Of a DNA stretch of 64,000 nucleotides, positions 1 through 64,000 are shown piece after piece; position 1 is the first letter of the stretch, and every line of letters begins with the position of its first letter. The notes under the pieces are model-generated. The model was not told where the DNA came from. It did not search any database and was given only the letters and a program-made list of their open reading frames with translations. The stretch comes from Gemmatimonadota bacterium. Lineage in GTDB: Bacteria; Latescibacterota; UBA2968; UBA8231. The DNA lies in the NCBI GenBank assembly GCA_018672475.1, contig JABHFS010000038.1, positions 62,001-126,000 on the forward strand, given 5' to 3'. A program made the position numbers and the translations under genes.

Positions 1-719
1 AGTTTTTTGTGATCGGAGCCTGTTTCTGCCCAATAGCGCAACGCACCTGTGCGGATTAGTACCACGTCGCCAAACTGCAGCTCAGTATGTTGCCGCTTCA
101 GCGCGCCCTGTAAGTCTTCGGTTGTTATGGTGTATTTAGACGGAAGTGCATCCACCCCCTTGAAACCTGCAACATCAATTAATACGCCGCGAGCGATGAT
201 GGGCGGAATGGTTTCAGCACCGCTCTTACGCACACCCCAATCACCACCCCAATCGTCCTCAGCAAAGCCATTGTACCAGTGGCGGTCTTCGCCGACAACT
301 ATATGCGCGAGTCCATCAATCTGAGTTGCGACATTGTCGCTGATAAATAGCGCACACGAGTGAAAAGCGGTACCTGAGGCGTTGTTTTCGTGCGTTGGAA
401 GAAAAGGCGGTAAATCCCCTTGCTGTCTGACCCCGTTCGGCGAGCGAAAAGTCATGATCTCTCCAGGTGAGTGACCAGGCCATTTGTAGGATTCTCGGCT
501 ATAAAGAATTCCGAGATCGCGTATCTCTCCCTTTTTGACAAGCGATAGAGCCGATAGAATGCTAGTCGGCGTGATTTCGTTTAGCGATCCAACTTCGTCG
601 TTTTCGCCCCAGACCCATCCCCAACCCTGTCCTTTTTTCCAAGCCAGTGGTTCGGCACCGACAGCCACGGTCATGATGGTGGTGGACAGAAGCAGTGTTA
701 ACACAAAACGAGTATGCAT
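1..719 (-). CDS. exported cyclase-family (kynurenine formamidase-like) hydrolase, partial
   Basis: The gene runs off the left edge, leaving 239 N-terminal codons. I translated it directly: ATG at 719 is preceded by AAGGAGAG at good spacing. Residues 1-22 form a signal peptide (MHTRFVLTLL then a hydrophobic run ending VGA), so the product is probably periplasmic. The mature part has the pattern of PF04199 'cyclase' hydrolases: GWGWVWGEND and GSLNEIT (about 33-50), a metal-site-like TQIDGLAH (D135, H139), ARGVLIDVAG (about 177-185) and GDVVLIRTG (about 217-225). Family members are metal-dependent hydrolases acting on cyclic amides or esters; the substrate cannot be read here. The canonical HxGTHxD box is not obvious, as only the D and H of TQIDGLAH align easily. 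Confident on family, not on function. Confidence 0.85.
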   Translation of the reverse strand, partial: MHTRFVLTLLLSTTIMTVAVGAEPLAWKKGQGWGWVWGENDEVGSLNEITPTSILSALSLVKKGEIRDLGILYSRESYKWPGHSPGEIMTFRSPNGVRQQGDLPPFLPTHENNASGTAFHSCALFISDNVATQIDGLAHIVVGEDRHWYNGFAEDDWGGDWGVRKSGAETIPPIIARGVLIDVAGFKGVDALPSKYTITTEDLQGALKRQHTELQFGDVVLIRTGALRYWAETGSDHKK

Positions 720-955
720 AATCTCTCCTTAGTTGTGCATGAGTCCCGCGCGCGTGACTACGGATCAAGGTCTTAGCCCCCGGCAACTACTGCGAAACGC
801 CGAACGCTGCTCAGAATATTTGGCAATCTATGTTGGCAATAGCAACAAGAGTATCAACGGATCGCTATTGGCTCGGCCGGCTCGAGATATTTGCTTTCAA
901 AGTACGGCCAATCTGCAGAATTGTATACGCAAATCGTATCACAAAAGCAAGCACC

Positions 956-1408
956 TTAGATAAACTTGACCACGACCAATAACACGATGGCGATCATCAG
1001 CACGGTCGGCGCTTCGTTGAGGATGCGGAAATACTTCTCGCTCTTTTGGTTGTCGCCGCGTTCGAAGGCCTTGCGTTGCGCAGAGAGCATACCGTGCACC
1101 GCGCCCATGGCGAGGACTAGGACCAGCTTGGCGTGCATCCAGTAGCCGGTGCCGGGGCCACCGGCGCCGGTGGTGATGATCAGTAGGATGCCGGTGAGAA
1201 AGGAGATGATCATCGCTGGGTTCATAATGAACCTGAGTAGCTTGCGCTCCATGACCTTGAAGGTCTCGTCGGCTTCGGAACCGGGGGTGACCTGGGTATG
1301 GTAGACGTAGAGGCGCGGTAGGTAGAACATGCCGGCCATCCAGGATATGATGAAGATAATGTGGATGGCTTTGAGCCATAGATAATACTGACCTAGGAAT
1401 TCGCTCAT
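956..1408 (-). CDS. hemJ: HemJ-type protoporphyrinogen IX oxidase
   Basis: A 150-residue integral membrane protein with four hydrophobic segments, the usual length and topology of HemJ (UPF0093/TIGR00701). It oxidises protoporphyrinogen IX to protoporphyrin IX in the inner membrane, the penultimate step of haem synthesis. Visible family features are the N-terminal WLKAIHIIFIISWMAGMFYLPR block with the conserved His (about residue 16), a Tyr/Arg-rich first loop, ERKLLRFIMNPAM in the middle, and YWMHAKLVLV with a second His. The ATG at 1408 has GAGGAG about nine bases upstream. It stands alone; no other haem gene is nearby. Confidence 0.93.
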   Translation of the reverse strand: MSEFLGQYYLWLKAIHIIFIISWMAGMFYLPRLYVYHTQVTPGSEADETFKVMERKLLRFIMNPAMIISFLTGILLIITTGAGGPGTGYWMHAKLVLVLAMGAVHGMLSAQRKAFERGDNQKSEKYFRILNEAPTVLMIAIVLLVVVKFI

Positions 1409-1470
1409 CGGGTGGATCTCCTCTGTACGGTGGTGATCAGTCCGGCGTTATAAGGCGCCGAGAATACGAG

Positions 1471-2037
1471 TCACGGGGAATGTCTGGGCTTTGTGATTTC
1501 TAAGGGTTCATCGCCGGGTAGCGCGAAGTGTCGGGTGTAGAACTCTGCCTTGGGCAGGCCGGACTGGTCGCGCATAGCATAGAGCTCTTGGCGGGTCAAC
1601 GGTTGGTCGAAGGGCGACGGCGTGTTATGTGAGCGGGCCAGTCCGCAGGCGCCGGAAAAGGCATCCCTTATGCGTTGGCCGTGCCCAGACAAGAGCGCCG
1701 AGGGTATTTCGTCCGGCGCGAAATAACGCAACTCCAGCACCTCTTCTACCTGGCCCTGCAATTGGCCGCTCACCGGACGCGCGGCGAAACAGGACGCGTG
1801 TATGGCGTGGCCGTTCCAACTGTGCTGTCGGTGGTACAGGCCAATCAGATACGATAGCTCGACGTGCAGGCCGGTCTCTTCCAAGGTCTCGCGCACGGCG
1901 GCCTGGGCCATGGATTCGCCGTCCTCCACCGCTCCGCCCGGCAGGCACCAGACTTCGAAGTCCTCGCGTTTGGTGAGCAGGATCTTGCCATCGTCAATCA
2001 CGGCGGTACAAGCGCCCATATTGATCAATTCATGCAC
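1471..2037 (-). CDS. Nudix hydrolase
   Basis: About 188 residues. The Nudix box (GX5EX7REUXEEXGU) is complete at residues 35-57: GG, then E41, RETLEE and TGL. Such enzymes hydrolyse nucleoside diphosphates linked to another moiety; the substrate here is unknown. The preceding [15 protein letters not shown] is typical of a broad bacterial subfamily. I chose GTG at 2037 because it overlaps the last 8 bases of the upstream SGNH gene and has AAGAAG just before it. ATG at 2019 is the alternative. A longer open frame reaching 2103 lies inside the upstream gene and is unlikely. The overlap implies translational coupling with the SGNH hydrolase. Confidence 0.85.
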
Positions 2038-2689
2038 CTTTCTTCTTGTAGGCGCGCACGGTCTCCAGAGCGGTCCCGTGCAGCGCCTTGATGGTGCTGT
2101 CATCTAGATCGATACCGATCGCGGGTATGGTCCTAGACCGGCCGATAAAGAGCGTCGCGTAAAAGGTGCAGGCGGCCAGATAGGAACCGGCGAGGTTCGG
2201 GTGGCTCTGGTCCTTGTCGTGCAGGACGATATCGGGATGCGTCGCCAGGCAGTGTTGCCAGGCGACGCCCGCGGGCACAACGGTTGCGGCCAACTCGCGC
2301 CCTACTTGCGTATAGGTTTCGCTCAAGATCTCTTGCGTTTCGGGGGCGTTCTGGCGTGCCCAGGTCATATAGAGCACGGTCTGCGCCCCGGCTTCTTTAA
2401 TGGCGGTGTCGAAATCGCGGATATTCTCCGCGGTGCGCGTGGGGTTTTTGACCGGCAAGGTGCTCTGTTCCTGCAATACGACATAATCTCGACGCGCCGC
2501 CTGCATGCGTTGTTGCGCCTCGCCCTTATTGAGGTGCGTGCGCAGGGGAGCGCCGTTGACGCTGATCAACTCGTGTTCGAACACGCCTTTATTACCGGCG
2601 GAAGTTAATTGCGCCACCAGTTCGGGCAAGTTGTTGCGGGCGGTGAAACTATTGCCGATGAAAAGGGCGCGGTGGATGTTTTTGGCCAT
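2030..2689 (-). CDS. SGNH/GDSL-type hydrolase
   Basis: A 219-residue protein with the SGNH fold signature: block I is FIGNSFT with nucleophile Ser14, and block V is DKDQSHPN with Asp160 and His163. No signal peptide is seen, so it is probably cytoplasmic. SGNH hydrolases remove acyl or acetyl groups from carbohydrates and other esters. ATG at 2689 has AAAGGA seven bases upstream. Its stop overlaps the start of the Nudix gene, forming a two-gene unit. It is read away from the promoter region shared with the plus-strand gene at 2828. Confidence 0.82.
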
Positions 2690-2762
2690 GGTCCGTCCTT
2701 TGTTAAGCTAGGCCCTGCTCAACATAAACACCGTCCCGTACCGCGCCAAGTCTTTGCGGGGT

Positions 2763-2791
2763 TTGACACATTCTGGGCCCTGTGTTATAAA
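2763..2791 (+). promoter_or_regulatory. sigma-70-type promoter for the TIM-barrel gene
   Basis: Perfect TTGACA at 2763-2768, a 17-base spacer, and TATAAA at 2786-2791, followed 36 bases later by the ATG at 2828 with GGAGA before it. This is the clearest consensus promoter in the window and lies in the divergent gap after the SGNH gene start at 2689. Confidence 0.75.
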
Positions 2792-2827
2792 AGGACCGCT
2801 CGTTCCTACTTATCTGGAGAAAAGACC

Positions 2828-4219
2828 ATGCAGCGCTTTTTGGGCATTACAGTACTCGGCGATTTTATCCTCAATGAAGGCGTTGAGGGCGTGCTCGACA
2901 ATTTGCAAAAGTGTGGAGCCACGGCCGTGGCCTGTAACCCGACGGTAACCGCGCCCAGCGATGAGGGGGAAGGCTCTTACCAGCCGCCGACCGACGCCGG
3001 CAGCAGCCCGCGGCTTTTTGACCGGCCGCTGTGGGGCAAACGCGGATTGTGGGTGCGCAGCGGCGCCAGTTACCAACCCGAGGAGGAGTTTTATCGCGAC
3101 ACGCCCTACGCCCCGCGCAAAGTCAATGACCTGACAAAAGAGCACGGGCATATCATCGGTGAATTCGTCGACGGCGCGATCGCACGGGGTATGGAAGTGT
3201 ATTTCCAGGTTGACGCGACCCGGCCGCCGGGGCTGCGCGAAGAAGATATGCCGCGCCTGCCGAATGGCGAGTTGCCGCACAATCGCATGGCTGAGTCCGG
3301 GAGTTTGGCCAGCCCGGCGATCCGTTCGTATATCCGCGCTTATGTGCGCGATCTGTTTAACGCCTATCCGCAAATCAGCGGACTGCGACCCGACTGGCCC
3401 GAATATCCTTGCTACAAACTCGACGAGGCCTTCCAGGACTTTGGTCCGCATGTGCGCGTTTGGGCAGAGGAGCGCGGTTTTGACTTTGGCCCGATGCAAG
3501 AGGGGGTCGCGCGGTTCTACGATTTTTTACACGGTGGCTTGAAGAACGAGCACTTGGCGGATTGGGCCAGCCCGGAGCGCGGTCGCTTCGCGTTAGTCAA
3601 CGGCCTGCGCGACGCGCCGGGCGTGGCGCAGTGGCTGCGGTTGAAGTCGGCGCTTTCGGTGGATTTGTTGCGCGAGTGGCGCGCGGCGCTGACGGCCTAC
3701 GGTGGCGAGGACAAAAAACTTTCGGCGAATGCCTTTATGCCGCCACTGACCTTGTTCACCGGTTTTGATTTTGCCGGTGCGGCTCGCTTTTGCGATGCGG
3801 TCTCGCCCAAGCTCTACACCATGCACTGGTCGGCGATGGTCGAGTTTTGGGGGCGAGTATTGCTGGAGCGCAACGACGGGCTCGATGAGACGTTGCTGGT
3901 GCGTACCTTGGCGCAGCTCTTTGATTTGGGAGATGAGATTGACGCTAAAGGCCTGGACGACTACGGCTACCCCGAAAACGACGAGCCGCATCCGGTGCCC
4001 GACGGGTGCCAACTGCGCAAGATCGCCCAGGTGCAGGCGGCGGCCGGCGAAGGCATGGCGGTCACGCCCTTGGTGCACGGCTATGGGCCGTTGGACGATT
4101 TTATGCGGCGCTTTCGCCTGGTGGCTAATAGCGAGGTGGACGGGATGTGGATCAACCGCTACGGATATCTAGGCGACGATAAGATCGAGGCAATCGGAAA
4201 ACTCAATCAAGGACTTTGA
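2828..4219 (+). CDS. glycosidase-like TIM-barrel protein, specificity unknown
   Basis: A 463-residue cytoplasmic protein. It starts MQRFLGITVLGDFILNEG and reads like a glycosyl-hydrolase-type (beta/alpha)8 barrel: strand-like segments ending in acidic or aromatic residues recur (MEVYFQVDATRPPG, ISGLRPDWPEYPCY, LSANAFMPPLTLFTGFDF, VSPKLYTMHWSAM, MAVTPLVHGYGP, VDGMWINRYGYLG). No signal peptide is present. I do not recognise a characterised family and assign no substrate. The start is fixed by the promoter at 2763-2791 and the GGAGA box. A longer open frame beginning at 2609 overlaps the divergent gene and is rejected. The gene is monocistronic, apart from a broken small reading frame just downstream. 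Confidence 0.7.
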   Translation: MQRFLGITVLGDFILNEGVEGVLDNLQKCGATAVACNPTVTAPSDEGEGSYQPPTDAGSSPRLFDRPLWGKRGLWVRSGASYQPEEEFYRDTPYAPRKVNDLTKEHGHIIGEFVDGAIARGMEVYFQVDATRPPGLREEDMPRLPNGELPHNRMAESGSLASPAIRSYIRAYVRDLFNAYPQISGLRPDWPEYPCYKLDEAFQDFGPHVRVWAEERGFDFGPMQEGVARFYDFLHGGLKNEHLADWASPERGRFALVNGLRDAPGVAQWLRLKSALSVDLLREWRAALTAYGGEDKKLSANAFMPPLTLFTGFDFAGAARFCDAVSPKLYTMHWSAMVEFWGRVLLERNDGLDETLLVRTLAQLFDLGDEIDAKGLDDYGYPENDEPHPVPDGCQLRKIAQVQAAAGEGMAVTPLVHGYGPLDDFMRRFRLVANSEVDGMWINRYGYLGDDKIEAIGKLNQGL

Positions 4220-4222
4220 GCC

Positions 4223-4433
4223 ATGGCTGACGAGCAAAAGCAGAAGGAACAAGCTCATTGAGGAGTTGGTTGGGTTGCGCTGGGAAGTGGCGCTCTTGCG
4301 GGCAAAACAGGATGGGCGCCACGAGCGGCGGCTCGCGTTACTCAATGAGGTCAACGGTGTCACTTTACTGCCGGGGACCGACACTTCACCTGTTTTACCA
4401 GATAGCGAAAGGGACTGGAACACCTTTGCTTGA
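4223..4433 (+). pseudogene. small coiled-coil-like ORF broken by a frameshift
   Basis: ATG at 4223, with AAGGA nine bases upstream inside the end of the preceding gene, opens MADEQKQKEQ and then hits TGA. An adjacent frame continues with KLIEELVGLRWEVALLRAKQ and about 40 more residues to a TGA at 4431. The joined product would be a roughly 70-residue charged, helix-forming protein. The break could be a real frameshift or a base error in the assembly. No family is recognised. Confidence 0.4.
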
Positions 4434-4512
4434 ACTGACGCCGTCTTCATTGAATCTCTCCATAACGGGACAGCGAAGAGTTGAGATGGAAAAGACGGCA
4501 ACCCTATAGCAG

Positions 4513-4647
4513 CTAGGTAAGGGCGTGTTCGATGAGAATTTCGGCACGGTTGAGATCGAATGGCCGCAGTGACAGATGACACTCGCTATTCGCAGCGCGG
4601 ACAACGATATTCTGCCACTGCGAATGGTAAAATTCCCCGAGGAATAA
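4513..4647 (+). pseudogene. probable C-terminal remnant of a PhoD-like alkaline phosphatase
   Basis: One reading frame gives LGKGVFDENFGTVEIEWPQ, an in-frame TGA at 4570, then QMTLAIRSADNDILPLRMV and a TAA at 4645. The 'NFGTVEIEW ... MTLAIR' pattern resembles the C-terminal strands of PhoD-type phosphatases. The same frame also has a TAG just upstream (4507) and no start, so this is a decayed tail, not a gene. The family assignment is tentative. Confidence 0.4.
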
Positions 4648-4683
4648 TTAGCTAGTTGGGGCGCAGTACGTCCCGGTGACCGC

Positions 4684-5751
4684 TCAGCGCGATTTCAGAT
4701 ACTGGCCGATGCGCTGCAGCCCTTCTTCGATCTTGTCGACGTCGAGCGCGTAGGAAAGCCGTACCCGGTCCGGCGCCCCGAACCACTCGCCCAAGTAGGT
4801 GATGGTATTGTAGCGTTCGTAGAGATCCCAGACGAAGTCTTCGGGGTCTTCCACTTTGGGCATGACGTAGAAGGCGCCTTCGGGTTTCCATAACTCCAAC
4901 CCCAGATCGAGCAAGCCTTGGTAGATCAGGTCGCGGCGCTGGCGCCAGACTTCGAGTTGTTCTTCGATAAAGGAGACGGGCACGCTCGTCGCCGCCAGGG
5001 CCATTTCCTGGCCGAGGATATTGGTGTTCATGGAGGTGTGCGTCTTGATCGCGATCGTTTCCTGCACGAGTTCTTGGTCGAGCGACCACAGATAGCCGAC
5101 GCGGAAGCCGCACATGGCGAAGGTCTTGGAGAAGGAGTTGATCGTGACGACATGCGGGCCGGCGATCAGGTAGTTTTCGCGCACGTAGATCAGGTCTTTA
5201 TAGACCTCGTCCGAAAGTACGTAGACACCCAGTTCGCTGGTGATGGCCTCGATTTTTTTCAGCGTGTCGATGGCCTCGACCCTGCCGGTGGGGTTGGAGG
5301 GCGAGTTGATGATGACGGCCTTGCAGTCTGGCACTTTGGCGGCGAAATCGTCAAAGTCGATGCGCCCGTCGATGGCATCGGTGTAGACCGGCTCCATGCC
5401 GGCGAAACGTACGATGTGCGGGTAGGAATAGTAGTAGGGGCGCGCTATAAGCACTTTATTTTTTTGCGGGTCGCCGCGGCGGGCGATAGCGCGCAAGACC
5501 AGGTCGAGTGCTTCGGAGGCGCCGTTGGTGACAACGAAGCTGTCGGCCGTGGAGCTGGGATATTGGCGGGATAGGGCCTGGCGCAACTCGCTGGTGCCCT
5601 GGATCAGGCCGTATTTGAAGTCGCGGTAGTCGGGTAGGATCTTGTAGACGGCGTCCGGCGGCGGCAGGTCGGGTTGACCGGAGCCGAAGGAGATGATATC
5701 CTCGCCCTGCACGCCGATAAAGAGCGCGGGGGAGAGCTGTTCTTTACCCAT
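4684..5751 (-). CDS. PLP-dependent aminotransferase class I/II
   Basis: About 355 residues, fold-type I aminotransferase. Visible are GSGQPDLPPP near the N-terminus, VTNGASEALDL (cofactor phosphate region, about 74-84), NSPSNPTG with Asn153, DEVYKDL (D181, Y184), the Schiff-base lysine in SFSKTF (K209) and a final GAPDRVRLSYA with the substrate-carboxylate Arg. It transfers amino groups between amino and keto acids; the specific substrate is not deducible. I chose ATG at 5751, which has AAAGGA five bases upstream, over the longer frame to 5817. It diverges from the PqqD/YkgJ pair. Confidence 0.9.
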   Translation of the reverse strand: MGKEQLSPALFIGVQGEDIISFGSGQPDLPPPDAVYKILPDYRDFKYGLIQGTSELRQALSRQYPSSTADSFVVTNGASEALDLVLRAIARRGDPQKNKVLIARPYYYSYPHIVRFAGMEPVYTDAIDGRIDFDDFAAKVPDCKAVIINSPSNPTGRVEAIDTLKKIEAITSELGVYVLSDEVYKDLIYVRENYLIAGPHVVTINSFSKTFAMCGFRVGYLWSLDQELVQETIAIKTHTSMNTNILGQEMALAATSVPVSFIEEQLEVWRQRRDLIYQGLLDLGLELWKPEGAFYVMPKVEDPEDFVWDLYERYNTITYLGEWFGAPDRVRLSYALDVDKIEEGLQRIGQYLKSR

Positions 5752-5890
5752 GGTGTCCTTTTCGGTGTATATTGGTGAAGTTATTTTATGAAAGTACAAT
5801 AAGGGTGGAATAGACACCAGTGGGAAGGTGTACGCGGCGGACGTATCAGGACACGGCGCGATCGGCCACTACTCGTCATGGGGGTCTCTT

Positions 5891-6169
5891 ATGTCGGTAT
5901 CTTTACAAAGCACCATCTCTCGCAACCCCGACTATGTCACGAACGAGATAGACGGGAGTCTTGCCATGATGAGTCTTAGCACAAACGCATTCCACGGACT
6001 TAATGTGGTGGGCGCGACGATCTGGGCTTTTTTGGCGAAGCCGGCCAGCGTTGAAGCTATCGTTGCCCATATACTAGACCGCTTCGAAGTGTCAGAGCAA
6101 GAATGCCAGCGTGATGTTTTGAGCTTTGTCGAAGAAATGCTCGACCGAACGACGATACTCATAAACTAA
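5891..6169 (+). CDS. PqqD-family peptide-chaperone-like protein
   Basis: A 92-residue protein with the layout of PqqD (PF05402): two short strands (TISRNPDYVTNEIDGSLAMM), LSTNAFHGLNVVGATIWAFL, then a winged-helix-like EAIVAHILDRFEVSEQECQRD and FVEEMLDR. Stand-alone PqqD proteins bind leader peptides for RiPP-modifying enzymes, but many have no known partner. The start at 5891 matches the usual family start; the ribosome site is weak. Thirty-nine bases downstream begins a YkgJ cysteine-cluster protein, so the two are probably co-transcribed. No radical SAM enzyme or precursor peptide is visible beside them. Confidence 0.8.
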   Translation: MSVSLQSTISRNPDYVTNEIDGSLAMMSLSTNAFHGLNVVGATIWAFLAKPASVEAIVAHILDRFEVSEQECQRDVLSFVEEMLDRTTILIN

Positions 6170-6208
6170 TAACTGGCGTCTAAAACGCGGCAGGTTATTG
6201 TATAAAAC

Positions 6209-6697
6209 ATGAGCGATACAAACCCCGAACAAGCGTTGTGCAAAGGTTGCGGCTTCTGTTGCGACGATACGCTCTTCCCGCATGCCGTCGTCGAAAAAGA
6301 CGAGGTTCTACCGCCGGGTTTTGAGGAGGTGGTCGAAGAGGGCAAGCGCTACTTTACGCTGCCTTGTTCCCATTTTAATGGGATGTGCACGATCTATGAC
6401 AAGCAGCGTGGGAGCATCTGCGGCACGTTCCAATGTTCGGTGCTTGAGGATGCTATTGAAGAAGAAATATCTTTTGTGGAAGCCGCCGATCTCGTCGCCA
6501 AAGTACAATCGCAAAAAGCGCGTATTAACCGACTATTGGCAGCGTACCCGGGCGCGACGATTAGGGACCGCTATGCCGAGTTTGAACGACAGCACGCTGA
6601 GCGAAAAGATACGATGGAGTTCAAACTGCAATACAAAGACCTATTGATAGAATGGGTTGTCTTCAAGGCGCGGCTTAAGCGTTTTAGCCCAGAGTAG
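6209..6697 (+). CDS. YkgJ-family cysteine-cluster protein
   Basis: A 162-residue protein of PF03692. The N-terminal LCKGCGFCCDDTLFP carries the CxxCxxCC cluster; further cysteines lie in LPCSHFNGMCTIYDKQRGS and ICGTFQCSVL, giving the eight-cysteine pattern thought to bind Zn or Fe-S. The C-terminal half is a charged alpha-helical region (about 95-160). Family function is unresolved. It follows the PqqD-like gene by 39 bases, a pairing that suggests joint action on a peptide or metal-dependent process; that is inference. Confidence 0.82.
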   Translation: MSDTNPEQALCKGCGFCCDDTLFPHAVVEKDEVLPPGFEEVVEEGKRYFTLPCSHFNGMCTIYDKQRGSICGTFQCSVLEDAIEEEISFVEAADLVAKVQSQKARINRLLAAYPGATIRDRYAEFERQHAERKDTMEFKLQYKDLLIEWVVFKARLKRFSPE

Positions 6698-6874
6698 GTT
6701 TGTGCAGTCTGCGTCTGCAGGCGAGGGATACTGGGGTGACCATGGTGGGTATTTTTAAGTCTCCCGGGCCGTCGCGACCACTCCCCCGGCCTCTACCTAT
6801 AATATTCTGCCCCCGGACAGTTGCTCGCGGAAACGCTGGAGCAGGGTCTTTCTCTGGGCGGGCCATTCTCAAGC

Positions 6875-9316
6875 CTACTTGGCCAGCACCATCGTGCGTG
6901 TTAGGTCATAGCGGCCGGTGCTGAGCCTGTACAGATAGACTCCGCTGGCCACGGCCCGGCCCGCATCGTCCTTGCCATCCCAGGTAACCGCGTGGTGACC
7001 GGCTACCTGCACTTGCTCGACCAGGTGACGTACGCGTTGTCCGAGCAGGCTGTGGATTTCTAGGGCTACCTGCGCCCGTGTCGGCAGCTGGTAAGCGATT
7101 GTCGTCGACGGGTTGAATGGGTTGGGGTAGTTGGGTGCGAGTGAAAAGTTGGCCGGCAGACTTTCTGCGCTGAGAACCGCCGTCGCCACGGTGTCGATGA
7201 CCGCGAAAGTGCCCGCCAGGGCGGCCGTCAGGCCATTGGTGAGGCCTATTAGGCGGATCGAATAATCGCTGCCTATGGGCAGATTCGGGTCGATCTCCCA
7301 GTTCAGTGCGCTAAAGGCAGGCATGGTGTCGAGCACTGCGACCAGCGCATCCCCGCGGTACAGCTCGACGGCTACGTCGCTGTCGATGTTGGTGTCCCAA
7401 TACACGAAGTGTTCTAGGCCGCGCTGCAACTGGGCGCCCGCCTGTGGGGTAACCAGCGCCATGGACGGGGCGGCTGTGGTGAAGCTGTTCACCGGGGACC
7501 AGTCGCTGTCACCGGCGTCGTTGCTGACGCGTGCACGCCAGTAGTACTGCGTCTGATCGTCTACGTTTTCTAGGGTAAACAGGGCTTCGGGCAGGCCTGT
7601 CGCATCGACGAGCAAGTCGGTGAACTCGCGGTCGCGGGCCACCTGCAGGGCGTAGTCGCGCACGTAGCCGCGCGGCGTCCAGCGCAGCAGGACGGGCAAG
7701 GCCTGGTTGAGGCTGGCACGGTCTACGGGCTCGACTAATATGGGTGTCAGCGCGAGCGAGAGCAGGTCCGGGTGGCCGATGATGAATTCGCCGGGCTGCG
7801 ATATCTGTGCGACGAGGCGGTCGGTCACGGCGTTGTGGCTGGTGGCCAAGGGCAGGAACAGCCCGCTACCCTCCACGCGGCGATGCAGCACTACGGCCTC
7901 TTCTGGCCTGGGGATGGCCAACGCGGCGGCGTCGAAACGCAGTTCGCCGGAGAAATTCTGAAGGCCCTGTTGTGCGAGCACGAAACGCATGGGCCGCACT
8001 AGCGGCGCCTTGCCGAAGAACCGGGGCGCTGCCGGGGCGTAGTCGTAACGCGACAGAGTGACCTCGTTGTAGCCATCGCCGCTTAGCTCGCCCAGGCGCA
8101 ACTCGGCGCCCACAGCGACTCCGTCCTGGGTGAAGGCGTAGATATTGTCGGTAAGCAGCTCGAACTCGGTAGTGACCGCCGCCACTGTGGGTGGGTAGGG
8201 GAAGCGCAACGCGCGATAGCTTGACATCCCTTCGATGTCGAACCACAGGCGGAAGACCTCTTCGCCGGCTGCGTTGACTTCGGTGGCGACCGGCCCACCC
8301 CGGTTGCTGGCGGTGCCCCAGCCGATAAGGGTATTGCCGTTGGGCAGGCGTTGTGCGCTGCCGCGAAAATTGCCTAGCACGGGCTCGTCAGGAATGTGCT
8401 GCCATACCAGCGTGGCCACCATGCGTTCTTCGTCGAGCTGGTACTCGACGGCCCGCGCGGTCTGCTCGGTGCGTACGGGCGTATTGTCGTAGAATAGAAT
8501 ATTGCCGTTATCGAGGCGCGAGATATGGTGCAGCCCGCGCGCGTGTTGCGACGGCTCAATCCCCTCAAAAGTGAATTGGTTGTTCTTGCCGCCGAATCGC
8601 CAGATGATCTCGCCGGTCTGGCGGTTAATCTTGGTCAACTCCGATAGACTGTTGAATGTGGCAAGCAGATGCCCGTCGTGGTCGAGCGCGACGGAATTGA
8701 CGTGTACAGGATCGAACGCGGCGCGCGCGGAATTATCCACGACGGCATCGGTCAGCTCGAAGTGGTCGGCGGAACGCCATTCGAACACCACATTGCGGTC
8801 GCTGTCCTGCTCCTGGATGATGGAGGCGGCGACCATTGCCCGCGGATGCCCGCCGAGGTGGCTCAGATCCCTGGGCTCCAGATGGTAGCTGATCATCAGG
8901 GCATGACCGTTGGGCAAAAGCACGAAGTCGTGTGACTCGGCCGTATAGCCATTTTTCATCCACCACGTATCTACGACTTCGAAGTCAGGGCCGAGCACGA
9001 CGTGCTCCGCATCGCCGCCGCCGGTGAAGGTGTAGTGGTTGAGGAATTGTGCGTATGATAGATTACCATTGGGTTGCATCTTGAAGTCAGACGAATAGTC
9101 GGTGACCAGATCCTTAAAGAAAAACGGCGTGCCGTCGTTTTTTAGCATCATGATATAGAAGCCAATATCGTCGTGGGGCTGCGCCACGTTGAGGAAGATG
9201 AAGCCTGGGGCGGTCTCTCCCAATACCTCAGTGCGGACCGGGGGGAAGTCGGCAGGTAGCTGCGCTGTCGCGGCGTGAGCGGTCAGTGCCAATAGGGTGA
9301 TAAGCAGCATTTTCAT
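6875..9316 (-). CDS. secreted arylsulfotransferase-like beta-propeller with Fn3 and FlgD-like C-terminal sorting domain
   Basis: About 813 residues. ATG at 9316 is preceded by AAGGA and opens a signal peptide (MKMLLITLLALTAHAATAQ). Residues to about 390 form an aryl-sulfate-sulfotransferase-type propeller (ASST/arylsulfotran_2): HDFVLLPNGHALMISYH, FEWRSADHFELTD, VHVNSVALDHDGHLLATF, GEIIWRFGGKNNQF, QHARGLHHISRLDNGNILFYDN. A fibronectin-III-like domain follows (about 520-615). The C-terminal 85 residues are a FlgD/T9SS type-A-like domain starting SLAPNYPNPFNPSTTI and ending GVYLYRLSTG. The product is therefore exported and probably surface-attached. It is the downstream partner of a paralogue 47 bases away. 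No sulfotransferase activity is proven for this subfamily. Confidence 0.85.
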   Translation of the reverse strand: MKMLLITLLALTAHAATAQLPADFPPVRTEVLGETAPGFIFLNVAQPHDDIGFYIMMLKNDGTPFFFKDLVTDYSSDFKMQPNGNLSYAQFLNHYTFTGGGDAEHVVLGPDFEVVDTWWMKNGYTAESHDFVLLPNGHALMISYHLEPRDLSHLGGHPRAMVAASIIQEQDSDRNVVFEWRSADHFELTDAVVDNSARAAFDPVHVNSVALDHDGHLLATFNSLSELTKINRQTGEIIWRFGGKNNQFTFEGIEPSQHARGLHHISRLDNGNILFYDNTPVRTEQTARAVEYQLDEERMVATLVWQHIPDEPVLGNFRGSAQRLPNGNTLIGWGTASNRGGPVATEVNAAGEEVFRLWFDIEGMSSYRALRFPYPPTVAAVTTEFELLTDNIYAFTQDGVAVGAELRLGELSGDGYNEVTLSRYDYAPAAPRFFGKAPLVRPMRFVLAQQGLQNFSGELRFDAAALAIPRPEEAVVLHRRVEGSGLFLPLATSHNAVTDRLVAQISQPGEFIIGHPDLLSLALTPILVEPVDRASLNQALPVLLRWTPRGYVRDYALQVARDREFTDLLVDATGLPEALFTLENVDDQTQYYWRARVSNDAGDSDWSPVNSFTTAAPSMALVTPQAGAQLQRGLEHFVYWDTNIDSDVAVELYRGDALVAVLDTMPAFSALNWEIDPNLPIGSDYSIRLIGLTNGLTAALAGTFAVIDTVATAVLSAESLPANFSLAPNYPNPFNPSTTIAYQLPTRAQVALEIHSLLGQRVRHLVEQVQVAGHHAVTWDGKDDAGRAVASGVYLYRLSTGRYDLTRTMVLAK

Positions 9317-9363
9317 TGAAATTCCTTTGCGAATCGTAGTGGCAAGAATGAGCATTGCTTGTA

Positions 9364-11550
9364 TCAATGGAGCATCAGTGTTCGCCGCGTAGCAACGAAT
9401 TGGGCTCCGGACTCGGATTGCGCCTCTAGGCGCAATAGGTAAACGCCCGACCCGCCGAGTTGCTTATCGAGCCGGATTTCGTGGCGGCCGGCGGAAAAGC
9501 GTTGCTCGGGCAAGCGCAACGATAGCTGCCCGAGCATATTGTAGACCGCCAGGTTAACCAGGCTGGCTTCCGGCAGTGCGAAGGCGAGGCGCGTGCTGCC
9601 GTTGAATGGGTTCGGATAGGCCGGCGCCACTTCGAATCCGGGCGCGTCAGCAGGCGCACTGGGCCCGGTGACCGAAGTCGGCTGCTGATCTAGCCGTCGA
9701 AGCGACACCGAATCCACGTATACCGTAGTGGCGGCGGAGCCCAGCAGCATGTGCAGTTCGGCGCTGAAGGTGGTCGTCTTTTCCATAGTAAAACGGTGCG
9801 CGAAACGTTCGGGCTGTGGGCCGAGCAGTAAGTAGCCCATGTCGGTGTAGTGCACGCAGGGTGGACACGGTTCCGCAATTCTGACCTGCATGATATAATC
9901 CGTCTCGGCGCTGGCCACAAAACGAAGCTCGTATTCGCCGTCGCGCTCCAGTCCCAGCGACTCCTGCTCTAGGGTGACGTGCCAGGGACTTTCACTGCCC
10001 TGCTCTATCTCTACGGCCAGACCGCCCTCGGGATGTTCTATTACCTGCGCGCGCGCCGGATCATTGACCGACAGCTGCCAGTTGTCCGTACCGCCGGAAA
10101 AGCTTCCGTTGACGATCTGGTTGCCGCCGCGCCCGGGGAAGTGGTTGACGAAGGTGTGCAAGGCGGACTCGGCGCTCTCGCGCCCCTGCTCGTCGATGGC
10201 CGTGATCTTGATCGAGTATAGAGCCGAGGCCGACAGGTCGGACGGCGCGAGGAATATTGAGCGCTCTTTGGTCGTGGCGATCAGGTCGTCCGCCCGCCGC
10301 CCGCCGCCGCCGTAGACCCGATAGTGATCGACATCGGTCGCGCCAAAACGCTCGAAGACCAGATGCACACCTTCCGGCCCGGGTTCGACCGTCAGGTGCG
10401 GGGCCGGGGCGACCGCGGCAAGCGGGAAACGGAAGGCCCGGTACACCTTGGGGCTGTCGTCGAGATCGGCTTCATAGACGACGGATCCGGACGGATCGAC
10501 TTCGGTGACTTTGGGCAGCCCCGGATGCGCCCAGTTGATAAGCGTATTGCTGTTGGGCAGACGCTGGACACTGCCCATCGTGCCCGATAATATAAAGGGC
10601 TCGGGAATGTACTCCCATACCTTTTCCGCCGTGCCGGCGTTGGGGTCGAGACGATATTCCACGGCGCGCGAGCGCGGCGGCTCGTGCTGCACCCCGTTGT
10701 CGAAGAGCGTGTAGTGGTGCGGCTTGCCGGGCACGGCGCGGAAGTCGTGCTGGGTAGAAAACATGCCGGGATCGTTGACGAATTCGAACTGATTGTTTTT
10801 GCCGCCGAGCCGCCAGATGATCTTGCCCGTCTGCCGGTGGAACTTGGTGCATTCGTTCAAGTGGCGGCTAGAGACTATAATGTGTCCGTCGAAGTCGACG
10901 CCCACCGAGTTCATATGCACGTAGTCGATGTTGGCGGACGTCAGGCGTTGCCATGTGTCTGTGATCTCGAAGTGGTCCCAGCTGCGCCACTCCATCACCA
11001 GGTTGCCGTCGGCGTCGAGTTCCTGCACGTGCTGCCCCAGGATCACGGCGTCGGGATATCCGCCGTAGATCACTTCGCTCATGTCCCTCTGCCGTTTCTC
11101 GTCGACGATAAACAGCGCATGGCCGTCGGGCAGCAGCTGGAAGCCGTGGTGGTTGGTCTCGTACTGGCTGGTGCCGCGTAGGGTATCGATAGGGGTAAAC
11201 GTGTGGTCCAGCGTCACCCAGCCGTTTAGGGGCGGCCCCTCCCAGTAGCTCAATACGCCGGCCGGCTGAATTTTGAAGTCGTAGGTAGGCGATGCGAGTT
11301 GGCGGTAGAAGTAGGGGGTGCCGTCGTTCTCGAAGACTAGCAGATAGCCTGGCCCCGAGTTGGTGCCGATGAAGAGCTTGCCTTCTGCGCTCTTTTCATT
11401 GACTGACGGCACCAGGCGTGGCATGTCTGCGGGTACGGGCACGCCGAGGGCTTCCCGGGGCGCCAGCTGCGCCGCGGCAGACGCCGCGTTGGCCGCGACG
11501 ATCGCCACCACCACAAACCACCCCGTGCGACTTGTCGGTCCTAATCTCAT
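9364..11550 (-). CDS. secreted arylsulfotransferase-like beta-propeller with FlgD-like C-terminal sorting domain
   Basis: A 728-residue paralogue of the downstream gene. The signal peptide is residues 1-27 (basic MRLGPTSRTGW, then a hydrophobic stretch ending SAAAQ). Propeller motifs match its neighbour: HHGFQLLPDGHALFIVDE, MEWRSWDHFEITDTW, VHMNSVGVDFDGHIIVSS, GKIIWRLGGKNNQF, FSTQHDFRAVPG, RLPNSNTLINWAHP. The middle (about 400-470) looks Fn3-like, and about 480-620 resembles a carbohydrate-binding jelly roll (GGNQIVNGSFSGGTDNWQLS). The C-terminus is a sorting domain starting APAYPNPFNGSTRLAF. The conserved His and Arg positions suggest the propeller site is intact. The two genes probably form one transcript read from upstream of 11550. 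Confidence 0.85.
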   Translation of the reverse strand: MRLGPTSRTGWFVVVAIVAANAASAAAQLAPREALGVPVPADMPRLVPSVNEKSAEGKLFIGTNSGPGYLLVFENDGTPYFYRQLASPTYDFKIQPAGVLSYWEGPPLNGWVTLDHTFTPIDTLRGTSQYETNHHGFQLLPDGHALFIVDEKRQRDMSEVIYGGYPDAVILGQHVQELDADGNLVMEWRSWDHFEITDTWQRLTSANIDYVHMNSVGVDFDGHIIVSSRHLNECTKFHRQTGKIIWRLGGKNNQFEFVNDPGMFSTQHDFRAVPGKPHHYTLFDNGVQHEPPRSRAVEYRLDPNAGTAEKVWEYIPEPFILSGTMGSVQRLPNSNTLINWAHPGLPKVTEVDPSGSVVYEADLDDSPKVYRAFRFPLAAVAPAPHLTVEPGPEGVHLVFERFGATDVDHYRVYGGGGRRADDLIATTKERSIFLAPSDLSASALYSIKITAIDEQGRESAESALHTFVNHFPGRGGNQIVNGSFSGGTDNWQLSVNDPARAQVIEHPEGGLAVEIEQGSESPWHVTLEQESLGLERDGEYELRFVASAETDYIMQVRIAEPCPPCVHYTDMGYLLLGPQPERFAHRFTMEKTTTFSAELHMLLGSAATTVYVDSVSLRRLDQQPTSVTGPSAPADAPGFEVAPAYPNPFNGSTRLAFALPEASLVNLAVYNMLGQLSLRLPEQRFSAGRHEIRLDKQLGGSGVYLLRLEAQSESGAQFVATRRTLMLH

Positions 11551-11820
11551 CTTACGGTCACCCCCTTGAGCGCGCTAAATTGGCTTGCCGCCCGCAGGCG
11601 CGAAGTAGATATTGTGATGCGATACAGCAGGTTGGTTGCTGCGAACGATTCGAGATTCTGGGCTGTGTCTTGTTGTCCTGACTATTAATTATACTAAAAA
11701 CGCAATACGGCGGCGAAGAAGGCAAGGGCACCACGTCCGGTGACCGTTTGACTTGTAGGCGATGCGGGACTTATCGAACTACTCATCTTACAATCTTAGT
11801 TATCGGGGGATCGATAAGAT

Positions 11821-12612
11821 ATGTTGACACACGAACAGCTCACGGACTTTTCGAGACGCGGTTGGGTTATTCAAGAGGGGGTATTCGATGATGACTTCAT
11901 GGATGCCTGTCGGGTGGCGATGGATGAACTTACGGCCACGCAGCCCGCTGATAGTAAGGGGGGCGATCTCGTTATCAATTTTGGCCTTATTAATCACCAG
12001 CAGATTTTTCGCGACTGCTTTCTTCACCCGACGATTATCGAGGGTTGCAGGCAGCTCATGGGCACGGAACTACGCCACAGGTTCACGTGGATGGTCATCA
12101 AGGAACCACACTCTGAACGCCACATAGACCGTCAGGCGCTGATGGATATCGACAAGCTGGCATGGCATCGGGATATGCGGCCGAAGTGGGGGACATTCGT
12201 TGACGACGACGACCCGAGCTTGGCCAATTGTATCTTGATCAACTGCATGGTGCCTGTCACGGATATCGGGCCGGACGACGGTGGCACGATGGTGCTGGAG
12301 GGCTCCCACAAGCTTGAGGGGGCGGGAATATCGGAGCTGCGGCAGTGTCCGGTCGCCCAGATTGAAGCACCACGGGGCAGCGTGGTTTATTTTCCGGAGA
12401 CGCTGATGCACACGGCGGTACCGATCTTGAGCGAGAAGAAGCGGTATGTCATGTTCTACGCCTTCGTGCCGCCGTGGTTTGAGGTTTGGCACGGCGGTGA
12501 GGTGCCGAAGGGAATCGTCGAGTCCTACGACGATATGACTCTGCGGCGGATTATCGGTGGTGATGAGCGGTGGGGGTATAACGGGCAATCGCCGACGGGG
12601 CTTGGCGGGTGA
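11821..12612 (+). CDS. PhyH-family Fe(II)/2-oxoglutarate dioxygenase (1 of 11)
   Basis: 263 residues, phytanoyl-CoA dioxygenase family (PF05721): cytoplasmic non-haem iron oxygenases that hydroxylate small substrates using O2 and 2-oxoglutarate. The iron triad is H116-x-D118 (LAWHRDMRPKW) and H197 (ETLMHTAVP); R208 (KKRYVMF) should bind 2-oxoglutarate. The N-terminal LTDFSRRGWVIQEGVF is the usual opening helix and strand. ATG at 11821 has GGGGGA nine bases upstream. It is monocistronic, between the minus-strand sulfotransferase-like pair and the convergent PhyH gene at 12812. The substrate is unknown. Confidence 0.9.
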   Translation: MLTHEQLTDFSRRGWVIQEGVFDDDFMDACRVAMDELTATQPADSKGGDLVINFGLINHQQIFRDCFLHPTIIEGCRQLMGTELRHRFTWMVIKEPHSERHIDRQALMDIDKLAWHRDMRPKWGTFVDDDDPSLANCILINCMVPVTDIGPDDGGTMVLEGSHKLEGAGISELRQCPVAQIEAPRGSVVYFPETLMHTAVPILSEKKRYVMFYAFVPPWFEVWHGGEVPKGIVESYDDMTLRRIIGGDERWGYNGQSPTGLGG

Positions 12613-12811
12613 CGAGGTGAGAATAGGTTTAACTATGGGTGAACTGGAGAATAAGCATCGGTTGCGCTTCGTGGGGCGAAAGTAGGTGCAATTTTGCTGC
12701 GATATCCCCAGCCATGACCCCGATCAAAAACGATCGCTCTCGACTCCCTCGATATTTACACGTTTGTTCACTACTCGAAAAGCCCCACCCAGTGCCCACA
12801 AACCTCACCAT

Positions 12812-13765
12812 TCAACGGGGCCTTTCTTGGTTCGTGCGCAGCCCACCCAAAGAATCAACTTCTCGCCCAAAACGCCCCATCCGCACCCAGTCGTGCGGTT
12901 CGCCCTCGGTCCAATTCATCCCCGCCCTCGGCTCGCCCAATAACCAGCGTTCTTCGGGGTTGAGATGGGACATGTCACCTTCGTAAGGGGACGGTCGGCG
13001 CAGGGGGCGCAGCATGGTTAAGCTGTATTGGAAATAGCTGATGGCGCGCGGTCTATTGGCGTGGTGCGCCAAGGTGCGGTGCCACAAGGCGTTGTGCAGG
13101 ACAAAGACCGTGCCGGCTTTTCCCCGCAGCGCCACGCGACCGGTGTCCCAGTCGAGCTGGGCCTGTTGTTCGGGGGTGTAGAAGCTATCGTTGCTCAAGC
13201 GTTTATTGCGTGGCCCAGGCGGCGTGCGCGCGTCGTAACAGGGTCTTTTGTGCGAGCCGCGGATGTATTCTACTGTGCCGTCATCTTCTTCGGTGGAATC
13301 GGCGAGCAGGTAGCCGAAGCGCAGGAAGTACAGCGGGCAGCGACCGTCTTCTAAAATGGGCAGGACCCGCGGGCCGTCGGAATGCCAGCCCTCGGTGATG
13401 GGCTGTTTGTGTGCCTTGGGGTCGGCGTAGTAGACGCGCCACATCTCTTGTGACAGATGGAACATCGGCCCGAAGACGTCGTGGCAGATTTGCAACGACG
13501 GTTTGAAGGTTAGCAATTCGCGCCAGGCCGGGTCGTCTTCGGCGATCGAATCGCGCATGTAAGTGTGTCGGGCGGTCGAGGCGTTGGCGAGATCGGGCTC
13601 GTAGTTGCGCACGCGGTCGATGTAGATGTCGATGTAGTGCACGAGCCGGTCGAGCAGTTCGGCGGGCAGGGTTATCGGGAGTACGGCGAGGCCGTCTTGA
13701 TCGAGCTGGGCGAGGCATTCGTCGCGCTGCTCGTTGTTTAATGAGAGTTCGTCGGATGGTTGCAT
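12812..13765 (-). CDS. PhyH-family Fe(II)/2-oxoglutarate dioxygenase (2 of 11)
   Basis: About 317 residues, the longest PhyH in the window. The triad is H128-x-D130 (EGWHSDGPR) and H229 (NALWHRTLAHH), with R240 downstream (NRPRAISYF). A long insert between the two halves (about 175-210, PPGPRNKRLSNDSF) and the C-terminal LRRPSPYEGDMSHLNPEER set it apart. ATG at 13765 was chosen over the frame to 13816 by family length; the ribosome site is poor. It is the last gene of a minus-strand run of two MDR dehydrogenases and a broken HAD gene, suggesting hydroxylation and alcohol oxidation in one pathway. That link is inference. Confidence 0.88.
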   Translation of the reverse strand: MQPSDELSLNNEQRDECLAQLDQDGLAVLPITLPAELLDRLVHYIDIYIDRVRNYEPDLANASTARHTYMRDSIAEDDPAWRELLTFKPSLQICHDVFGPMFHLSQEMWRVYYADPKAHKQPITEGWHSDGPRVLPILEDGRCPLYFLRFGYLLADSTEEDDGTVEYIRGSHKRPCYDARTPPGPRNKRLSNDSFYTPEQQAQLDWDTGRVALRGKAGTVFVLHNALWHRTLAHHANRPRAISYFQYSLTMLRPLRRPSPYEGDMSHLNPEERWLLGEPRAGMNWTEGEPHDWVRMGRFGREVDSLGGLRTNQERPR

Positions 13766-13862
13766 ATTCTTTTTCTCACAATGAAGATTAGGGTGAGAGG
13801 CTTTCGAGTTGCGCATAAAGATCTTCTATTCGGTCGATTGTAAGCAAATCGGAGGTCTGCTG

Positions 13863-14232
13863 CTATTCTATTTGGCGGGAAAGATACCATTGGGCCTGAA
13901 TAGGTTGCATACCGACGGCGGCGGCGCCCTGGAACTCGTCTGAGCCGCCGTCTCCGACAAAGAGCGTTTCTGTCGGCGAGACCTGCAAGTGCTCGCAGGC
14001 GAGATGGTAGATTGCGGGTTCGGGTTTCATAAAGCCCACGTCGCAGAAAAACCGCAATCGTCGTCGACCTCTTGCAACGGGCATTCTGGCCAATAGCGAT
14101 TTCGTCGGGTGTTGTGTTGGCAAGTTGCAGCAGCGCTTTGACTGCGACCTCAGGGTCGAAATGTACTCTCTTGACGATCGTATTGAAGTAATCAAATAGG
14201 ATGACGCTTGGTTTTCTGCTGATGTCAGTCAT
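13863..14232 (-). pseudogene. HAD-superfamily hydrolase remnant, middle deleted
   Basis: ATG at 14232 opens MTDISRKPSVILFDYFNTIV, with the HAD motif I aspartate and Thr, and runs about 50 residues to IAIGQNARCKR. The C-terminal part is in another frame (13863 to about 14060): CDVGFMKPEPAIYHLACE, then TLFVGDGGSDEFQGAAAVG (motif III lysine and motif IV acidic pair). About 100 residues of the core and cap expected between the two are missing, and the frame is broken at the junction. Phosphatase activity is not expected. It lies 27 bases after the MDR gene that ends at 14260. Confidence 0.8.
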
Positions 14233-14259
14233 CGTCGTTTATTTTCCGATGCAAGCGAC

Positions 14260-15240
14260 CTACTCCGCCCAGGGCAAAAAGCGAATCTTCGTTGCCTCTT
14301 TATTCCGCAACAGTTCCACTCCTTCGGCGTAGCGCGTAAAGGGTAAGGCGTGCGTGGCCAGTTGCTCTAGGTCGAGTTTGCCCTTGGCGATCAGTGCCAG
14401 CGCGCGTTCACCGGCGGCGCGGTTGTGGTTCTCGTAGCCGATTAGCGCCAGGCCGCCTCTGCGATGTGAGGCGTCGTATTCGATGGTTTCGCGCAAGACG
14501 CCGAAGATGGCGACGGCGCGGCGGGTGCGGTCCATTAGATATTGGATCGCGCCTTTAAAACCCGTGCAGTCGATCGACAGGTCCAAGGCGCCTTCGGCAA
14601 AACGATCGGCGGAGAAGGCGTCGGCATCAGGTGGTAGGGCGGTGGCGAGGCCGGTGGCTTGTGCGCGGCGCTGGGGGAGCGGGTCGAAGGCGACGACCTC
14701 GCGCGCGCCGTAGGCTTTGGCCATTTGCGCGGCGATCAGCCCGGCCGGCCCCAGACCGGAGACGCCGACCTTTTGCTCTTTGACTCCGCCGAATATTTCG
14801 AGCTGGTCGAAGGTGACCTGCACGCACATTGCCAGCTCCAGTGAGGCGACCTTTTCGTCGGGCACGTGCTCGGGGACTTTGAGCAGGCTCTTGGTGGCGA
14901 AGGGCACGTATTGCGCGTAACAGCCCTGACGCACTTGTCCGCCGCGATCCTGCCAGGCGGCGACACGATCCCCGATGGCAAAACCCTCGACACCCGGCCC
15001 TAATGCCGCGACCTCGCCGACCATCTCGTGGCCGGGCTGACCGGGCGTGTAGGGGTACTCCATCTTCATGTTGGGGAACATCGGCTCGCCGTCGATGATG
15101 TGCAGATCCCAGTGCGGGCAGGTGGTAATGGCGTTGACTTTGACGAGCACCTCGCCTTCTTGCGGGTCGAGCACGGGCAAGTCGCGCCATTCGGCTTTGC
15201 CGGGCGCGGTGATCTGTAAGACCTTGGCTTCTTTTTGCAT
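14260..15240 (-). CDS. MDR-family zinc-type alcohol dehydrogenase
   Basis: 326 residues starting MQKEAKVLQITAPGKAEW. It has the medium-chain dehydrogenase layout: a GroES-like N-terminal domain with TTCPHWDLHI (catalytic-zinc-type region) and GQPGHEMVGEV (zinc/GHE motif), then a Rossmann domain with GLGPAGLIAAQMAK. The lone Cys in TTCPH replaces the usual CGxC(S)D, so the catalytic zinc ligands are atypical and the structural four-Cys lobe is absent. ATG at 15240 sits five bases after the stop of the upstream MDR gene, so the two are co-translated. An upstream extension to 15615 overlaps that gene and is rejected. It probably oxidises an alcohol or polyol. Confidence 0.88.
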   Translation of the reverse strand: MQKEAKVLQITAPGKAEWRDLPVLDPQEGEVLVKVNAITTCPHWDLHIIDGEPMFPNMKMEYPYTPGQPGHEMVGEVAALGPGVEGFAIGDRVAAWQDRGGQVRQGCYAQYVPFATKSLLKVPEHVPDEKVASLELAMCVQVTFDQLEIFGGVKEQKVGVSGLGPAGLIAAQMAKAYGAREVVAFDPLPQRRAQATGLATALPPDADAFSADRFAEGALDLSIDCTGFKGAIQYLMDRTRRAVAIFGVLRETIEYDASHRRGGLALIGYENHNRAAGERALALIAKGKLDLEQLATHALPFTRYAEGVELLRNKEATKIRFLPWAE

Positions 15241-15245
15241 TGTTG

Positions 15246-16241
15246 TTACCACTCTAGGATGACGCCCAGCACGGGCTCGGATTTCGATTCGATCAAGGCC
15301 CAGGCCTTGGCGGCTTCGGCGACGGGAAAGCGGTGCGTGATTAAGGGCAGGGTTTGCAAATGGCCGGCGGCGATCAGGTGCAGCGTCTGATCCATGCGCT
15401 CGGGTGACCAGCCGGAGACAAGATGGATGGCGTGCTCGCCGTAGCGCGGCGGTTGCAAAGGCAGCGTGTCTTGCGTGCCGTAAAAACCGGCGGAAACCAA
15501 GTGGCCGTAGCGGCACATCAGCGCTTGCACGGCTTCGAGCGCGGCGATTGAGCCGACGGTGTCGACCGCGATTTTTGCACCTTGTGGGAATAGCGCCTTG
15601 GCTTTTTCGCGCCAATCTTCTTCGTGCTCGTTGACGATGTGCGCGTAGGGCGGGCGGTCGAAATGTTTTAGGCGGTCGTTATGTCGGCCGACGAGCAAGA
15701 CCTCGGCGCCGCGCCAGGCTAAGGTCTGCGCGGACCAGTGGCCGACCATGCCGTCGCCGAAGACAATGGCGCCGTCGCCAATATTGACGTCGGGGCGGAT
15801 GCCGGCGTTGTAGCCGACTTGCGTGAGCACCAGACCGGCGAAGGCCAGCGGCTCGACGTCGGGCGGTAATTTCCAGACGCCGTCGCGGCCGGTGACGGAG
15901 AGCGAGATCTGTCCGCCGCGCTCTTTGTACATGCCCTCGACGGCACCCATTGTGCAGAACACGGTTTCGCCGACTCCGATGTCGTCGATCTCTTCGCCGA
16001 CCCATTCGACCCGACCGATTTTTTGGTAGCCGGCAACGATGGGGAAGGGCCAGGGGTCGCCTTCGCGGTAGGCGGTGTCGCCTTCGATGCGTTCGCCGCG
16101 CAAAAAAGAGCTTTCGGTACCGTTGCTGATCCAGGAGTGGGTGGTGCGGACTACGAGGTTTTTGGGGCCTGGCTCGGGGGTGGTGACGGGGGCGTATTCT
16201 ACGGTATTGGGGGCGGTGAAGACTACGGCGTCTGCTTGCAC
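15246..16241 (-). CDS. MDR-family dehydrogenase (BchC/threonine-dehydrogenase-like)
   Basis: 331 residues with a GTG start at 16241 supported by GAGG eight bases upstream. N-terminal MQADAVVFTAPNTVEY and THSWISNGTESSFLRGER are typical of the MDR branch with a short, zinc-poor catalytic domain. VTQVGYNAG-type text appears as LTQVGYNAGIRPD, followed by the nucleotide-binding VFGDGMVGHWSAQ. The substrate is unknown. It is the first gene of a tight minus-strand operon: this gene, 5 bases, the second MDR gene, a HAD remnant, then PhyH. Two consecutive dehydrogenases next to an oxygenase fit stepwise oxidation of one compound. Confidence 0.85.
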   Translation of the reverse strand: MQADAVVFTAPNTVEYAPVTTPEPGPKNLVVRTTHSWISNGTESSFLRGERIEGDTAYREGDPWPFPIVAGYQKIGRVEWVGEEIDDIGVGETVFCTMGAVEGMYKERGGQISLSVTGRDGVWKLPPDVEPLAFAGLVLTQVGYNAGIRPDVNIGDGAIVFGDGMVGHWSAQTLAWRGAEVLLVGRHNDRLKHFDRPPYAHIVNEHEEDWREKAKALFPQGAKIAVDTVGSIAALEAVQALMCRYGHLVSAGFYGTQDTLPLQPPRYGEHAIHLVSGWSPERMDQTLHLIAAGHLQTLPLITHRFPVAEAAKAWALIESKSEPVLGVILEW

Positions 16242-16251
16242 TTTTTTTGCC

Positions 16252-16874
16252 TCTAGGTGGTGAATCTGCGGGTGGGTGGTCGAGGGTAGACTCTCGACCG
16301 TAGATACTTAGCGATGGTACATTCGTAATAAGACCTTGGTAGCGAAAAGAATAAAAATGCGAACAAAACGTTGCTATGAGATAATAATAATGTAGGGATG
16401 GGACGTCTATTCTATTTAAACTTGACACGATGCAAAGCGCATTCCTAATTTGGCTGCTACAACAGAATAGATGTGTTGCGTAGTCCACCGTTTTTGGGTG
16501 GGGCATGGCGGACACATTTGTCTTTTCGGACATCTTGGTTTGTTTTTCGCTTTGTGTTTGAGCGTCGGGTTTGTTATTTCGAGTGCTTGGTTGATGGGCT
16601 TGCTTTGGGATTGTGCTTGGGTGTTTTATCTCAGTGCCGAAACCACTCGAGTTTCCGGAGTCCGTTTGCGGTGTGCGAAGCAGGGTGTTTTTCTGGGTGT
16701 GGCGGGGTAAAAGGGCCTGGTTGTGCGGGGCGAGTGGTCGTGACGACGACCCGAGAGGCGACAGCTCGGGGGACTAAAAACGCCCGGAGACGCACCCCGC
16801 AAACGAACCGCCCACACCCAGCGTTAGCGTCTAACGCTAACGCTACACCATCATAATGTAGAAGGAGTGTCGCA
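16252..16874 (+). other. 623-base intergenic region with no supported gene
   Basis: This gap separates the divergent MDR operon and the PhyH gene at 16875. Open frames here have no family features. A TTGACA lies at 16422-16427 with an AT-rich stretch about 18 bases on, but it is some 450 bases from the next start. A perfect small hairpin, AGCGTTAG-CGT-CTAACGCT, lies at 16820-16838 just before the PhyH ribosome site and could act in its leader. Confidence 0.5.
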
Positions 16875-17642
16875 ATGGGACAGGTGCAAGCGCAGTATGA
16901 ACAAGATGGGTTTAGTATCGTGGCCGAGCAGGTCGCGCCAGATGAGGTGTTGCAAGCCGCGTTGCAGGGCATGGTGGCGGTGCGCGACGGGGTGTTCGAT
17001 ATGGGCATGGCACCGACCGAGCATCCGGGCTACGATCCGGCAGTACTGTGCAAGATCAACAACCCGCATCGTTCGGATAAGGGGCTGCACGGCTTGGTGA
17101 CGTGTCCGGAGGTCGGTCGGCAAGTGGCGGAGGTGACGGGGTCGCGGCGGATACAGGTATGGGCGAGCCAGTTGTTGATCAAACCGCCGGGCACGGCGGC
17201 GGCCGGTCATGTCGGTTGGCACCAGGACCGGCAGTATTGGAAGATGTGGCAGGAGGCCGAAGGGCTTTTTACCGCGTGGATCGCGTTGGGTGACGTAGCC
17301 GATGCGCTGGGACCGATGCGCTTTGTGCGTGGGTCGCACCGCTGGGGTCTTTTAGGCCAGGGGGATTTTTACGGCAAGGACCAACAGGCGCTGCGCGAAG
17401 GCATCGAGGTGCCGGCGGACGAAGATTGGCAGGAGGAGCCGGCGCTCTTGCCATGCGGCGGGCTCAGCGTGCACCACTGCCTGACCTTCCATGGCTCCGG
17501 CGCCAATGTTGCCGGTGTGCCGCGTTGGAGCCTCGCCGTGCATCTGCGCGACGAGCGGGTGGAGCCGGTAGAGGGCGACGACAACTATTACACCGCGCAC
17601 TTAGATGATCCGCAGATCTGCCCGGTGATGTACGAAGCCTAA
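16875..17642 (+). CDS. PhyH-family Fe(II)/2-oxoglutarate dioxygenase (3 of 11)
   Basis: 255 residues. The triad is H116-x-D118 (VGWHQDRQYW) and H206 (LTFHGSGAN), with R217 (VPRWSLAVH) for 2-oxoglutarate. WHQD followed by YW and the closing HHCLTFHGSG place it with the PhyH branch that hydroxylates small polar substrates, but no substrate can be named. ATG at 16875 has AAGGAG ten bases upstream. It is followed by two gene remnants and then the DUF5060 glycoside hydrolase. Confidence 0.9.
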   Translation: MGQVQAQYEQDGFSIVAEQVAPDEVLQAALQGMVAVRDGVFDMGMAPTEHPGYDPAVLCKINNPHRSDKGLHGLVTCPEVGRQVAEVTGSRRIQVWASQLLIKPPGTAAAGHVGWHQDRQYWKMWQEAEGLFTAWIALGDVADALGPMRFVRGSHRWGLLGQGDFYGKDQQALREGIEVPADEDWQEEPALLPCGGLSVHHCLTFHGSGANVAGVPRWSLAVHLRDERVEPVEGDDNYYTAHLDDPQICPVMYEA

Positions 17643-17659
17643 GCGCTGGCGTCGGCGGA

Positions 17660-17862
17660 TTATTCGGAGGGCTGGAAGAGTTCGAGCATATAACCGTCCG
17701 GGTCGAAGAGATAGGCGACCAGGCCGCCTTTGTTGGGGCCGGCGGTAATGGTGACCGGTGGCGATTTGAAGCGCACGCCCTGCGCGGTTCGTGAGGCATG
17801 ACACGTCTTCGTAGCCGATATTGCGATAGAAAGGTCGGCAGATGCGCGTTTCGATTATTGGC
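17660..17862 (-). pseudogene. VOC/glyoxalase-superfamily remnant
   Basis: On the minus strand the C-terminal piece reads GVRFKSPPVTITAGP, then NKGGLVAYLFDPDGY and LELFQPSE to TAA at 17660: the last strand and metal Glu (MLELFQ) of a VOC-fold protein. Upstream, in another frame, RPFYRNIGYEDVSCL looks like an earlier piece. A frameshift near 17790 and loss of the middle leave no intact gene. It overlaps the epimerase remnant on the other strand. Confidence 0.6.
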
Positions 17863-17989
17863 GGCACTGGCATTATCTGCACCGGCATCACCCGCTTGCT
17901 CGTCGAGCGCGGATCATCCCTATTACGACCGGATCATCGAAGCTTGGTGGGCGACCGGTGACCGGCTGGCGAAGGAATTTGCACAATGA
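17842..17989 (+). pseudogene. NAD-dependent epimerase/dehydratase remnant, only both ends left
   Basis: ATG at 17842 opens MRVSIIGGTGIICTGITRL, a classic Rossmann GxxGxxG start of an extended SDR, but the frame ends at TGA 17959. A second frame ends HPYYDRIIEAWWATGDRL plus a few residues at 17989, matching the C-terminal helix of such epimerases. Almost the whole protein (about 250 residues) is missing between. The terminal TGA overlaps the ATG of the next gene (ATGA at 17986), showing that the pair was once translationally coupled. Confidence 0.7.
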
Positions 17990-19425
17990 GCGTGGAGAAA
18001 TGGGGCCTGTTCGAGGTGGAGTTAAAAGGGCCGGCAGAGGGCAATCCCTTTGTCGACGTGCAACTGAGCGCGGAGTTTAAAAACGGCGATACGACGATCA
18101 AAGCACCGGGTTTTTACGATGGTGACGGCACGTATAAAATACGCTTTATGCCGTCGGTCGAAGGCGAGTGGAGTTACAAGACACAAAGCAATGCCGACGC
18201 GCTCGACGGGCAGATGGGCAGTTTCGAATGCGGTACACCGTCGGCGGCTAACCACGGACCGGTGCGTGTGCGCAACCAGCATCATTTCGGCTACGAGGAC
18301 GGCACGTCGTATTTCTCCTTCGGCACGACCTGTTACGCCTGGGTTCACCAGGGCGACACGCTGGAAGAGCAGACGCTTAAGACGCTGGAGACTGCCGGCT
18401 TTAACAAGTTGCGCATGTGCGTTTTTCCCAAAGACTACATCTTCAACAAAAACGAGCCGGCGTATTATCCTTTTGAAAAGCAGGGCGCCGGCTGGGATTT
18501 CTCTCGCTACGATATCGCCTTCTTCCAGCACCTCGAAAAGCGCGTGGCACAACTCGGTGCGCTGGGCATCGAAGCAGATATTATCCTCTTCCACCCCTAC
18601 GATCGCTGGGGCTATGCTAAGATGCAGCACGAGGAGGACTACGCCTATTTGCGCTACGTGGTCGCCCGTCTTGCCGCCTATCGCCATGTCTGGTGGTCGC
18701 TGGCCAACGAGTACGACTTTATGCTCAAGGACAAGCCGATGGAGGTCTGGGACCATTTCTTCGAGATCGTACAGGAGAATGACCCCTATGATCATCTGCG
18801 CTCGATCCACAACGGCAATGTTACTATGAACTACGACCATACCAAGCCGGGTGTTACGCACGTCTGTGTGCAAAACTGGGACGTGAAGAGGATGCGCGAA
18901 TGGCGCGCCGCCTACGGCAAACCGGTGATCGACGACGAGTGCGAATACGAAGGCAATATTCTGCGCAACTGGGGCAATATCACCGCGCGTGAATTGGTAC
19001 ACCGCTATTGGATCTGCATTGTTTACGGCGGTTATGCCGGTCACGGCGAGACCTACGAGCATCCGGAAGATATCTTGTGGTGGTCGAAGGGCGGGGTATT
19101 GGTCGGCGAGAGCTGGCCGCGGCTGAAGTTTTTGCGCGGCCTCGTCGAAGAGGGGCCGGCCGAGGGCATCGAGCCTTTTGCGGGCAGCTTTCCATGGGGC
19201 CGCACGGCGGGTGGTGGGCGCGGCAACTATCGGCTGATCTATTTTGGCGAGCACCAGCCCAAGCGCTTTGGCAACGGGTTACCCGAAGAAGGGCGCTATG
19301 AAGCCGATGTCATCGATACTTGGGAAATGACGGTGGAGACGCTGGGCACGTTTGAGGGGCAGGAGCCGATTGAGTTGCCGGGGCGGCCGGGTTTGGCGCT
19401 GCGGATTCGGCCGGTGGAAGGATAA
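17986..19425 (+). CDS. DUF5060-containing glycoside hydrolase (clan GH-A-like)
   Basis: 479 residues. About 1-75 form a DUF5060 beta-sandwich (KWGLFEVELKGPAEGNPF, APGFYDGDGTYKIRFMP). About 95-390 form a TIM barrel: YFSFGTTCYAWVHQ, FNKLRMCVFPKDYIF, ADIILFHPYDRWGY, HVWWSLANEYDFM (acid/base Glu), VIDDECEYEGN (likely nucleophile) and WSKGGVLVGESWPRL. A DUF5605-like C-terminal sandwich follows. No signal peptide is seen, so it may act on imported oligosaccharides. Its ATG overlaps the end of the epimerase remnant. Relatives act on pectic or other plant- and algal-type side chains; the substrate here is unknown. Confidence 0.85.
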   Translation: MSVEKWGLFEVELKGPAEGNPFVDVQLSAEFKNGDTTIKAPGFYDGDGTYKIRFMPSVEGEWSYKTQSNADALDGQMGSFECGTPSAANHGPVRVRNQHHFGYEDGTSYFSFGTTCYAWVHQGDTLEEQTLKTLETAGFNKLRMCVFPKDYIFNKNEPAYYPFEKQGAGWDFSRYDIAFFQHLEKRVAQLGALGIEADIILFHPYDRWGYAKMQHEEDYAYLRYVVARLAAYRHVWWSLANEYDFMLKDKPMEVWDHFFEIVQENDPYDHLRSIHNGNVTMNYDHTKPGVTHVCVQNWDVKRMREWRAAYGKPVIDDECEYEGNILRNWGNITARELVHRYWICIVYGGYAGHGETYEHPEDILWWSKGGVLVGESWPRLKFLRGLVEEGPAEGIEPFAGSFPWGRTAGGGRGNYRLIYFGEHQPKRFGNGLPEEGRYEADVIDTWEMTVETLGTFEGQEPIELPGRPGLALRIRPVEG

Positions 19426-19697
19426 TATAGCGTGATTTACGTATCTAAGGTCCGGTCGGGAAAATGGTGCTGCAGTCCGTCAGCTCTTGTATCAAGCGCG
19501 GTCGCAAGCGTATAGAGGCTATGGAAGATAATGGTCTGTGTGGTTATAGGCGTGTGTTGCAATGATCGGTTGGAAAATATGTCAAAAGCGAATGCCATCG
19601 CCAAATGCGCGCGAAGAATGCGCGGCGTTGAAGCCAAGTGATCAGGCGGCTCTACATTCCAACGGAATATCCCAAACGTGGTTAGGAGGAAAGCATC

Positions 19698-21323
19698 GTG
19701 TTCGAAACGCGGTTGTTGAGTTCATTAAGCAAGGTATTTGCCGACGAGGAGTTGCAGGACGCGGCGGTTAAGACGGGGTCTTGCTTGCGCGGTGAGGTGT
19801 ATTCGTTTCAGGTGGCCTATAGATCGCAGGAATTGGTTAAGGGCATAGAGGTGGAGGTGGCGTCTTCTCTTGCGCGCCATATCGAAGTGCGCACGGTGGG
19901 TTTGGTGCCGGCTGAGTTTTTGGGCGCGCGCTTCGACGACGATGTACTGCGGACGACGCCGGGTCTGTATCCCGACCCGCTCTACGGACTGCACGCCGGA
20001 GTCGACGCGCCGCCGGGGCAGTGGCGGGCGTTGTGGGTGCAGGTCCGAGTGCCGAAGCGCAGCGTACAGGGGCGGCATGAGATCGCGCTGCGCTTGGGCC
20101 ACGGCGGCCGGCTGCTCGGCAGCGAACGTTTCGTGTTGGAGGTCGTGCCCGTGGTGCTGCCGGCGCAACGGCTGATCCACACCAGCTGGTTTCATGCCGA
20201 CTGCATCGCGGCCCATTATGGCGACACGACGTGGAGCCGGGGGCATTGGCGCCGGCTGGAGCAGTTTGTGCACAGCGCCGTCGACCACGGGGTCAACTTG
20301 TTGCTGACGCCGTTGTTTACGCCGCCTTTGGACACGCAGGTTGGCGGTGAGCGGCCGACGGTGCAATTGGTGCAGGTCAAAAAGGACGGGGATCGCTACG
20401 CCTTTGACTTCAGCCGCCTCGACCGCTGGGTCAAAATGGCCGACCGCTGCGGCGTGCGCTATTTCGAAATGGCGCATCTATTTACCCAGTGGGGGGCGGC
20501 GCACTGCCCTAAGATCGTCGCCACAGTCAACGGGCGCGAGCGCAAGATCTTCGGCTGGAAGGACCGCGCCGCCGGCAAGCAGTACCGCAACTTCCTCGAT
20601 CAGTTTTTGCCGCAACTGGTGCGTTATCTAAAGAAACGCGGCATCGATAAGCGCTGTTATTTTCACGTTTCGGACGAGCCGCATATCGATCATCTGGAGG
20701 CCTTCAGCCAGGCGGCGGCCATCGTGCACGAGCACCTCAAGGGCTTCCCCTTCATCGACGCACTGTCCAATATCGAATACTATGATCGTGGTTTGGTACG
20801 CTGTCCGATTCCGGCCAGCAACCATATAGAGCCCTTCGTCGAAAAGGGGGTAGAGAAGTTATGGACCTACTATTGCGTGTCGCAGTGGGACCAGGTAGCC
20901 AACCGCTTTTTTTGCATGCCCTCTGCGCGCAACCGCATCCTGGGGGCGCAGCTGTACAGATATGATCTCGCGGGTTTTTTGCACTGGGCGTTCAACTTCT
21001 ATTTCACGCAGTATTCGACGCGGCCGCTCGACCCTTTCGTCGAGACGGATGCGGGGCGGGCTTTTCCGGCGGGGGACGCGTTTTTGGTCTATCCGGGCGA
21101 AGACGGGCCGATCGATTCGATCCGCGGCCAGGTGTTCCGCGAAGCGCTGCAGGACCAGCGCGCACTGCAATTGCTCGAAAAGCTCCAGGGGCGCGACAAG
21201 ACCATAACCCTACTCGAGCAGCACGCTTCGGCGCCCATCACTATGAAGCGCTACCCGCGCGGCAAGGCCTGGCTATTGGCGATGCGGCAGCGGTGTAATC
21301 GGCGGATTGCCAAACTGGGATGA
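19698..21323 (+). CDS. DUF4091/GH123-like glycoside hydrolase
   Basis: 541 residues. The GTG start at 19698 follows AGGAGG at ideal spacing. The N-terminal half is beta-rich (about 1-165, SFQVAYRSQELVKGIEV). The C-terminal half is a barrel with the DUF4091/GH123 catalytic pair pattern in CYFHVSDEPHIDHLE (D-E near residue 331), plus FEMAHLFTQWGAAHCP, NHIEPFVEKGVEKLWTYYCV and LAGFLHWAFNFYFT. GH123 enzymes are N-acetyl-beta-galactosaminidases using substrate-assisted catalysis. Activity here is inferred only from family resemblance. No signal peptide is present. It lies 24 bases upstream of the first of four consecutive PhyH genes and is probably co-transcribed with them. Confidence 0.82.
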   Translation: MFETRLLSSLSKVFADEELQDAAVKTGSCLRGEVYSFQVAYRSQELVKGIEVEVASSLARHIEVRTVGLVPAEFLGARFDDDVLRTTPGLYPDPLYGLHAGVDAPPGQWRALWVQVRVPKRSVQGRHEIALRLGHGGRLLGSERFVLEVVPVVLPAQRLIHTSWFHADCIAAHYGDTTWSRGHWRRLEQFVHSAVDHGVNLLLTPLFTPPLDTQVGGERPTVQLVQVKKDGDRYAFDFSRLDRWVKMADRCGVRYFEMAHLFTQWGAAHCPKIVATVNGRERKIFGWKDRAAGKQYRNFLDQFLPQLVRYLKKRGIDKRCYFHVSDEPHIDHLEAFSQAAAIVHEHLKGFPFIDALSNIEYYDRGLVRCPIPASNHIEPFVEKGVEKLWTYYCVSQWDQVANRFFCMPSARNRILGAQLYRYDLAGFLHWAFNFYFTQYSTRPLDPFVETDAGRAFPAGDAFLVYPGEDGPIDSIRGQVFREALQDQRALQLLEKLQGRDKTITLLEQHASAPITMKRYPRGKAWLLAMRQRCNRRIAKLG

Positions 21324-21347
21324 TTCTTAATTGAGAGGAGCTAGATC

Positions 21348-22193
21348 ATGAAAAGTAATCGTCTGACAGCAAAAGAAATGGCGCGTTTTGTCGCCTCGGG
21401 TTATTTGCGGTTTGAAGAAATGGTGCCCAAGGATCTATGTGCCGCCTGCCTGGAGGAAATGCGCGAGCATAAAGGCTATTTAGCGGTCGGAACGCCCTTC
21501 GAGCAGACGTGGCCCAAGGACACGGCGCTGGGGGAGGCCTTCCGGTTGCCCCAGGTGCAGGGGTTGATTCATTCGCTGCTCGGCCCCGACCCGCTCTACG
21601 ACCATCACGGCCCGCACTTGGTCAAGGGGGGCCATATGCAAGGACCAGACATGCACCAGGATTCGGTCATCGATTTTCGCGTCAATTATTTCGATATCCA
21701 GTTGTCGTTTTTTCCGACCGATACACCCGACGAGATGGGCGGAACATTTCTGGTGCCGGGCACGCAGTTTCGCAATGTGCGCACGAGCGAAATTGATTTT
21801 TATCAGCAAATGCGCGGCAAGATCTGGGCAACGTGTCCGGCTGGGACAATGTATGTTTGGAACACCCGCGTCTGGCACGGGGCGCGCAGCAACCACACCG
21901 AGCAAGACCGCTTTATGTACAAGCTGCGTCTCAACCCGACCAGGCCGCAGGTGCGCCACTTCGATGCCTCTGATTTAGATGATCCCGAGATCGGCCAGAT
22001 TCTCAATACCCAGCACGGTTGGGAAGGCAACGAGCACCGCTATGAATTGATGCAGCGCGTGCAGTTGTGGCGTTTTGTTTCGGGGCAGCCAGACTACGAT
22101 ATTGGCGAGCGTTTTATGCGGCGCATCGAATACCGGCCCGAGGGGCAACCGGTTTTAGACGGTACCATAGCGGTTAACACCGAGGAGCACTAG
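21348..22193 (+). CDS. PhyH-family Fe(II)/2-oxoglutarate dioxygenase (4 of 11)
   Basis: 281 residues. The triad is H103-x-D105 (GPDMHQDSVI) and H177 (TRVWHGARSNH), with R188 (EQDRFMYKL). It has a distinctive Met/His-rich run before the active site (LVKGGHMQGPDM) and a C-terminal extension of about 80 residues not seen in the shorter paralogues. ATG at 21348 has GAGGAG upstream. It heads a run of four PhyH genes, and its TAG overlaps the GTG or abuts the ATG of the next one (TAGTGATG), implying coupled translation. Confidence 0.9.
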   Translation: MKSNRLTAKEMARFVASGYLRFEEMVPKDLCAACLEEMREHKGYLAVGTPFEQTWPKDTALGEAFRLPQVQGLIHSLLGPDPLYDHHGPHLVKGGHMQGPDMHQDSVIDFRVNYFDIQLSFFPTDTPDEMGGTFLVPGTQFRNVRTSEIDFYQQMRGKIWATCPAGTMYVWNTRVWHGARSNHTEQDRFMYKLRLNPTRPQVRHFDASDLDDPEIGQILNTQHGWEGNEHRYELMQRVQLWRFVSGQPDYDIGERFMRRIEYRPEGQPVLDGTIAVNTEEH

Positions 22194-22195
22194 TG

Positions 22196-23002
22196 ATGGG
22201 ACAGGCAATGACGGAGCGCGAGATTGAAGCCGTGCTCCGGGAGGTTACAGACGAAGAGGTGGCCTTCTACCAGGAATACGGATGGGTCATGATGAAGCAA
22301 CTCGTGGCCCCGGAGTTTGCCTCGGAGTTCCTGCGCCTTGGTCAGGAGTGGAACCTGAAACAACAGGACCGAGAGCGGCGCCGCAATTCAACCGCAGGTC
22401 TGGCGATCGAGGGCGTCGAGCCGTTTCGTTCGTTTATGCTCAGCGAGCGCATGGCACAAAACGCGACGCGACTGGTGGACAGGAAGCGGCTTAAGGACGT
22501 GGATGTCCCGCTTCGCTACCGCACCGACATTGTGATCTTGAAGAGTCCCGGAGCGGCTAGCGGTACCTATCACCAGGACTCGTCCGAGCACGGATCCGAT
22601 CGAGTCGGTGAGCTTCAGTTCTGGCTGGCGCTGGCGGAAGTGACACCGGAGATGGGGGCCATGCGTTTCGTCAGCCGCTCACATCGCGAAGGGCCGCTTG
22701 GTGCGGTGTTCAACGACGACCAGGGCGACCTGCTTGAACAGTATCCGAATTTGACATCACTGCTTGAGCTCTCGCCGCCTTTTCACTACCAACCGGGTGA
22801 CTGCACCGTGCATCACGGGTTCACGATCCATGGCGGCCCAGCCAATAGCACCGATAAGCCGCGCTGGTCCTACCTCTTTTCGTATACCCCCGCCGACACC
22901 CGCTACTGGAATGGCCGATCGAGCAACTGGGGCAGCGAGCGGAAGCGCTTGGGTGACGAAGAGTGTCCCATTGTTTACCCGCGCGAACCCGTCGAGGACT
23001 GA
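22196..23002 (+). CDS. PhyH-family Fe(II)/2-oxoglutarate dioxygenase (5 of 11), close paralogue of 37357-38145
   Basis: 268 residues, triad H126-x-D128 (GTYHQDSSEHG) and H212 (TIHGGPAN), R223 (KPRWSYL). ATG at 22196 has GAGGAG nine bases upstream and aligns with the GTG start of the paralogue at 37357; GTG at 22193 overlaps the preceding stop and is an alternative. The two proteins are almost identical over the first 42 residues and from the iron motif to WNG. They differ strongly at about 51-73 and near the C-terminus, and DNA similarity is high even at third positions, so this is a recent duplication now 15 kb apart. Confidence 0.9.
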   Translation: MGQAMTEREIEAVLREVTDEEVAFYQEYGWVMMKQLVAPEFASEFLRLGQEWNLKQQDRERRRNSTAGLAIEGVEPFRSFMLSERMAQNATRLVDRKRLKDVDVPLRYRTDIVILKSPGAASGTYHQDSSEHGSDRVGELQFWLALAEVTPEMGAMRFVSRSHREGPLGAVFNDDQGDLLEQYPNLTSLLELSPPFHYQPGDCTVHHGFTIHGGPANSTDKPRWSYLFSYTPADTRYWNGRSSNWGSERKRLGDEECPIVYPREPVED

Positions 23003-23099
23003 TCGCCGGGAAGAGAGGTCACGCAAAAGAAAGTATCCGTCGCGGCTTAGCCGATTATGCCCTCACCCATTCTTTGCAAAAAAACAAGGTAAACACGCC

Positions 23100-23912
23100 A
23101 TGGAAAACCTACCCATTAGCGCCGCCGCCAGACGCCTGAGGCCGGCCGATATAAAACAATTTGACGAAGCGGGTTATTTGCAGGCCCTGCCGGTATTCGA
23201 CCAGGGGGCCGCCCGCCAACTGCAAAAGCGCCTGCACGAACTCGAAGCGTTGATGCCTTCCGACGTGCCCATCAGCTCGGTCAATATGTGGCACAAAGCC
23301 AATCGTTGGATCTACGACCTGGCCCGGACTCCGGCGATTCTCGATTATGTGGAAGATTTGATCGGCCCCGATTTTTTCCAGTGGGGTGGCGGATTTTTCG
23401 TCAAATACCCCGGCGAAGGCAACTTAGTGCCCTGGCATCAGGACTCGCAATACTGGCCGCTATCGCCGAGGAAAACCGTCACGGCCTCGCTGGCCTTCTA
23501 CGACGGTACTAAAGACAATGGGGCCATGCAGGTCCTTGCCGGTAGCCATCGTTCCGGGCAGATTCCGCATCATGATGTGTCCGGTAAAGAGTATATGTTG
23601 GGGCAGGAGATTGACGCCGATAAAGTCGATTTGAGCCAGGCGGTGACTCTGGAGCTGAAGACCGGTGAAATCTCGCTGCACGACGAAGCCCTGGCCCACG
23701 GCTCCGGCCCGAACCAAGCCGACACGCCGCGCGCCGTGCTGACGATGCGCTTCAGCCCCACCGAAGTCAAAGCTGACCTTGACGTTTGGGCCACCTTTGA
23801 AAGCTCGATGGCCCGTGGGGTCGATCGCTACCAACACAACCCAGAGGCTAAAATCCCCACTGGCGACGCCTGTCCTGTGCGCAGCTTCCAGCTTTCTACG
23901 GAATTCGCCTAA
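23100..23912 (+). CDS. PhyH-family Fe(II)/2-oxoglutarate dioxygenase (6 of 11)
   Basis: 270 residues starting MENLPISAAARRL at ATG 23100 (AAGGT upstream). An open frame reaching back to 22764 overlaps the preceding gene and is rejected. The triad is H113-x-D115 (VPWHQDSQYW) and H200 (EALAHGSGPN), with R211 (TPRAVLTMRF). The GGGFFVKYPGEGN strand before WHQD and DNGAMQVLAGSHRSG after it are typical of the PhyH group that includes many uncharacterised oxygenases of marine bacteria. Third in the four-gene run; the 97-base gap before it contains no gene. Confidence 0.9.
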   Translation: MENLPISAAARRLRPADIKQFDEAGYLQALPVFDQGAARQLQKRLHELEALMPSDVPISSVNMWHKANRWIYDLARTPAILDYVEDLIGPDFFQWGGGFFVKYPGEGNLVPWHQDSQYWPLSPRKTVTASLAFYDGTKDNGAMQVLAGSHRSGQIPHHDVSGKEYMLGQEIDADKVDLSQAVTLELKTGEISLHDEALAHGSGPNQADTPRAVLTMRFSPTEVKADLDVWATFESSMARGVDRYQHNPEAKIPTGDACPVRSFQLSTEFA

Positions 23913-23967
23913 AGGCTGGGCGAGAACACCTTTGAAATCCGTCTTCAAGACGGGGACGGAGTTTTGT

Positions 23968-24696
23968 ATGGTTGAGTTGATCTCCGTGCGACAATGGGAT
24001 TTTTTTCTGCGACACGGCTACTTGATTGTCGAAAGCGTGCTGTCCGTGCAACGCTTGCAGGTGCTGCGGGAAACGCTGGAACAGCGATATGAGTTGGAGG
24101 GCGCTATGGCGGGGTCTGAGGGGGCGGATATCCAGGGTGTCCGCCGATTGTGCAATCTCATTGGCAAGGGCCGTGCGTTAGAGCAACTGGCTGTCGAACC
24201 GATCGCGCTGGAAGTCGCCAGGCGGGCAATTGGCGAGGACATGCGTTGGCAGGCCATGAACTTTCACGACCCCATACCTGGAGATCAGCGTCCGCATCAG
24301 GCGATTCACGCGGATCGATCCTTTTTTCCAGATTGTAAGGCCTACCTCAATGTGGTGTGGGCCATTGATGCGATGACCGAACAGAATGGAGCCACCCGCT
24401 TGGTCCCGGGCTCGCAGAAAAAACCCCATCCCCGCGACATAGTAGCCGACGCCAGGGAACCGGTCGCTGGTGAGATCTACGCCGTCTGTCCGGCCGGTAC
24501 TGCCATCTTTCTTCACGGGGATACCTGGCATGGGGGGCGAGCCAACTATTCGACGGCGTCCAGACGGGTGATTCACCTCGGCTACAGCTGTCGCAATACG
24601 GCACCGCAATATGAAATCGCTGACTCCTTAACGCCAGCAATCCGCCGGCGGTTAGGCGTGCATTGCGCGCTTATCCCAGACCGCTTGGTGCTATGA
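23968..24696 (+). CDS. PhyH-family Fe(II)/2-oxoglutarate dioxygenase (7 of 11)
   Basis: 242 residues. ATG at 23968 with CGGAG upstream; the longer frame from 23779 overlaps the previous gene. The triad is H114-x-D116 (QAIHADRSFF) and H188 (DTWHGGRAN), with R199 or R200 (ASRRVIHLGY). NFHDPIPGDQRPHQAIH before the first motif is rich in His, and NGATRLVPGSQKKPHP follows. Last of the four consecutive PhyH genes. Its sequence is very different from the three upstream, so the run is not a simple tandem duplication. Confidence 0.9.
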   Translation: MVELISVRQWDFFLRHGYLIVESVLSVQRLQVLRETLEQRYELEGAMAGSEGADIQGVRRLCNLIGKGRALEQLAVEPIALEVARRAIGEDMRWQAMNFHDPIPGDQRPHQAIHADRSFFPDCKAYLNVVWAIDAMTEQNGATRLVPGSQKKPHPRDIVADAREPVAGEIYAVCPAGTAIFLHGDTWHGGRANYSTASRRVIHLGYSCRNTAPQYEIADSLTPAIRRRLGVHCALIPDRLVL

Positions 24697-24815
24697 TGAG
24701 ATTGATCTACCTCGTTGCTCTTGATATGAATTCTTTATTCGTATGCCATTTTCCGTCAACGTCCACCGCAAGGCCATGTGGTTTGCGCTACAGTGATCGA
24801 AAGGCTTAATCGTTC

Positions 24816-25277
24816 GTGGAATATGTCAAAGAGATACGCGCGCTAGTTGGCACCCGACCGTTGATTCTGGTGGGGGCCGTCGTGATCATCAGCGATGACG
24901 AGGATAGGATTTTGCTCGAACAGCGAAGATTTCCCTACGGGCAATGGGGGCTGCCGGGCGGATTGATGGAATTGGGCGAGTCGGCAGAACAAGCTGCTCG
25001 GCGCGAGGTGTTGGAGGAAACGGGTTTGGTCGTGGGAGCCTTGACCCTGGAGGGCGTGTATTCCGGACCGGGTCATTTTATAACCGCGCCCAACGGCGAC
25101 CAGATCGAAAGCGTGACCATCGCCTATTCCAGCCGCGAGATCAGCGGCGAGCTGCAAGTCAACCTGGAGGAGTCGCTGGCGTTTGAATTCGCGCGACCGG
25201 AGGACCGGTATGGTGAAATACGCGAGAACTATCGGGTTATTATCGATGATTACCAAAAAAAGAACGGTCGTGTTTGA
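24816..25277 (+). CDS. Nudix hydrolase
   Basis: 153 residues with a complete Nudix box at about 49-71 (GG, E55, REVLEE, TGL). The core VGAVVIISDDEDRILLEQRR is standard. Sequences of this type (VYSGPGHFITAPNGDQIESV) are often annotated as ADP-ribose-type or dinucleotide pyrophosphatases; the substrate is not determined. The start is GTG at 24816 with AAAGG upstream. It is unrelated in detail to the Nudix gene at 1471. Confidence 0.88.
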   Translation: MEYVKEIRALVGTRPLILVGAVVIISDDEDRILLEQRRFPYGQWGLPGGLMELGESAEQAARREVLEETGLVVGALTLEGVYSGPGHFITAPNGDQIESVTIAYSSREISGELQVNLEESLAFEFARPEDRYGEIRENYRVIIDDYQKKNGRV

Positions 25278-25382
25278 TGCGCTCGGGTGCTTTTCGAAGA
25301 AGTGGGAGGGATGATGCGGCGGGGTGGATTGAGGTGCCGGGTCGATCGCGGTAAGGGATAATAGGATAGGAGAGGAGAGGGT

Positions 25383-25769
25383 ATGAGAGTTAGTAGTTTG
25401 CGCTATATGGCTGGCGGCGGGGCCGAATTGACCGATATTGTGAGGTGGGTGGCCCCGGGCCCGGTCAGGTGCAGGTAGAGGTCGCGGCTTGCGGTATTTG
25501 CGCCTGGGATATACAGGCCTTTAAGACGGGATCAGATGCGCCCTTTGCCGCTCCGCCCGGGCACGAGGGCGTGGGTTATGTCGCCAAGTTGGGGCCGGGT
25601 GTCGAGGGTTTTGCAGTAGGGCAGCGGGTCGCCTGCTTGAGAAAGGTACCATAGATCTCAGGCGGTTGGTGACGCACGTAGTCTCTTTGAGTGAATACCC
25701 TCAGTGTTTATGCAGGAGGTGGTCGCCGGGCAGGTAGACGGGTATATCAAGGGCGTGGTGAAGTTGTAG
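25383..25769 (+). pseudogene. MDR alcohol dehydrogenase remnant, middle deleted and frameshifted
   Basis: After a strong purine-rich ribosome site, ATG at 25383 reads MRVSSLRYMAGGGAELTDIV and soon stops. The adjacent frame continues GGPGPGQVQVEVAACGICAWD, then PPGHEGVGYVAKLGPGVEG and VGQRVACL, the catalytic-zinc half of a GroES-like domain. The Rossmann domain is gone. Two scraps of the C-terminus follow in other frames: LRRLVTHVVSLSEY and EVVAGQVDGYIKGVVKL ending at TAG 25769. At least two frameshifts and a deletion of about 200 residues make it non-functional. Confidence 0.85.
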
Positions 25770-25797
25770 TTAGCAAACCCATTCGGAGCAGAGGGCA

Positions 25798-26472
25798 ATG
25801 AAGATCAACACCGTACTATTTTCTTTATTCGCGGTTTTATTCGGTGATGTCGCGTCGGGGTTTTCTGAGCAGGCGCAGACCGACTCCACCCAAAGCAAGC
25901 GGCCCAAGTTTTCGCAGGCGCCTACCTGAGTGGGCTGACCCGGCGAAGGCGCACCGCTCCGGGGGAGCGGCATTGATACGAAGTGGACGATTTCAGGACG
26001 GTTTGTCGATACGCAGTTAGAGCGGCCTCGATGGCGTTTTACGGCCAATTACCGCATTCACCGCAGATTGCAAGCCGGGCTGGAATTTAATCCCAAAGCC
26101 GAAGAGTTAGGCCCGCTGTTTACCTTCTTCGTACTCACGGAGACCGAAACGGCGCCCGCGCTATTTATCGGCACCAGTTCGGATCGTATTGGTTCGCCGG
26201 CGGGCCAGCAGGCGTACTACGCTACGGTGAGCAAATACATACCGATCTTGCGCATGTCTCTTTACGGAAGCTTGAACTTCACCGAATGGGACGATGGTTT
26301 TAACCTGCCGGTAGGTTTTGGCATTGAGCTGGGCAAAGGCTTTTCTGTTCGGCCCATGTACGATGGAGATCGCAGCCATCTGCTGCTCAATTATTTTGCC
26401 GCCCAATACGGCTTCAGCCTTATGTATGTATGGCTCGAAAAGCCGGGCGTAGCCTTTTTTGTCGGATTCTAA
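25798..26472 (+). pseudogene. outer-membrane-barrel-like exported protein interrupted by two in-frame TGA codons
   Basis: ATG at 25798 (GAGGGC nearby) opens a signal peptide, MKINTVLFSLFAVLFGD. The same frame resumes as GEGAPLRGSGIDTKW and runs to TAA at 26472 with amphipathic strands (FTEWDDGFNLPVGFGIELG, FAAQYGFSLMYVWLEKPG, terminal AFFVGF), like a small beta-barrel. Between them lie two TGA codons nine bases apart (25927-25938). Reading the intervening bases one frame over gives AYLSGLT, so a compensating pair of indels is the likely cause, either mutation or assembly error. It lies twelve bases before a TlpA-like gene, with which it probably formed an operon. Confidence 0.55.
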
Positions 26473-26484
26473 CCAGGAGGCATC

Positions 26485-27171
26485 TTGTTTTATTTTCACT
26501 TGATACTCGCCACGTTTTTGCTGGCCCCCTCGCTGCTGCCAGCAGATGAAACGCCCTTGCCCGAAAAAGCACTGTGTGTCGTCTGCGCGTTAAAAGGCGG
26601 GGAAACCGAATTTGAAAAGGTAAAAGCCCACAGTGACCACGAGGGCAAGGCCTATTATTTTTGCTCGGCAGGTTGCAAGGAAGAATTTGATGCAGATCCG
26701 GCGGGCTATTTGCCGCCGAAACTGCCGCGGCCGGCGCCGGCGATGGTCGTTGAGACCTTGGCGGGGGAGAGCGTGACGTTGCAGGATTATAAGGGCCAAT
26801 GGGTGTTATTGGATTTTTGGGCGACTTGGTGCAAGCCCTGTATCAAGATGATGCCCAAGTTGCAAAAACTCTACGAGGCCTATGCCGATACAGGTTTAGT
26901 AGTACTGGGTGTTTCCATCGACGATGACAAGGCCAGGATCAAGAAGATCGAGCGCTTTGTCAAAAAGGTCGATGTTTCCTATCCGATTTTCTCCGACGCG
27001 AAAGAAGAGCCCGCATGGCATATGTTCAACGTCAAGGTATTGCCAGCCGCATTTCTTATTGACCCCAACGGCCAAATCGTTGCCCAATGGACCGGCAAGA
27101 TCGATCACAAGCAAGTCGAAGAAGAAGTGGCCGTCAGGATGGCTCCCCAAAAGAAAAAGAAGAATCTGTGA
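26485..27171 (+). CDS. exported metal-binding (YHS/TRASH-like) domain fused to a TlpA thioredoxin
   Basis: 228 residues. The TTG start at 26485 is fixed by AGGAGG upstream. Residues 1-20 form a signal peptide. About 28-75 is a four-cysteine module, C31xxC34 and C60xxxC64 (ALCVVC, YYFCSAGC), like YHS/TRASH copper- or heavy-metal-binding domains. About 85-215 is a TlpA/AhpC-type thioredoxin with the redox motif FWATWCKPC (C116, C119) and the cis-Pro loop KVLPAAFLID. The predicted role is periplasmic disulphide reduction or metal delivery, for example copper centre maturation; this is inference from the fusion. Confidence 0.85.
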   Translation: MFYFHLILATFLLAPSLLPADETPLPEKALCVVCALKGGETEFEKVKAHSDHEGKAYYFCSAGCKEEFDADPAGYLPPKLPRPAPAMVVETLAGESVTLQDYKGQWVLLDFWATWCKPCIKMMPKLQKLYEAYADTGLVVLGVSIDDDKARIKKIERFVKKVDVSYPIFSDAKEEPAWHMFNVKVLPAAFLIDPNGQIVAQWTGKIDHKQVEEEVAVRMAPQKKKKNL

Positions 27172-27301
27172 AGCGCTTGTTGCGGATTTGGCCGGCGGGG
27201 TAGAACGGCCCCATACAGCGGGTATTTCAAGAAGGTCGACGACTGCAAGAGACTAGTGTAGCAACTCCCATCGGCTCACGTTAAGCCGGTGATTTCCCTG
27301 C

Positions 27302-29200
27302 TCAAACGTTCTTTCTCCATCGCGAAGGTATGAGGGCGATGGCGGCTGTCAGAGCGATTCCGACGATCAAGGCCACCCACGTGTTCGGCATGTTTCTTGC
27401 AAAGAGTAGCAGCCCGCTGGCCAAGAGCAAGGGCAGACGCAGCAGTAGGTGCAGGCTTCCCCGCAGTTGCCCCGTTACCCCGCCCGCAAGCGGGACGATC
27501 CCTAAGAGTGTGCACGCGACCGCGGCGAATACGGCGGACAAGACGAGTTCGCCGCCGTCCGGGGAGAGCAGTAGAAGCTCTGGGTTTAGGACGAAGCAGT
27601 ATGGAAGGGCGAAGCCGATTAACGCGAAGCGAAACGCCGCCAACCCGGACTGCATGACACCCGCTCCGGCGATGGCACTGGCGGTGTAGGCCGCGAGCGC
27701 GACCGGTGGCGTGACCATCGACATCATGCCGAAATAAAAAATGAACATATGCGCCGCCAGAGGGACGAGCCCGAGGTCGTCGAGGATCGGACCGACAAGT
27801 GTCGCCATGAGCAGGTAGCAGACCGCCGACGGCAGCCCCATCCCTAAGATAATCGTCGACACCATCAGCAGGATCAGCGCCAGGGGCAGGTTGCTCTGTG
27901 CGAGCGGGACTAGGACCCCCGGCATGCGGGACCCGATGCCGGTCAGGGTGACGACGCCGATGATGATCCCGACGCAGGCGGCGGCGGCGATGAGCGATAC
28001 GCCGGCGGATGCCGTGCGTTTGCAGATGGCGACGAGGTCGCGTGTGCCGATACGCGTGTCCGGGTGCAGCGCGGCCTGTATCAGCACCAATAGCAGGCTC
28101 AACGAGACGGCGCGGAAGGGCGTAAAGCCGACGACCAGAAACAGAATCAGGGAGGCGAATGCGGTGGCGCAGAGGAATCCGGCGGGCTTTGACAGCGGGA
28201 TATCCGACTGCGCCGTTGGCGTTTCGGTCGCTGTGGTGTTCTGCAGATGCACGATCAGCAGCAGCGAGGTGTAGTAGAGGATTGCCGGGATGATGGCGGC
28301 CGTGATGATCTGCAGATAGGTCACGGGCGGGTCGACGATCTCCAACATCATATAGGCGCCCGCGCCCATGATCGGGGGTACGAGGGCGCCGCCGGAACTG
28401 GCTGCGGCCTCGATGCCGGCCGCGTGCTCCCGTTTGAACCCCGCTGCCCGCATCAGCGGGATCGTGAACGTGCCGGTGGTGGCGGTGTTGGCGACGGCAC
28501 TGCCCGAAAGGGAGCCCATGAGACCGCTGCTGATAACGGCGACTTTGGCCGGAGCTCCGCGCTTTGACCGGAAGAGCCGCATCGCGAACGCAATGATGAA
28601 GTCGGTCGCCCCGGTTTTTTCGAGCACGGCTCCGAACAGGACGAACAGGAACACATAGGTGAGCATTACGCGCAGGGCGATGCCGAAGACGCCCTGCGAA
28701 TGCAGCACCGTCTGACTGACGATGCGGTCCCAGCCGTAGCCCCGATGCGGGAAAAGCCAATCGGGTACGTAGGGTCCGAATGCCGCGTAGGCGATGAAGG
28801 TGAGCGCTATAATCGGTAGGGTGTTGCCGATCGTCCGGCGAGTCGCTTCCAGTATCAGGAGCAGGATGACGAGCCCGATCAGGTAATCGGCCGTCGTTTC
28901 CTGGCCCGCGCGCTCACCGAGCGAGCGCTGATCGATCCACAGTTGACTGAAGAGCGCTTCGTTCTGGATGAGGATAAAGCCGAAGCACAACCCGGTGAGC
29001 AACGCGGTCGTGCGGCGGATGTGGGGCCCGGCATCTGACCCGAGGAAGATGAGCATCAATCCAAGTCCCCCGAATACCGCCAGCTGCGAGTGCGGCGTGA
29101 GAAAGGGGTAATTGACCTCGGATAGAACGAAGATGGAAAGCAGAACGGACACGATGGTGATCGGCGTATCCGGCCTGTCAGATGATGTCAGGTCTTTCAA
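27302..29200 (-). CDS. TRAP transporter fused permease subunit (TAXI-type)
   Basis: 632 residues with about 15-18 hydrophobic segments. It matches the fused 4TM/12TM TRAP permease family (TIGR02123): the second half has GLMGSLSGSAVANTATTGTF and SSGGALVPPIMGAGAYM, the two signature loops of the large TRAP subunit, repeated in looser form near GMGLPSAVCYLL. It uses an ion gradient to import the solute delivered by the adjacent TAXI binding protein, whose stop lies three bases upstream of this TTG start (29200). No clear ribosome site is seen, so translational coupling is likely. Confidence 0.93.
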   Translation of the reverse strand: MKDLTSSDRPDTPITIVSVLLSIFVLSEVNYPFLTPHSQLAVFGGLGLMLIFLGSDAGPHIRRTTALLTGLCFGFILIQNEALFSQLWIDQRSLGERAGQETTADYLIGLVILLLILEATRRTIGNTLPIIALTFIAYAAFGPYVPDWLFPHRGYGWDRIVSQTVLHSQGVFGIALRVMLTYVFLFVLFGAVLEKTGATDFIIAFAMRLFRSKRGAPAKVAVISSGLMGSLSGSAVANTATTGTFTIPLMRAAGFKREHAAGIEAAASSGGALVPPIMGAGAYMMLEIVDPPVTYLQIITAAIIPAILYYTSLLLIVHLQNTTATETPTAQSDIPLSKPAGFLCATAFASLILFLVVGFTPFRAVSLSLLLVLIQAALHPDTRIGTRDLVAICKRTASAGVSLIAAAACVGIIIGVVTLTGIGSRMPGVLVPLAQSNLPLALILLMVSTIILGMGLPSAVCYLLMATLVGPILDDLGLVPLAAHMFIFYFGMMSMVTPPVALAAYTASAIAGAGVMQSGLAAFRFALIGFALPYCFVLNPELLLLSPDGGELVLSAVFAAVACTLLGIVPLAGGVTGQLRGSLHLLLRLPLLLASGLLLFARNMPNTWVALIVGIALTAAIALIPSRWRKNV

Positions 29201-29203
29201 GGT

Positions 29204-30184
29204 TTACGCGTCCGGCCAGATGCCGATCTCTTTGTAATAGCGGATCGCGCCCGGATGGAAAGACGTGCCGGTGTCGCGGACGATATTCTTCGGGTTGATG
29301 GCACGTCCGGCAGGGTGCTTCTTGACGACCTCTGCCCTATGCTCGTAGAGTGCTTTGGTGAACGCGTATACCGTCTCCTCATCCAGGCTCGCCCGCGTGA
29401 TGAGGTGCATGTTGCCCACGTTCATGCCGGCAAATTCCTCCGTCTGTCCGCGATAGGTGCCGGCGGGGATCTTGGCCGGGGAGAAGAATGGATATTGCTC
29501 GAACAGGCTGGCTTTCGCCGTCGCGTCAAATGGGACGAAATAGATGTCCTGCGACGCGGACGCCTGCATGATCGACGCGGTCGGGACCGCGCCACCTAGG
29601 AAAGCGGCCGCGGCCGATCTGTCGGACAGCATGTCGACCGAACCCGCCTGGGTGTTGTGCAGCGGCGTGAAGTCATCGTAGGTGACGCCGTGCGCCTGGA
29701 GGATCGGCCGCAGGAAGTAGTCGAAACCGGCGCCCGCCGGGCCGACGATGACGCGTTTGCCCTTGAGGTCGGCCAGCGTATTCACACCCGAGTTTCGGGG
29801 GGTGATAAAGAGTGCGACATTGGGAGCGAGCGTCATGACGGCACGGATCTCCTGTTTCCCTTCCCATTTTCCTTCTCCGCGCACCGCGAAGTAGGAGATC
29901 GCCGCATTGGCGAGCGCGAAATCCAGCTCATCTTTGGCGAGCCGGTGGATATTTTCCTGCGTGCCCTTGGTGGCTTCGGAGGAGACCTGCCATCCTGCGG
30001 TCTTGGTGTTTTCATCGACCACTTGGGCGATTGCGCCGCCGACGACGAAGAACGCGCCGCCCGGTGGTGCGGTGCCGACGCTGAGAAATCTCGGGCCGCT
30101 ATCCGATCCGCCCGAGCAGCCGAGCATGGTTGCCGCGGCGATGCCGATGATGGCTTTGCGCATGTTGAGTGCAGTAAAATTCAT
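29204..30184 (-). CDS. TAXI-family TRAP transporter solute-binding lipoprotein
   Basis: 326 residues. N-terminal MRKAIIGIAAATMLGCSGGS has a lipobox (MLGC, Cys about 23), so the protein is probably anchored to the membrane by lipid. TAXI-family features are FLSVGTAPPGGAFFVVGGAIAQ, WQVSSEATKGTQENI, LDFALANAAISYFA, NTLADLKGKRVIVGPAGAGF and a late WPDA end. Family members bind glutamate-like or other carboxylates, but the ligand is unknown. ATG at 30184 has CAGGAG seven bases upstream. It precedes the fused permease by three bases, and PhyH genes lie on both sides of the pair. Confidence 0.92.
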   Translation of the reverse strand: MNFTALNMRKAIIGIAAATMLGCSGGSDSGPRFLSVGTAPPGGAFFVVGGAIAQVVDENTKTAGWQVSSEATKGTQENIHRLAKDELDFALANAAISYFAVRGEGKWEGKQEIRAVMTLAPNVALFITPRNSGVNTLADLKGKRVIVGPAGAGFDYFLRPILQAHGVTYDDFTPLHNTQAGSVDMLSDRSAAAAFLGGAVPTASIMQASASQDIYFVPFDATAKASLFEQYPFFSPAKIPAGTYRGQTEEFAGMNVGNMHLITRASLDEETVYAFTKALYEHRAEVVKKHPAGRAINPKNIVRDTGTSFHPGAIRYYKEIGIWPDA

Positions 30185-30456
30185 TCCCGTCTCCTGCTAC
30201 TTTTTTCTGGCTAATGTATTTGAGAATCAATGCGAAGTGGTGATACTCCGCAACCACCATCTGCCGAGCATGCTGCATTGTTGAGCGGATATATCGAAGT
30301 CGATATCTGAGATGGTCTGTGGACGCAGAAGGCTTCCATTCGCAGATCGCCCTTTGAGCCGGCGATATGGCTCAGTTTAAAGGGGGTGAGGTGGATTGGC
30401 AGGATCAAGCTCAATAAGCGTTGGAAGTCGCTGCCGGCGATCACAACTCGCTGCTA

Positions 30457-31278
30457 TTAGGGTTGCCAGAAACTCCAGCCGTCTCGTTTGTACCAGCGCG
30501 TATTGCACGCATCGCAGGAACAAAGCGGCCGAATCGCCAGCCGTGGTTCGGGCCGTATATTAAACGTCGCGCCGTGTACCCACAGGTTTTGGAAAAAGAG
30601 TATGTCCCCCCGCTTGGGCAGCAATTCGACCGGTTCGCCGAGATCCAAACCTGGTACTTCTTTGTTTAGGTCATATAAATACTCGTACTGCACGGGGTCG
30701 GACTGCGCTTTTTTCCGCACGGCATGCTGCGAGCCGGGCCAGCCAATCGTGCCGCCACCGCGGTTTTCTACATCGCTCAAATAGAGGATAAAAGCAATCT
30801 GGTAGGGGCCGGGAAAGGTGCGGTGCCTGTTCTCTTTCGGGATACCGTCTATATGGGGTGATGGCAGGGTCCAGTCGCGCGACGCGGTCAATAGACTCTG
30901 CGTCTGCACGCCATCCGGGCGATGTAGGTCGGGCTGCTCCACTAGGACCGCGGTCATATCGATAAAGGCATCGCTGAAACAGGACAATAGCACTTCGTCC
31001 TGGCGGGCGTAATGTTCGACCAGTTCCCGCTCGGCCAAATAGTGATCTAAGGGGTGGAGGGCGGCGCTGTCTCCATCCATGCCCGGTTGCTGCAACAAGA
31101 ACTGGCGGGCGTTCTGGCTCGTCTCGTCCTTGATCAAACCAGAAAGCAATAGGAAGCCGTCGGTTGCGTATTGGCGGCGAATATACTCGGTGGGTGCGTC
31201 GGCTGGGGTGGCTGTTAAGGGCTGTACGTTTGTCGTCAAAACAGAGGCTCTTTTAAGAAATAAGATAGGGGAACTCAT
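30457..31278 (-). CDS. PhyH-family Fe(II)/2-oxoglutarate dioxygenase (8 of 11)
   Basis: 273 residues. The triad is H142-x-D144 (PSPHIDGIPK) and H235 (LWVHGATFN), with R246 (EPRLAIRPL). It is unusual in having HID rather than HxD followed by an aromatic, and a C-terminal CSCDACNTRWYKRDGW with three Cys. ATG at 31278 gives about 25 residues more than the family core and has no clear ribosome site; a downstream TTG near residue 15 is possible. It is upstream of and on the same strand as the TRAP pair, separated by 272 bases. Confidence 0.87.
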   Translation of the reverse strand: MSSPILFLKRASVLTTNVQPLTATPADAPTEYIRRQYATDGFLLLSGLIKDETSQNARQFLLQQPGMDGDSAALHPLDHYLAERELVEHYARQDEVLLSCFSDAFIDMTAVLVEQPDLHRPDGVQTQSLLTASRDWTLPSPHIDGIPKENRHRTFPGPYQIAFILYLSDVENRGGGTIGWPGSQHAVRKKAQSDPVQYEYLYDLNKEVPGLDLGEPVELLPKRGDILFFQNLWVHGATFNIRPEPRLAIRPLCSCDACNTRWYKRDGWSFWQP

Positions 31279-31396
31279 GCGTCAATGGGCTGCTCTTGAA
31301 AAACTTCAGTGCGGTTTCGGCATAGAGAAGGCCTATATAACTTAAGTAGACAGTATATATGAATTTCCTATAATATTCCAATACGAAGGATCTGAA

Positions 31397-32779
31397 ATGC
31401 CCGAAAAAAAAATGCTCGCCGACATCGAACAAAACTCAGAAGCTTGGGAAAACCTGCTGGTGCTCGCCGATGATATTGGCGTGCGTGTTGCTGGCGGCGA
31501 AGGCGAGATACGCGCCCGCGATTTTCTCCTGAAAACATTTGCGCGCTACGGGCTAGACGACGTTCACTTAGAATCGTTCCGGCACCGCGCCTGGCAGCCC
31601 AAACGCGAAGAGCTGCTTGTTACCAGCGAAGACGACAGACCACTGGCCTGTCGCAGTAGTGCGCTCTCGCCCTCTACGCCGCAAGAGGGTTTAGAAGGCG
31701 AAGTGGTATTTCTCGAACGCTGCGACGAAGAAGAATTAGCCGCCCGCGCCGACGAAGTGCGGGGCCGCATCGTCGCCGCTCCCTATTACCCCGTCGCGCG
31801 CCAACTCAAAACGCCGCTAGCCGCTCGTTATGGCGCAAGTGCGCTATTGGAATATCGCAGTTTTTCTGGTCAGCTACAGCCGGCGCGCACTTGTGCTTTT
31901 CAGCAGTTGGGCGGGTTGCCGGTCGCTTCGATCAGTCTTGAAGACGCCGAATACCTCAAGCGTTTGCAGCAGCGCCGTGGCCCGGTGCGTCTGCGTCTGA
32001 CGCTTGAGAGTCATATCGAAAGCAAAGAGTCTTGGAATGTCGTCGGCCAGCTCACCGGCACAGAAAGACCGCACGAAGTACTCGTCACCGGCGGCCACTA
32101 CGATAGCTGGCATGTCGGTCCCGGCGCGACGGACAATGCCTCGGGTGTGGTTGCCGTAGTTGAAGCGGCTAGGGCGCTGGCCGGCGTGCGCCAACACCTG
32201 AAGCGAAGCGTGCGTTTTGTGGCGTTTGGCGTTGAAGAATCCGGTCTCGTTGGTTCTTGGGCCTATGTGCACCAGCACCAAGACGAGCTCGACGATACGA
32301 TCCTCATGATCAACAACGATGTCGGCGGTCGCCCCTCGCGCCTGGCCATCGCCGGCGCGGAAGATCTCGTGCCGAGCATGGAAGAGATCGCCCGGCGAGT
32401 GCAGATTAAAGACCTGCAGCAGCCCTTTGCTGTCGACTGTGGCGTGCCGAGTTGGGGCTCCGACCATTTCCCCTTTTATGCCGAAGGCGTGCCGACACTC
32501 GGCGTCGGCGGAGAGGCCGTCAACCCGGACGCTCGCCTCTACGGCCACACGCGCGCCGACACCGCCGACAAGGTATATCCCCGCGGCTTGAGCGAAGCGG
32601 CCGCCGTCAACGCGCAGGTATTATTGGCCGTGGCCAATGCCGACGAAAGGCCGGCGCGGCGACGGACACAGCAAGAGTTGGAACAGTCTTTTGTGGGGAC
32701 GAATTTGCAAGAGGCCTTGGCACTGGTAGAGATGTGGCCGCCGCAAGAGGTGATGGCTCGTTATTTTACTGCAGACTAG
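31397..32779 (+). CDS. M28-family metallopeptidase (carboxypeptidase Q/aminopeptidase-like)
   Basis: 460 residues. The co-catalytic di-zinc ligands of family M28 are all visible: H234 (TGGHYDSWH), D246 (GATDNASG), E280/E281 (GVEESGL), D308 (INNDVGG) and H384 (YGHTRADT). About 90-200 is an inserted PA-like domain. No signal peptide is seen, so it may act on imported peptides. ATG at 31397 has AAGGA upstream. It lies downstream of a short AT-rich region containing TATAATATTCCAATAC, which resembles the -10 part of the repeated promoter module further on. Confidence 0.9.
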   Translation: MPEKKMLADIEQNSEAWENLLVLADDIGVRVAGGEGEIRARDFLLKTFARYGLDDVHLESFRHRAWQPKREELLVTSEDDRPLACRSSALSPSTPQEGLEGEVVFLERCDEEELAARADEVRGRIVAAPYYPVARQLKTPLAARYGASALLEYRSFSGQLQPARTCAFQQLGGLPVASISLEDAEYLKRLQQRRGPVRLRLTLESHIESKESWNVVGQLTGTERPHEVLVTGGHYDSWHVGPGATDNASGVVAVVEAARALAGVRQHLKRSVRFVAFGVEESGLVGSWAYVHQHQDELDDTILMINNDVGGRPSRLAIAGAEDLVPSMEEIARRVQIKDLQQPFAVDCGVPSWGSDHFPFYAEGVPTLGVGGEAVNPDARLYGHTRADTADKVYPRGLSEAAAVNAQVLLAVANADERPARRRTQQELEQSFVGTNLQEALALVEMWPPQEVMARYFTAD

Positions 32780-32811
32780 GTCGATCTCGGCAAGAGGGTC
32801 CAAGCACGCGT

Positions 32812-32855
32812 AAACCGCTTGACTGAACTTTCTAAAAAGCCCTTTATAATTCCCG
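32812..32855 (+). promoter_or_regulatory. repeated promoter-like module, copy A
   Basis: TTGACT at 32819-32824, 20 bases, TATAAT at 32845-32850, then TTCC and an ATA-rich stretch. Over about 41 bases it is identical to copy C at 37232-37272. The 20-base spacing is longer than the optimum of 17 but is the same in all three copies. Here no gene follows at the usual distance, so this copy may be orphaned. Confidence 0.6.
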
Positions 32856-33032
32856 TATACTGTGGCCTCTGGCGGCGAGCTACTTCGCGCGCGCGTTTTG
32901 CGTGGTCCTGGCCACGGACTTCCGAGATAGTCGATGGAGTGTGCCCTCTTTTGTTTGTGCTTGATAGAGACCCCATTGTTAATGAGATTGAGCCTTGAGA
33001 TTATGGCCGTTTGATTGCGTCCTTTAGGGTCT

Positions 33033-33100
33033 GATACCCCGCTGCTTGCAGCGCAAATTAGCGTGTAGCCGACCCGATACCCCGTGGCTTGCCGCGGGGT
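33033..33100 (+). repeat. tandem REP-like hairpins with CTTG loops
   Basis: The second unit is CCCCGTGG-CTTG-CCGCGGGG at 33080-33099, a near-perfect 8-bp stem closed by a CTTG tetraloop and followed by TTGTTCATT. The first, at 33033-33052 (GATACCCC then GCTG-CTTG-CAGC), has lost the right-hand GGGG. The form resembles palindromic repeats scattered in intergenic DNA of many bacteria; it could also act as a terminator. Confidence 0.55.
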
Positions 33101-33224
33101 TGTTCATTAGCATGCTTTTAATCGAATAAATTGATCTACTCAACACCCATGGTGATGTTCAGCGGCAATCCCTACTCCTATTTTATTAGACGCAATACCG
33201 TATAAACGCCACACAAGGATATCT

Positions 33225-33989
33225 ATGCGTCTCACATCAGCACAGATCGACCAGTTCTACGACCAGGGGTTTATCATTCTTCGGCAGGTTTTTGGCCCGC
33301 AGGATATTGCCGCCATGTCCGATGCCTGTGCACGGCTCAAGGCACTGGCGCAAGATCTGGAAGGCAGTGTGCTGCACCAGGGCGCGAACTTCGCTGTCGA
33401 CCAGGTGGAAGTCGACGGCACACGGGTCGCTCATATTCGGCGCATTTCGTGGTGTGGCGGCGCCGAGCCGGTGATGCTCGAGTACGGGGCGGACCCGCGC
33501 CTCCTGTCGATCGCTGCTGATCTGCTCGATAGTGACGAGATGAACCAGTTGATCAATCAGGTGCATTACAAGGAGCCCGGGGATACGGTGCAATTTCCGC
33601 TGCACCAGGACAGCCACCATCGCGGCTACGGCACCGCCCGATGGGAAGATGTGAATGGCCGCGGCAGCTTCGTGCAGACGGCGACGCTGATCGATCGCAT
33701 GACACAGGACAATGGTCCATTGCTCTTCGTCCCGGGCTCGAATCAGCAGTGTCATCTCGGTCTGCCCACGAGCCAGGATGAGTGGCCGGAGGGCATCGAT
33801 CTTTCGGGAGCAGTTACCGTAATCGGCGATCCTGGGGATGTGGCCGTCTTTGGCCCCTACACGCTGCACGGCAGCCGACTGAACACATCGACCGTGAGCC
33901 GTCGGATATTCATCAATGGCTACGCCTATCCCGGTGCCAACCGCCATGCATATGTCGGTGAGGGTGCAGGACGACTGCTGCGACGGTGA
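33225..33989 (+). CDS. PhyH-family Fe(II)/2-oxoglutarate dioxygenase (9 of 11)
   Basis: 254 residues. The triad is H127-x-D129 (FPLHQDSHHRG) and H215 (YTLHGSRLN), with R226 or R227 (VSRRIFING). The LHQD is followed by a His-His pair and GYGTARWEDVNGRGS, an insert after the first motif not seen in the others. NGPLLFVPGSNQQCHLG and GDVAVFGPYTLHGS are standard. ATG at 33225 has AAGGA at good spacing. The heparinase II/III gene starts 49 bases downstream, so they may share a transcript. Confidence 0.9.
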   Translation: MRLTSAQIDQFYDQGFIILRQVFGPQDIAAMSDACARLKALAQDLEGSVLHQGANFAVDQVEVDGTRVAHIRRISWCGGAEPVMLEYGADPRLLSIAADLLDSDEMNQLINQVHYKEPGDTVQFPLHQDSHHRGYGTARWEDVNGRGSFVQTATLIDRMTQDNGPLLFVPGSNQQCHLGLPTSQDEWPEGIDLSGAVTVIGDPGDVAVFGPYTLHGSRLNTSTVSRRIFINGYAYPGANRHAYVGEGAGRLLRR

Positions 33990-34038
33990 ATGCAATCCGG
34001 CGGCATCGTCCCGGTGAATTTCTACCCTAAGGAAAACT

Positions 34039-35973
34039 ATGCACCCGCACATCCTGGTTACACAAAACGAAACCCCCGGCTTGCGCTCTCTGGCCCACCT
34101 GCGCCAAAGCATCAGCCACGGCCATGCCCAGGCCCTGTGGCAACGCCTGCACCAGCGCGCCGAAGCCCACTTGCACACGCCCCCTCTACTACCTACTACT
34201 CCACTGCCCGACCGCGATCCAGATTTAACCCGCCACGCCAACCCCGACTACGTTATCGTGCAGGCCGCTGGCGAGCGCGTTATGGAATCGGCGCTGGCCG
34301 CACTGATCACCGAGGATCGTCGTTATGCAGAAGCGGCGCTGGAGCAAATGCAGGTGCTCTTCGACGAAAAGCAGTGGCCCGAATGGCGCGACCAGGCGCA
34401 CCACATGGTCACCGCCGACCTGCGCACCGGCCAACTCAGCCAAGCCCTGGCCCTGGCCTACGACTGGCTGCACCCCTTATTGAGCACGGCCGAACGCTCT
34501 ATTCTAGTCGCTGGCATCGACCGCTGCGGCATCCAGCGCTATTTGAAATCCGTGGCAGAAGACGCCTGGTGGTTGCATAAGAAGAACAACTGGCAGACTT
34601 GCGTGGTAGGCGGTCTGGGCGTGGCCGGCATGGCCTTAGGCAGCGACCACCCGCGCGCGCAGGAATTGGTCGATCTGTCGCTCGACCGCATGCGCGCCTA
34701 CCTGTCTATTTACGGCCCCAAAGGCGAATTCAACGAGAACGTCTCCTACGCTGGGTCCACGCGCCTGCCGCTGATCTACTTTGCGGCCCACCGCTATTGG
34801 GTCTCGGGTGGCGAAAACCTGCTGGCGCAACCGCCCTTCCCGCAAACCGGCCGCTGGTACATGCACTTTACCGCGCCGCCGGGCCGCATGGCCGAATTCG
34901 GCGATTCTCACCTAGAGGCTGCGCCCATCGCCAGCCACTATGCGGCCCTGGCTGCAGCCACCGGCGACGGTCTCTTTCAGTGGTATTACCTGACCTACCC
35001 CAGCCGCGACGACGCCATAAGCCTGCCGCTGGAACTGCTGTGGTACGACGACCGTGTAGACCCCGTCTTCCCGGAGGAACACCTGCCCAGAGGCGCGGCC
35101 TTCCCAGCCCACAGCGGCTGCATCAGTAGCCGGGCCAACTGGGACGCCAAGGTCACCCCGTCGCTGGTTTTTTCTAAGGCCGGCCACGGCGCCGAAGGTC
35201 ACGGCAACCACGACGCCGGCCAGGTCTGCATTGACGGCTACGGCCAACGCCTGATCGTAGACCTGGGCTCACCGCCGATGTACCCGGCCGACTTCTTCGG
35301 CGCCAACCGCTACCAGTACTACAACACCAGCGTGCTGGGACACAACCTATTGAGTTTTGACGGCGAGGAGATGTTAGGCTCGGTAGAAGACCGGGCGGAA
35401 ATCACTGAAGCGCGTTTCAATGATTTTCGCGGTGGCTGTTGGGCTTTGGATTTGACCGGCTGCTACGCCGGCGTAAAAAAAGTAACGCGCCGCGTGATCC
35501 ATCTGCTGCCCGATGTGATCGGGGTACTCGACGAGGCGGAGTTGCATGAAGAAAGAGAAATCGCCCTGCGTTGGCACACCGCCGACCGCAGCGCACCCGA
35601 TGCTGAAGGCGCCTTTGTCGTAGACAACAACGGCGTGCAATTAGTTGCGCGCATCCTATGCCTGAGCGACGGCGACCCCGTTTACCAACGCGCCGAACAC
35701 GCCTATGCAGCCCCTTTTAACCAGGGTCGCCTAGGCGACGAAATGAGCCAACGCAACGAAAGCTATGTGACAGTCAGCCTCCGCGCCCGGACCTGCCGCT
35801 GGTTAACCCTCTTTGCGGTCTACCCACCCGGCGCCACAACGGGCCGTTGGACGGAAGAAAACGGCGGCTGGGCCATCGACTTGGACAAGCGCCGCCTGCG
35901 GGGCGGTGTATTCGACGGACGCTTTGCGGTAATCGCCTCGCCGCTGCACGCTTGGGTGATGGACTTGTCTTAG
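34039..35973 (+). CDS. heparinase II/III-family protein (polysaccharide lyase-like)
   Basis: 644 residues. About 60-300 is an alpha/alpha toroid with WWLHKKNNWQTCVVGGLGVAG, GEFNENVSYAGSTRLPL and AAHRYWVSGGENLL; from about 370 is the beta-sheet heparinase II/III domain with FSKAGHGAEGHGNHDAGQV, GQRLIVDLGSPPMYPADFFG and TSVLGHNLLSF. The Asn, Tyr and His residues of the lyase site are plausible in these motifs. Such lyases cleave uronic-acid-containing glycans (heparin, alginate and others). No signal peptide is seen, hence probably intracellular action on oligosaccharides. ATG at 34039 has AAGGAAA upstream. Confidence 0.85.
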   Translation: MHPHILVTQNETPGLRSLAHLRQSISHGHAQALWQRLHQRAEAHLHTPPLLPTTPLPDRDPDLTRHANPDYVIVQAAGERVMESALAALITEDRRYAEAALEQMQVLFDEKQWPEWRDQAHHMVTADLRTGQLSQALALAYDWLHPLLSTAERSILVAGIDRCGIQRYLKSVAEDAWWLHKKNNWQTCVVGGLGVAGMALGSDHPRAQELVDLSLDRMRAYLSIYGPKGEFNENVSYAGSTRLPLIYFAAHRYWVSGGENLLAQPPFPQTGRWYMHFTAPPGRMAEFGDSHLEAAPIASHYAALAAATGDGLFQWYYLTYPSRDDAISLPLELLWYDDRVDPVFPEEHLPRGAAFPAHSGCISSRANWDAKVTPSLVFSKAGHGAEGHGNHDAGQVCIDGYGQRLIVDLGSPPMYPADFFGANRYQYYNTSVLGHNLLSFDGEEMLGSVEDRAEITEARFNDFRGGCWALDLTGCYAGVKKVTRRVIHLLPDVIGVLDEAELHEEREIALRWHTADRSAPDAEGAFVVDNNGVQLVARILCLSDGDPVYQRAEHAYAAPFNQGRLGDEMSQRNESYVTVSLRARTCRWLTLFAVYPPGATTGRWTEENGGWAIDLDKRRLRGGVFDGRFAVIASPLHAWVMDLS

Positions 35974-36124
35974 GGCGCTCGGGAGGCAACGCTTAACAAC
36001 AGATCGGGGTGCCCGCCGCCCGCCCATAGCACACTGTCGGCACCTGCGTACTCTTCGCCCCGGGCAAAATGGTCTTCACCAGAATCTCTATCGAAGAGGT
36101 ACCTCCGGCCCCTTAGAGGCGAAA

Positions 36125-36276
36125 ACAAGCCGGTTCGTGCATCGGGCCAGCCGAGCCTAAAAGAGCCGCCGCATAAAGACGTGCACGCGGCAGCAAAGAG
36201 GGCGATAAGACACCCATACGGCTTGACCCGGCCCCCTAAAAAACTCTTTATATTTCCAATACACACGGCTCGACGC
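36125..36276 (+). repeat. dispersed upstream repeat ahead of PhyH gene 10
   Basis: This stretch resembles 37143-37285: both have ACAAGCC followed by TTCGTGCATCGGGCC, then GAGCCTAAAAGAG, a variable segment, and a promoter-like module. It lies immediately before the PhyH gene at 36341, and the other copy immediately before the PhyH gene at 37357, so the two upstream regions are duplicates. Confidence 0.65.
36223..36260 (+). promoter_or_regulatory. repeated promoter-like module, copy B (diverged)
   Basis: TTGACC at 36223-36228, 20 bases including CCTAAAAAAC, TATATT at 36249-36254, then TCCAATACAC. The -10 box ends exactly 86 bases before the ATG at 36341, the same distance as copy C to its gene. 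It probably drives the PhyH gene at 36341. Confidence 0.6.
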
Positions 36277-36340
36277 GGATGGTCAAGTGCCACGCGCTCA
36301 ATCACGGTCGTGGAATTGCACACAACGAAAGAATATTGCG

Positions 36341-37075
36341 ATGGCAAGTCACCACAACGACAGATTGACCGACGACGAACGGCACCGTCTCGACAACGAT
36401 GGCTTCGTGATTCTGCACGATGTGCTTAGTAGCAAGCAGGTTGGCGCGATCGTCGAACGCATCCAACAACTGGCCGAAACCGCCGAGCGCGACTATTCGC
36501 GCGAAGCCGTCATCGAGCCGGAGATGATCAAAGTTCTTGACCTGATCAACGGCGGTGAGGTTTTCGACGTCGGATACACGCACCCGCGCGTACTAGCGGC
36601 GGTTAACCACGTGCTCGGCGGTGACATGAAATTTCACTCGATGGGCTCGCGTTCTGCCACGCCAGGGTACGGCCATCAGGCGTTGCACCTGGACTTCGGT
36701 CGCGATCTGGGCAGGCCTCACCCCGCGGGGTGCAACACGCTGTGGACGCTGGTCGATTTCGGCTGTCACAACGGCGGTACCCGCCTCGTACCCGGATCGC
36801 ACACATCGGGCCAGAACCCGCGCGAGGTACTCGATGACCCCAAGGCTGATGTTCCCGGCGAAATCCGCCTCGAAGCTCCAGCGGGCTCTGTCGTTGTTTT
36901 CGGCGGCCATACCTGGCACGGTGGCGCGCAAAACCTCAGCGACGACGTACGCTGGACGCTACTGACGGCCTTCTGCAAACGTGATCACCTACAGGACCCG
37001 CCCGTTGCGGAGATGATCGATGATAATGTACGTGCGCGCCTCAGCGAAGAATCGCACAGGTTGCTATACCTGTAG
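36341..37075 (+). CDS. PhyH-family Fe(II)/2-oxoglutarate dioxygenase (10 of 11)
   Basis: 244 residues. The triad is H116-x-D118 (QALHLDFGRD) and H193 (HTWHGGAQN), with R204 (DDVRWTLLTAF). TGGHTWHGG-type text appears as VFGGHTWHGGAQN. The initial MASHHNDRLTDDERHRLDNDGF is the standard opening helix. ATG at 36341 was chosen over the longer frame (36287) because the promoter copy lies at 36223-36254 and the family core starts here. The duplicated upstream region links it to the next PhyH gene. Confidence 0.88.
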   Translation: MASHHNDRLTDDERHRLDNDGFVILHDVLSSKQVGAIVERIQQLAETAERDYSREAVIEPEMIKVLDLINGGEVFDVGYTHPRVLAAVNHVLGGDMKFHSMGSRSATPGYGHQALHLDFGRDLGRPHPAGCNTLWTLVDFGCHNGGTRLVPGSHTSGQNPREVLDDPKADVPGEIRLEAPAGSVVVFGGHTWHGGAQNLSDDVRWTLLTAFCKRDHLQDPPVAEMIDDNVRARLSEESHRLLYL

Positions 37076-37076
37076 C

Positions 37077-37165
37077 GGCCTATCGCCCCTACCACAAGCC
37101 CGTTTGTGTATCGGGCCGGCGGCCTATCTGTCCCTACCACAAGCCCCTTCGTGCATCGGGCCGGC
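37077..37165 (+). repeat. tandem 44/45-base direct repeat
   Basis: Unit 1 (37077-37120) and unit 2 (37121-37165) both run from GGCCTATC through CCCTACCACAAGCCC to ATCGGGCCGGC with a few differences. A partial third copy is at 36125-36152. It begins two bases after the stop of PhyH gene 10, within the spacer before PhyH gene 11. Confidence 0.75.
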
Positions 37166-37231
37166 TGAGCCTAAAAGAGGCGCCCGCGCAAAGACAGGCA
37201 TCCCAGCAGGCCAGAGGGTGAAAAGACCCGC

Positions 37232-37275
37232 AAACCGCTTGACTGAACTTTCTAAAAAGCCCTTTATAATTCCTA
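37232..37275 (+). promoter_or_regulatory. repeated promoter-like module, copy C
   Basis: TTGACT at 37239-37244, 20 bases, TATAAT at 37265-37270, then TTCC and ATATACAC. About 41 bases are identical to copy A, 4.4 kb upstream. The -10 ends 86 bases before GTG 37357, matching copy B exactly, which supports both start choices. Confidence 0.65.
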
Positions 37276-37356
37276 TATACACAGCGAAATTGTTGCGGAA
37301 AAAAACCTGCGCCCGTATGCGAACATGTGGGCTATCACGCTGGAGGATTACTGGTT

Positions 37357-38145
37357 GTGGGACAAGCAATGACGGAGCGTGAAATTGAAGCCGTGCTCCG
37401 GGAGGTCACAGACGAGGAAGTGGCCTTCTACCAGGAATACGGGTGGGTCATGATGAAGCAGCTCGTGGCCCCGGAGTTTGCGGAGGAGCTCTTGCGCGTC
37501 GGTCAGGCGTGGCGCGAACGCCATGGCGACGAGGGCCCGGCCTGCCTAGCTCGGGAAGAAGACGCCGAGCCATACCGGTCGTTTATGTTCAGTCAGCGCA
37601 TGGCACAGAATGCGATGCGCATGGTAGACAGGAAGCGGCTCAAGGGCGTTGACGTGCCACTGCGCTACCGCAATGACCTCCTGCTGCTGAAGAGTCCCGG
37701 AGCAGCCGGATCCACCTATCACCAGGATTCGTCAGAGCACGGCTCCGACCGAGTCGGCGAGCTCCAGTTTTGGCTGGCGCTCGCGCAAGTGACCGCACAG
37801 ATGGGGGGCATGCGGTTCGTCAGCCGCTCACATCGCGAAGGGCCACTTGGCGCGGTATTCAACGATGACCGGGGCGACTTACTCGAGCAATTCCCCAATC
37901 TGACGTCTTTGTTGGAACTCTCGCCGCCTTTCCACTACCAGCCGGGCGACTGCACCGTGCATCACGGCTACATGGTCCATGGTGGTCCACCGAATAGCAC
38001 CGACAAGTCGCGCTGGTCTTATCTCTTCTCCTACTGTCCCGCCGATACACGTTATTGGAACGGTGACGCGGGCAACAGGGGCAGCGAGCGAAAGCGCATG
38101 GGTGACCAAGAAAATCCCATCGTGCTGGAACCGGCCAAGACCTGA
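37357..38145 (+). CDS. PhyH-family Fe(II)/2-oxoglutarate dioxygenase (11 of 11), close paralogue of 22196-23002
   Basis: 262 residues, GTG start at 37357 with GGAGG ten bases upstream; ATG at 37369 is the alternative. The triad is H122-x-D124 (STYHQDSSEHG) and H208 (MVHGGPPN), with R219 (KSRWSYL). Compared with its paralogue it is near-identical at the N-terminus and around the metal site. It differs at about 51-70, in LLLLKSPGAAGS versus VILKSPGAASG, and in YMVHGGPPN versus FTIHGGPAN beside the distal His. The changes next to the active site suggest a shifted substrate; this is inference. Confidence 0.9.
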   Translation: MGQAMTEREIEAVLREVTDEEVAFYQEYGWVMMKQLVAPEFAEELLRVGQAWRERHGDEGPACLAREEDAEPYRSFMFSQRMAQNAMRMVDRKRLKGVDVPLRYRNDLLLLKSPGAAGSTYHQDSSEHGSDRVGELQFWLALAQVTAQMGGMRFVSRSHREGPLGAVFNDDRGDLLEQFPNLTSLLELSPPFHYQPGDCTVHHGYMVHGGPPNSTDKSRWSYLFSYCPADTRYWNGDAGNRGSERKRMGDQENPIVLEPAKT

Positions 38146-38613
38146 TTATCGCTCGATCGTTAATCGGCTAAACAAGGTGCGGAATGCACATGAAGCGTAT
38201 TGATTTCAGCGGCACTTGCGTTCGAGATATAAGTGAGGAGAGGACCCCGCTCATTCGTATATACGCCGAGCGCTTGCGCCGCAGGAACCTGGAGGACCGT
38301 CTTTGCTCAAGTCGTATGCCTTGAGCAAATATTGAAAAATCCGGGCAAGGACAACCAGCAACGCTTTACGACGAGGGGCTGAATGCCGAGTAATCTGCTC
38401 TACCTCTCTGCTCTGATCAGCACAACCGGACCATGGCCGGATATTACGGCCATCCCCAAGACAGACAAGTGGCCAAGGGAGACTGGGGGGGTTAGGTTCC
38501 ACGTCTGATCGCGCGTGGGCCGCCGAGAAAAACACTCCGCTGGTTGTAGCGCGAGCTAATACGAGATTGATAGCCGGTCTATCTGGTAGCACGATCAAAT
38601 AAAGGAGGACGAT
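38146..38613 (+). other. 468-base intergenic region with no supported gene
   Basis: No reading frame with family features is seen. A 42-codon frame opens at about 38383 (MPSNLLYLSALIST) without a ribosome site and is not accepted. The end of the region holds AAAGGAGG (38601-38608), which fixes the TTG start of the next gene. Confidence 0.5.
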
Positions 38614-39408
38614 TTGTCTGAGCATGCCATGGGCAGTACCACACGACCCTATAACCAACTGGCCTTCGCCGAGGCCTGCGAGCGCATAGCTACCGCCGGT
38701 TATTCGGATGTCGCGGTCTTCGCGCACAATAGGGAGATGCCCGTCGATTCGAGCAGCTCGAGCGATCAGGTTGCTGCGGCCCGCAGAGCGGCAGCGGATG
38801 CCGGCCTGATCCCCTCTATGCTCCTGGGACGGACACACCTCGAACGGGGACTCGATGCCGCGACAGACGACTACAAGCAGTTGATCGACAACGCGGCGGC
38901 GCTCGGGTGCCAGTGGATTCTCGAGCTGGGAACGGGCAAGCAAGAGCAATACGAAGACTACCCGAAGTTGATGCGCGCCGTCGCCGATCACGCGCAATCC
39001 GTGGGGATCGGAATCTCGCTCAAGCCGCACGGCGGAATCAGCCTGACCGCGCAGGAGCTGGTCGACCTGCACGACCGCGTCGAGCACCCCGCATTCCGCA
39101 TCTCATATGACCCGGGTAATATCATCTACTACACCAAAGGCGAGGTCCGTCCCGAGGAGGAAGTCGAGCAGATCGCGTCGCGCACCTCTACGCTGATCAT
39201 CAAGGATTGCTCGCTCGACGGGGACCAGCCGGACGTGATGGTGACGGCGGGTGACGGGCTTGTCGATTTTCCCTTTGTGATCGACAAAATGCGCGAGGGC
39301 GGGTTTAGGGGACCGATGTATGTGGAATGCGTCGGTTCGACTGAGCCGGACGATGTCGTCGCGGATCTCAAACGCACACACGCCTATATCACGGGTCTGA
39401 TCCGGTAG
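38614..39408 (+). CDS. sugar-phosphate isomerase/epimerase-type TIM barrel
   Basis: 264 residues, AP-endonuclease-2/xylose-isomerase-like barrel (PF01261). The TTG start at 38614 follows AAAGGAGG by five bases; ATG 38629 is weaker. Family features are ACERIATAGYSDVAVFA, WILELGTGK, IGISLKPHGG (metal-side Lys/His), RISYDPGNIIYY (Asp/Asn of the metal site), TLIIKDCSLDG and MYVECVG (final Glu). Such proteins isomerise or epimerise keto-sugars and inositols, or act as dehydratases; the substrate is unknown. It is followed 49 bases later by a GH-A-like hydrolase. Confidence 0.85.
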   Translation: MSEHAMGSTTRPYNQLAFAEACERIATAGYSDVAVFAHNREMPVDSSSSSDQVAAARRAAADAGLIPSMLLGRTHLERGLDAATDDYKQLIDNAAALGCQWILELGTGKQEQYEDYPKLMRAVADHAQSVGIGISLKPHGGISLTAQELVDLHDRVEHPAFRISYDPGNIIYYTKGEVRPEEEVEQIASRTSTLIIKDCSLDGDQPDVMVTAGDGLVDFPFVIDKMREGGFRGPMYVECVGSTEPDDVVADLKRTHAYITGLIR

Positions 39409-39457
39409 GTGTCCTGAGCGAAAAAGAACCTGACACTCACTTATTTGATAGGACCCC

Positions 39458-40717
39458 ATGGGCAAGACGAGCATCTCAATCGAAAACGAATCTTTCGAGA
39501 TCAACGGCGCGCTGATCTATTCGGAGATCAGTTCGAGCAAACCCGAAGCGCACGGCCTGTTGATGAACGCGCGTTTCATCCAGGGCATCTTCGATGACAA
39601 GGCCGATCCCGACCGTTTTGCCCGGTGGGGAAACGCCGACTGGAACCCGAGTGCGCATACCCAGGCTCTGGTTGACGCGCTGCCCGAATGGTACGGTTAT
39701 GGGCTGCGCGCCTTCACCACCGGATTCCAGGGTGGCGGCCCTTGCTTCACGGCTCCGAATCACAGTATCGACAACAACCCCTTTGGCGAGGACGGGACCC
39801 AGCTTGACCCCGCTTACGCCGAACGTATGGACACGCTTATTAGAGGCGCCGACGAACTGGGCATGGCTGTTATCGTCAGCTATTTCTATGGCGCCCAAGC
39901 CAGGCGGCTCAAGGACGGGCGCGCGGTGCGTAACGCCGTGCTTGGAGCCTCCGACTTTTTGAAACAAGGCGGCTATACGAATGTGCTGATAGAAATCGCC
40001 AATGAAATGAACATCGGTGATTTCTCGCACCATCCGATCATTCAGGAGCCGGAAGGCATGGCTGCTCTTATTGACCTCGCGCGGGAGGGCTCCGGCGGCA
40101 TGGCGGTCGGCTGCAGCGGCGGCGGCGGCTATCGCAACCGGGAAGTCGCCGAGGCCAGCGATTATATACTGATTCACGGCAATGGTCAGACGCGGCAGAA
40201 ATACTATACCATGGTCCAGGAGGTTAAGAGTTGGGGCCAGAACAAACCGATCGTCTGCAACGAGGACTCGCAGGCGCTGGGCAATCTGGGCGTTGCCTAC
40301 AAAACCGGGACGTCGTGGGGCTATTACAACAACATGACGAAGCAGGAGCCGCCGGCCGACTGGGCTGTGATGCAGGGTGAGGATACGTTCTTCGCGCACC
40401 GGATGGCGCAGGGGATCGGCATCGAAGTGCCCGCGCTTGCGCAGCAAGACCAGTACTATCTGCAGGGATTGGAGCCGAACTGGGCCTATGAGGGGCAGCG
40501 CTGGATCCGCCTGGCTAGCCTGTATCCCGAGACGATCAGTTATGTCGACTTCTACCGCGACGGGGAGCTGTATTACACGTCGTATGACGAGTCCTTCCCC
40601 GTACACTTCCAGAGCAACTGGCGCTACGGGGGGGTCGACATCGGCAACGATGATCAGAAATGGAAAGCGGTGGTTCACCTGGCAAACGGCGAGGTACTGG
40701 AACGCGCAGCCGGATAG
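39458..40717 (+). CDS. clan GH-A-like glycoside hydrolase (GH5-like)
   Basis: 419 residues, no signal peptide. A TIM barrel is suggested by GLLMNARFIQGIFDD, GYGLRAFTTGFQGGGPC, LGMAVIVSYFYGAQ, NVLIEIANEMNIGDF (acid/base Glu of the NE motif), YILIHGNGQ and KPIVCNEDSQ (nucleophile Glu). The two Glu-ended strands are spaced as in clan GH-A. The C-terminus from about 350 (SYVDFYRDGELYYTSYDES) may be a small sandwich. Specificity is unknown. It is probably in one transcript with the upstream isomerase, consistent with uptake and processing of a carbohydrate. Confidence 0.78.
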   Translation: MGKTSISIENESFEINGALIYSEISSSKPEAHGLLMNARFIQGIFDDKADPDRFARWGNADWNPSAHTQALVDALPEWYGYGLRAFTTGFQGGGPCFTAPNHSIDNNPFGEDGTQLDPAYAERMDTLIRGADELGMAVIVSYFYGAQARRLKDGRAVRNAVLGASDFLKQGGYTNVLIEIANEMNIGDFSHHPIIQEPEGMAALIDLAREGSGGMAVGCSGGGGYRNREVAEASDYILIHGNGQTRQKYYTMVQEVKSWGQNKPIVCNEDSQALGNLGVAYKTGTSWGYYNNMTKQEPPADWAVMQGEDTFFAHRMAQGIGIEVPALAQQDQYYLQGLEPNWAYEGQRWIRLASLYPETISYVDFYRDGELYYTSYDESFPVHFQSNWRYGGVDIGNDDQKWKAVVHLANGEVLERAAG

Positions 40718-40906
40718 TTCATCAATCGCTACAACCTCAATCCACATTATAGGCACAACATCTGCAAAGAGAGGCCACGATCCTGGGCGAAAGCTATTTG
40801 GACCAGGGCCTAACGGCGTTGGGCCGGTCGGCGAGCCGGCCGATGGCTTGCGCGATCGCTTTGTGCGGAGATTGGCTACCTCACCTGAGGCGGCGGTTGC
40901 CGATGT

Positions 40907-41698
40907 ATGGACGAGGAATACGGCACGGTGGTCTCCGTTGTCGTCGTCGGCGCGACCCGCAGCATCGACACCAACTCCCTGCCCGACCACGCGACTGGCG
41001 CGTTCCCCAACGATGGCAACCCCAACACCATTAGCGCGCAGACGCTTAGTTATGAATTCCCCACCGAGCCGACTTTTACCGGTGACGCCACCTTCGCACG
41101 GGCGCCGGGGATCGCGGTTAATGGCGTGCCGTTTGAGCCGGGCACGGGCGAATCGGTATCCTGTGAGAGCGGCGAGAACTTCCGCATCGAAGCCCTGCAG
41201 GAGTTCTTTAACTTGGGCCTCGACTTCAACAACGCGCACGTACAGCCGACCGGCAAATACCACTACCACGGCGTGTCGCAGATGCTCGTCGACGCCTACG
41301 CGGCCGACGAAGACCTGGTGCACGTGGGTTTTGCCGCCGATGGCTTTCTGATGTATTACTCGAAATCCGGTGACTACCGACCCAGCTATGTGTTGTCGGC
41401 GACTGCGCGCAGCGGCAGTAACTGCACGCCCTCAGGCCCCGACAACACCAGCTTTGATCTGGCGGGCACCTCGCCCGATGGGACCTATACTTCGGATTGG
41501 CAATACAGCGAAGGGATTGGCGATCTCGACGAGTGTAATGGCACCACCATCGACGGGCAGTATGTCTATGTCGTCACCGGAGGCTATCCCTATATCTCAC
41601 GCTGTCTCAACGGCGAGTTTACCGATCTCGGCCCTGATGGTGGTGGACCGCCCCCCGGTGGTGGACCGCCCCCCGGTGGTGGACCGCCCCCCGGCTAA
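40907..41698 (+). CDS. YHYH-domain protein, N-terminus missing, Gly/Pro repeat tail
   Basis: 263 residues. PF14240-type features are GAFPNDGNPN, FNNAHVQPTGKYHYHGVSQ (the YHYH signature), VHVGFAADGFLMYY and LDECNGTTIDGQYVYVVT. The protein starts at once with MDEEYGTVVSVVV and lacks the signal peptide such secreted proteins normally carry; an in-frame TGA at 40886 blocks extension. So either the gene is truncated or the start lies behind a frameshift. The C-terminal tail is GGGPPP repeated three times, encoded by an 18-base unit. YHYH proteins are common in marine bacteria and their function is unknown. Confidence 0.75.
   Translation: MDEEYGTVVSVVVVGATRSIDTNSLPDHATGAFPNDGNPNTISAQTLSYEFPTEPTFTGDATFARAPGIAVNGVPFEPGTGESVSCESGENFRIEALQEFFNLGLDFNNAHVQPTGKYHYHGVSQMLVDAYAADEDLVHVGFAADGFLMYYSKSGDYRPSYVLSATARSGSNCTPSGPDNTSFDLAGTSPDGTYTSDWQYSEGIGDLDECNGTTIDGQYVYVVTGGYPYISRCLNGEFTDLGPDGGGPPPGGGPPPGGGPPPG
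41641..41695 (+). repeat. 18-base tandem repeat encoding GGGPPP
   Basis: Three copies of a GGTGGTGGACCGCCCCCC unit close the YHYH gene. It encodes a flexible Gly/Pro tail. Copy number of such repeats often varies between strains. Confidence 0.8.
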
Positions 41699-42041
41699 AG
41701 CTAAGAGATGCAGGGAAGGGCTCGTCCTGTGGTGGGACGGGCCCTTGCTATGTTCATTGGGCATGCAGCCCTCCTAACTCTTCGGACCCGGTCGGGCCGA
41801 CTGCTTGGAGATCTGCCGCTGGTTGAGCCCTTCGAAGCAATGGAGCAGCACGATCCTCGCCCTGGCGCACGCGTCTTGGGCCCAGCCGGCCGATCCGGGT
41901 TTCGCCCAGGATCCCGACCGGGGCAATGCCCAACGCCTGTCTGGCCGTTGGATCAACCATTTCCTCTTTGCCCGGGGCGACGAGACGCCGCGGCGGTTCT
42001 GGCAGGTCGTGGATTTCTCGCGCGACGGGCAGATCAACCAC
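41699..42041 (+). other. 343-base intergenic region with a terminator and a possible gene scrap
   Basis: It begins with the terminator at 41716-41746. One frame across 41840-42077 reads ILALAHASWAQPADPGF and later [16 protein letters not shown], resembling a signal-peptide end and a calcium-loop-like segment, but it has no start context and runs into the chemoreceptor gene on the other strand. I treat it as at most a remnant. Confidence 0.35.
41716..41746 (+). terminator. terminator of the YHYH gene
   Basis: A 12-bp stem, AAGGGCTCGTCC paired with GGACGGGCCCTT (one G-T pair), with a 7-base loop, 18 bases after the YHYH stop codon. The following T-run is short. Confidence 0.65.
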
Positions 42042-43733
42042 TTAATCCAATTGGTAGATGTCGATTGTCTCGTGTAGCTCCTGCCCCATTTCGGCCAGTG
42101 CTACCGCCTGTTGGCTCAACTGCCCCATAGCCTCGGTCACCTGGTGGTTTGACGCGCTGGCGGCGGCGATATCGTCGGCGATGGCGCTGGCAGATTTGGT
42201 CGCCCGTTGCACATTCTCGGCCATATCGCCGACTTCGCTCGCCGTTTGTGCGATCGAGTCGGCCATCGTCTGCGTCGTATGTTCCTGGTCGCTGACCGCG
42301 CTAGAGATCAACGTGACATGGCTGTCGACGTCGGAGATCACCTTCTGGATCTGATTGATTTGCCCCACGGTATTGGCCGTTGATCGCTGAATAGCCTCGA
42401 CTCGGCCGCGAATCTCATCGGTGGCTTCGCTGGTCTGCCGGGCCAGATCCTTACCCTCGCCGGCGACTACGGCGAACCCTTTGCCCGCCTCGCCCGCGCT
42501 CGCCGCCTCGATCGTCGCGTTCAGGGCCAGCATCTTGGTCTGTTCGGCGATTTCGACGATGACCTCGACGACTTTGCCGATCTCGTTGGCGGACTGGCCC
42601 AATTCGTCGATCATCTTCGCGGATTGTGCCACCGTCTGCACCGCCCAATTCGTCGTCGAAATGGTCTCTGCCGTGGTGTTGGCGATATCACCGATGGTAG
42701 AGAGCATCGACTGGGTGTTGTCGGACAGGCCTCCCAAGGTGCTGTCGGCCCGCTGTGCCAACTCCTTCACCCGGTCCATATCGCTGCTCATCTGATAGGC
42801 AGAATTTGCGACCGTGTCGACGCGCTCGGTGACGCTGTGCAGATTGGCGGCGGTTTCCTCCGACACGGCGGACGTACTATGCGAGGCGTCATATAGGGCA
42901 GAGGAATGCTGTGATAGGCGGACAAAGACCGATTGCAGGCTCTCTGCCAATTGCGCGAAACTCCGCGACAACACGTCGGCCTCGGAGCGAATATTCACTT
43001 TCACCCGCAGATTGCCTTGGCTCAACTGGTCGGCGGCAACGGAGATGCCGCGGATATAATCGACCAACTGACCGAAAGCTCCGGCGAGTTGGCCGATCTC
43101 GTCGTTGCGGTGGATGGACAGTCGTTGGTCGAGGTCACCCTTGGCGATGGCTTGGGCCGTGTGGGTGATCTGCAGTATGGGCCGGGTGATGCTATTGACC
43201 AGCAGCAATAGCAGCACCCCTACGCTGACGAGTGCAACTGTCGTAAGTAACGCGACCCGCCAACTGCGCAGCTCGGCTGCTTCGCGCTCAGCTATGCTCA
43301 ATCCCACGATGGCTGTGCCGAAGACCTCGCCGTCGACGATGATCTCGTCTTTGAGCAGCATATGACCGTCGACTTCCCGCAGTGTGCGCAGGGGCAGCGC
43401 CGCCAGTCTGGCGGCGGGTACGGTGGCCGAACCGTGTCTGAGTAACTCATTTTGGGAATCGTCCCAGACGACTAACAGGGCCAGATCGCGGTCTTGTTTG
43501 AGCATCTCCGCCGTCTGGCGGGCCCCACCCAGGTTGCCAGAACTAAAGGAGATCTCGAGTCCGAGTACCAGCGTATTGAGCGTGGCATCCAGCTTTTCGC
43601 GGAATTGTGCACCGATGCGTTCGAGCTCGATGGCCGGATAGTAGGTAGCGTTAAAAACAGCGGTTGCCACCGTAAATACGGCGATCGGCACGAGCAGTTT
43701 GACTTTAATCGATTTTAAGCCGGATATAGCCAA
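42042..43733 (-). CDS. methyl-accepting chemotaxis protein
   Basis: 563 residues. Membrane segments lie at about 13-30 and 163-181, enclosing a periplasmic sensor of about 130 residues ([22 protein letters not shown]). A HAMP domain follows (about 182-235, [25 protein letters not shown]). The rest is a long coiled-coil signalling domain with the hairpin tip [20 protein letters not shown]; the next conserved box is [10 protein letters not shown] where VVANEVKDLA is usual. It signals to CheA, but no che gene is in the window. The start is TTG at 43733 with no clear ribosome site; an ATG just upstream is out of frame. Confidence 0.93.
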
Positions 43734-44342
43734 GGCGATTAGCGCCGTAATTTCAATTTTGACATAATGTACTGCTCCTCAATGGGCAGCCTTAGATCGA
43801 TCGCTGGGAAGAGTAAAGAGTATAGATTATTCTCTTGTATGTGTTTACTATCGGCAGAAATATGCCCGAGTTTAGTTGTATATTTTACAACCAATTACGA
43901 CATTTTTACCACGGCCAAATTAATCTTTCGCAGCACGGTGCGGGCAGCAATGGCCACGGTTTTAAGCATATCAAGTAATCCCTCCCATTCATACAATGTG
44001 GACACTTTTCTTAAGTCGTTGATAAGTAAAGGTCTGCATAAATCAATATTAAAGATTATAACTCATTGTTTAGCAGTAATTTATGTATTTGTATGATCAT
44101 GCAAATATACTCACTATAAAAAAAGGTCCACGGTCTTTATTTATAGTGTAAGCGAGAAATTGCATTAGCAATTAACTTTCTGAAAAGCACCTGAGAAATT
44201 TTCTAAACGGGGTTGTCTTTATGAAGGACTCAGATAATGTCAAATCAAATGAGTGAAATTTTGTAACCGCTGCATCGAATACTTATGTACTAATAGTGCA
44301 TTTGCAAAAGATAGCTCATTGCAATTTTAAGGAGCGCAGCTC
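43734..44342 (+). other. 609-base AT-rich divergent control region
   Basis: It lies between the chemoreceptor (minus) and the porin-like gene (plus) and is much richer in A and T than its surroundings. No convincing gene is seen. An inverted repeat, CACTATAAA (44112-44120) and TTTATAGTG (44140-44148), could be an operator or leader hairpin. The end of the region holds the AAGGAG ribosome site for the porin. Confidence 0.5.
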
Positions 44343-45395
44343 ATGCTTTCTGAAAAATCTGTATTTGCAGGATTCTTCCTGCTCTCTCTCTGTATATCTC
44401 AGTTTTCGTCTCCGGCGCATGCGGCGACCAAGGCCATTCGCGGTTTCGCCGATTTCAATTTCTCCCTCACGGATGCCGACGACGGTAGGTCTCAGTTTCG
44501 TTTAGGGCAATACGATACCTATATCACAGGTAGTCTGACGGATAAGATTACTTATCTCAGCGAAGTGGTCTTCGAATACGACGAAGGTTGGATATTGGAT
44601 CTAGAACGCCTGTGGGTGCGCTACAAATTCAATGACGCCCTCAGTGTCTCGACCGGAAAATTCCACACCGCCCTCGGTTTTTGGAATCGCAACTACCACC
44701 ACGGGGCGCTGTTGCATACCTCGGTCGATAGGCCGATCTACCTATTCTTCGAGGATGAAGGCGGGATCTTGCCCATTCATACGACCGGTCTGTTGATTTC
44801 GGGTATAGATATTGGTTCGTCGCGCATCTACTATGACGTGATGGTAGGCAATGGTTTGGGCAGCAGTCCGACGGAAGACAACGACTCGGCCAAATCCATA
44901 TCGGTATACGTGCATTCGAAAGTCATCGAAGACGTGGATTTTGGCGTTTCTTTTTATTCGGACAGCGTGTCTGAGGGCGCCGTGATTGACGCCCATGCGC
45001 ATGGGGGGGACGAGGCTCTTCCCTTGGGAGAAGATGTCGACCAGTTGATAATGAGCGCTAATGTCTCGGTAAATAAAGGCAATGTGGAATTACTGACCGA
45101 ATTTGCGCAAGTCACCAATAAAGGTCAGCGGACGGGAACTAAGGGAACGACCACCGGTTTATACGCATTAGGGGCCTATTCCTTTGATGATTTGACCCCC
45201 TTTTTCAAGTTCGATTTGCTGGACCCCGATGACGCAGATCCCATTTTCTCGCCGGGGAAGACGACGGCTTTTTCAGTCGGCGTCAAATACGACCTATCCT
45301 ATTTAGCTGCTGTGAAGGTGCAGTACACTAATCTTGATGTGGAAGGGGCGGACAAGGAGAATTTGCTTCGCACCCAATTGGCCATTGGCTTCTAG
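44343..45395 (+). CDS. porin-like outer-membrane beta-barrel protein
   Basis: 350 residues. The signal peptide is about 1-27 (ending SPAHA). The mature part alternates short polar and hydrophobic strands and ends in LAIGF, a terminal Phe typical of barrel insertion signals. IRGFADFNFSLTDADDG at the N-terminus and FHTALGFWNRNYHHGALLH in the middle recall OprO/phosphate-porin-like and DcaP-like proteins. AAGGAG lies nine bases before the ATG. The gene for a small phosphate-binding-like protein starts 11 bases after its stop. Confidence 0.82.
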   Translation: MLSEKSVFAGFFLLSLCISQFSSPAHAATKAIRGFADFNFSLTDADDGRSQFRLGQYDTYITGSLTDKITYLSEVVFEYDEGWILDLERLWVRYKFNDALSVSTGKFHTALGFWNRNYHHGALLHTSVDRPIYLFFEDEGGILPIHTTGLLISGIDIGSSRIYYDVMVGNGLGSSPTEDNDSAKSISVYVHSKVIEDVDFGVSFYSDSVSEGAVIDAHAHGGDEALPLGEDVDQLIMSANVSVNKGNVELLTEFAQVTNKGQRTGTKGTTTGLYALGAYSFDDLTPFFKFDLLDPDDADPIFSPGKTTAFSVGVKYDLSYLAAVKVQYTNLDVEGADKENLLRTQLAIGF

Positions 45396-45406
45396 GAGAA
45401 CATCAG

Positions 45407-45892
45407 ATGCGATCGAAAAGAGAGAGAAATAGAATGCGTACGAAGATGTTTGTGCTCCTGGGACTTCTCTTCGTCTTAAGTGTAAGCACCTACGTATCTG
45501 CACAGACCGTGGTTGTTATCGTCAATGCAGGTAATCGAATCACCGACCTATCGAATGCCGATCTGAAAACAATGTTCAAGGCCGAGAAAGCCGACTGGAG
45601 TGACGGCAAGAAGGTTTTTTTAACCGGATTGGAAGGCCCTGTCGCTGAGAAATTTGCTAAAATGGCCTTAGGCCTGTCCGCTAAAAAGATGAACAAAATG
45701 TGGCTAACTAAGGTGTTCCAAGGTGTGATCGAATCGCCCCAGGTCCTCGCGAATGGCGCTGCGGTAAAACAGCATGTGGCAAATATGCCGGGTGGGATCG
45801 GTTTTATCGACGCGACAGAAGTCGATGTTTCAGTAAAGATCCTAACGATCGATGGCAAAAAATATGATGGAGCGGGTTATTTGCTGAAGTAG
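45407..45892 (+). CDS. small periplasmic phosphate-binding-protein-like protein
   Basis: 161 residues. N-terminal basic stretch, then the signal segment MFVLLGLLFVLSVSTYVSAQ. The mature part, about 125 residues, is one lobe of a PstS-like (PBP-like, PF12849-type) fold: VVIVNAGNRITDLSNADLKT, KVFLTGLEGPVAEKFA and NMPGGIGFID. The last is the usual 'PGAIGY' strand. It is too short for a two-lobe transporter subunit, and no ABC genes are near; such proteins are often found beside porins and chemoreceptors, as here. The start at 45407 has AGGAGA upstream; ATG 45434 is possible. Confidence 0.82.
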   Translation: MRSKRERNRMRTKMFVLLGLLFVLSVSTYVSAQTVVVIVNAGNRITDLSNADLKTMFKAEKADWSDGKKVFLTGLEGPVAEKFAKMALGLSAKKMNKMWLTKVFQGVIESPQVLANGAAVKQHVANMPGGIGFIDATEVDVSVKILTIDGKKYDGAGYLLK

Positions 45893-45973
45893 GTGAATGG
45901 GCGCATGCGATGATTGCCAGAGCGCAGATGATGCCAAGATCAAATGATGATCTTTCTAGTAGAGTTGTTATCG

Positions 45974-46007
45974 GGGGCGTCCTGCGGGACGCCCCTTCGT
46001 TGTTTTT
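45974..46007. terminator. rho-independent terminator between convergent genes
   Basis: A perfect 9-bp stem, GGGGCGTCC/GGACGCCCC, with a TGCG tetraloop and a T-rich tail (TTCGTTGTTTTT) 80 bases after the phosphate-binding-like gene. It lies before the convergent gene ending at 46032 and may serve the plus strand mainly. Confidence 0.85.
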
Positions 46008-46031
46008 CGTTTGCTGCTCGGTGCAAGCTGG

Positions 46032-47414
46032 TCAGATTTTCAGCTGGCGAAATTCAAATGCACCGAGCGCATAACTGGCGACTCCTTCCTCGATTTTAAA
46101 CACCGCCATTTCCCCCGCGCCGCGCGCACCCCGCACGCGAAATTCCAACTCGTTTTCGGTCGGCACCAACTCGGCCGGCGCGTGCAGCGAAGAGTCTCTG
46201 CCTTGCGGCACCGCCAAACGCAACGCCCCGGCGCGCCATTCGATATTGACCCAGATGCCGGGCGCGGCAACGTAGGTGCCGAGCAGGGGGCGGTAGGTTT
46301 CCGGCACGGGTGAAAAGTCGGTCGTTGTCCGCTTGCTACCACGTGCCTCGTCTGCTGCGAGGATCAGTTCCAATATTTCCTGCGCCAGATCCAACCCTCC
46401 GTGCGGTGGCCACATATTAATGAGGAGAATCGCCCCGGTACGCGTCGGTTTATTAAAAAACACTTGGGTGCCGAAGCCATGGATGCCGCCGCCGTGGTTG
46501 TGGTGGACGCGCTCACCGACGCGTGTCGCGCGCCAGCCCAGGCACTGACCGGCAGACCAGTCGTTCTCGATATATTGCGGACGGTGCATTTCGCTCAGCG
46601 AAGCGCCGGCCAATACTTGCGCTCCTGCGCGCGGAGCATCCTCAGTGCGAAACTGGAATGAAACCCAACGGGCCAGGTCGGCGACGCTGGCATGCAACTG
46701 GCCGGCGGCGGCGATTCCCCGCAAATGCGCGTAGGCCGCGGGTTCGGGGCGATCTTGGTAGGGGGTGGGGTCGTAACCGGTCATTAGCTGTGACCGATGT
46801 TTGTCGTCGAGGTCGAAGGTCGCCGATGCGATTGCCAGCGGGTCGAAGAGATACTCCTGGATATACGTCTCGTATGGCTGTCTCGAAACGCGTTGGATTA
46901 CCTCGCCCAATAGCCCATAGGCCAAATTGGAATATTTCCAGGCGCTATCCTGGGGGATCACCACTTCGGTCTGGGGCAGGGCCGCCAGGATTTCCTCGCG
47001 GGTGGGAAAACGCAGCGCACCCCAGCCATCGACCGGCGACTCGGTCGCAAGCCCCGCGCGGTGGGTTAGCATCCGCCGCAGGGTCACCGCTTCGAGCGTA
47101 CCGGCCCGGACCTGTACGGCTGCGAATTCCGGGATGTGTTGGACCAGCGGATCGTCCAGGCCCAGCTTGCCCTCGTCGCGCAATTGCACGATCGCGGTAG
47201 CGGTGAAGGTCTTGCTCACCGAGGCGACACGGGCCAGCGAATCGACCGTCGGTGTGGCGTCTCGATCCAGGTTGGCGCGGCCAAAGCCCCCGAACCACGC
47301 TAACTCGTCGCCGCGGACGATGCCCAGGGCCAGCCCCGGAAGCCGGTAGTGCGAAAGCTTATCACGGGCCATCGCTTCGATTTGCGGAATGGTGTCTTTG
47401 AGCGTTTCGTCCAT
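46032..47414 (-). CDS. serine beta-lactamase-like hydrolase (class C/PBP4-type fold)
   Basis: 460 residues. The catalytic motif SVSK (S65, K68) lies at the expected place, the second motif is YSN (Y161, N163), and the third appears as HNHGGGIHGF. The C-terminal domain of about 110 residues (YRPLLGTYVAAPGIWVNIEW) is a lipocalin-like extension seen in many esterase or D-aminopeptidase members. No signal peptide is present, so it is probably a cytoplasmic esterase or peptidase, not a drug-resistance enzyme. ATG at 47414 has AAGGG upstream. Confidence 0.88.
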   Translation of the reverse strand: MDETLKDTIPQIEAMARDKLSHYRLPGLALGIVRGDELAWFGGFGRANLDRDATPTVDSLARVASVSKTFTATAIVQLRDEGKLGLDDPLVQHIPEFAAVQVRAGTLEAVTLRRMLTHRAGLATESPVDGWGALRFPTREEILAALPQTEVVIPQDSAWKYSNLAYGLLGEVIQRVSRQPYETYIQEYLFDPLAIASATFDLDDKHRSQLMTGYDPTPYQDRPEPAAYAHLRGIAAAGQLHASVADLARWVSFQFRTEDAPRAGAQVLAGASLSEMHRPQYIENDWSAGQCLGWRATRVGERVHHNHGGGIHGFGTQVFFNKPTRTGAILLINMWPPHGGLDLAQEILELILAADEARGSKRTTTDFSPVPETYRPLLGTYVAAPGIWVNIEWRAGALRLAVPQGRDSSLHAPAELVPTENELEFRVRGARGAGEMAVFKIEEGVASYALGAFEFRQLKI

Positions 47415-47554
47415 GGTCTTTCCCTTTTATATATCGCGGTAGCTTATACGCTCGATACCGCGGCGGTAAAGGATTTCGCCAATGCGCGGGCTGACCGGCG
47501 TGTGGCATTCGGCGATGCGGTGATTGCTGACCTAGTGTGAATAGGTAGCGGCTG

Positions 47555-48562
47555 TTAGCCCGGTTCTACGACCTGTACCCACCAGGGCACATGACCGGTT
47601 TCGTAGGTGTGCAGTGGGTCAAGTGCGCCGCTCTGATCATCTACGCGATATGCTCTTAGCCGGTCGTTTGACTCGCCCGCCGCGTAGAGGAAACGGCCCT
47701 GCGGGTCGAAGTGAAAGGAGCGGGGGTTTTCTTCGGTGGGAAATTGGCCGATGGATTCGAGCGCGCCGCTTTGCGGATCGATGCGGAAGCCGGCGAGCGA
47801 ATCGTGACCGCGGTTGGTCGCGTAGAGGAAGCGCCCTGAAGGGTGCAGTTCCATGCGGGCGCAGGCGCCGCCTTGGTAATCGTCGGGCACGGTCGAAAGC
47901 GTCTGGAAAGGCGTTAATGTACCGCTGGCGGGGTCGAAGCGATAGGCGGTGACGCTATTGTCCTGCTCGTTATCGCTGTAGGCGCAGCCATTTTCGGGGT
48001 GTATATGCAAGTGGCGGGGGCCGACCTCGCGGTCGAACTCGACGCGCGGTGGCGTGTTGGACTGCAGTATGCCGTCGGCGAAGGTCAGTTGCCAGACGCT
48101 ATTGCCCGGACAGGTATGCGGCACAAAGGCGTAGCGGTTGCTCTGGTCGATGGCGAAGCCGTGCGCGTGCGGGGCGGTATGCAACGAAGAGAGCAACGGC
48201 TCGCGCGCGGCGCCGTCGTTGCCGATGGCGTAGACCGTGACCTTGCCCGAGGCGTAATAGGGGGTGATCAGGTAGCGGCCCGTGTGGTCGGTGGCCATAT
48301 AGGCCGGGTCTTCTAGCCCGGTGTTGATGGTATGCAGGTGTTCGAGCTGGCCGCTTTGTGGGTCGATGCGGAAGCTACAGAGTTGGCCAGTCGAGCGGAT
48401 CGCCGCGTAGAGGAATCGCCGACTCGGGTCCACGCCTTGCACGCTGGGTTCGCCGGGGACCGGCACCTTGCCTTGCAGCGCGAGCTCGCCGCTTTGCGGA
48501 TCGACGCGATACCAGGCGATTTTTTCTTCTTTGAGCAACGAGAGATAGAGAAAGAGCGCCAT
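47555..48562 (-). CDS. lactonase-family seven-bladed beta-propeller (6-phosphogluconolactonase-like)
   Basis: 335 residues, PF10282. Repeated blade signatures end with 'SGRFLYA' type turns: DPSRRFLYAAIRSTGQLCSF, DHTGRYLITPYYASGKV, HPSGRFLYATNRGHDSLAGF and DPQGRFLYAAGESNDRLRAY. YbhE-type members hydrolyse 6-phosphogluconolactone or related sugar lactones. No signal peptide is seen. ATG at 48562 follows GAGGAAC. It is divergent from the flagellin gene. Confidence 0.9.
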   Translation of the reverse strand: MALFLYLSLLKEEKIAWYRVDPQSGELALQGKVPVPGEPSVQGVDPSRRFLYAAIRSTGQLCSFRIDPQSGQLEHLHTINTGLEDPAYMATDHTGRYLITPYYASGKVTVYAIGNDGAAREPLLSSLHTAPHAHGFAIDQSNRYAFVPHTCPGNSVWQLTFADGILQSNTPPRVEFDREVGPRHLHIHPENGCAYSDNEQDNSVTAYRFDPASGTLTPFQTLSTVPDDYQGGACARMELHPSGRFLYATNRGHDSLAGFRIDPQSGALESIGQFPTEENPRSFHFDPQGRFLYAAGESNDRLRAYRVDDQSGALDPLHTYETGHVPWWVQVVEPG

Positions 48563-48693
48563 TAGTGTTCCTCAGAGGAAGATAAAGGACATAAAAAATA
48601 AACGCGGCAAAAACGTCGCAGTAGAGATTCGGCGCGAGATTCATTATGTTATAGGCTTGGACATCGAACCCTTTGCCCTAAGGATGTGTCCTA

Positions 48694-49869
48694 ATGCCTT
48701 TGCGCGTCAACAGCAATCTGGCGTCGAATAGCGTACTGCGCCAGCTCAATGTTACGACCCGCGCCGTTGACAGTGGCCTTGAACGCCTGGCCTCTGGCCT
48801 GCGCATCAACCGTGCCGCCGATGATCCGGCAGGTCTCTCTGTGCGCGAAAGTCTGCGTGCGGAACTCTCCGGTTTGCAGGTCAATACCCGCAATGCCGAG
48901 TTGGCCAACAATCTACTGCAGACCGCTGAGGGTTCGCTCAACGAGGTCAACTCCACGTTGATCCGGCTACGCGAGCTGGCGGTGCAATCCTCTTCCAGTA
49001 CGCTCTCCGATTCTAATCGCTCCTCGCTGCAGGCCGAGTTCGGCCATTTGGTCTCCGAGGTCGATCGCATCGCGCAATCGACGACCTTTAACGACCAGGT
49101 CCTGCTGACGGGTTTCGGTAATGTCGTCGACCCCGCGTCGACCGTCGTCGCCCAGAGCAATATCACCGGCATTACCAATGTCGCGATCTCGGGTGCGCCG
49201 TCCGGTACCTTCAACTTCGTCGACTCGGTTAGCGACAGCGAAATCACGCTTGGCAATGGCCAGATCACCCAGACCATCGCTGTGGGTACCATCCTCGACG
49301 GCAGCACGGTGGCCACGGGAACGCAGGTGGTGGCCAATTTCGACCGCATCGGCATTCAGGTCACGCTGGCCGGCGCTAATGTCGCGGAGGCGACGGGTTC
49401 GTTCAGCGACGGGGATCTGACCGGCACGCAGCTGGTGATTAATTCTGGAACGGGAGGCTCGTTTCAGATTGGGCCATCGGACGCGGCCTTTAATCGGTTA
49501 GAAGTCTCGATCCCCGACTTGAGGGCTACGGGCACCGAGCTCAACCTCTCGACGGTCTCGGTCGATAGCTTGACCACCGCGCGGTCGGCGATTACTTCGG
49601 TCGACAGCGCGATCACCAAGGTGTCGCAGGAGCGCGGCAATCTCGGTGCGGTGCAGAACAGGCTCAGCTTCAATCTCTCGTCGACAGAAAACCGCATAGA
49701 GCAGATCGCCGCCGCCGAATCGGTGATCAGCGATGCCGATATCGCCCGCGAAATCACCAGCCTCACTCGTTCGCAGGTGTTGCAACAGGGCGCTACCGCG
49801 TTGCTGGTCCAGTCGCAGAACTTGCAGGCGGCGAGTGTGCTGCGATTGTTGGGGTTTCAGCAGAGCTGA
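48694..49869 (+). CDS. fliC: flagellin
   Basis: 391 residues. The conserved D0/D1 ends are complete: MPLRVNSNLASNSVLRQL then SGLRINRAADDPAGLSV at the N-terminus, and SVISDADIAREITSLTRSQV then ALLVQSQNLQAASVLRLLGF at the C-terminus. The central variable domain (about 150-270) is rich in Thr, Ser and Gly. AAGGA precedes the ATG. It stands alone, with no FliD, FliS, FlaG or motor genes in view. No sigma-28-type box could be placed with confidence. Confidence 0.95.
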   Translation: MPLRVNSNLASNSVLRQLNVTTRAVDSGLERLASGLRINRAADDPAGLSVRESLRAELSGLQVNTRNAELANNLLQTAEGSLNEVNSTLIRLRELAVQSSSSTLSDSNRSSLQAEFGHLVSEVDRIAQSTTFNDQVLLTGFGNVVDPASTVVAQSNITGITNVAISGAPSGTFNFVDSVSDSEITLGNGQITQTIAVGTILDGSTVATGTQVVANFDRIGIQVTLAGANVAEATGSFSDGDLTGTQLVINSGTGGSFQIGPSDAAFNRLEVSIPDLRATGTELNLSTVSVDSLTTARSAITSVDSAITKVSQERGNLGAVQNRLSFNLSSTENRIEQIAAAESVISDADIAREITSLTRSQVLQQGATALLVQSQNLQAASVLRLLGFQQS

Positions 49870-49882
49870 GCGGCTCGAAAGC

Positions 49883-50860
49883 TTAATCGTCTAACGCAAA
49901 AAGTACATAACCCACCGCGTTTCTTTCTAGCCATATCCGACAAAATTCCCTTAGATCGTACGCTCGTACAACCTCGGCGTCCGTTGCGGCCGCGGGGTCA
50001 TTGACCAGTATTTTATCTCCTGCGTACCCCCGTACGACCAAAAGATGCCCCTTCGTCCGCGGTATTGCCGCATCGCTCAATTCGCCTTCTTTGTAGCGGA
50101 CGGAAGCGACGATCGGGAAACCTTCGTCGAGCAAGGCGCGGGCCGTATCCCAAGAAGGGAAATGCAGCAGGTAGCCGAGCAGGCCACGCTGTGCGGCCGC
50201 GCGAATATTCGCAGGCCAGACCCCGTGCAACCCGCTCGGTTGGTGGCACACCTCGGCGATTAGGTCGTAGATATCGGCGCTGCGGTCGTAGTGATCGAGC
50301 AACATTGCGACACTGGTCGGCGAACAGACGTGGGAAGCCAGTTCAGGGCGGAGGACCATCTGGCTACGCGGTGGCACGTCGATGGCGATGCCTTGGCCAC
50401 CCGACAGAGTTTCGCACACCGCATCCTGGTCGCGAATAGAGACGGCGAGCAAGGCGGGGGCCTGCGGGTTGATGCCCTGGACGTTGAGGTGCAGGTTCGC
50501 CATTTGTAACGGCTCGCGGATCTGCAGTATGTCGATGGCCGCTTCAACGGGCCCTTCTTTATTATTTGACTCGGCTTGCATAAACGCGCCGATTGGGGCG
50601 AGTGCCGTGCGGCCTTGGTGGCCGGCTTGCGTGGTGTATTGCAAGGTGAACTGATAAGCCCACGCCCCGCTGTCGACGAGTGAAAAACACGGCAGGATTT
50701 CCAGCGCGTCGTGCAATATATTTTGCGGCAAGGCTACTGCGAATGTTGCGCCGTCCCAGACCAAGGGCGCGACCTGCCCCGGCCAAAGAGAGGGGGGGAC
50801 GGCGCGTTTTAGCAGGCCCTCGTCGGCGTTTTGTGCAAATAATAGCAGTGAACTTGGCAT
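49883..50860 (-). CDS. C39-like cysteine peptidase family protein
   Basis: 325 residues. The C-terminal half (about 170-320) is a papain-like C39 fold (PF13529): Cys179 in VCSPTSVAMLL, His272 in KGHLLVVRGY and Asn/Asp in VNDPAA (287-288). The N-terminal half (about 1-165) is beta-rich. ATG at 50860 follows AGGAAT. No signal peptide or transporter domain is present, so it is not a bacteriocin exporter. It is convergent with flagellin and next to the DUF3179 gene. Confidence 0.85.
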   Translation of the reverse strand: MPSSLLLFAQNADEGLLKRAVPPSLWPGQVAPLVWDGATFAVALPQNILHDALEILPCFSLVDSGAWAYQFTLQYTTQAGHQGRTALAPIGAFMQAESNNKEGPVEAAIDILQIREPLQMANLHLNVQGINPQAPALLAVSIRDQDAVCETLSGGQGIAIDVPPRSQMVLRPELASHVCSPTSVAMLLDHYDRSADIYDLIAEVCHQPSGLHGVWPANIRAAAQRGLLGYLLHFPSWDTARALLDEGFPIVASVRYKEGELSDAAIPRTKGHLLVVRGYAGDKILVNDPAAATDAEVVRAYDLREFCRIWLERNAVGYVLFALDD

Positions 50861-50997
50861 TTAGTAAATTCCTGTTATAAATAGACTTAAATAACCAGAT
50901 ATAACCTTAGGTGTCGTTCGGTAAGCGATAGATTGAGCTGGCGTATGGCAGAAAAAGAAATGCAACGCAACGAGTTTTTTCTGCATCTACTGTATAT

Positions 50998-52419
50998 ATG
51001 GCTGCTATAAAACAACCAAGCTCGTCTAATTCCGCGTCCTTCGCACTGCATGCAGTGTACAAGTATAAGACCGCGTTAGCCGTCTTGTTGGCCACGGCGT
51101 TTTTGGCCGCCGGCTGTAGTGACGATAAGCCGCTTGCCCCGGTGAGCACATCGCCGGCCTCTTCGAACGCAGAGACACCGGATGCGCCTGCTGCTACAGA
51201 AGATACCAGCGAACCAACCGCAATAGACCCCGCTCCAACCGCTCCTGCCGAACAACAACCTGCAGACACTCCGCCGGTGACAGGTGAGGCGGAAGCTCCA
51301 TCGAACGAAGTCGATCATGCCGACGTGCCAGCGACGGAAATCGCAGCAGAGATCGACTTGCCCTCGCCTGCCGGGATCGGCGGCCCGGAAGAAGGCACCT
51401 TCCTCGACCTCAATCGCTTCCCCTACGATTCGATTGTTTCGGGCGGCCCGCCCAAAGACGGCATCCCCGCGCTGACCAATCCCGTTTTTATCGGGCCGTC
51501 GTTCGTGGAATATCTGCGTTCCGACGACTTGATCTTGGGTGTGGTGATCAACGGCGAGGCGCGGGCCTATCCGCACAACATCGGTTGGTGGCACGAGATC
51601 GTCAACGATAAGATCGGCAACCAGGCCATATCGGTGACCTTTTGCCCGTTGACCGGAACGGGCTTGGTCTTCAATGCCACGGACGAAGGCGGCCGACAGT
51701 TTCAGCTAGGGGTTTCGGGGTTGCTGTTCAACACGAATTTGATCATGTACGATCGCCGCGACGGCACGACGCTCTATCCGCAAATGGCGTTCAAGGCGGT
51801 GAGTGGGGAGCGCGAGGGCGAAACGCTGGAGCTGTTACCGGTGGTGGAGACGACCTGGGCGACTTGGAAGAAGCTCTATCCGCGGACCCGGGTGATCGAG
51901 AAGGGGCTCTATGGCATAGACGCCTATACCAACTACCCCTACGGCGACTATCGCATTGACCATCAGTATTTCCTTTTTGATTTGGTCATCCCTCTGCGAA
52001 TCAATGGAAACCCTTATGTCTCCGATTTCTTGGCGAAAGAACGGGTTTTGGGTGTGCGCTTGGACGGAGCGCCGAAGGCCTATCCCTTTAGTGCTATGGG
52101 CGAACGGGCGGTGATTAACGATCAGGTCGGCGGTGTCGATCTCGCCGTGGTATGGGACCGGGCGAGCAACTTGGCCATTCCCTATGCTCGGGAAGTGGAT
52201 GGGCGCAGCCTCCACTTTGAACTGGTCGAATCCGAAGAGTTTCCGTTTATCGGCCTGCGGGATCAGGAGACCGCAACGCTGTGGGATGTGCGGGGGCTGG
52301 CGGTCGAGGGTGAGTTGGCGGGGCAGCAGCTCAGACAGATACAGGCGCATAATAGCATGTGGTTCGCCTGGGTGACCTTCTGGCAGAATACCGACGTGTG
52401 GATAGGGCCGACGCAATAA
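50998..52419 (+). CDS. DUF3179-domain lipoprotein
   Basis: 473 residues. A hydrophobic stretch ends in LAAGC (Cys40), a lipobox, then an acidic Pro/Ala/Thr-rich linker (about 45-120). About 130-470 is the DUF3179 domain: IPALTNPVFIGPSFVEYL, RAYPHNIGWWHEIVND, VTFCPLTGTGLVF, SGLLFNTNLIMYDR and AYPFSAMGERAVINDQVGG. The function of the family is unknown; it is common in marine bacteria and often sits near YceI-like proteins. The ribosome site is weak at 50998, so the true start may be a little downstream, for example just before the hydrophobic stretch. Confidence 0.88.
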   Translation: MAAIKQPSSSNSASFALHAVYKYKTALAVLLATAFLAAGCSDDKPLAPVSTSPASSNAETPDAPAATEDTSEPTAIDPAPTAPAEQQPADTPPVTGEAEAPSNEVDHADVPATEIAAEIDLPSPAGIGGPEEGTFLDLNRFPYDSIVSGGPPKDGIPALTNPVFIGPSFVEYLRSDDLILGVVINGEARAYPHNIGWWHEIVNDKIGNQAISVTFCPLTGTGLVFNATDEGGRQFQLGVSGLLFNTNLIMYDRRDGTTLYPQMAFKAVSGEREGETLELLPVVETTWATWKKLYPRTRVIEKGLYGIDAYTNYPYGDYRIDHQYFLFDLVIPLRINGNPYVSDFLAKERVLGVRLDGAPKAYPFSAMGERAVINDQVGGVDLAVVWDRASNLAIPYAREVDGRSLHFELVESEEFPFIGLRDQETATLWDVRGLAVEGELAGQQLRQIQAHNSMWFAWVTFWQNTDVWIGPTQ

Positions 52420-52529
52420 CGGGAAAATTTCACAAAACTATATCTATTAGATCTTTAATTTGTTGTTGCAGGAAATCGCGCAATGATAGTAAGCAGTTTG
52501 TTTTTTTACCCTTTTCTTAGGAGCAAGAC

Positions 52530-53318
52530 ATGAAGGCAACGCGCCTGGTTCTTTCCGCTTTTCTGGCCCTCGGTATGGCTAGCGGTGCCGTTTGGGGCGC
52601 CAAGTTCGAGACCAACCCGGGCGACCCGGGCAATAGTATCACTTTTGATGTTTCTGCCCCGCTGGAGACGATTGTCGGCACTAGCGCTGCGGTCAAGGGT
52701 CACTTTAGGTTTGATCCCGGCAACGTCAAGGCTTCGAGCGGTGGCATGTTTGTCGTCGATGTAGCCAAGTTCAAGACCGGGATCGACCTGCGCGATGAGC
52801 ATTTCCGTGACAACTTCTTGCAGGCCAAGAAATACCCCAACGCGACCTTCACCTTGGGCAAGATCACTAAGGCGTCGAAGAAGTCGATTAAGTCGGGCGA
52901 ATCGGTCGAGCTAGAAATTGAAGGCACGATGAATATGCACGGCGTAAAGCACAAGGAAAAGGCCACGGCGACGGTGACCTATCTCGACAAGGAAGCAGTC
53001 GGTGGCGTGTTGCCGGGCAATGTGATCGTGGTCAAAGCCAGTTTTCAGATCGCCTTGGCCGACTATGGCATCAAGCGCCCTGCAATGTTGGTGCTAAAAG
53101 TTGGCGAAGTTGTCGATATCGATTTGACCAGCCGGTTGACCGATGCGCCGAAGATGGCTAACGGTGATGGCTGTGGTGCTGGCGGTTGCGGTGGCTGTGG
53201 TGCTGGCGGTTGCGGTAGCTGTGGTGCTGGTGGTTGCGGTGGCTGTGGTGCTGGTGGTTGCGGTAGCTGTGGTGCTGGCGGTAGCGGCGGCTGTGGTGCT
53301 GGTGGTTGCGGCGAGTAA
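52530..53318 (+). CDS. YceI-family exported protein with a six-unit Cys/Gly repeat tail
   Basis: 262 residues. Signal peptide about 1-23, then a YceI lipocalin-like domain (about 24-203: SITFDVSAPLETIVGTSAAV, DLRDEHFRDNFLQAKKYP, GTMNMHGVKHKEKATATVTY, LPGNVIVVKASFQIALADYG). YceI proteins bind isoprenoids or other lipids in the periplasm. From C215 the protein ends in six octapeptides of the form CGAGGCG[GSE] with one Cys-to-Ser change in unit 5, 11 Cys in all. ATG has AGGAG upstream. The tail is unusual for this family and may bind metal or be modified. Confidence 0.93.
   Translation: MKATRLVLSAFLALGMASGAVWGAKFETNPGDPGNSITFDVSAPLETIVGTSAAVKGHFRFDPGNVKASSGGMFVVDVAKFKTGIDLRDEHFRDNFLQAKKYPNATFTLGKITKASKKSIKSGESVELEIEGTMNMHGVKHKEKATATVTYLDKEAVGGVLPGNVIVVKASFQIALADYGIKRPAMLVLKVGEVVDIDLTSRLTDAPKMANGDGCGAGGCGGCGAGGCGSCGAGGCGGCGAGGCGSCGAGGSGGCGAGGCGE
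53172..53315 (+). repeat. 24-base tandem repeat encoding CGAGGCG[GSE]
   Basis: Six copies of a 24-base unit of the TGTGGTGCTGG family encode the C-terminal octapeptides of the YceI protein. Codons vary a little between units, and the last position alternates GGT/GGC (Gly) with AGC (Ser). Confidence 0.9.
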
Positions 53319-53344
53319 TACGCGCACCAGTTTTAATTTCGATC

Positions 53345-53387
53345 AAGTCCCCTGTGAAGTTCGGCTCCACAGGGGACTTTTATTTTT
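53345..53387 (+). terminator. rho-independent terminator of the YceI gene
   Basis: A 12-bp stem, AAGTCCCCTGTG/CACAGGGGACTT, with an 11-base loop and a TTATTTTT tail, 27 bases after the stop. It lies just before the convergent TPR gene. Confidence 0.88.
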
Positions 53388-53392
53388 GATTA

Positions 53393-55060
53393 TTATTCTG
53401 CAAGCCCTGCGAGCCGCGCGCGGATCTCCGCCAATTGCGGCAGATCCGTGTCCGCATTTTGCCAAGCGGTGAGCGCCTGCTCGTAGGTCTGTTTAGCTTG
53501 CTGTTTTTCACCGCCTAACTCATATGCGTGCCCGAGGCCCATCAGTCCGAGTCCACTATTGGGCCGCGTCTTGAGTGCTTGCAGGTACGCGTCGCGCGCC
53601 TCTTGCCATTTTCCGGCGCTCAGGTGGATTTGTCCCAGGCTTTCGTAGAGCGGTCGCGCGAATTCGGGCGGCTCTTCGTAGGGCAACTTTTTGGCGGCTT
53701 CTTTGGCATTGTCCCATTCGATGAGCGCGAGGTCGTGCTCGCCGCGGCCGCTGTGGATATGCGCTTGCAGCTCGTCGGCCAATACTTCGAGATAGCGGCC
53801 CCGTCGCCTGGCGTAGTAACGGTCGTTGCCGCCGGAAAAGCCGAAGGCAAAAGACCAATTGATACCGCTGAGCGTTTCGCGGTGTGTTTCGGCGGTTGCG
53901 ATGTCATCGTGTTGCAAAGCGTGCATGCCTTCGGCATAGGCGATTAGCCCTCGGATATAGGTGCCGGCGAAATTGCTCCGCAGCGTGTCGTTGGCGGCGA
54001 GTTGGCCGAGCGCTTCGGCGGCGCGCTCCCAGACGCCGAAGCGGATATGCAGCCTGGCGCGGGCCATGCGGCCTTGGTAGAAGATGATATTGCGGCGCTC
54101 CGACAAGGCGACTTCTTCCAATTTTCCTGCCCAATCTAATGCGTCCTGATAGCGCCCTTCTTCGGCGGAGTTGGCGACGAGATAGCTGAGGTTGTGCACG
54201 TAGTTCCAGTTGTTGTCCGCCGAGGTCCCCGATTCGGCCATGTAGGTGGAATCGACGGCGTAGGCGGCGACGAAGGAGGTGCGGGCGCGGTCGTAGTCGC
54301 CGACGAGATAGTGGATGTGGCCGGGCATGTGCACGATATGCGCGTTGCCTGGGGCCAGCGCGGCGATGGCTTCGGCGCTCTGTAGTGCGGCGGCTGGGTT
54401 GGAGCCGGGTTCGACGAGGTGGATATAATAGTGGTGCGCGCCGAGGTGGTCGGGGTGCGAGGCGAGCAATGGGCGCAGGATATCCTGTGGATCCGGCTCG
54501 TTTTTGCGCGGTCGGTCGGGGTGGTAGCCGCGCATGAGGAAACGCGCGAGAAAGACTTTGGCTTCGATGTCGTCGGGATAATTTTCGATCAGTTGTTGCA
54601 TCTCGGTGATATAAGCTTGGCGCCCAAGCGAGTCGAGCTGGACCGTCGCGCGGATATAGTGTTGTTCGCGGTCGGAGACTTCTGGGGCCAACTTTTTGAA
54701 TTTGCCGAATGCGCGGCGTTTGGCCGATTGCGGGCCGCGCGGGGTCTGGTAGATACCCCACCAGGCCATGGCGCATTTGGGGTCGAGTTTGCTGGCTTGG
54801 CGGAAGGAGCGCAGGGCTTCGTAATACCAGAAGCCGTGCAGCAGCGCTACGCCTTGGTCTACGTAGCGTTGGGCTTCGGGGGAGGCGGTGGTAACGGGGA
54901 AGGGGATCGTGCCGACGCCTGTGAGGATGGGGGCAGTTTTTTTGTTAATTTTGGGGGTGGATAAGGCTGTGGTTGTGGTCGTGGTGGAGGGTTGTTGGGG
55001 GGTGGCGCAGCCTAGGAGGCAGAGAAACAGCAGGAATCGCTTCGCATTCAATGGTTGCAT
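53393..55060 (-). CDS. tetratricopeptide-repeat lipoprotein
   Basis: About 555 residues. ATG at 55060 opens MQPLNAKRFLLFLCLLGCATP, a lipoprotein signal (Cys18). A longer frame (55126) overlaps the upstream gene. TPR-like helix pairs run throughout: QRYVDQGVALLHGFWYYEALRSF near 80, then HHYYIHLVEPGSNPAAALQ and NAHIVHMPGHIHYLVGDYD in the middle, and a clear C-terminal pair WQEARDAYLQALKTRPNSG. The central HxxYxH/HMPGHIH residues recur in a family of unknown function. It is downstream of dgcN-dgcA and probably co-transcribed. Confidence 0.82.
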   Translation of the reverse strand: MQPLNAKRFLLFLCLLGCATPQQPSTTTTTTALSTPKINKKTAPILTGVGTIPFPVTTASPEAQRYVDQGVALLHGFWYYEALRSFRQASKLDPKCAMAWWGIYQTPRGPQSAKRRAFGKFKKLAPEVSDREQHYIRATVQLDSLGRQAYITEMQQLIENYPDDIEAKVFLARFLMRGYHPDRPRKNEPDPQDILRPLLASHPDHLGAHHYYIHLVEPGSNPAAALQSAEAIAALAPGNAHIVHMPGHIHYLVGDYDRARTSFVAAYAVDSTYMAESGTSADNNWNYVHNLSYLVANSAEEGRYQDALDWAGKLEEVALSERRNIIFYQGRMARARLHIRFGVWERAAEALGQLAANDTLRSNFAGTYIRGLIAYAEGMHALQHDDIATAETHRETLSGINWSFAFGFSGGNDRYYARRRGRYLEVLADELQAHIHSGRGEHDLALIEWDNAKEAAKKLPYEEPPEFARPLYESLGQIHLSAGKWQEARDAYLQALKTRPNSGLGLMGLGHAYELGGEKQQAKQTYEQALTAWQNADTDLPQLAEIRARLAGLAE

Positions 55061-55116
55061 TTGCAAATACAGCAGTACCGTAAAAAGAAAAGGTCCATTG
55101 CGTCGACGGGCATGCC

Positions 55117-56103
55117 TCAGCCCCATAGATCTGTTTGCGGCGGGTGTAACAGGCTGCCGTCATAGTGCAGGCCGTGTTCGCGGTCTTGTTTGAGCAATAG
55201 GGGGCCATCCAGGTCGACGTAGCGGGCTTGCGGGGCGAGTAGGGCGGCGGGGGCCATGGCGAGTGAGGTGGCGACCATGCAGCCAACCATTAGTTCTAAG
55301 CCCAGTTCTTTTGCTTTTGTCACCAACAATAGCGCTTCGGTGAGGCCGCCGGTTTTGTCGAGCTTCAAGTTGACGCATTCGTAGCGGGTGGCCAAGGCTT
55401 CAAGGTCGCTGGTGGTGTGGCAGGATTCGTCCGCGCATAGGGGCACGGGGTGTTCGAGTTCGGCGAGCAAGGCATCTTGACCGGCGGGCAGGGGCTGCTC
55501 GATAAGGGCTACGCCGCGTTGCGCGAGTTCGGCGGAAAGCGGCTCGACTTGGGGCGCGGACCAGCCTTCGTTGGCGTCGACGATAAGTGTTGCGTCGGGG
55601 GCGTTGGCGCGGATGGCTTCGATGCGGTCGAGGTCGGAGCCGTCGCCGCCGAGTTTGATCTTGAGCAGGGGGCGATCGGCGTTTACGGCGGCGGCTTGGC
55701 CCATGGCTTCTGGGGCGGCGAGCGAGAGGGTGTAGGCAGTGGTTACCGAGTGCGGTGTGCAAAGTCCAGCGAGTTGGTGTACGGGCTGGCCGCTGAGTTT
55801 GGCTTCGAGATCCCAGAGGGCGCAGTCTAGGGCATTGCGCGCGGCGCCGGGCGATAACGCGTCTTGCAGGCTCGCGCGATTCAGGGTGCCGGCCTCGATG
55901 CGCGGGCGCAGCGCTTCTATGGCGGCGGTAGCACCGACGATTGTTTCGTCGTAGCGCGGATAGGGCACCGATTCGCCGCGGCCGGTGTGACCGTCGCGGC
56001 TCAGTTCGACGACGAAGACTTCGGCGGTGGTCTTGGACCCGCGCGAGATGGTGAAGGTTTGTGCGAGCGGGAAACTTTCGCCGTAGAGCGCGAGCCTGGT
56101 CAC
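55117..56103 (-). CDS. dgcA: N-acetyl-D-glutamate racemase-type enolase-superfamily enzyme
   Basis: 328 residues. GTG at 56103 overlaps the TGA of the upstream gene (GTGA), a strong sign of coupling. This is the dipeptide-epimerase branch of the enolase superfamily: K148-I-K150 (LLKIKLG), metal ligands D176 (DANEGW), E202 (IEQPL) and D225 (CADES), and the NLKLDKTGG lysine region near 246-250. Next to a DUF1611 (DgcN) gene this pair is the known D-glutamate catabolic unit, in which DgcN acetylates D-glutamate and DgcA racemises it to N-acetyl-L-glutamate. The alternative is an L-Ala-D/L-Glu epimerase. Confidence 0.85.
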   Translation of the reverse strand: MTRLALYGESFPLAQTFTISRGSKTTAEVFVVELSRDGHTGRGESVPYPRYDETIVGATAAIEALRPRIEAGTLNRASLQDALSPGAARNALDCALWDLEAKLSGQPVHQLAGLCTPHSVTTAYTLSLAAPEAMGQAAAVNADRPLLKIKLGGDGSDLDRIEAIRANAPDATLIVDANEGWSAPQVEPLSAELAQRGVALIEQPLPAGQDALLAELEHPVPLCADESCHTTSDLEALATRYECVNLKLDKTGGLTEALLLVTKAKELGLELMVGCMVATSLAMAPAALLAPQARYVDLDGPLLLKQDREHGLHYDGSLLHPPQTDLWG

Positions 56104-57098
56104 AGTGCGTCGACGAGGCGGGCGGCGCCCTGGCGTACGGGATCTACGGTTGGTAAGCGGGTTTCGTTCTCGATCTCCTGTAAGAGCGCTTGAGCCTCGT
56201 TTTCTTGCAGGTGCGAGGTGTTGACCGCGACGCCAATGGTGCGGCAGGCGGGGTTGGTGAGTCGGCCGCATTCTTCGTTGAGGCGGATGCAGTCGGAGAG
56301 TTGGGGCAGAGCGTATTCGGGCAGGCCGCGCATATGCGCGCGGTTGGGGTCGTGGCACAGGACCAGGGCGTCGGGCTGCGCGCCGTGCATCAGGCCGAGC
56401 GAGACGCCGGCGTAGGAAGCGTGGAAGAGCGAGCCCTGCCCTTCGACTAGGTCCCAATGCTCTGGGTCGTTGGCCGGGGCGAGGGTTTCGGTGGCACCGG
56501 CGACGAAGTCCGCAACCACGGCGTCGACCGAGACGCCCTCACCGGCGATAAAGATGCCGGTCTGTCCGGTGGCGCGGAAGGTGCAGGGCATTTGCCGCGA
56601 TTGCATCTCGCGCTCTATCGCCAGGGCGGTAAACATTTTGCCGACTGAGCAATCAGTGCCGACGGTGAGCAGGCGTTTGCCCGGTCGTTTGATGCCGCTG
56701 GCGATGGGAAAGGCGCGGTCGGGGAAGCGCGCGTCGATGAGTTGCACACCCGCCTCGGCGGCGGCGGCGGCCAGCCCGGGGATGTCACCGAGGGGTTTGT
56801 GCAGCCCGCTGGCGATATCGTAACCGAGGTCGACGGCTTGTAGCAGAGTGTCGCGCCAGAGGTCGGAGACGGTGCCGCCGCGGTTGGCGACACCGACGAT
56901 AAGGGTGCGGGCGCCAGCGGTGTACGCTTCGGTGAGGCTCTGCTCGGGCAGGCCGAGATCGGCGTTGCAGTCGGGCAGGCGCAGTTGGCCGGTGCACCAG
57001 TCGGGGCGCCAGTGGGCGACGCCGGCGGCGGTTTTGGCGGCGAGCTGGTCTGGGGCGTCGCCTAAGAACAATAAGTAGGGTCGTTGTAGTTGTATCAT
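56100..57098 (-). CDS. dgcN: DUF1611 D-glutamate N-acetyltransferase
   Basis: 332 residues starting MIQLQRPYLLFLGD. The N-terminal domain (about 1-125) has TLIVGVANRGG, LHKPLGDIPGL and DARFP. The second domain has a P-loop-like GTDCSVGKMFTAL (147-159), then CTFRATGQTGIFIAGEGVSVDAV and LVEGQGSLFHASY, all signatures of DUF1611/DgcN. It works with the overlapping dgcA. The start at 57098 is chosen on family length; the longer frame (57194) overlaps the convergent-side gene. The ribosome site is not obvious. Confidence 0.86.
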   Translation of the reverse strand: MIQLQRPYLLFLGDAPDQLAAKTAAGVAHWRPDWCTGQLRLPDCNADLGLPEQSLTEAYTAGARTLIVGVANRGGTVSDLWRDTLLQAVDLGYDIASGLHKPLGDIPGLAAAAAEAGVQLIDARFPDRAFPIASGIKRPGKRLLTVGTDCSVGKMFTALAIEREMQSRQMPCTFRATGQTGIFIAGEGVSVDAVVADFVAGATETLAPANDPEHWDLVEGQGSLFHASYAGVSLGLMHGAQPDALVLCHDPNRAHMRGLPEYALPQLSDCIRLNEECGRLTNPACRTIGVAVNTSHLQENEAQALLQEIENETRLPTVDPVRQGAARLVDAL

Positions 57099-57129
57099 GG
57101 GGGGTAAGATAGGAAATTGCGGCAGTCGA

Positions 57130-59532
57130 TCATACGTTTTTTCTGCGCTCGGTGTAAATCCATGCGACCCCGACGCAGAACAAGACCAGGTCAAGCAGCA
57201 ACAGGCCGCGCCGCAGGGGCGATAGACTTGCGGTTATTTCGATTCGATGGTCTCCCGCGTCTAGTGGCAGGGCGATAAAGTGACCTGCGGTTTCTAGTGG
57301 GGTGACTTCGCGGCTGTTAACGGTCAACCGCAAATGCGGATAGTAGGCATAGGCCAGGCGGACATAACAGGGTTCGGTTGTTTGCAGGTGGAGCAGGACG
57401 CGCTGGTTGTAGACGCGGTGTTCGAGTAGGTCTACTTGCGGGCGGTGCTGAGTGCGCGTGTGCGGCTCGTGATCGCGAACGTAGATCCTCTCGCAGATAT
57501 TGCTCTTGAGGTCGATGGCCATTGATTGGATCAGCCAGTAGATCGGCGCAACTCGCCCGAGCAAGTCCGGGTCAGTGGATAGGATCTGTGCAGCTTCCGC
57601 CGATGTCGCATAGCGGGCGACTTCCTCTTCGGGATAGGGCGCGATCTGGGATGCGGCGAGCACGGGGCTGTCGGTGCGGGTTTTAATGCGGGCGACAGCG
57701 TTGGCGGCTCGTGCAGCCAGGATATCGCGCACATTGAATAACTTGGCGCCGGCGAGCAAGAATTCGGTCTGGTCCCGAGATGGCGTGTCGACCTCTTCCC
57801 AAAGGCGTTGAGCCCATTCGGTCCAGGGATGTATGAGGGCAAACCAGGCTTTGGGCGCCGCGAAATACGCGGATTGCACCTGCGGCATGCCTGTTTGTCC
57901 GAATAACCAGGGGACGAGCAGGTAAAAGTGGTGATATTGCGTCGTGGCGAAGATCCGGTGGTTGGGCAGTTCGGGCCAGGCGCGGTCTGGGGCGTCTGCA
58001 TTGAGGTCGCGGACGATTTCGGCGGGATAATCGATGGGTTGCGCCCAGCGTGGGATGTACAGATTCCTGAAAGTCGTCGATCCTAGGTCGACCAAGACGA
58101 AGAGCAGTAAAAAAGTGTAGATCCGTCCGGTCCCGGCGCGATGCAACCAGTGTGCTGCTATCCCGCAGCACAGGGCGAGAAAAAAGACGACGAAGAGCAG
58201 GAACCGTCCGGCGTTGAAAGCCTGGACCACAGCTAGGTCGCTGAGGATGGGTCCGTCGTGGGCGAAGACCGTCAGGCCCGCCAGCCCTAGGCCGGCGAAC
58301 GCGGCCCAAGCGGGATTGGTCGATCCTACAGCGATTCTGTGGCGGATCGCGGTCGTGACAGACAGGGCAGCCAGGCCGGAGACCGTCACAACGACCAGGC
58401 TCAAGCCCAAATATCCGCCGTGCCAGTTGTGCTGTTCGGGGGGCAGGGGCGATAGGCGAAAATAGGCATTTGACCAGACGAGGACTTGGCGCCAGCTGGG
58501 TATTGCACCCCCGCCCAGATGGATGCCCTCGGCCAGGCCGACTAGGTCGCGTTCGAGCCACATCGGCAAGGTTTGGTAGGCACCGAAAACCAGTCCCCCG
58601 CCCAAGATGCCCAATGTGCCGAACAGCCGGGTCTTGTCGGCTGTTCGGAGGCGGATGCCCGCGTAGGCACAAAAGAAGAAGACGCCCCAGAACGCATAAC
58701 CCGCATGTACGAAGGCCAATGCGCCGAGGCTGATCGCGCCCCCGACCACAGGCGTGGCCGACAATCCCCGCTGGTACAGCTTGTCGAGTGCGTAGAACGG
58801 AAAGGGTAAGAGTGCGTAAAAGACGGAGAGCGGCAATCGACCCATAATGACGACCTGTTGTGTGTGCCAGAAGCTGGCTACATAAGCAATGCCAGCGAGC
58901 AGTCCGGCGCGGCGTGACCCGGTGGCGGTACGGACCAACAGATACATGCCCAGCCCCGACGCCCAATGGCTCAGCCCGGTGACCAGTTTGATCGCGTTGA
59001 AGGGGTCGTCGACTAGCAGATTGCACAAGCCGACCAAATAAAAAAAGAGAAAACCGTAAAACTGCACATAAGGTGATCCGGCGCTAAACGCGTTGGTCCA
59101 GATGGGCAATTCGCCGGTGGCGAAGGAGTGCGCGGCGATAAAGGCGTAGGTTATATGGCCACCAGAATCACCAGCCCAGGTGGGTTGGCCGGGAGCGAAG
59201 TAGAAGCGGACGAGGACTAGACCGGTGGCGGCGAGCAGGATGAGGGCGCCGCGTTCAGTGGCCAGCGCGCGGTCGAGAAAGCGGGTCAGGCCGCAAAAGA
59301 GCACTTCGGTGGCGAGCAGGAGTTCGCAGGTGATTAGGATCGAGAAGCCGAGGCCGAGATCTACGGCGGTGAAGGATACCTGCTCTAAGAGCTGGTGGGC
59401 AAAGGTCGCGAAGCTAACCATGCCGGCGCCCGCTGGAGCGATGGCGAGTTTGCTCAGGGTCAGGTGTTGCAGTGCAAAAAGTTGGACGGTGAGGGCACCC
59501 AAAAGCAGGGGTATTGTTCTGTCGCGGCGCAT
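57130..59532 (-). CDS. large multi-pass membrane protein (6-pyruvoyl-tetrahydropterin-synthase-related / YfhO-like)
   Basis: About 800 residues, ATG 59532 (MRRDRTIPLLLGAL). About 12 transmembrane segments are followed by a soluble domain (about 520-760) and a last TM near the C-terminus, the layout of membrane proteins related to O-antigen or GT-C glycosyltransferases (YfhO, PTPS-related 10TM). The loop after TM4, with WAGDSGGHITYAF and NAFSAGSPYVQFYGF, resembles the GT-C acidic loop (Asp). YVQFYGFLFFYLVGL is typical of this family. The role may be envelope glycan or lipid transfer, but this is speculative. It ends 32 bases upstream of dgcN. Confidence 0.7.
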   Translation of the reverse strand: MRRDRTIPLLLGALTVQLFALQHLTLSKLAIAPAGAGMVSFATFAHQLLEQVSFTAVDLGLGFSILITCELLLATEVLFCGLTRFLDRALATERGALILLAATGLVLVRFYFAPGQPTWAGDSGGHITYAFIAAHSFATGELPIWTNAFSAGSPYVQFYGFLFFYLVGLCNLLVDDPFNAIKLVTGLSHWASGLGMYLLVRTATGSRRAGLLAGIAYVASFWHTQQVVIMGRLPLSVFYALLPFPFYALDKLYQRGLSATPVVGGAISLGALAFVHAGYAFWGVFFFCAYAGIRLRTADKTRLFGTLGILGGGLVFGAYQTLPMWLERDLVGLAEGIHLGGGAIPSWRQVLVWSNAYFRLSPLPPEQHNWHGGYLGLSLVVVTVSGLAALSVTTAIRHRIAVGSTNPAWAAFAGLGLAGLTVFAHDGPILSDLAVVQAFNAGRFLLFVVFFLALCCGIAAHWLHRAGTGRIYTFLLLFVLVDLGSTTFRNLYIPRWAQPIDYPAEIVRDLNADAPDRAWPELPNHRIFATTQYHHFYLLVPWLFGQTGMPQVQSAYFAAPKAWFALIHPWTEWAQRLWEEVDTPSRDQTEFLLAGAKLFNVRDILAARAANAVARIKTRTDSPVLAASQIAPYPEEEVARYATSAEAAQILSTDPDLLGRVAPIYWLIQSMAIDLKSNICERIYVRDHEPHTRTQHRPQVDLLEHRVYNQRVLLHLQTTEPCYVRLAYAYYPHLRLTVNSREVTPLETAGHFIALPLDAGDHRIEITASLSPLRRGLLLLDLVLFCVGVAWIYTERRKNV

Positions 59533-59684
59533 GCAGGGAAAATAGGGAAGTAACCGGGTTGGGCAAATCGGTGTTTTGTGGTGGGGAATGGGGGAATGCC
59601 GGTGCAAATTGACCGCGATGGAACTAGATGTTATAAATAGTTTGCTGGTAGATGAAGGGCCAATAAAAAAGAAAGAGGGATAAA

Positions 59685-60512
59685 ATGAAATTTCAGGTGT
59701 ATCAGTCGTATTGGGGAATGTCGTCGTTGCCGTTTGGCGGCGAGGAGTGGAGCATGGAGGAGAAGTTGGCGAAGATCGCCGAGGCGGGGTTTGACGGGGT
59801 GGAGTGGTTGATGGAGGATCAGGCCCATCGGGAGGCAATGGTGCCGCTGTGCGACAAATACAATTTGCAGCGGTCAAATATCGTATTTCCGTGGACGCCG
59901 GAAGAGTTTAAAGACGATATACAGGCGGCGAAGGACGGCGGGGCCTCGCATATCAATTTGCAGCCGATGCCGATGCCGCGGTTGGTCGCGCATGGAGTGT
60001 CTTATATCGTGCGGCTTATGGATATGGCGGCGGCGGCGGGGTATGAGTTGTTCATCGAGACGCACCGCGACCGGATGACGACGGATATGTATTTTACGCT
60101 GGATCTGATCGAGGCGGTGCCGGATATGGTGCTGTGCGGAGATCTGTCGCATTTCTTGGTGGGGAGAGAGTTCGCCGGACCGCCGCTGTCGGAGAAAAAC
60201 CAGGCCTATATGGAGCAGATTATCGGGCGCTGCGGTGCGTTCCATGGCAGGGTGGCTTCGCGTGAGCAGGTGCAGGTGCCGATTAACTTCCCACACAATA
60301 AGGTGTGGTTGGATTTGTATGCGAGTTGGTGGGAGTATGGGTTCAAGCAGTTCAAGGCGCGGGCGGGGGCCGATGACGTGATGACCTTTGTGGTCGAGCT
60401 GGGGCCGCCGACCTATGCGATGCAGGGTGCGGACGGCCAGGAGCTTTCGGATCGTTGGGAAGAGGCAATACAACTCAAGGATCTGGTGCGGGATATTTGG
60501 GAAAGGTGCTAG
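59685..60512 (+). CDS. sugar-phosphate isomerase/epimerase-type TIM barrel
   Basis: 275 residues of the AP-endonuclease-2-like fold. Features are KLAKIAEAGFDGVEWLME (strand 2), SHINLQPMPM, GYELFIETHRDR (metal Glu/His), MVLCGDLSHFL (Asp/His), GRCGAFHGRVASREQ and VVELGPPTY (final Glu). The metal-site Glu-Asp-His-Glu set is intact. It is distinct from the barrel at 38614 (no close similarity). GAGGGA precedes the ATG. The substrate is unknown. Confidence 0.85.
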   Translation: MKFQVYQSYWGMSSLPFGGEEWSMEEKLAKIAEAGFDGVEWLMEDQAHREAMVPLCDKYNLQRSNIVFPWTPEEFKDDIQAAKDGGASHINLQPMPMPRLVAHGVSYIVRLMDMAAAAGYELFIETHRDRMTTDMYFTLDLIEAVPDMVLCGDLSHFLVGREFAGPPLSEKNQAYMEQIIGRCGAFHGRVASREQVQVPINFPHNKVWLDLYASWWEYGFKQFKARAGADDVMTFVVELGPPTYAMQGADGQELSDRWEEAIQLKDLVRDIWERC

Positions 60513-60564
60513 TAGCCTTTCGCGCGATCGCCGATGGACTGGCAGCAAACACAGACCGCCCGAC

Positions 60565-60770
60565 GTGCTTTATGGAGTGCTTTTCGGCTGCTGTTTTCCG
60601 TTGGGCGCGACGTTGATGGATGTGCTAGTCTTTCAGGCGTTGTCTCTGAGCGTGGAGAATATCCAGCGGCTGATTAGATCATCGATTCGGCTCCCTTGGT
60701 GCTCGGTCTCGTCGTCCCACTCTCCGGGCGCTATCTCGACCGTATCTACGAACAGTATCTGAACGAATGA
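60565..60770 (+). pseudogene. N-terminal remnant of a membrane sensor (histidine kinase-like)
   Basis: One frame reads VLYGVLFGCCFPLGATLMDVL plus ALSLSVENIQRLIRSS, a first transmembrane segment and loop as at the start of sensor kinases. After a frameshift near 60680 another gives IDSAPLVLGLVVPLSGRYLD to a TGA at 60768, a second membrane segment. Nothing of the kinase domain follows, so only a two-TM stub is left. Confidence 0.55.
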
Positions 60771-60794
60771 CCCTATACCCAAGTAGAGAAAGCA

Positions 60795-61721
60795 ATGAAA
60801 TACGCACCCGTACTCGCGCTGAGCTTGTTATTCCCCGGCGTCCTCTTCGCCGCCGACCAGATCGAGTTGATACAGATCTACGGCAGCTTGCGCCCGGAGA
60901 CCATCGCCCGCAGCCCCGAGGGCGGCGACCTCGTCCGTCGCATGGACGATGGCTATTCTCGCATTGGCATCAAGGGCGAAACCGAATTGTCTGGCGCGCT
61001 GACCGGCTTCTACAAATACGAGCGCCGGGTCTCGGCCAACGACGGCGAGGACGACGGCGCGGTGCGCGGAGATCACAACGAACTGCGGCAGGTACATGCG
61101 GGGGTCCGCGGGGCGTTCGGGGCGGTATCGATGGGGCGGCATTACGGTCTGTATTACGACTATATCGACGACGAGTTGGACCGCCACCGCAGTCACTACA
61201 GCGACGCCATCGTCTTCTCAGATCTCTTCGTCTCTAACGCGCTGGTCTATAGCTCGCCAGATTTGGGTGCGTTTAATTTTGGTGCGCTGATCGAATTCAA
61301 CGACGCCGACGCCCAGGGCGACGCGGTTGATGAGCGCTTCGAAGTCGCCGGAACGTTTCGCCACCAGGCGCTGGCGGTGCACGCGGGCTATGTGAAATCT
61401 CCTTTTCACGACGGGCTGTTCGGCTTGGCGGCGTCCTACCAGCACGGCTCGTTTAAGCTGGCCGGCGTTTACCAACAGCGGATCGATGCGCATAAACTTT
61501 ACAGTATAGCGCTCGACGCCGCGTTGAACGACCACAACAAGGCCCGAGTATCTTTGACGATAAACGACGCCGACCCGAGCGAGGTCTATTTGATCGCGGG
61601 GGCGGATCACGTCTTTTCCGGCCATTTCCTTGCCTTTGCGGAGCTGTTCAGAAGATCCAGCGACGTGGCGCAAGCCAGCGACGAATCGGCGTTGGTCTTC
61701 GGCTTCCGCTTCGATTTCTGA
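60795..61721 (+). CDS. Gram-negative porin
   Basis: 308 residues. Signal peptide MKYAPVLALSLLFPGVLFA, then ADQIELIQIYGSLRPE, typical of the general bacterial porin superfamily (OmpC/porin_4). Strand-like repeats follow: SRIGIKGETELSGALTGFYKY, VSMGRHYGLYYDYIDDEL and FEVAGTFRHQALAVHAGYVK. The last residue is Phe (FGFRFDF), the barrel-assembly signal. AGAGAAAG lies just upstream of the ATG. The single pore protein is not linked to an obvious operon. Confidence 0.9.
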   Translation: MKYAPVLALSLLFPGVLFAADQIELIQIYGSLRPETIARSPEGGDLVRRMDDGYSRIGIKGETELSGALTGFYKYERRVSANDGEDDGAVRGDHNELRQVHAGVRGAFGAVSMGRHYGLYYDYIDDELDRHRSHYSDAIVFSDLFVSNALVYSSPDLGAFNFGALIEFNDADAQGDAVDERFEVAGTFRHQALAVHAGYVKSPFHDGLFGLAASYQHGSFKLAGVYQQRIDAHKLYSIALDAALNDHNKARVSLTINDADPSEVYLIAGADHVFSGHFLAFAELFRRSSDVAQASDESALVFGFRFDF

Positions 61722-61805
61722 TCGCACGATGAGCTATGTCCGGCCCCATGTCCCGCCGGGTTTTGCGGCATTGACCAGCGCTTCAGCCGCTGGCTGATCG
61801 GGACG

Positions 61806-62050
61806 TCACGCTGATCCCTTTATGTTTTCGCGACTGTCGATCTTTTTCTCGTCCAACTGCAAACCCAAGCCTGGTGCACTCGGCAAGGTCAAATACCCGT
61901 CGACCGGTTCGTAGAAGGTCTGGAAGAAGTGCTGTTTGTCCGGTTGGCTCTTGATCAGAAATTCGACGAAGGGTACGACCGATGGCGATTGCGATTCGGC
62001 CACGTGCAAGGCGGCTAATAGCGAGTGGCCGTGCGCTTGTTTTCAGGGTA
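61806..62050 (-). pseudogene. C-terminal remnant of a mandelate-racemase/enolase-superfamily enzyme
   Basis: On the minus strand QAHGHSLLAALHVAESQS, then PFVEFLIKSQPDKQHFF and EPVDGYLTLPSAPGLGLQLD match the extreme C-terminus of MR/MLE-type dehydratases. An in-frame TGA lies right before it and the rest of the gene (about 300 residues) is missing. It ends at the stop at 61806. Confidence 0.75.
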
Positions 62051-62391
62051 GATGTCGAAGGTCTATTGCAATAAGATGCGGTTGGGGTGTGATGGTCTAG
62101 CCGCAGTTGCTGGGAATATACGCGACTTTATTCGCAAAATGGCAAGTGGTGGGCGACTAGTATCGGGCAATACGCATATGATGCAATTAATTACCGTAGA
62201 AACAACGATTTATACAAAAAATAAGCCATCTATAGGAACTCGCTTTTTTTGTTCCTTTTGTCAATCTGCGAACGCATCGACAAGCGCCTGGCCAATGATA
62301 TACGCCGCGGCGACTACGGCCACCGGTGCAGTCTCGATTGTGATCTATGGTTGCCCCCTGCTTATAACTCTTTGGGTTCTTTTATAGGAAC

Positions 62392-62433
62392 AAAATAAGC
62401 TATCTATAGATATTCTATCAGATAGCTTATTTT
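62392..62433. repeat. large AT-rich hairpin
   Basis: Left arm AAAATAAGCTATCT (62392-62405) pairs perfectly with AGATAGCTTATTTT (62420-62433). The region between, ATAGATATTCTATC, folds further (ATAGA/TCTAT) so the whole is a stem of about 19 bp with one bulged C and a 3-base loop. The T-rich end suits a bidirectional terminator, or the end of a small mobile element. Confidence 0.75.
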
Positions 62434-62738
62434 ATTTGTTATAAACCAAGTTTTCAAATTCGAGTGAAGTCCAAGCGGCCATCTATAAACCATCTATTAA
62501 AAGTGGTGGGAATATACGGTAATCGTTTGACTCTGTAAGTCTTGGCGGTCTACGTTATAGACTATAATAGTGGTAGTATACTACATTATTCGGATCTATT
62601 AGAAACGGTTATAAGTAAGGAAGTCTATTATAGGGTGTCAGCTATTTGACCCGTATGCTACGGCCTATGATCGAGACGATCCGCGGCTCACCCTTTGTTT
62701 CGACGAAAAATCAATGTATTGAGAAAGGATCTTATAAA

Positions 62739-63830
62739 GTGAAAAAATATACTATCGCTCTATTGCCCGGTGACGGCATTGGGCCTGAGATCGCTGCTGA
62801 GGCAAAAAAGGTAATCGACGTTATTCAGGCCCAGGGCAATGCGCAGTTCGAATGCACCGAAGCTGCTTTTGGCGGCAACGCCTATTTGCAGACCGGCAAG
62901 GCCTTCCCGCCAGAGACTATCGAAGTCTGCGATGCGGCTGATGCGATTATCAAGGGGCCGATCGGTCTTAGCAAGGAGGAGTCAGACAAGATTCCGGTCG
63001 ACGAGCAGCCCGAGCGCGGCGCGCTATTGCCGATGCGCCGCCGCTACGACACCTTCGCAAATTATCGTCCAGTCTATTTGCCGAAAGCCTTGGCGCACTT
63101 CTCGCCGTTGAAGCCCGAAGTGGTCGGTGAGGGGATCGATCTGCTAATGATTCGCGAGTTGGTCGGCGGGCTCTATTTCGGCCATAAGGAGCGCGGTACG
63201 GACGATTCGGGCCAGCGCTTTGTGCGCGAGACGCTCGAATACGACGAGGGGCAGATTGCGCGGATTCTGCACGTGGCTTTTGGCGAGGCGAAGAAGCGCA
63301 AAGGGATCTTGCACAATGTGCACAAGAGCAATGTGCTATTGTCGAGCGTGTTGTGGAACGAGGTGCTCGAAGAAGTGGCCGCCGACTATCCGGAGATCGA
63401 AGTCAAACACGTTATCGTCGACGCGGCGGCCACCGCGCTGTGTTTGAACCCGCGGCAATTCGACGTGATGGTGATGGAGAATATGATGGGCGATATACTC
63501 AGTGATCTCGGCGGCGGTATCTTGGGTTCGTTGGGGCTGATGCCCTCGGCCTGTGTCGGGCCGGAAAAGGCCTATTACGAGCCGGCGCACGGCTCGGCGC
63601 CGGATATCGCCGGCAAAGGGATCGCCAACCCCTATTCGATGATCGGTTCGGTGGCGTTGATGATGGAGACGAGTTTTGGCATGACGGAGGAGGCGCGGGC
63701 TATCTGGGCGGCGCTGGAGGGGGTCTTCGCCGAGGGTTTCGCCACCGCGGATTTAGGGGGAGGCGAAGGGGCGAAATTATTGGATACGGCAAGTTTTGGC
63801 GACAAGGTCGTCGAGCGCTTAGCCGGGTAA
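62739..63830 (+). CDS. leuB: 3-isopropylmalate dehydrogenase
   Basis: 363 residues, GTG start at 62739 with AAAGGA nine bases upstream; the frame open to 62646 lacks family features. Motifs are LLPGDGIGPEI, LLPMRRRYDTFANYRPV (substrate Args), IRELVGGLYFG (catalytic Tyr), MENMMGDILSDLGGGILGSL (metal Asp residues; the family signature) and YEPAHGSAPDIAGKGIANP (NAD site). It oxidatively decarboxylates 3-isopropylmalate in leucine synthesis. No other leu gene is visible on this side; the next gene is a methyltransferase 14 bases on. Confidence 0.93.
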   Translation: MKKYTIALLPGDGIGPEIAAEAKKVIDVIQAQGNAQFECTEAAFGGNAYLQTGKAFPPETIEVCDAADAIIKGPIGLSKEESDKIPVDEQPERGALLPMRRRYDTFANYRPVYLPKALAHFSPLKPEVVGEGIDLLMIRELVGGLYFGHKERGTDDSGQRFVRETLEYDEGQIARILHVAFGEAKKRKGILHNVHKSNVLLSSVLWNEVLEEVAADYPEIEVKHVIVDAAATALCLNPRQFDVMVMENMMGDILSDLGGGILGSLGLMPSACVGPEKAYYEPAHGSAPDIAGKGIANPYSMIGSVALMMETSFGMTEEARAIWAALEGVFAEGFATADLGGGEGAKLLDTASFGDKVVERLAG

Positions 63831-63844
63831 CGAGGAGCCGGATA

Positions 63845-64000
63845 ATGGGCGCCACCTATAAGTGGGACGCGAAAGATTACGCAAAAAACTCGACCGCGCA
63901 ATTCGATTGGGCGAATGAATTAATCGACAAACTGACATTGTGCGGCGAGGAGCACGTGCTCGATGTCGGTTGTGGTGACGGCAAGGTGAGCGCGGCGCTC
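63845..64000 (+). CDS. class I SAM-dependent methyltransferase, partial
   Basis: The gene runs off the right edge, leaving 52 codons. It starts MGATYKWDAKDYAKNSTAQ and reaches motif I as HVLDVGCGDGKVSAAL, the glycine-rich SAM-binding loop. GAGGAG precedes the ATG at 63845. The N-terminal WDAKDYAKNS with QFDWANELI recalls trans-aconitate or malonyl-ACP-type methyltransferases. The rest is outside the window. Confidence 0.85.
   Translation, partial: MGATYKWDAKDYAKNSTAQFDWANELIDKLTLCGEEHVLDVGCGDGKVSAAL

Follow-up and report, generated by a model that had tools for sequence, protein, structure and literature searches.

The locus and its gene products

The window, by which we mean the entire 64,000-nucleotide stretch of DNA analysed here, carries a YceI-family gene whose product ends in a regular array of cysteine and glycine residues, preceded by a collinear gene for a DUF3179 protein that lies 110 bp upstream (Table 1). 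Assignment of the former to the YceI family is based on the PF04264 profile, which the product matches with E 1e-22 and 81.4 bits (gathering score 23.7); the NCBIfam model PRK03757 scores 43.5, with a cut-off of 232. Related structures in the Protein Data Bank are 2x32, 2x34, 3q34 and 1y0g, and none of these matches covers the cysteine tail. An AlphaFold2 prediction from the single sequence gave a mean pLDDT of 40, too poor a model for inspection of the barrel. The protein has a predicted signal peptide and is probably periplasmic. The terminator-like stem-loop downstream has a loop of 11, which places it beyond the limits of the inverted-repeat scan.

Table 1. Features of the YceI locus, with positions counted from the first nucleotide of the window
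Feature	Position	Strand	Details
DUF3179 lipoprotein-like gene, 473 aa	50998..52419	+	Pfam PF11376, E 1e-82, 278 bits; lipobox-like LAAGC seen directly
Cys codon of the DUF3179 CPLT motif, predicted redox residue	51643..51645	+	alignment with TGA-read-through translations
YceI gene with Cys-Gly tail	52530..53318	+	262 aa; ATG start; AGGAG ribosome site just upstream
Predicted Sec-type signal peptide, about residues 1-23	52530..52598	+	MKATRLVLSAFLALGMASGAVWG, by inspection
YceI (lipocalin-like) domain, residues 36-200, no Cys	52635..53129	+	Pfam PF04264
Six 24-bp tandem units	53169..53312	+	coding [GS]CGAGG[CS]G; 11 Cys; spacing CX4CX2C
Terminator-like inverted repeat, then T-run	53346..53378	+	AGTCCCCTGTG / CACAGGGGACT, read directly in the sequence
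TPR gene	53393..55126	-	convergent to YceI; profile match

The TPR gene is probably not part of the system, and neither a cytochrome nor a regulator gene adjoins the YceI gene in the window. The same-genus genome G008 contains the C39 peptidase, DUF3179 and dipeptide epimerase genes of this neighbourhood and lacks the YceI and TPR genes, which correspond to a gap between DUF3179 and the epimerase with homology resuming on either side; in a second genome of the genus, G005 (86% identical DNA), the contig stops within DUF3179. The YceI gene was therefore either gained at this locus in one lineage or lost from the relatives. DUF3179 does not require it, since G008 has kept DUF3179 in this position while lacking YceI. 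The YceI proteins that do occur in the genus are only remotely related (about 28%) and tail-less.

Two further repeats were observed elsewhere in the window. The gene at 40907-41698, which encodes a protein with a YHYH-like KYHYHG motif, ends in a perfect 18-bp repeat of 3.1 copies coding for GGGPPP, and a 45-bp direct repeat in two copies (89% match) lies at 37075-37165.

A young, in-frame array of cysteine-glycine octads

The initial annotation described six octapeptides with 11 cysteines lying outside the YceI fold. Both statements hold, as the PF04264 match stops at residue 200 and residues 214-261 read GCGAGGCG GCGAGGCG SCGAGGCG GCGAGGCG SCGAGGSG GCGAGGCG, followed by a final E; one correction is that the fifth octad is CGAGGSG, in which serine replaces the second cysteine. 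All 11 cysteines of the protein are located in the tail, and the first 213 residues contain none.

At the DNA level, Tandem Repeats Finder reports a 24-bp unit in 6.0 copies with 91% match and a score of 239, the highest in the window. The units differ from each other at 0-4 of 24 bases, two of them being identical, and third positions differ between CGAGGCG units at a mean of only 0.6 of 6. Because the array continues the reading frame of a conserved domain and runs to the stop codon of the gene, beyond which lie the stem-loop and T-run, it is coding and far from a chance occurrence. We rejected a sequencing or assembly artefact, as the frame is kept up to that stop codon and the repeat is embedded in a contig of 134 kb. 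Contamination was likewise rejected as a source, the block of DUF3179, C39 peptidase and flagellin genes being 86% identical in G005. The CGAGGCG array is young and species-specific, and has recently been re-expanded in this species through 24-bp slippage, so that its exact length is probably only loosely constrained.

Distribution of the exact motif

Searches for the exact tail were uniformly negative outside this genome. CGAGGCGxCGAGGCG had no match in one genome each of 84,980 species or in the IMG/VR viral contigs, and the doublet (CGxGGCGx)2 was absent from every other genome among 64 of the phylum. A whole-protein search of genome contigs yielded no confirmed relative, and tblastn against plasmids found only ordinary YceI genes with matches that stop before the tail. 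Three short-motif matches within the same genome were out of frame and were rejected as chance. At the DNA level, the generic pattern CX2CX4CX2CX4CX2C was present in 82 of 386 genomes, mostly as TGC-repeat noise; it is therefore not specific evidence, and only those matches that are read in frame were used.

Cysteine tails on other YceI proteins

The closest relatives of the window protein among the 386 genomes belong to other phyla (G259, 42%; G379, 39%; G072, 37%; G239, 35%). The nearest, G259, is tail-less and has no DUF3179 gene nearby, and the G072 protein is also tail-less. The other two carry repeats of an Asn-Pro-Cys (NPC) type: these flank the domain on both sides in G379, which has 30 cysteines, and form a C-terminal tail in G239, whose protein ends in NPCNPCNPCGGKKSNPCNPCNPCGGKKR. 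In G045 and G035, two members of the same class as the window genome, proteins of another YceI lineage terminate in NPCNPCGNACNPCGKNACNPCAKNPCNPCGE and NPCNVCNPCGENPCKPCAKNPCNPCGE, respectively. Both of these tails follow the pattern (CNPC[AG]KN[PA])n and end in CGE, and the window tail likewise ends in CGE. In the window, G379, G035 and G045 tails, most gaps between cysteines are of 2 or 4 residues; the G239 tail has gaps of 2 and 7 residues. The initial annotation took absence of the tail from all relatives as the mark of a repeat artefact. Such absence holds for the exact CGAGGCG form, which occurred in no other genome searched, and does not hold for cysteine tails in general, as those of other composition with matching spacing are present in remote relatives and class members.

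A tree built from the YceI domain alone, in which support is weak near the query, places the tailed forms outside any single clade and indicates at least two origins of cysteine tails. Cysteine tails with matching spacing have thus recurred on YceI at least twice. The NPC repeats are of a different age from the window array. Between NPCNPC units in G379, G158 and G239, a mean of 3.2-3.8 of the 6 third positions differ, against a random synonymous expectation of 3.5; third positions are the only informative sites, as the units were chosen by peptide pattern. Since synonymous sites are saturated, the NPC repeats are old and have been kept as protein. Together, these comparisons suggest that the spacing of thiols, rather than the sequence that fills the gaps, is what evolution keeps.

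The proteins of a related YceI lineage in genus g9 (L039-L042) finish in a Gly/Arg-rich stretch (RGQQGRRGGGGRGG...) where G035 and G045 have cysteine tails. Low-complexity tails are thus acquired repeatedly at the YceI C-terminus.

The neighbouring DUF3179 gene

DUF3179 is a listed selenoprotein family with the motif UxxC/T (PMC9312934, PMC13188914). The window protein belongs to this family by its PF11376 match and by a (U/C)xx(C/T) motif, here CPLT. In the same phylum, four genes of the family have an in-frame TGA at the position of the cysteine in the window CPLT motif, on which basis this cysteine is the predicted redox residue. These four candidate selenoprotein genes, with one in-frame TGA each, are L183, L184 (G017), L185 (G042) and L186 (G021). 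DUF3179 is therefore likely to be an oxidoreductase with a CxxT/CxxC site that would use a thiol, or a selenol in the relatives.

A partnership between DUF3179 and the tailed YceI protein, raised in the initial annotation, is independently supported by a locus in a distant phylum. At L180 in G239, DUF3179 (7394-8335) lies directly upstream of the NPC-tailed YceI gene (6520-7272), both on the minus strand. Within the phylum of the window, 44 YceI places were compared with 80 DUF3179 places. The window locus alone has the two within 10 kb of each other; the other 43 YceI places have no DUF3179 nearby. DUF3179 lies near 2 of 5 tailed and 0 of 41 untailed YceI genes (post hoc one-sided Fisher p 0.01). 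This association is suggestive only, given the small sets, the shortness of many contigs and the inclusion of G239 from a different phylum. No DUF3179 neighbour is present at the tailed YceI genes of G035 and G045.

A wider group of cysteine-tailed envelope proteins

The window protein shares its architecture, a secreted domain with a terminal cysteine array of 2- and 4-residue gaps, with a wider group of YceI proteins and cytochromes. This group is defined by architecture, and the tree gives no single clade. The neighbours of the other cysteine-tailed genes are redox genes, including those for multihaem cytochrome c, Crp/Fnr and MsrA/MsrB. At L180 in G239, a Crp/Fnr gene is followed by DUF3179, the NPC-tailed YceI and a multihaem cytochrome c gene, with MsrA/MsrB divergent beyond Crp/Fnr; we regard this as a candidate locus for redox or oxidative-stress functions of the envelope. 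In G286, DUF3179 adjoins an NPC-tailed cytochrome and a multihaem cytochrome homologous to that of G239 (34%). Homology at 34-40% links the multihaem cytochromes of G239, G286 and G112. The G286 and G112 copies lie near NPC repeats, and the G239 and G286 copies give weak matches to ExtKL/MtrC-like profiles. A search of the literature on NPC or other cysteine-repeat tails of YceI proteins or cytochromes found no description.

Several further proteins and genes were noted in the course of this survey. G112 (L174) and G158 (L175) encode secreted SoxA/TsdA-like cytochromes c with dense NPC repeats at the N- and C-termini, and G286 (L170) a similar small secreted cytochrome that likewise bears NPC repeats at each terminus. 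L180 also includes a histidine kinase and a sigma-54-type regulator. Secreted proteins composed of C[DE]PC and CKPKC repeats are encoded at L178 4704-5159 (G180) and L179 4335-5135 (G365), and the G180 lipoprotein of C[DE]PC octads adjoins a cysteine-rich envelope protein that we take to be OmcB-like.

Proposed role of the tail and alternative explanations

Ubiquinone-8 is among the isoprenoids bound by YceI proteins, which have a role in defence against peroxyl radicals (PMC9113575), and YceI domains have been found joined to cytochrome domains, with a link to cytochrome-dependent electron transfer (PMC8981238). We propose that the thiol-rich tail on this isoprenoid-binding carrier is an envelope thiol redox arm that works with DUF3179, a reading to which we assign a probability of roughly 40%. 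The window protein would be a periplasmic lipocalin-like carrier with an isoprenoid cargo such as ubiquinone-8, as in known members of the family, and its flexible C-terminus, holding all of the cysteines, would provide a multi-thiol arm. The CX2C pairs could then donate or accept electrons, or keep sulfur in reduced or oxidised form, close to the lipid or quinone cargo, and the tail may cooperate with the adjacent DUF3179 protein. The cargo, the redox activity of the tail and the interaction of YceI with DUF3179 are all steps that we infer; in favour of the proposal are the confinement of cysteine to the tail and its complete absence from the YceI domain, the spacing and recurrence of cysteine tails on other YceI proteins, the conservation of the NPC forms as protein, the DUF3179 neighbours in G239 and G286, the TGA aligned with the DUF3179 cysteine in relatives and the redox genes around other cysteine-tailed genes. 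Counting against it, the exact tail is found in one genome only, and near-identical units fit slippage as well as selection. The same is true of the tail-less nearest relative G259, of DUF3179 without YceI in G008, of the tailed genes of G035 and G045 that have no DUF3179 neighbour, and of the window gene itself having no cytochrome or regulator gene beside it.

The main rival is that the tail binds metal: its CX2C/CX4C thiols would chelate a soft metal (Cu, Zn, Cd or Hg) of the periplasm and serve as a sponge or chaperone, much as a metallothionein or bufferin does. Dense, regularly placed cysteines, CX2C pairs and a flexible glycine-rich linker would all suit such a role, and the periplasmic cysteine-rich tails of TIGR04222 proteins, as well as bufferins, have been discussed as metal-related (PMC12452194). 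However, the tail lacks His and Met ligands, and no metal transporter or regulator was noticed beside the window gene or the NPC-tail genes, whose listed neighbourhoods consist of redox genes; we therefore consider metal binding unlikely, if still a serious contender. A tail without function, in which a young 24-bp minisatellite at the 3′ end of the gene is tolerated outside the fold, would account for the near-identity of the units, including their third positions, for the restriction of the exact motif to one genome and for the Gly/Arg tail at the equivalent end of the g9 proteins. Unpaired cysteines are usually costly in the periplasm, and at least two YceI lineages carry cysteine-rich tails whose spacing matches, the NPC forms being conserved as protein, which makes a neutral array improbable.

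Two further explanations appear weaker. The tail could be structural, forming disulfide cross-links with itself or with other cysteine-rich envelope proteins, like the chlamydial cysteine-rich outer-membrane complex. Similar octads do occur in what may be such an envelope, in the G180 lipoprotein and its neighbour, but the likeness to OmcA/OmcB is a presumed one, drawn in part from layout, no cysteine-rich structural partner lies near the window gene and the remainder of the protein is free of cysteine, which leaves this explanation distinctly improbable. Lastly, the initial annotation raised the idea that the tail might be a substrate of post-translational modification, to be checked by a search for MNIO or radical SAM genes beside other tailed YceI genes. 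The tail would then be RiPP-like and acted upon by MNIO, YcaO or radical SAM enzymes. Cys/Gly repeats resemble known substrates of these enzymes, and MNIO genes sometimes accompany the genes for TIGR04222 tails (PMC12452194). The absence of a modifying enzyme from the window was confirmed, and extends to the whole genome for MNIO/DUF692 (PF05114) and YcaO, although absence from a genome that is about 92% complete is not proof. The four SPASM proteins of the genome are all encoded on other contigs, with no radical SAM/SPASM gene near the tail, and none of these enzymes was seen among the listed open reading frames around the tailed YceI genes of G239, G379, G035 and G045. Modification of the tail is thus very improbable.

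Returning to the thiol redox arm, the shared DUF3179 neighbour and cysteine spacing hint at an undescribed envelope thiol module. In position, spacing and neighbour, the window tail resembles recurring, conserved cysteine-tailed envelope proteins that are apparently undescribed. A broader and more speculative proposal, which we hold only tentatively and consider rather doubtful, is that cysteine-repeat tails of the CNPC and CGAGGCG types are an undescribed modular periplasmic thiol device, attached repeatedly to YceI and SoxA/TsdA-like cytochromes across phyla and sharing one envelope redox pathway with a DUF3179 (seleno)thiol protein and multihaem cytochromes; the window tail would then be a glycine-type re-invention. 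DUF3179 is widespread and its function unassigned, the selenocysteine of its active site points to a redox protein, and the physiology of YceI is debated. Tailed YceI beside DUF3179 in two phyla, and a tailed cytochrome with DUF3179 and a multihaem cytochrome as neighbours, would assign the two families a common role that can be tested.

Comparison with known systems

The window protein has the domain (residues 36-200) and signal peptide of the YceI family (PF04264; BcnA, X158 domain), and differs from it by the tail, into which none of the PDB matches extends. In the BcnA/LcoA antioxidant lipocalin system, a cytochrome b561 gene lies directly upstream, whereas the window gene has DUF3179 in this place. 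The Gly/Ser/Cys C-terminal tails of TIGR04222 proteins are similarly of low complexity, interspersed with cysteine and facing the periplasm; those proteins, however, are multi-pass membrane proteins often found with MNIO, and the window protein has no TIGR04222 match in an NCBIfam scan. Bufferins and other MNIO-modified RiPPs are secreted and cysteine-rich like the window protein, which differs in having no bufferin domain match and no MNIO gene in its genome. Octad cysteine repeats, of the C-x-P-C type, also characterise the chlamydial cysteine-rich envelope lipoproteins (OmcA-type; L178 in G180), which have no YceI domain and a structural context. A further parallel in architecture is provided by the NPC-repeat YceI proteins and cytochromes (G239, G379, G035, G045, G112, G158 and G286), which combine a secreted redox or carrier domain with a cysteine-repeat tail of mostly CX2C/CX4C spacing. 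Their filler is Asn-Pro with Lys/Ala, in contrast to Gly/Ala/Ser in the window, and their repeats are old and often N-terminal as well; a DUF3179 gene next door is common to the window, G239 and G286.
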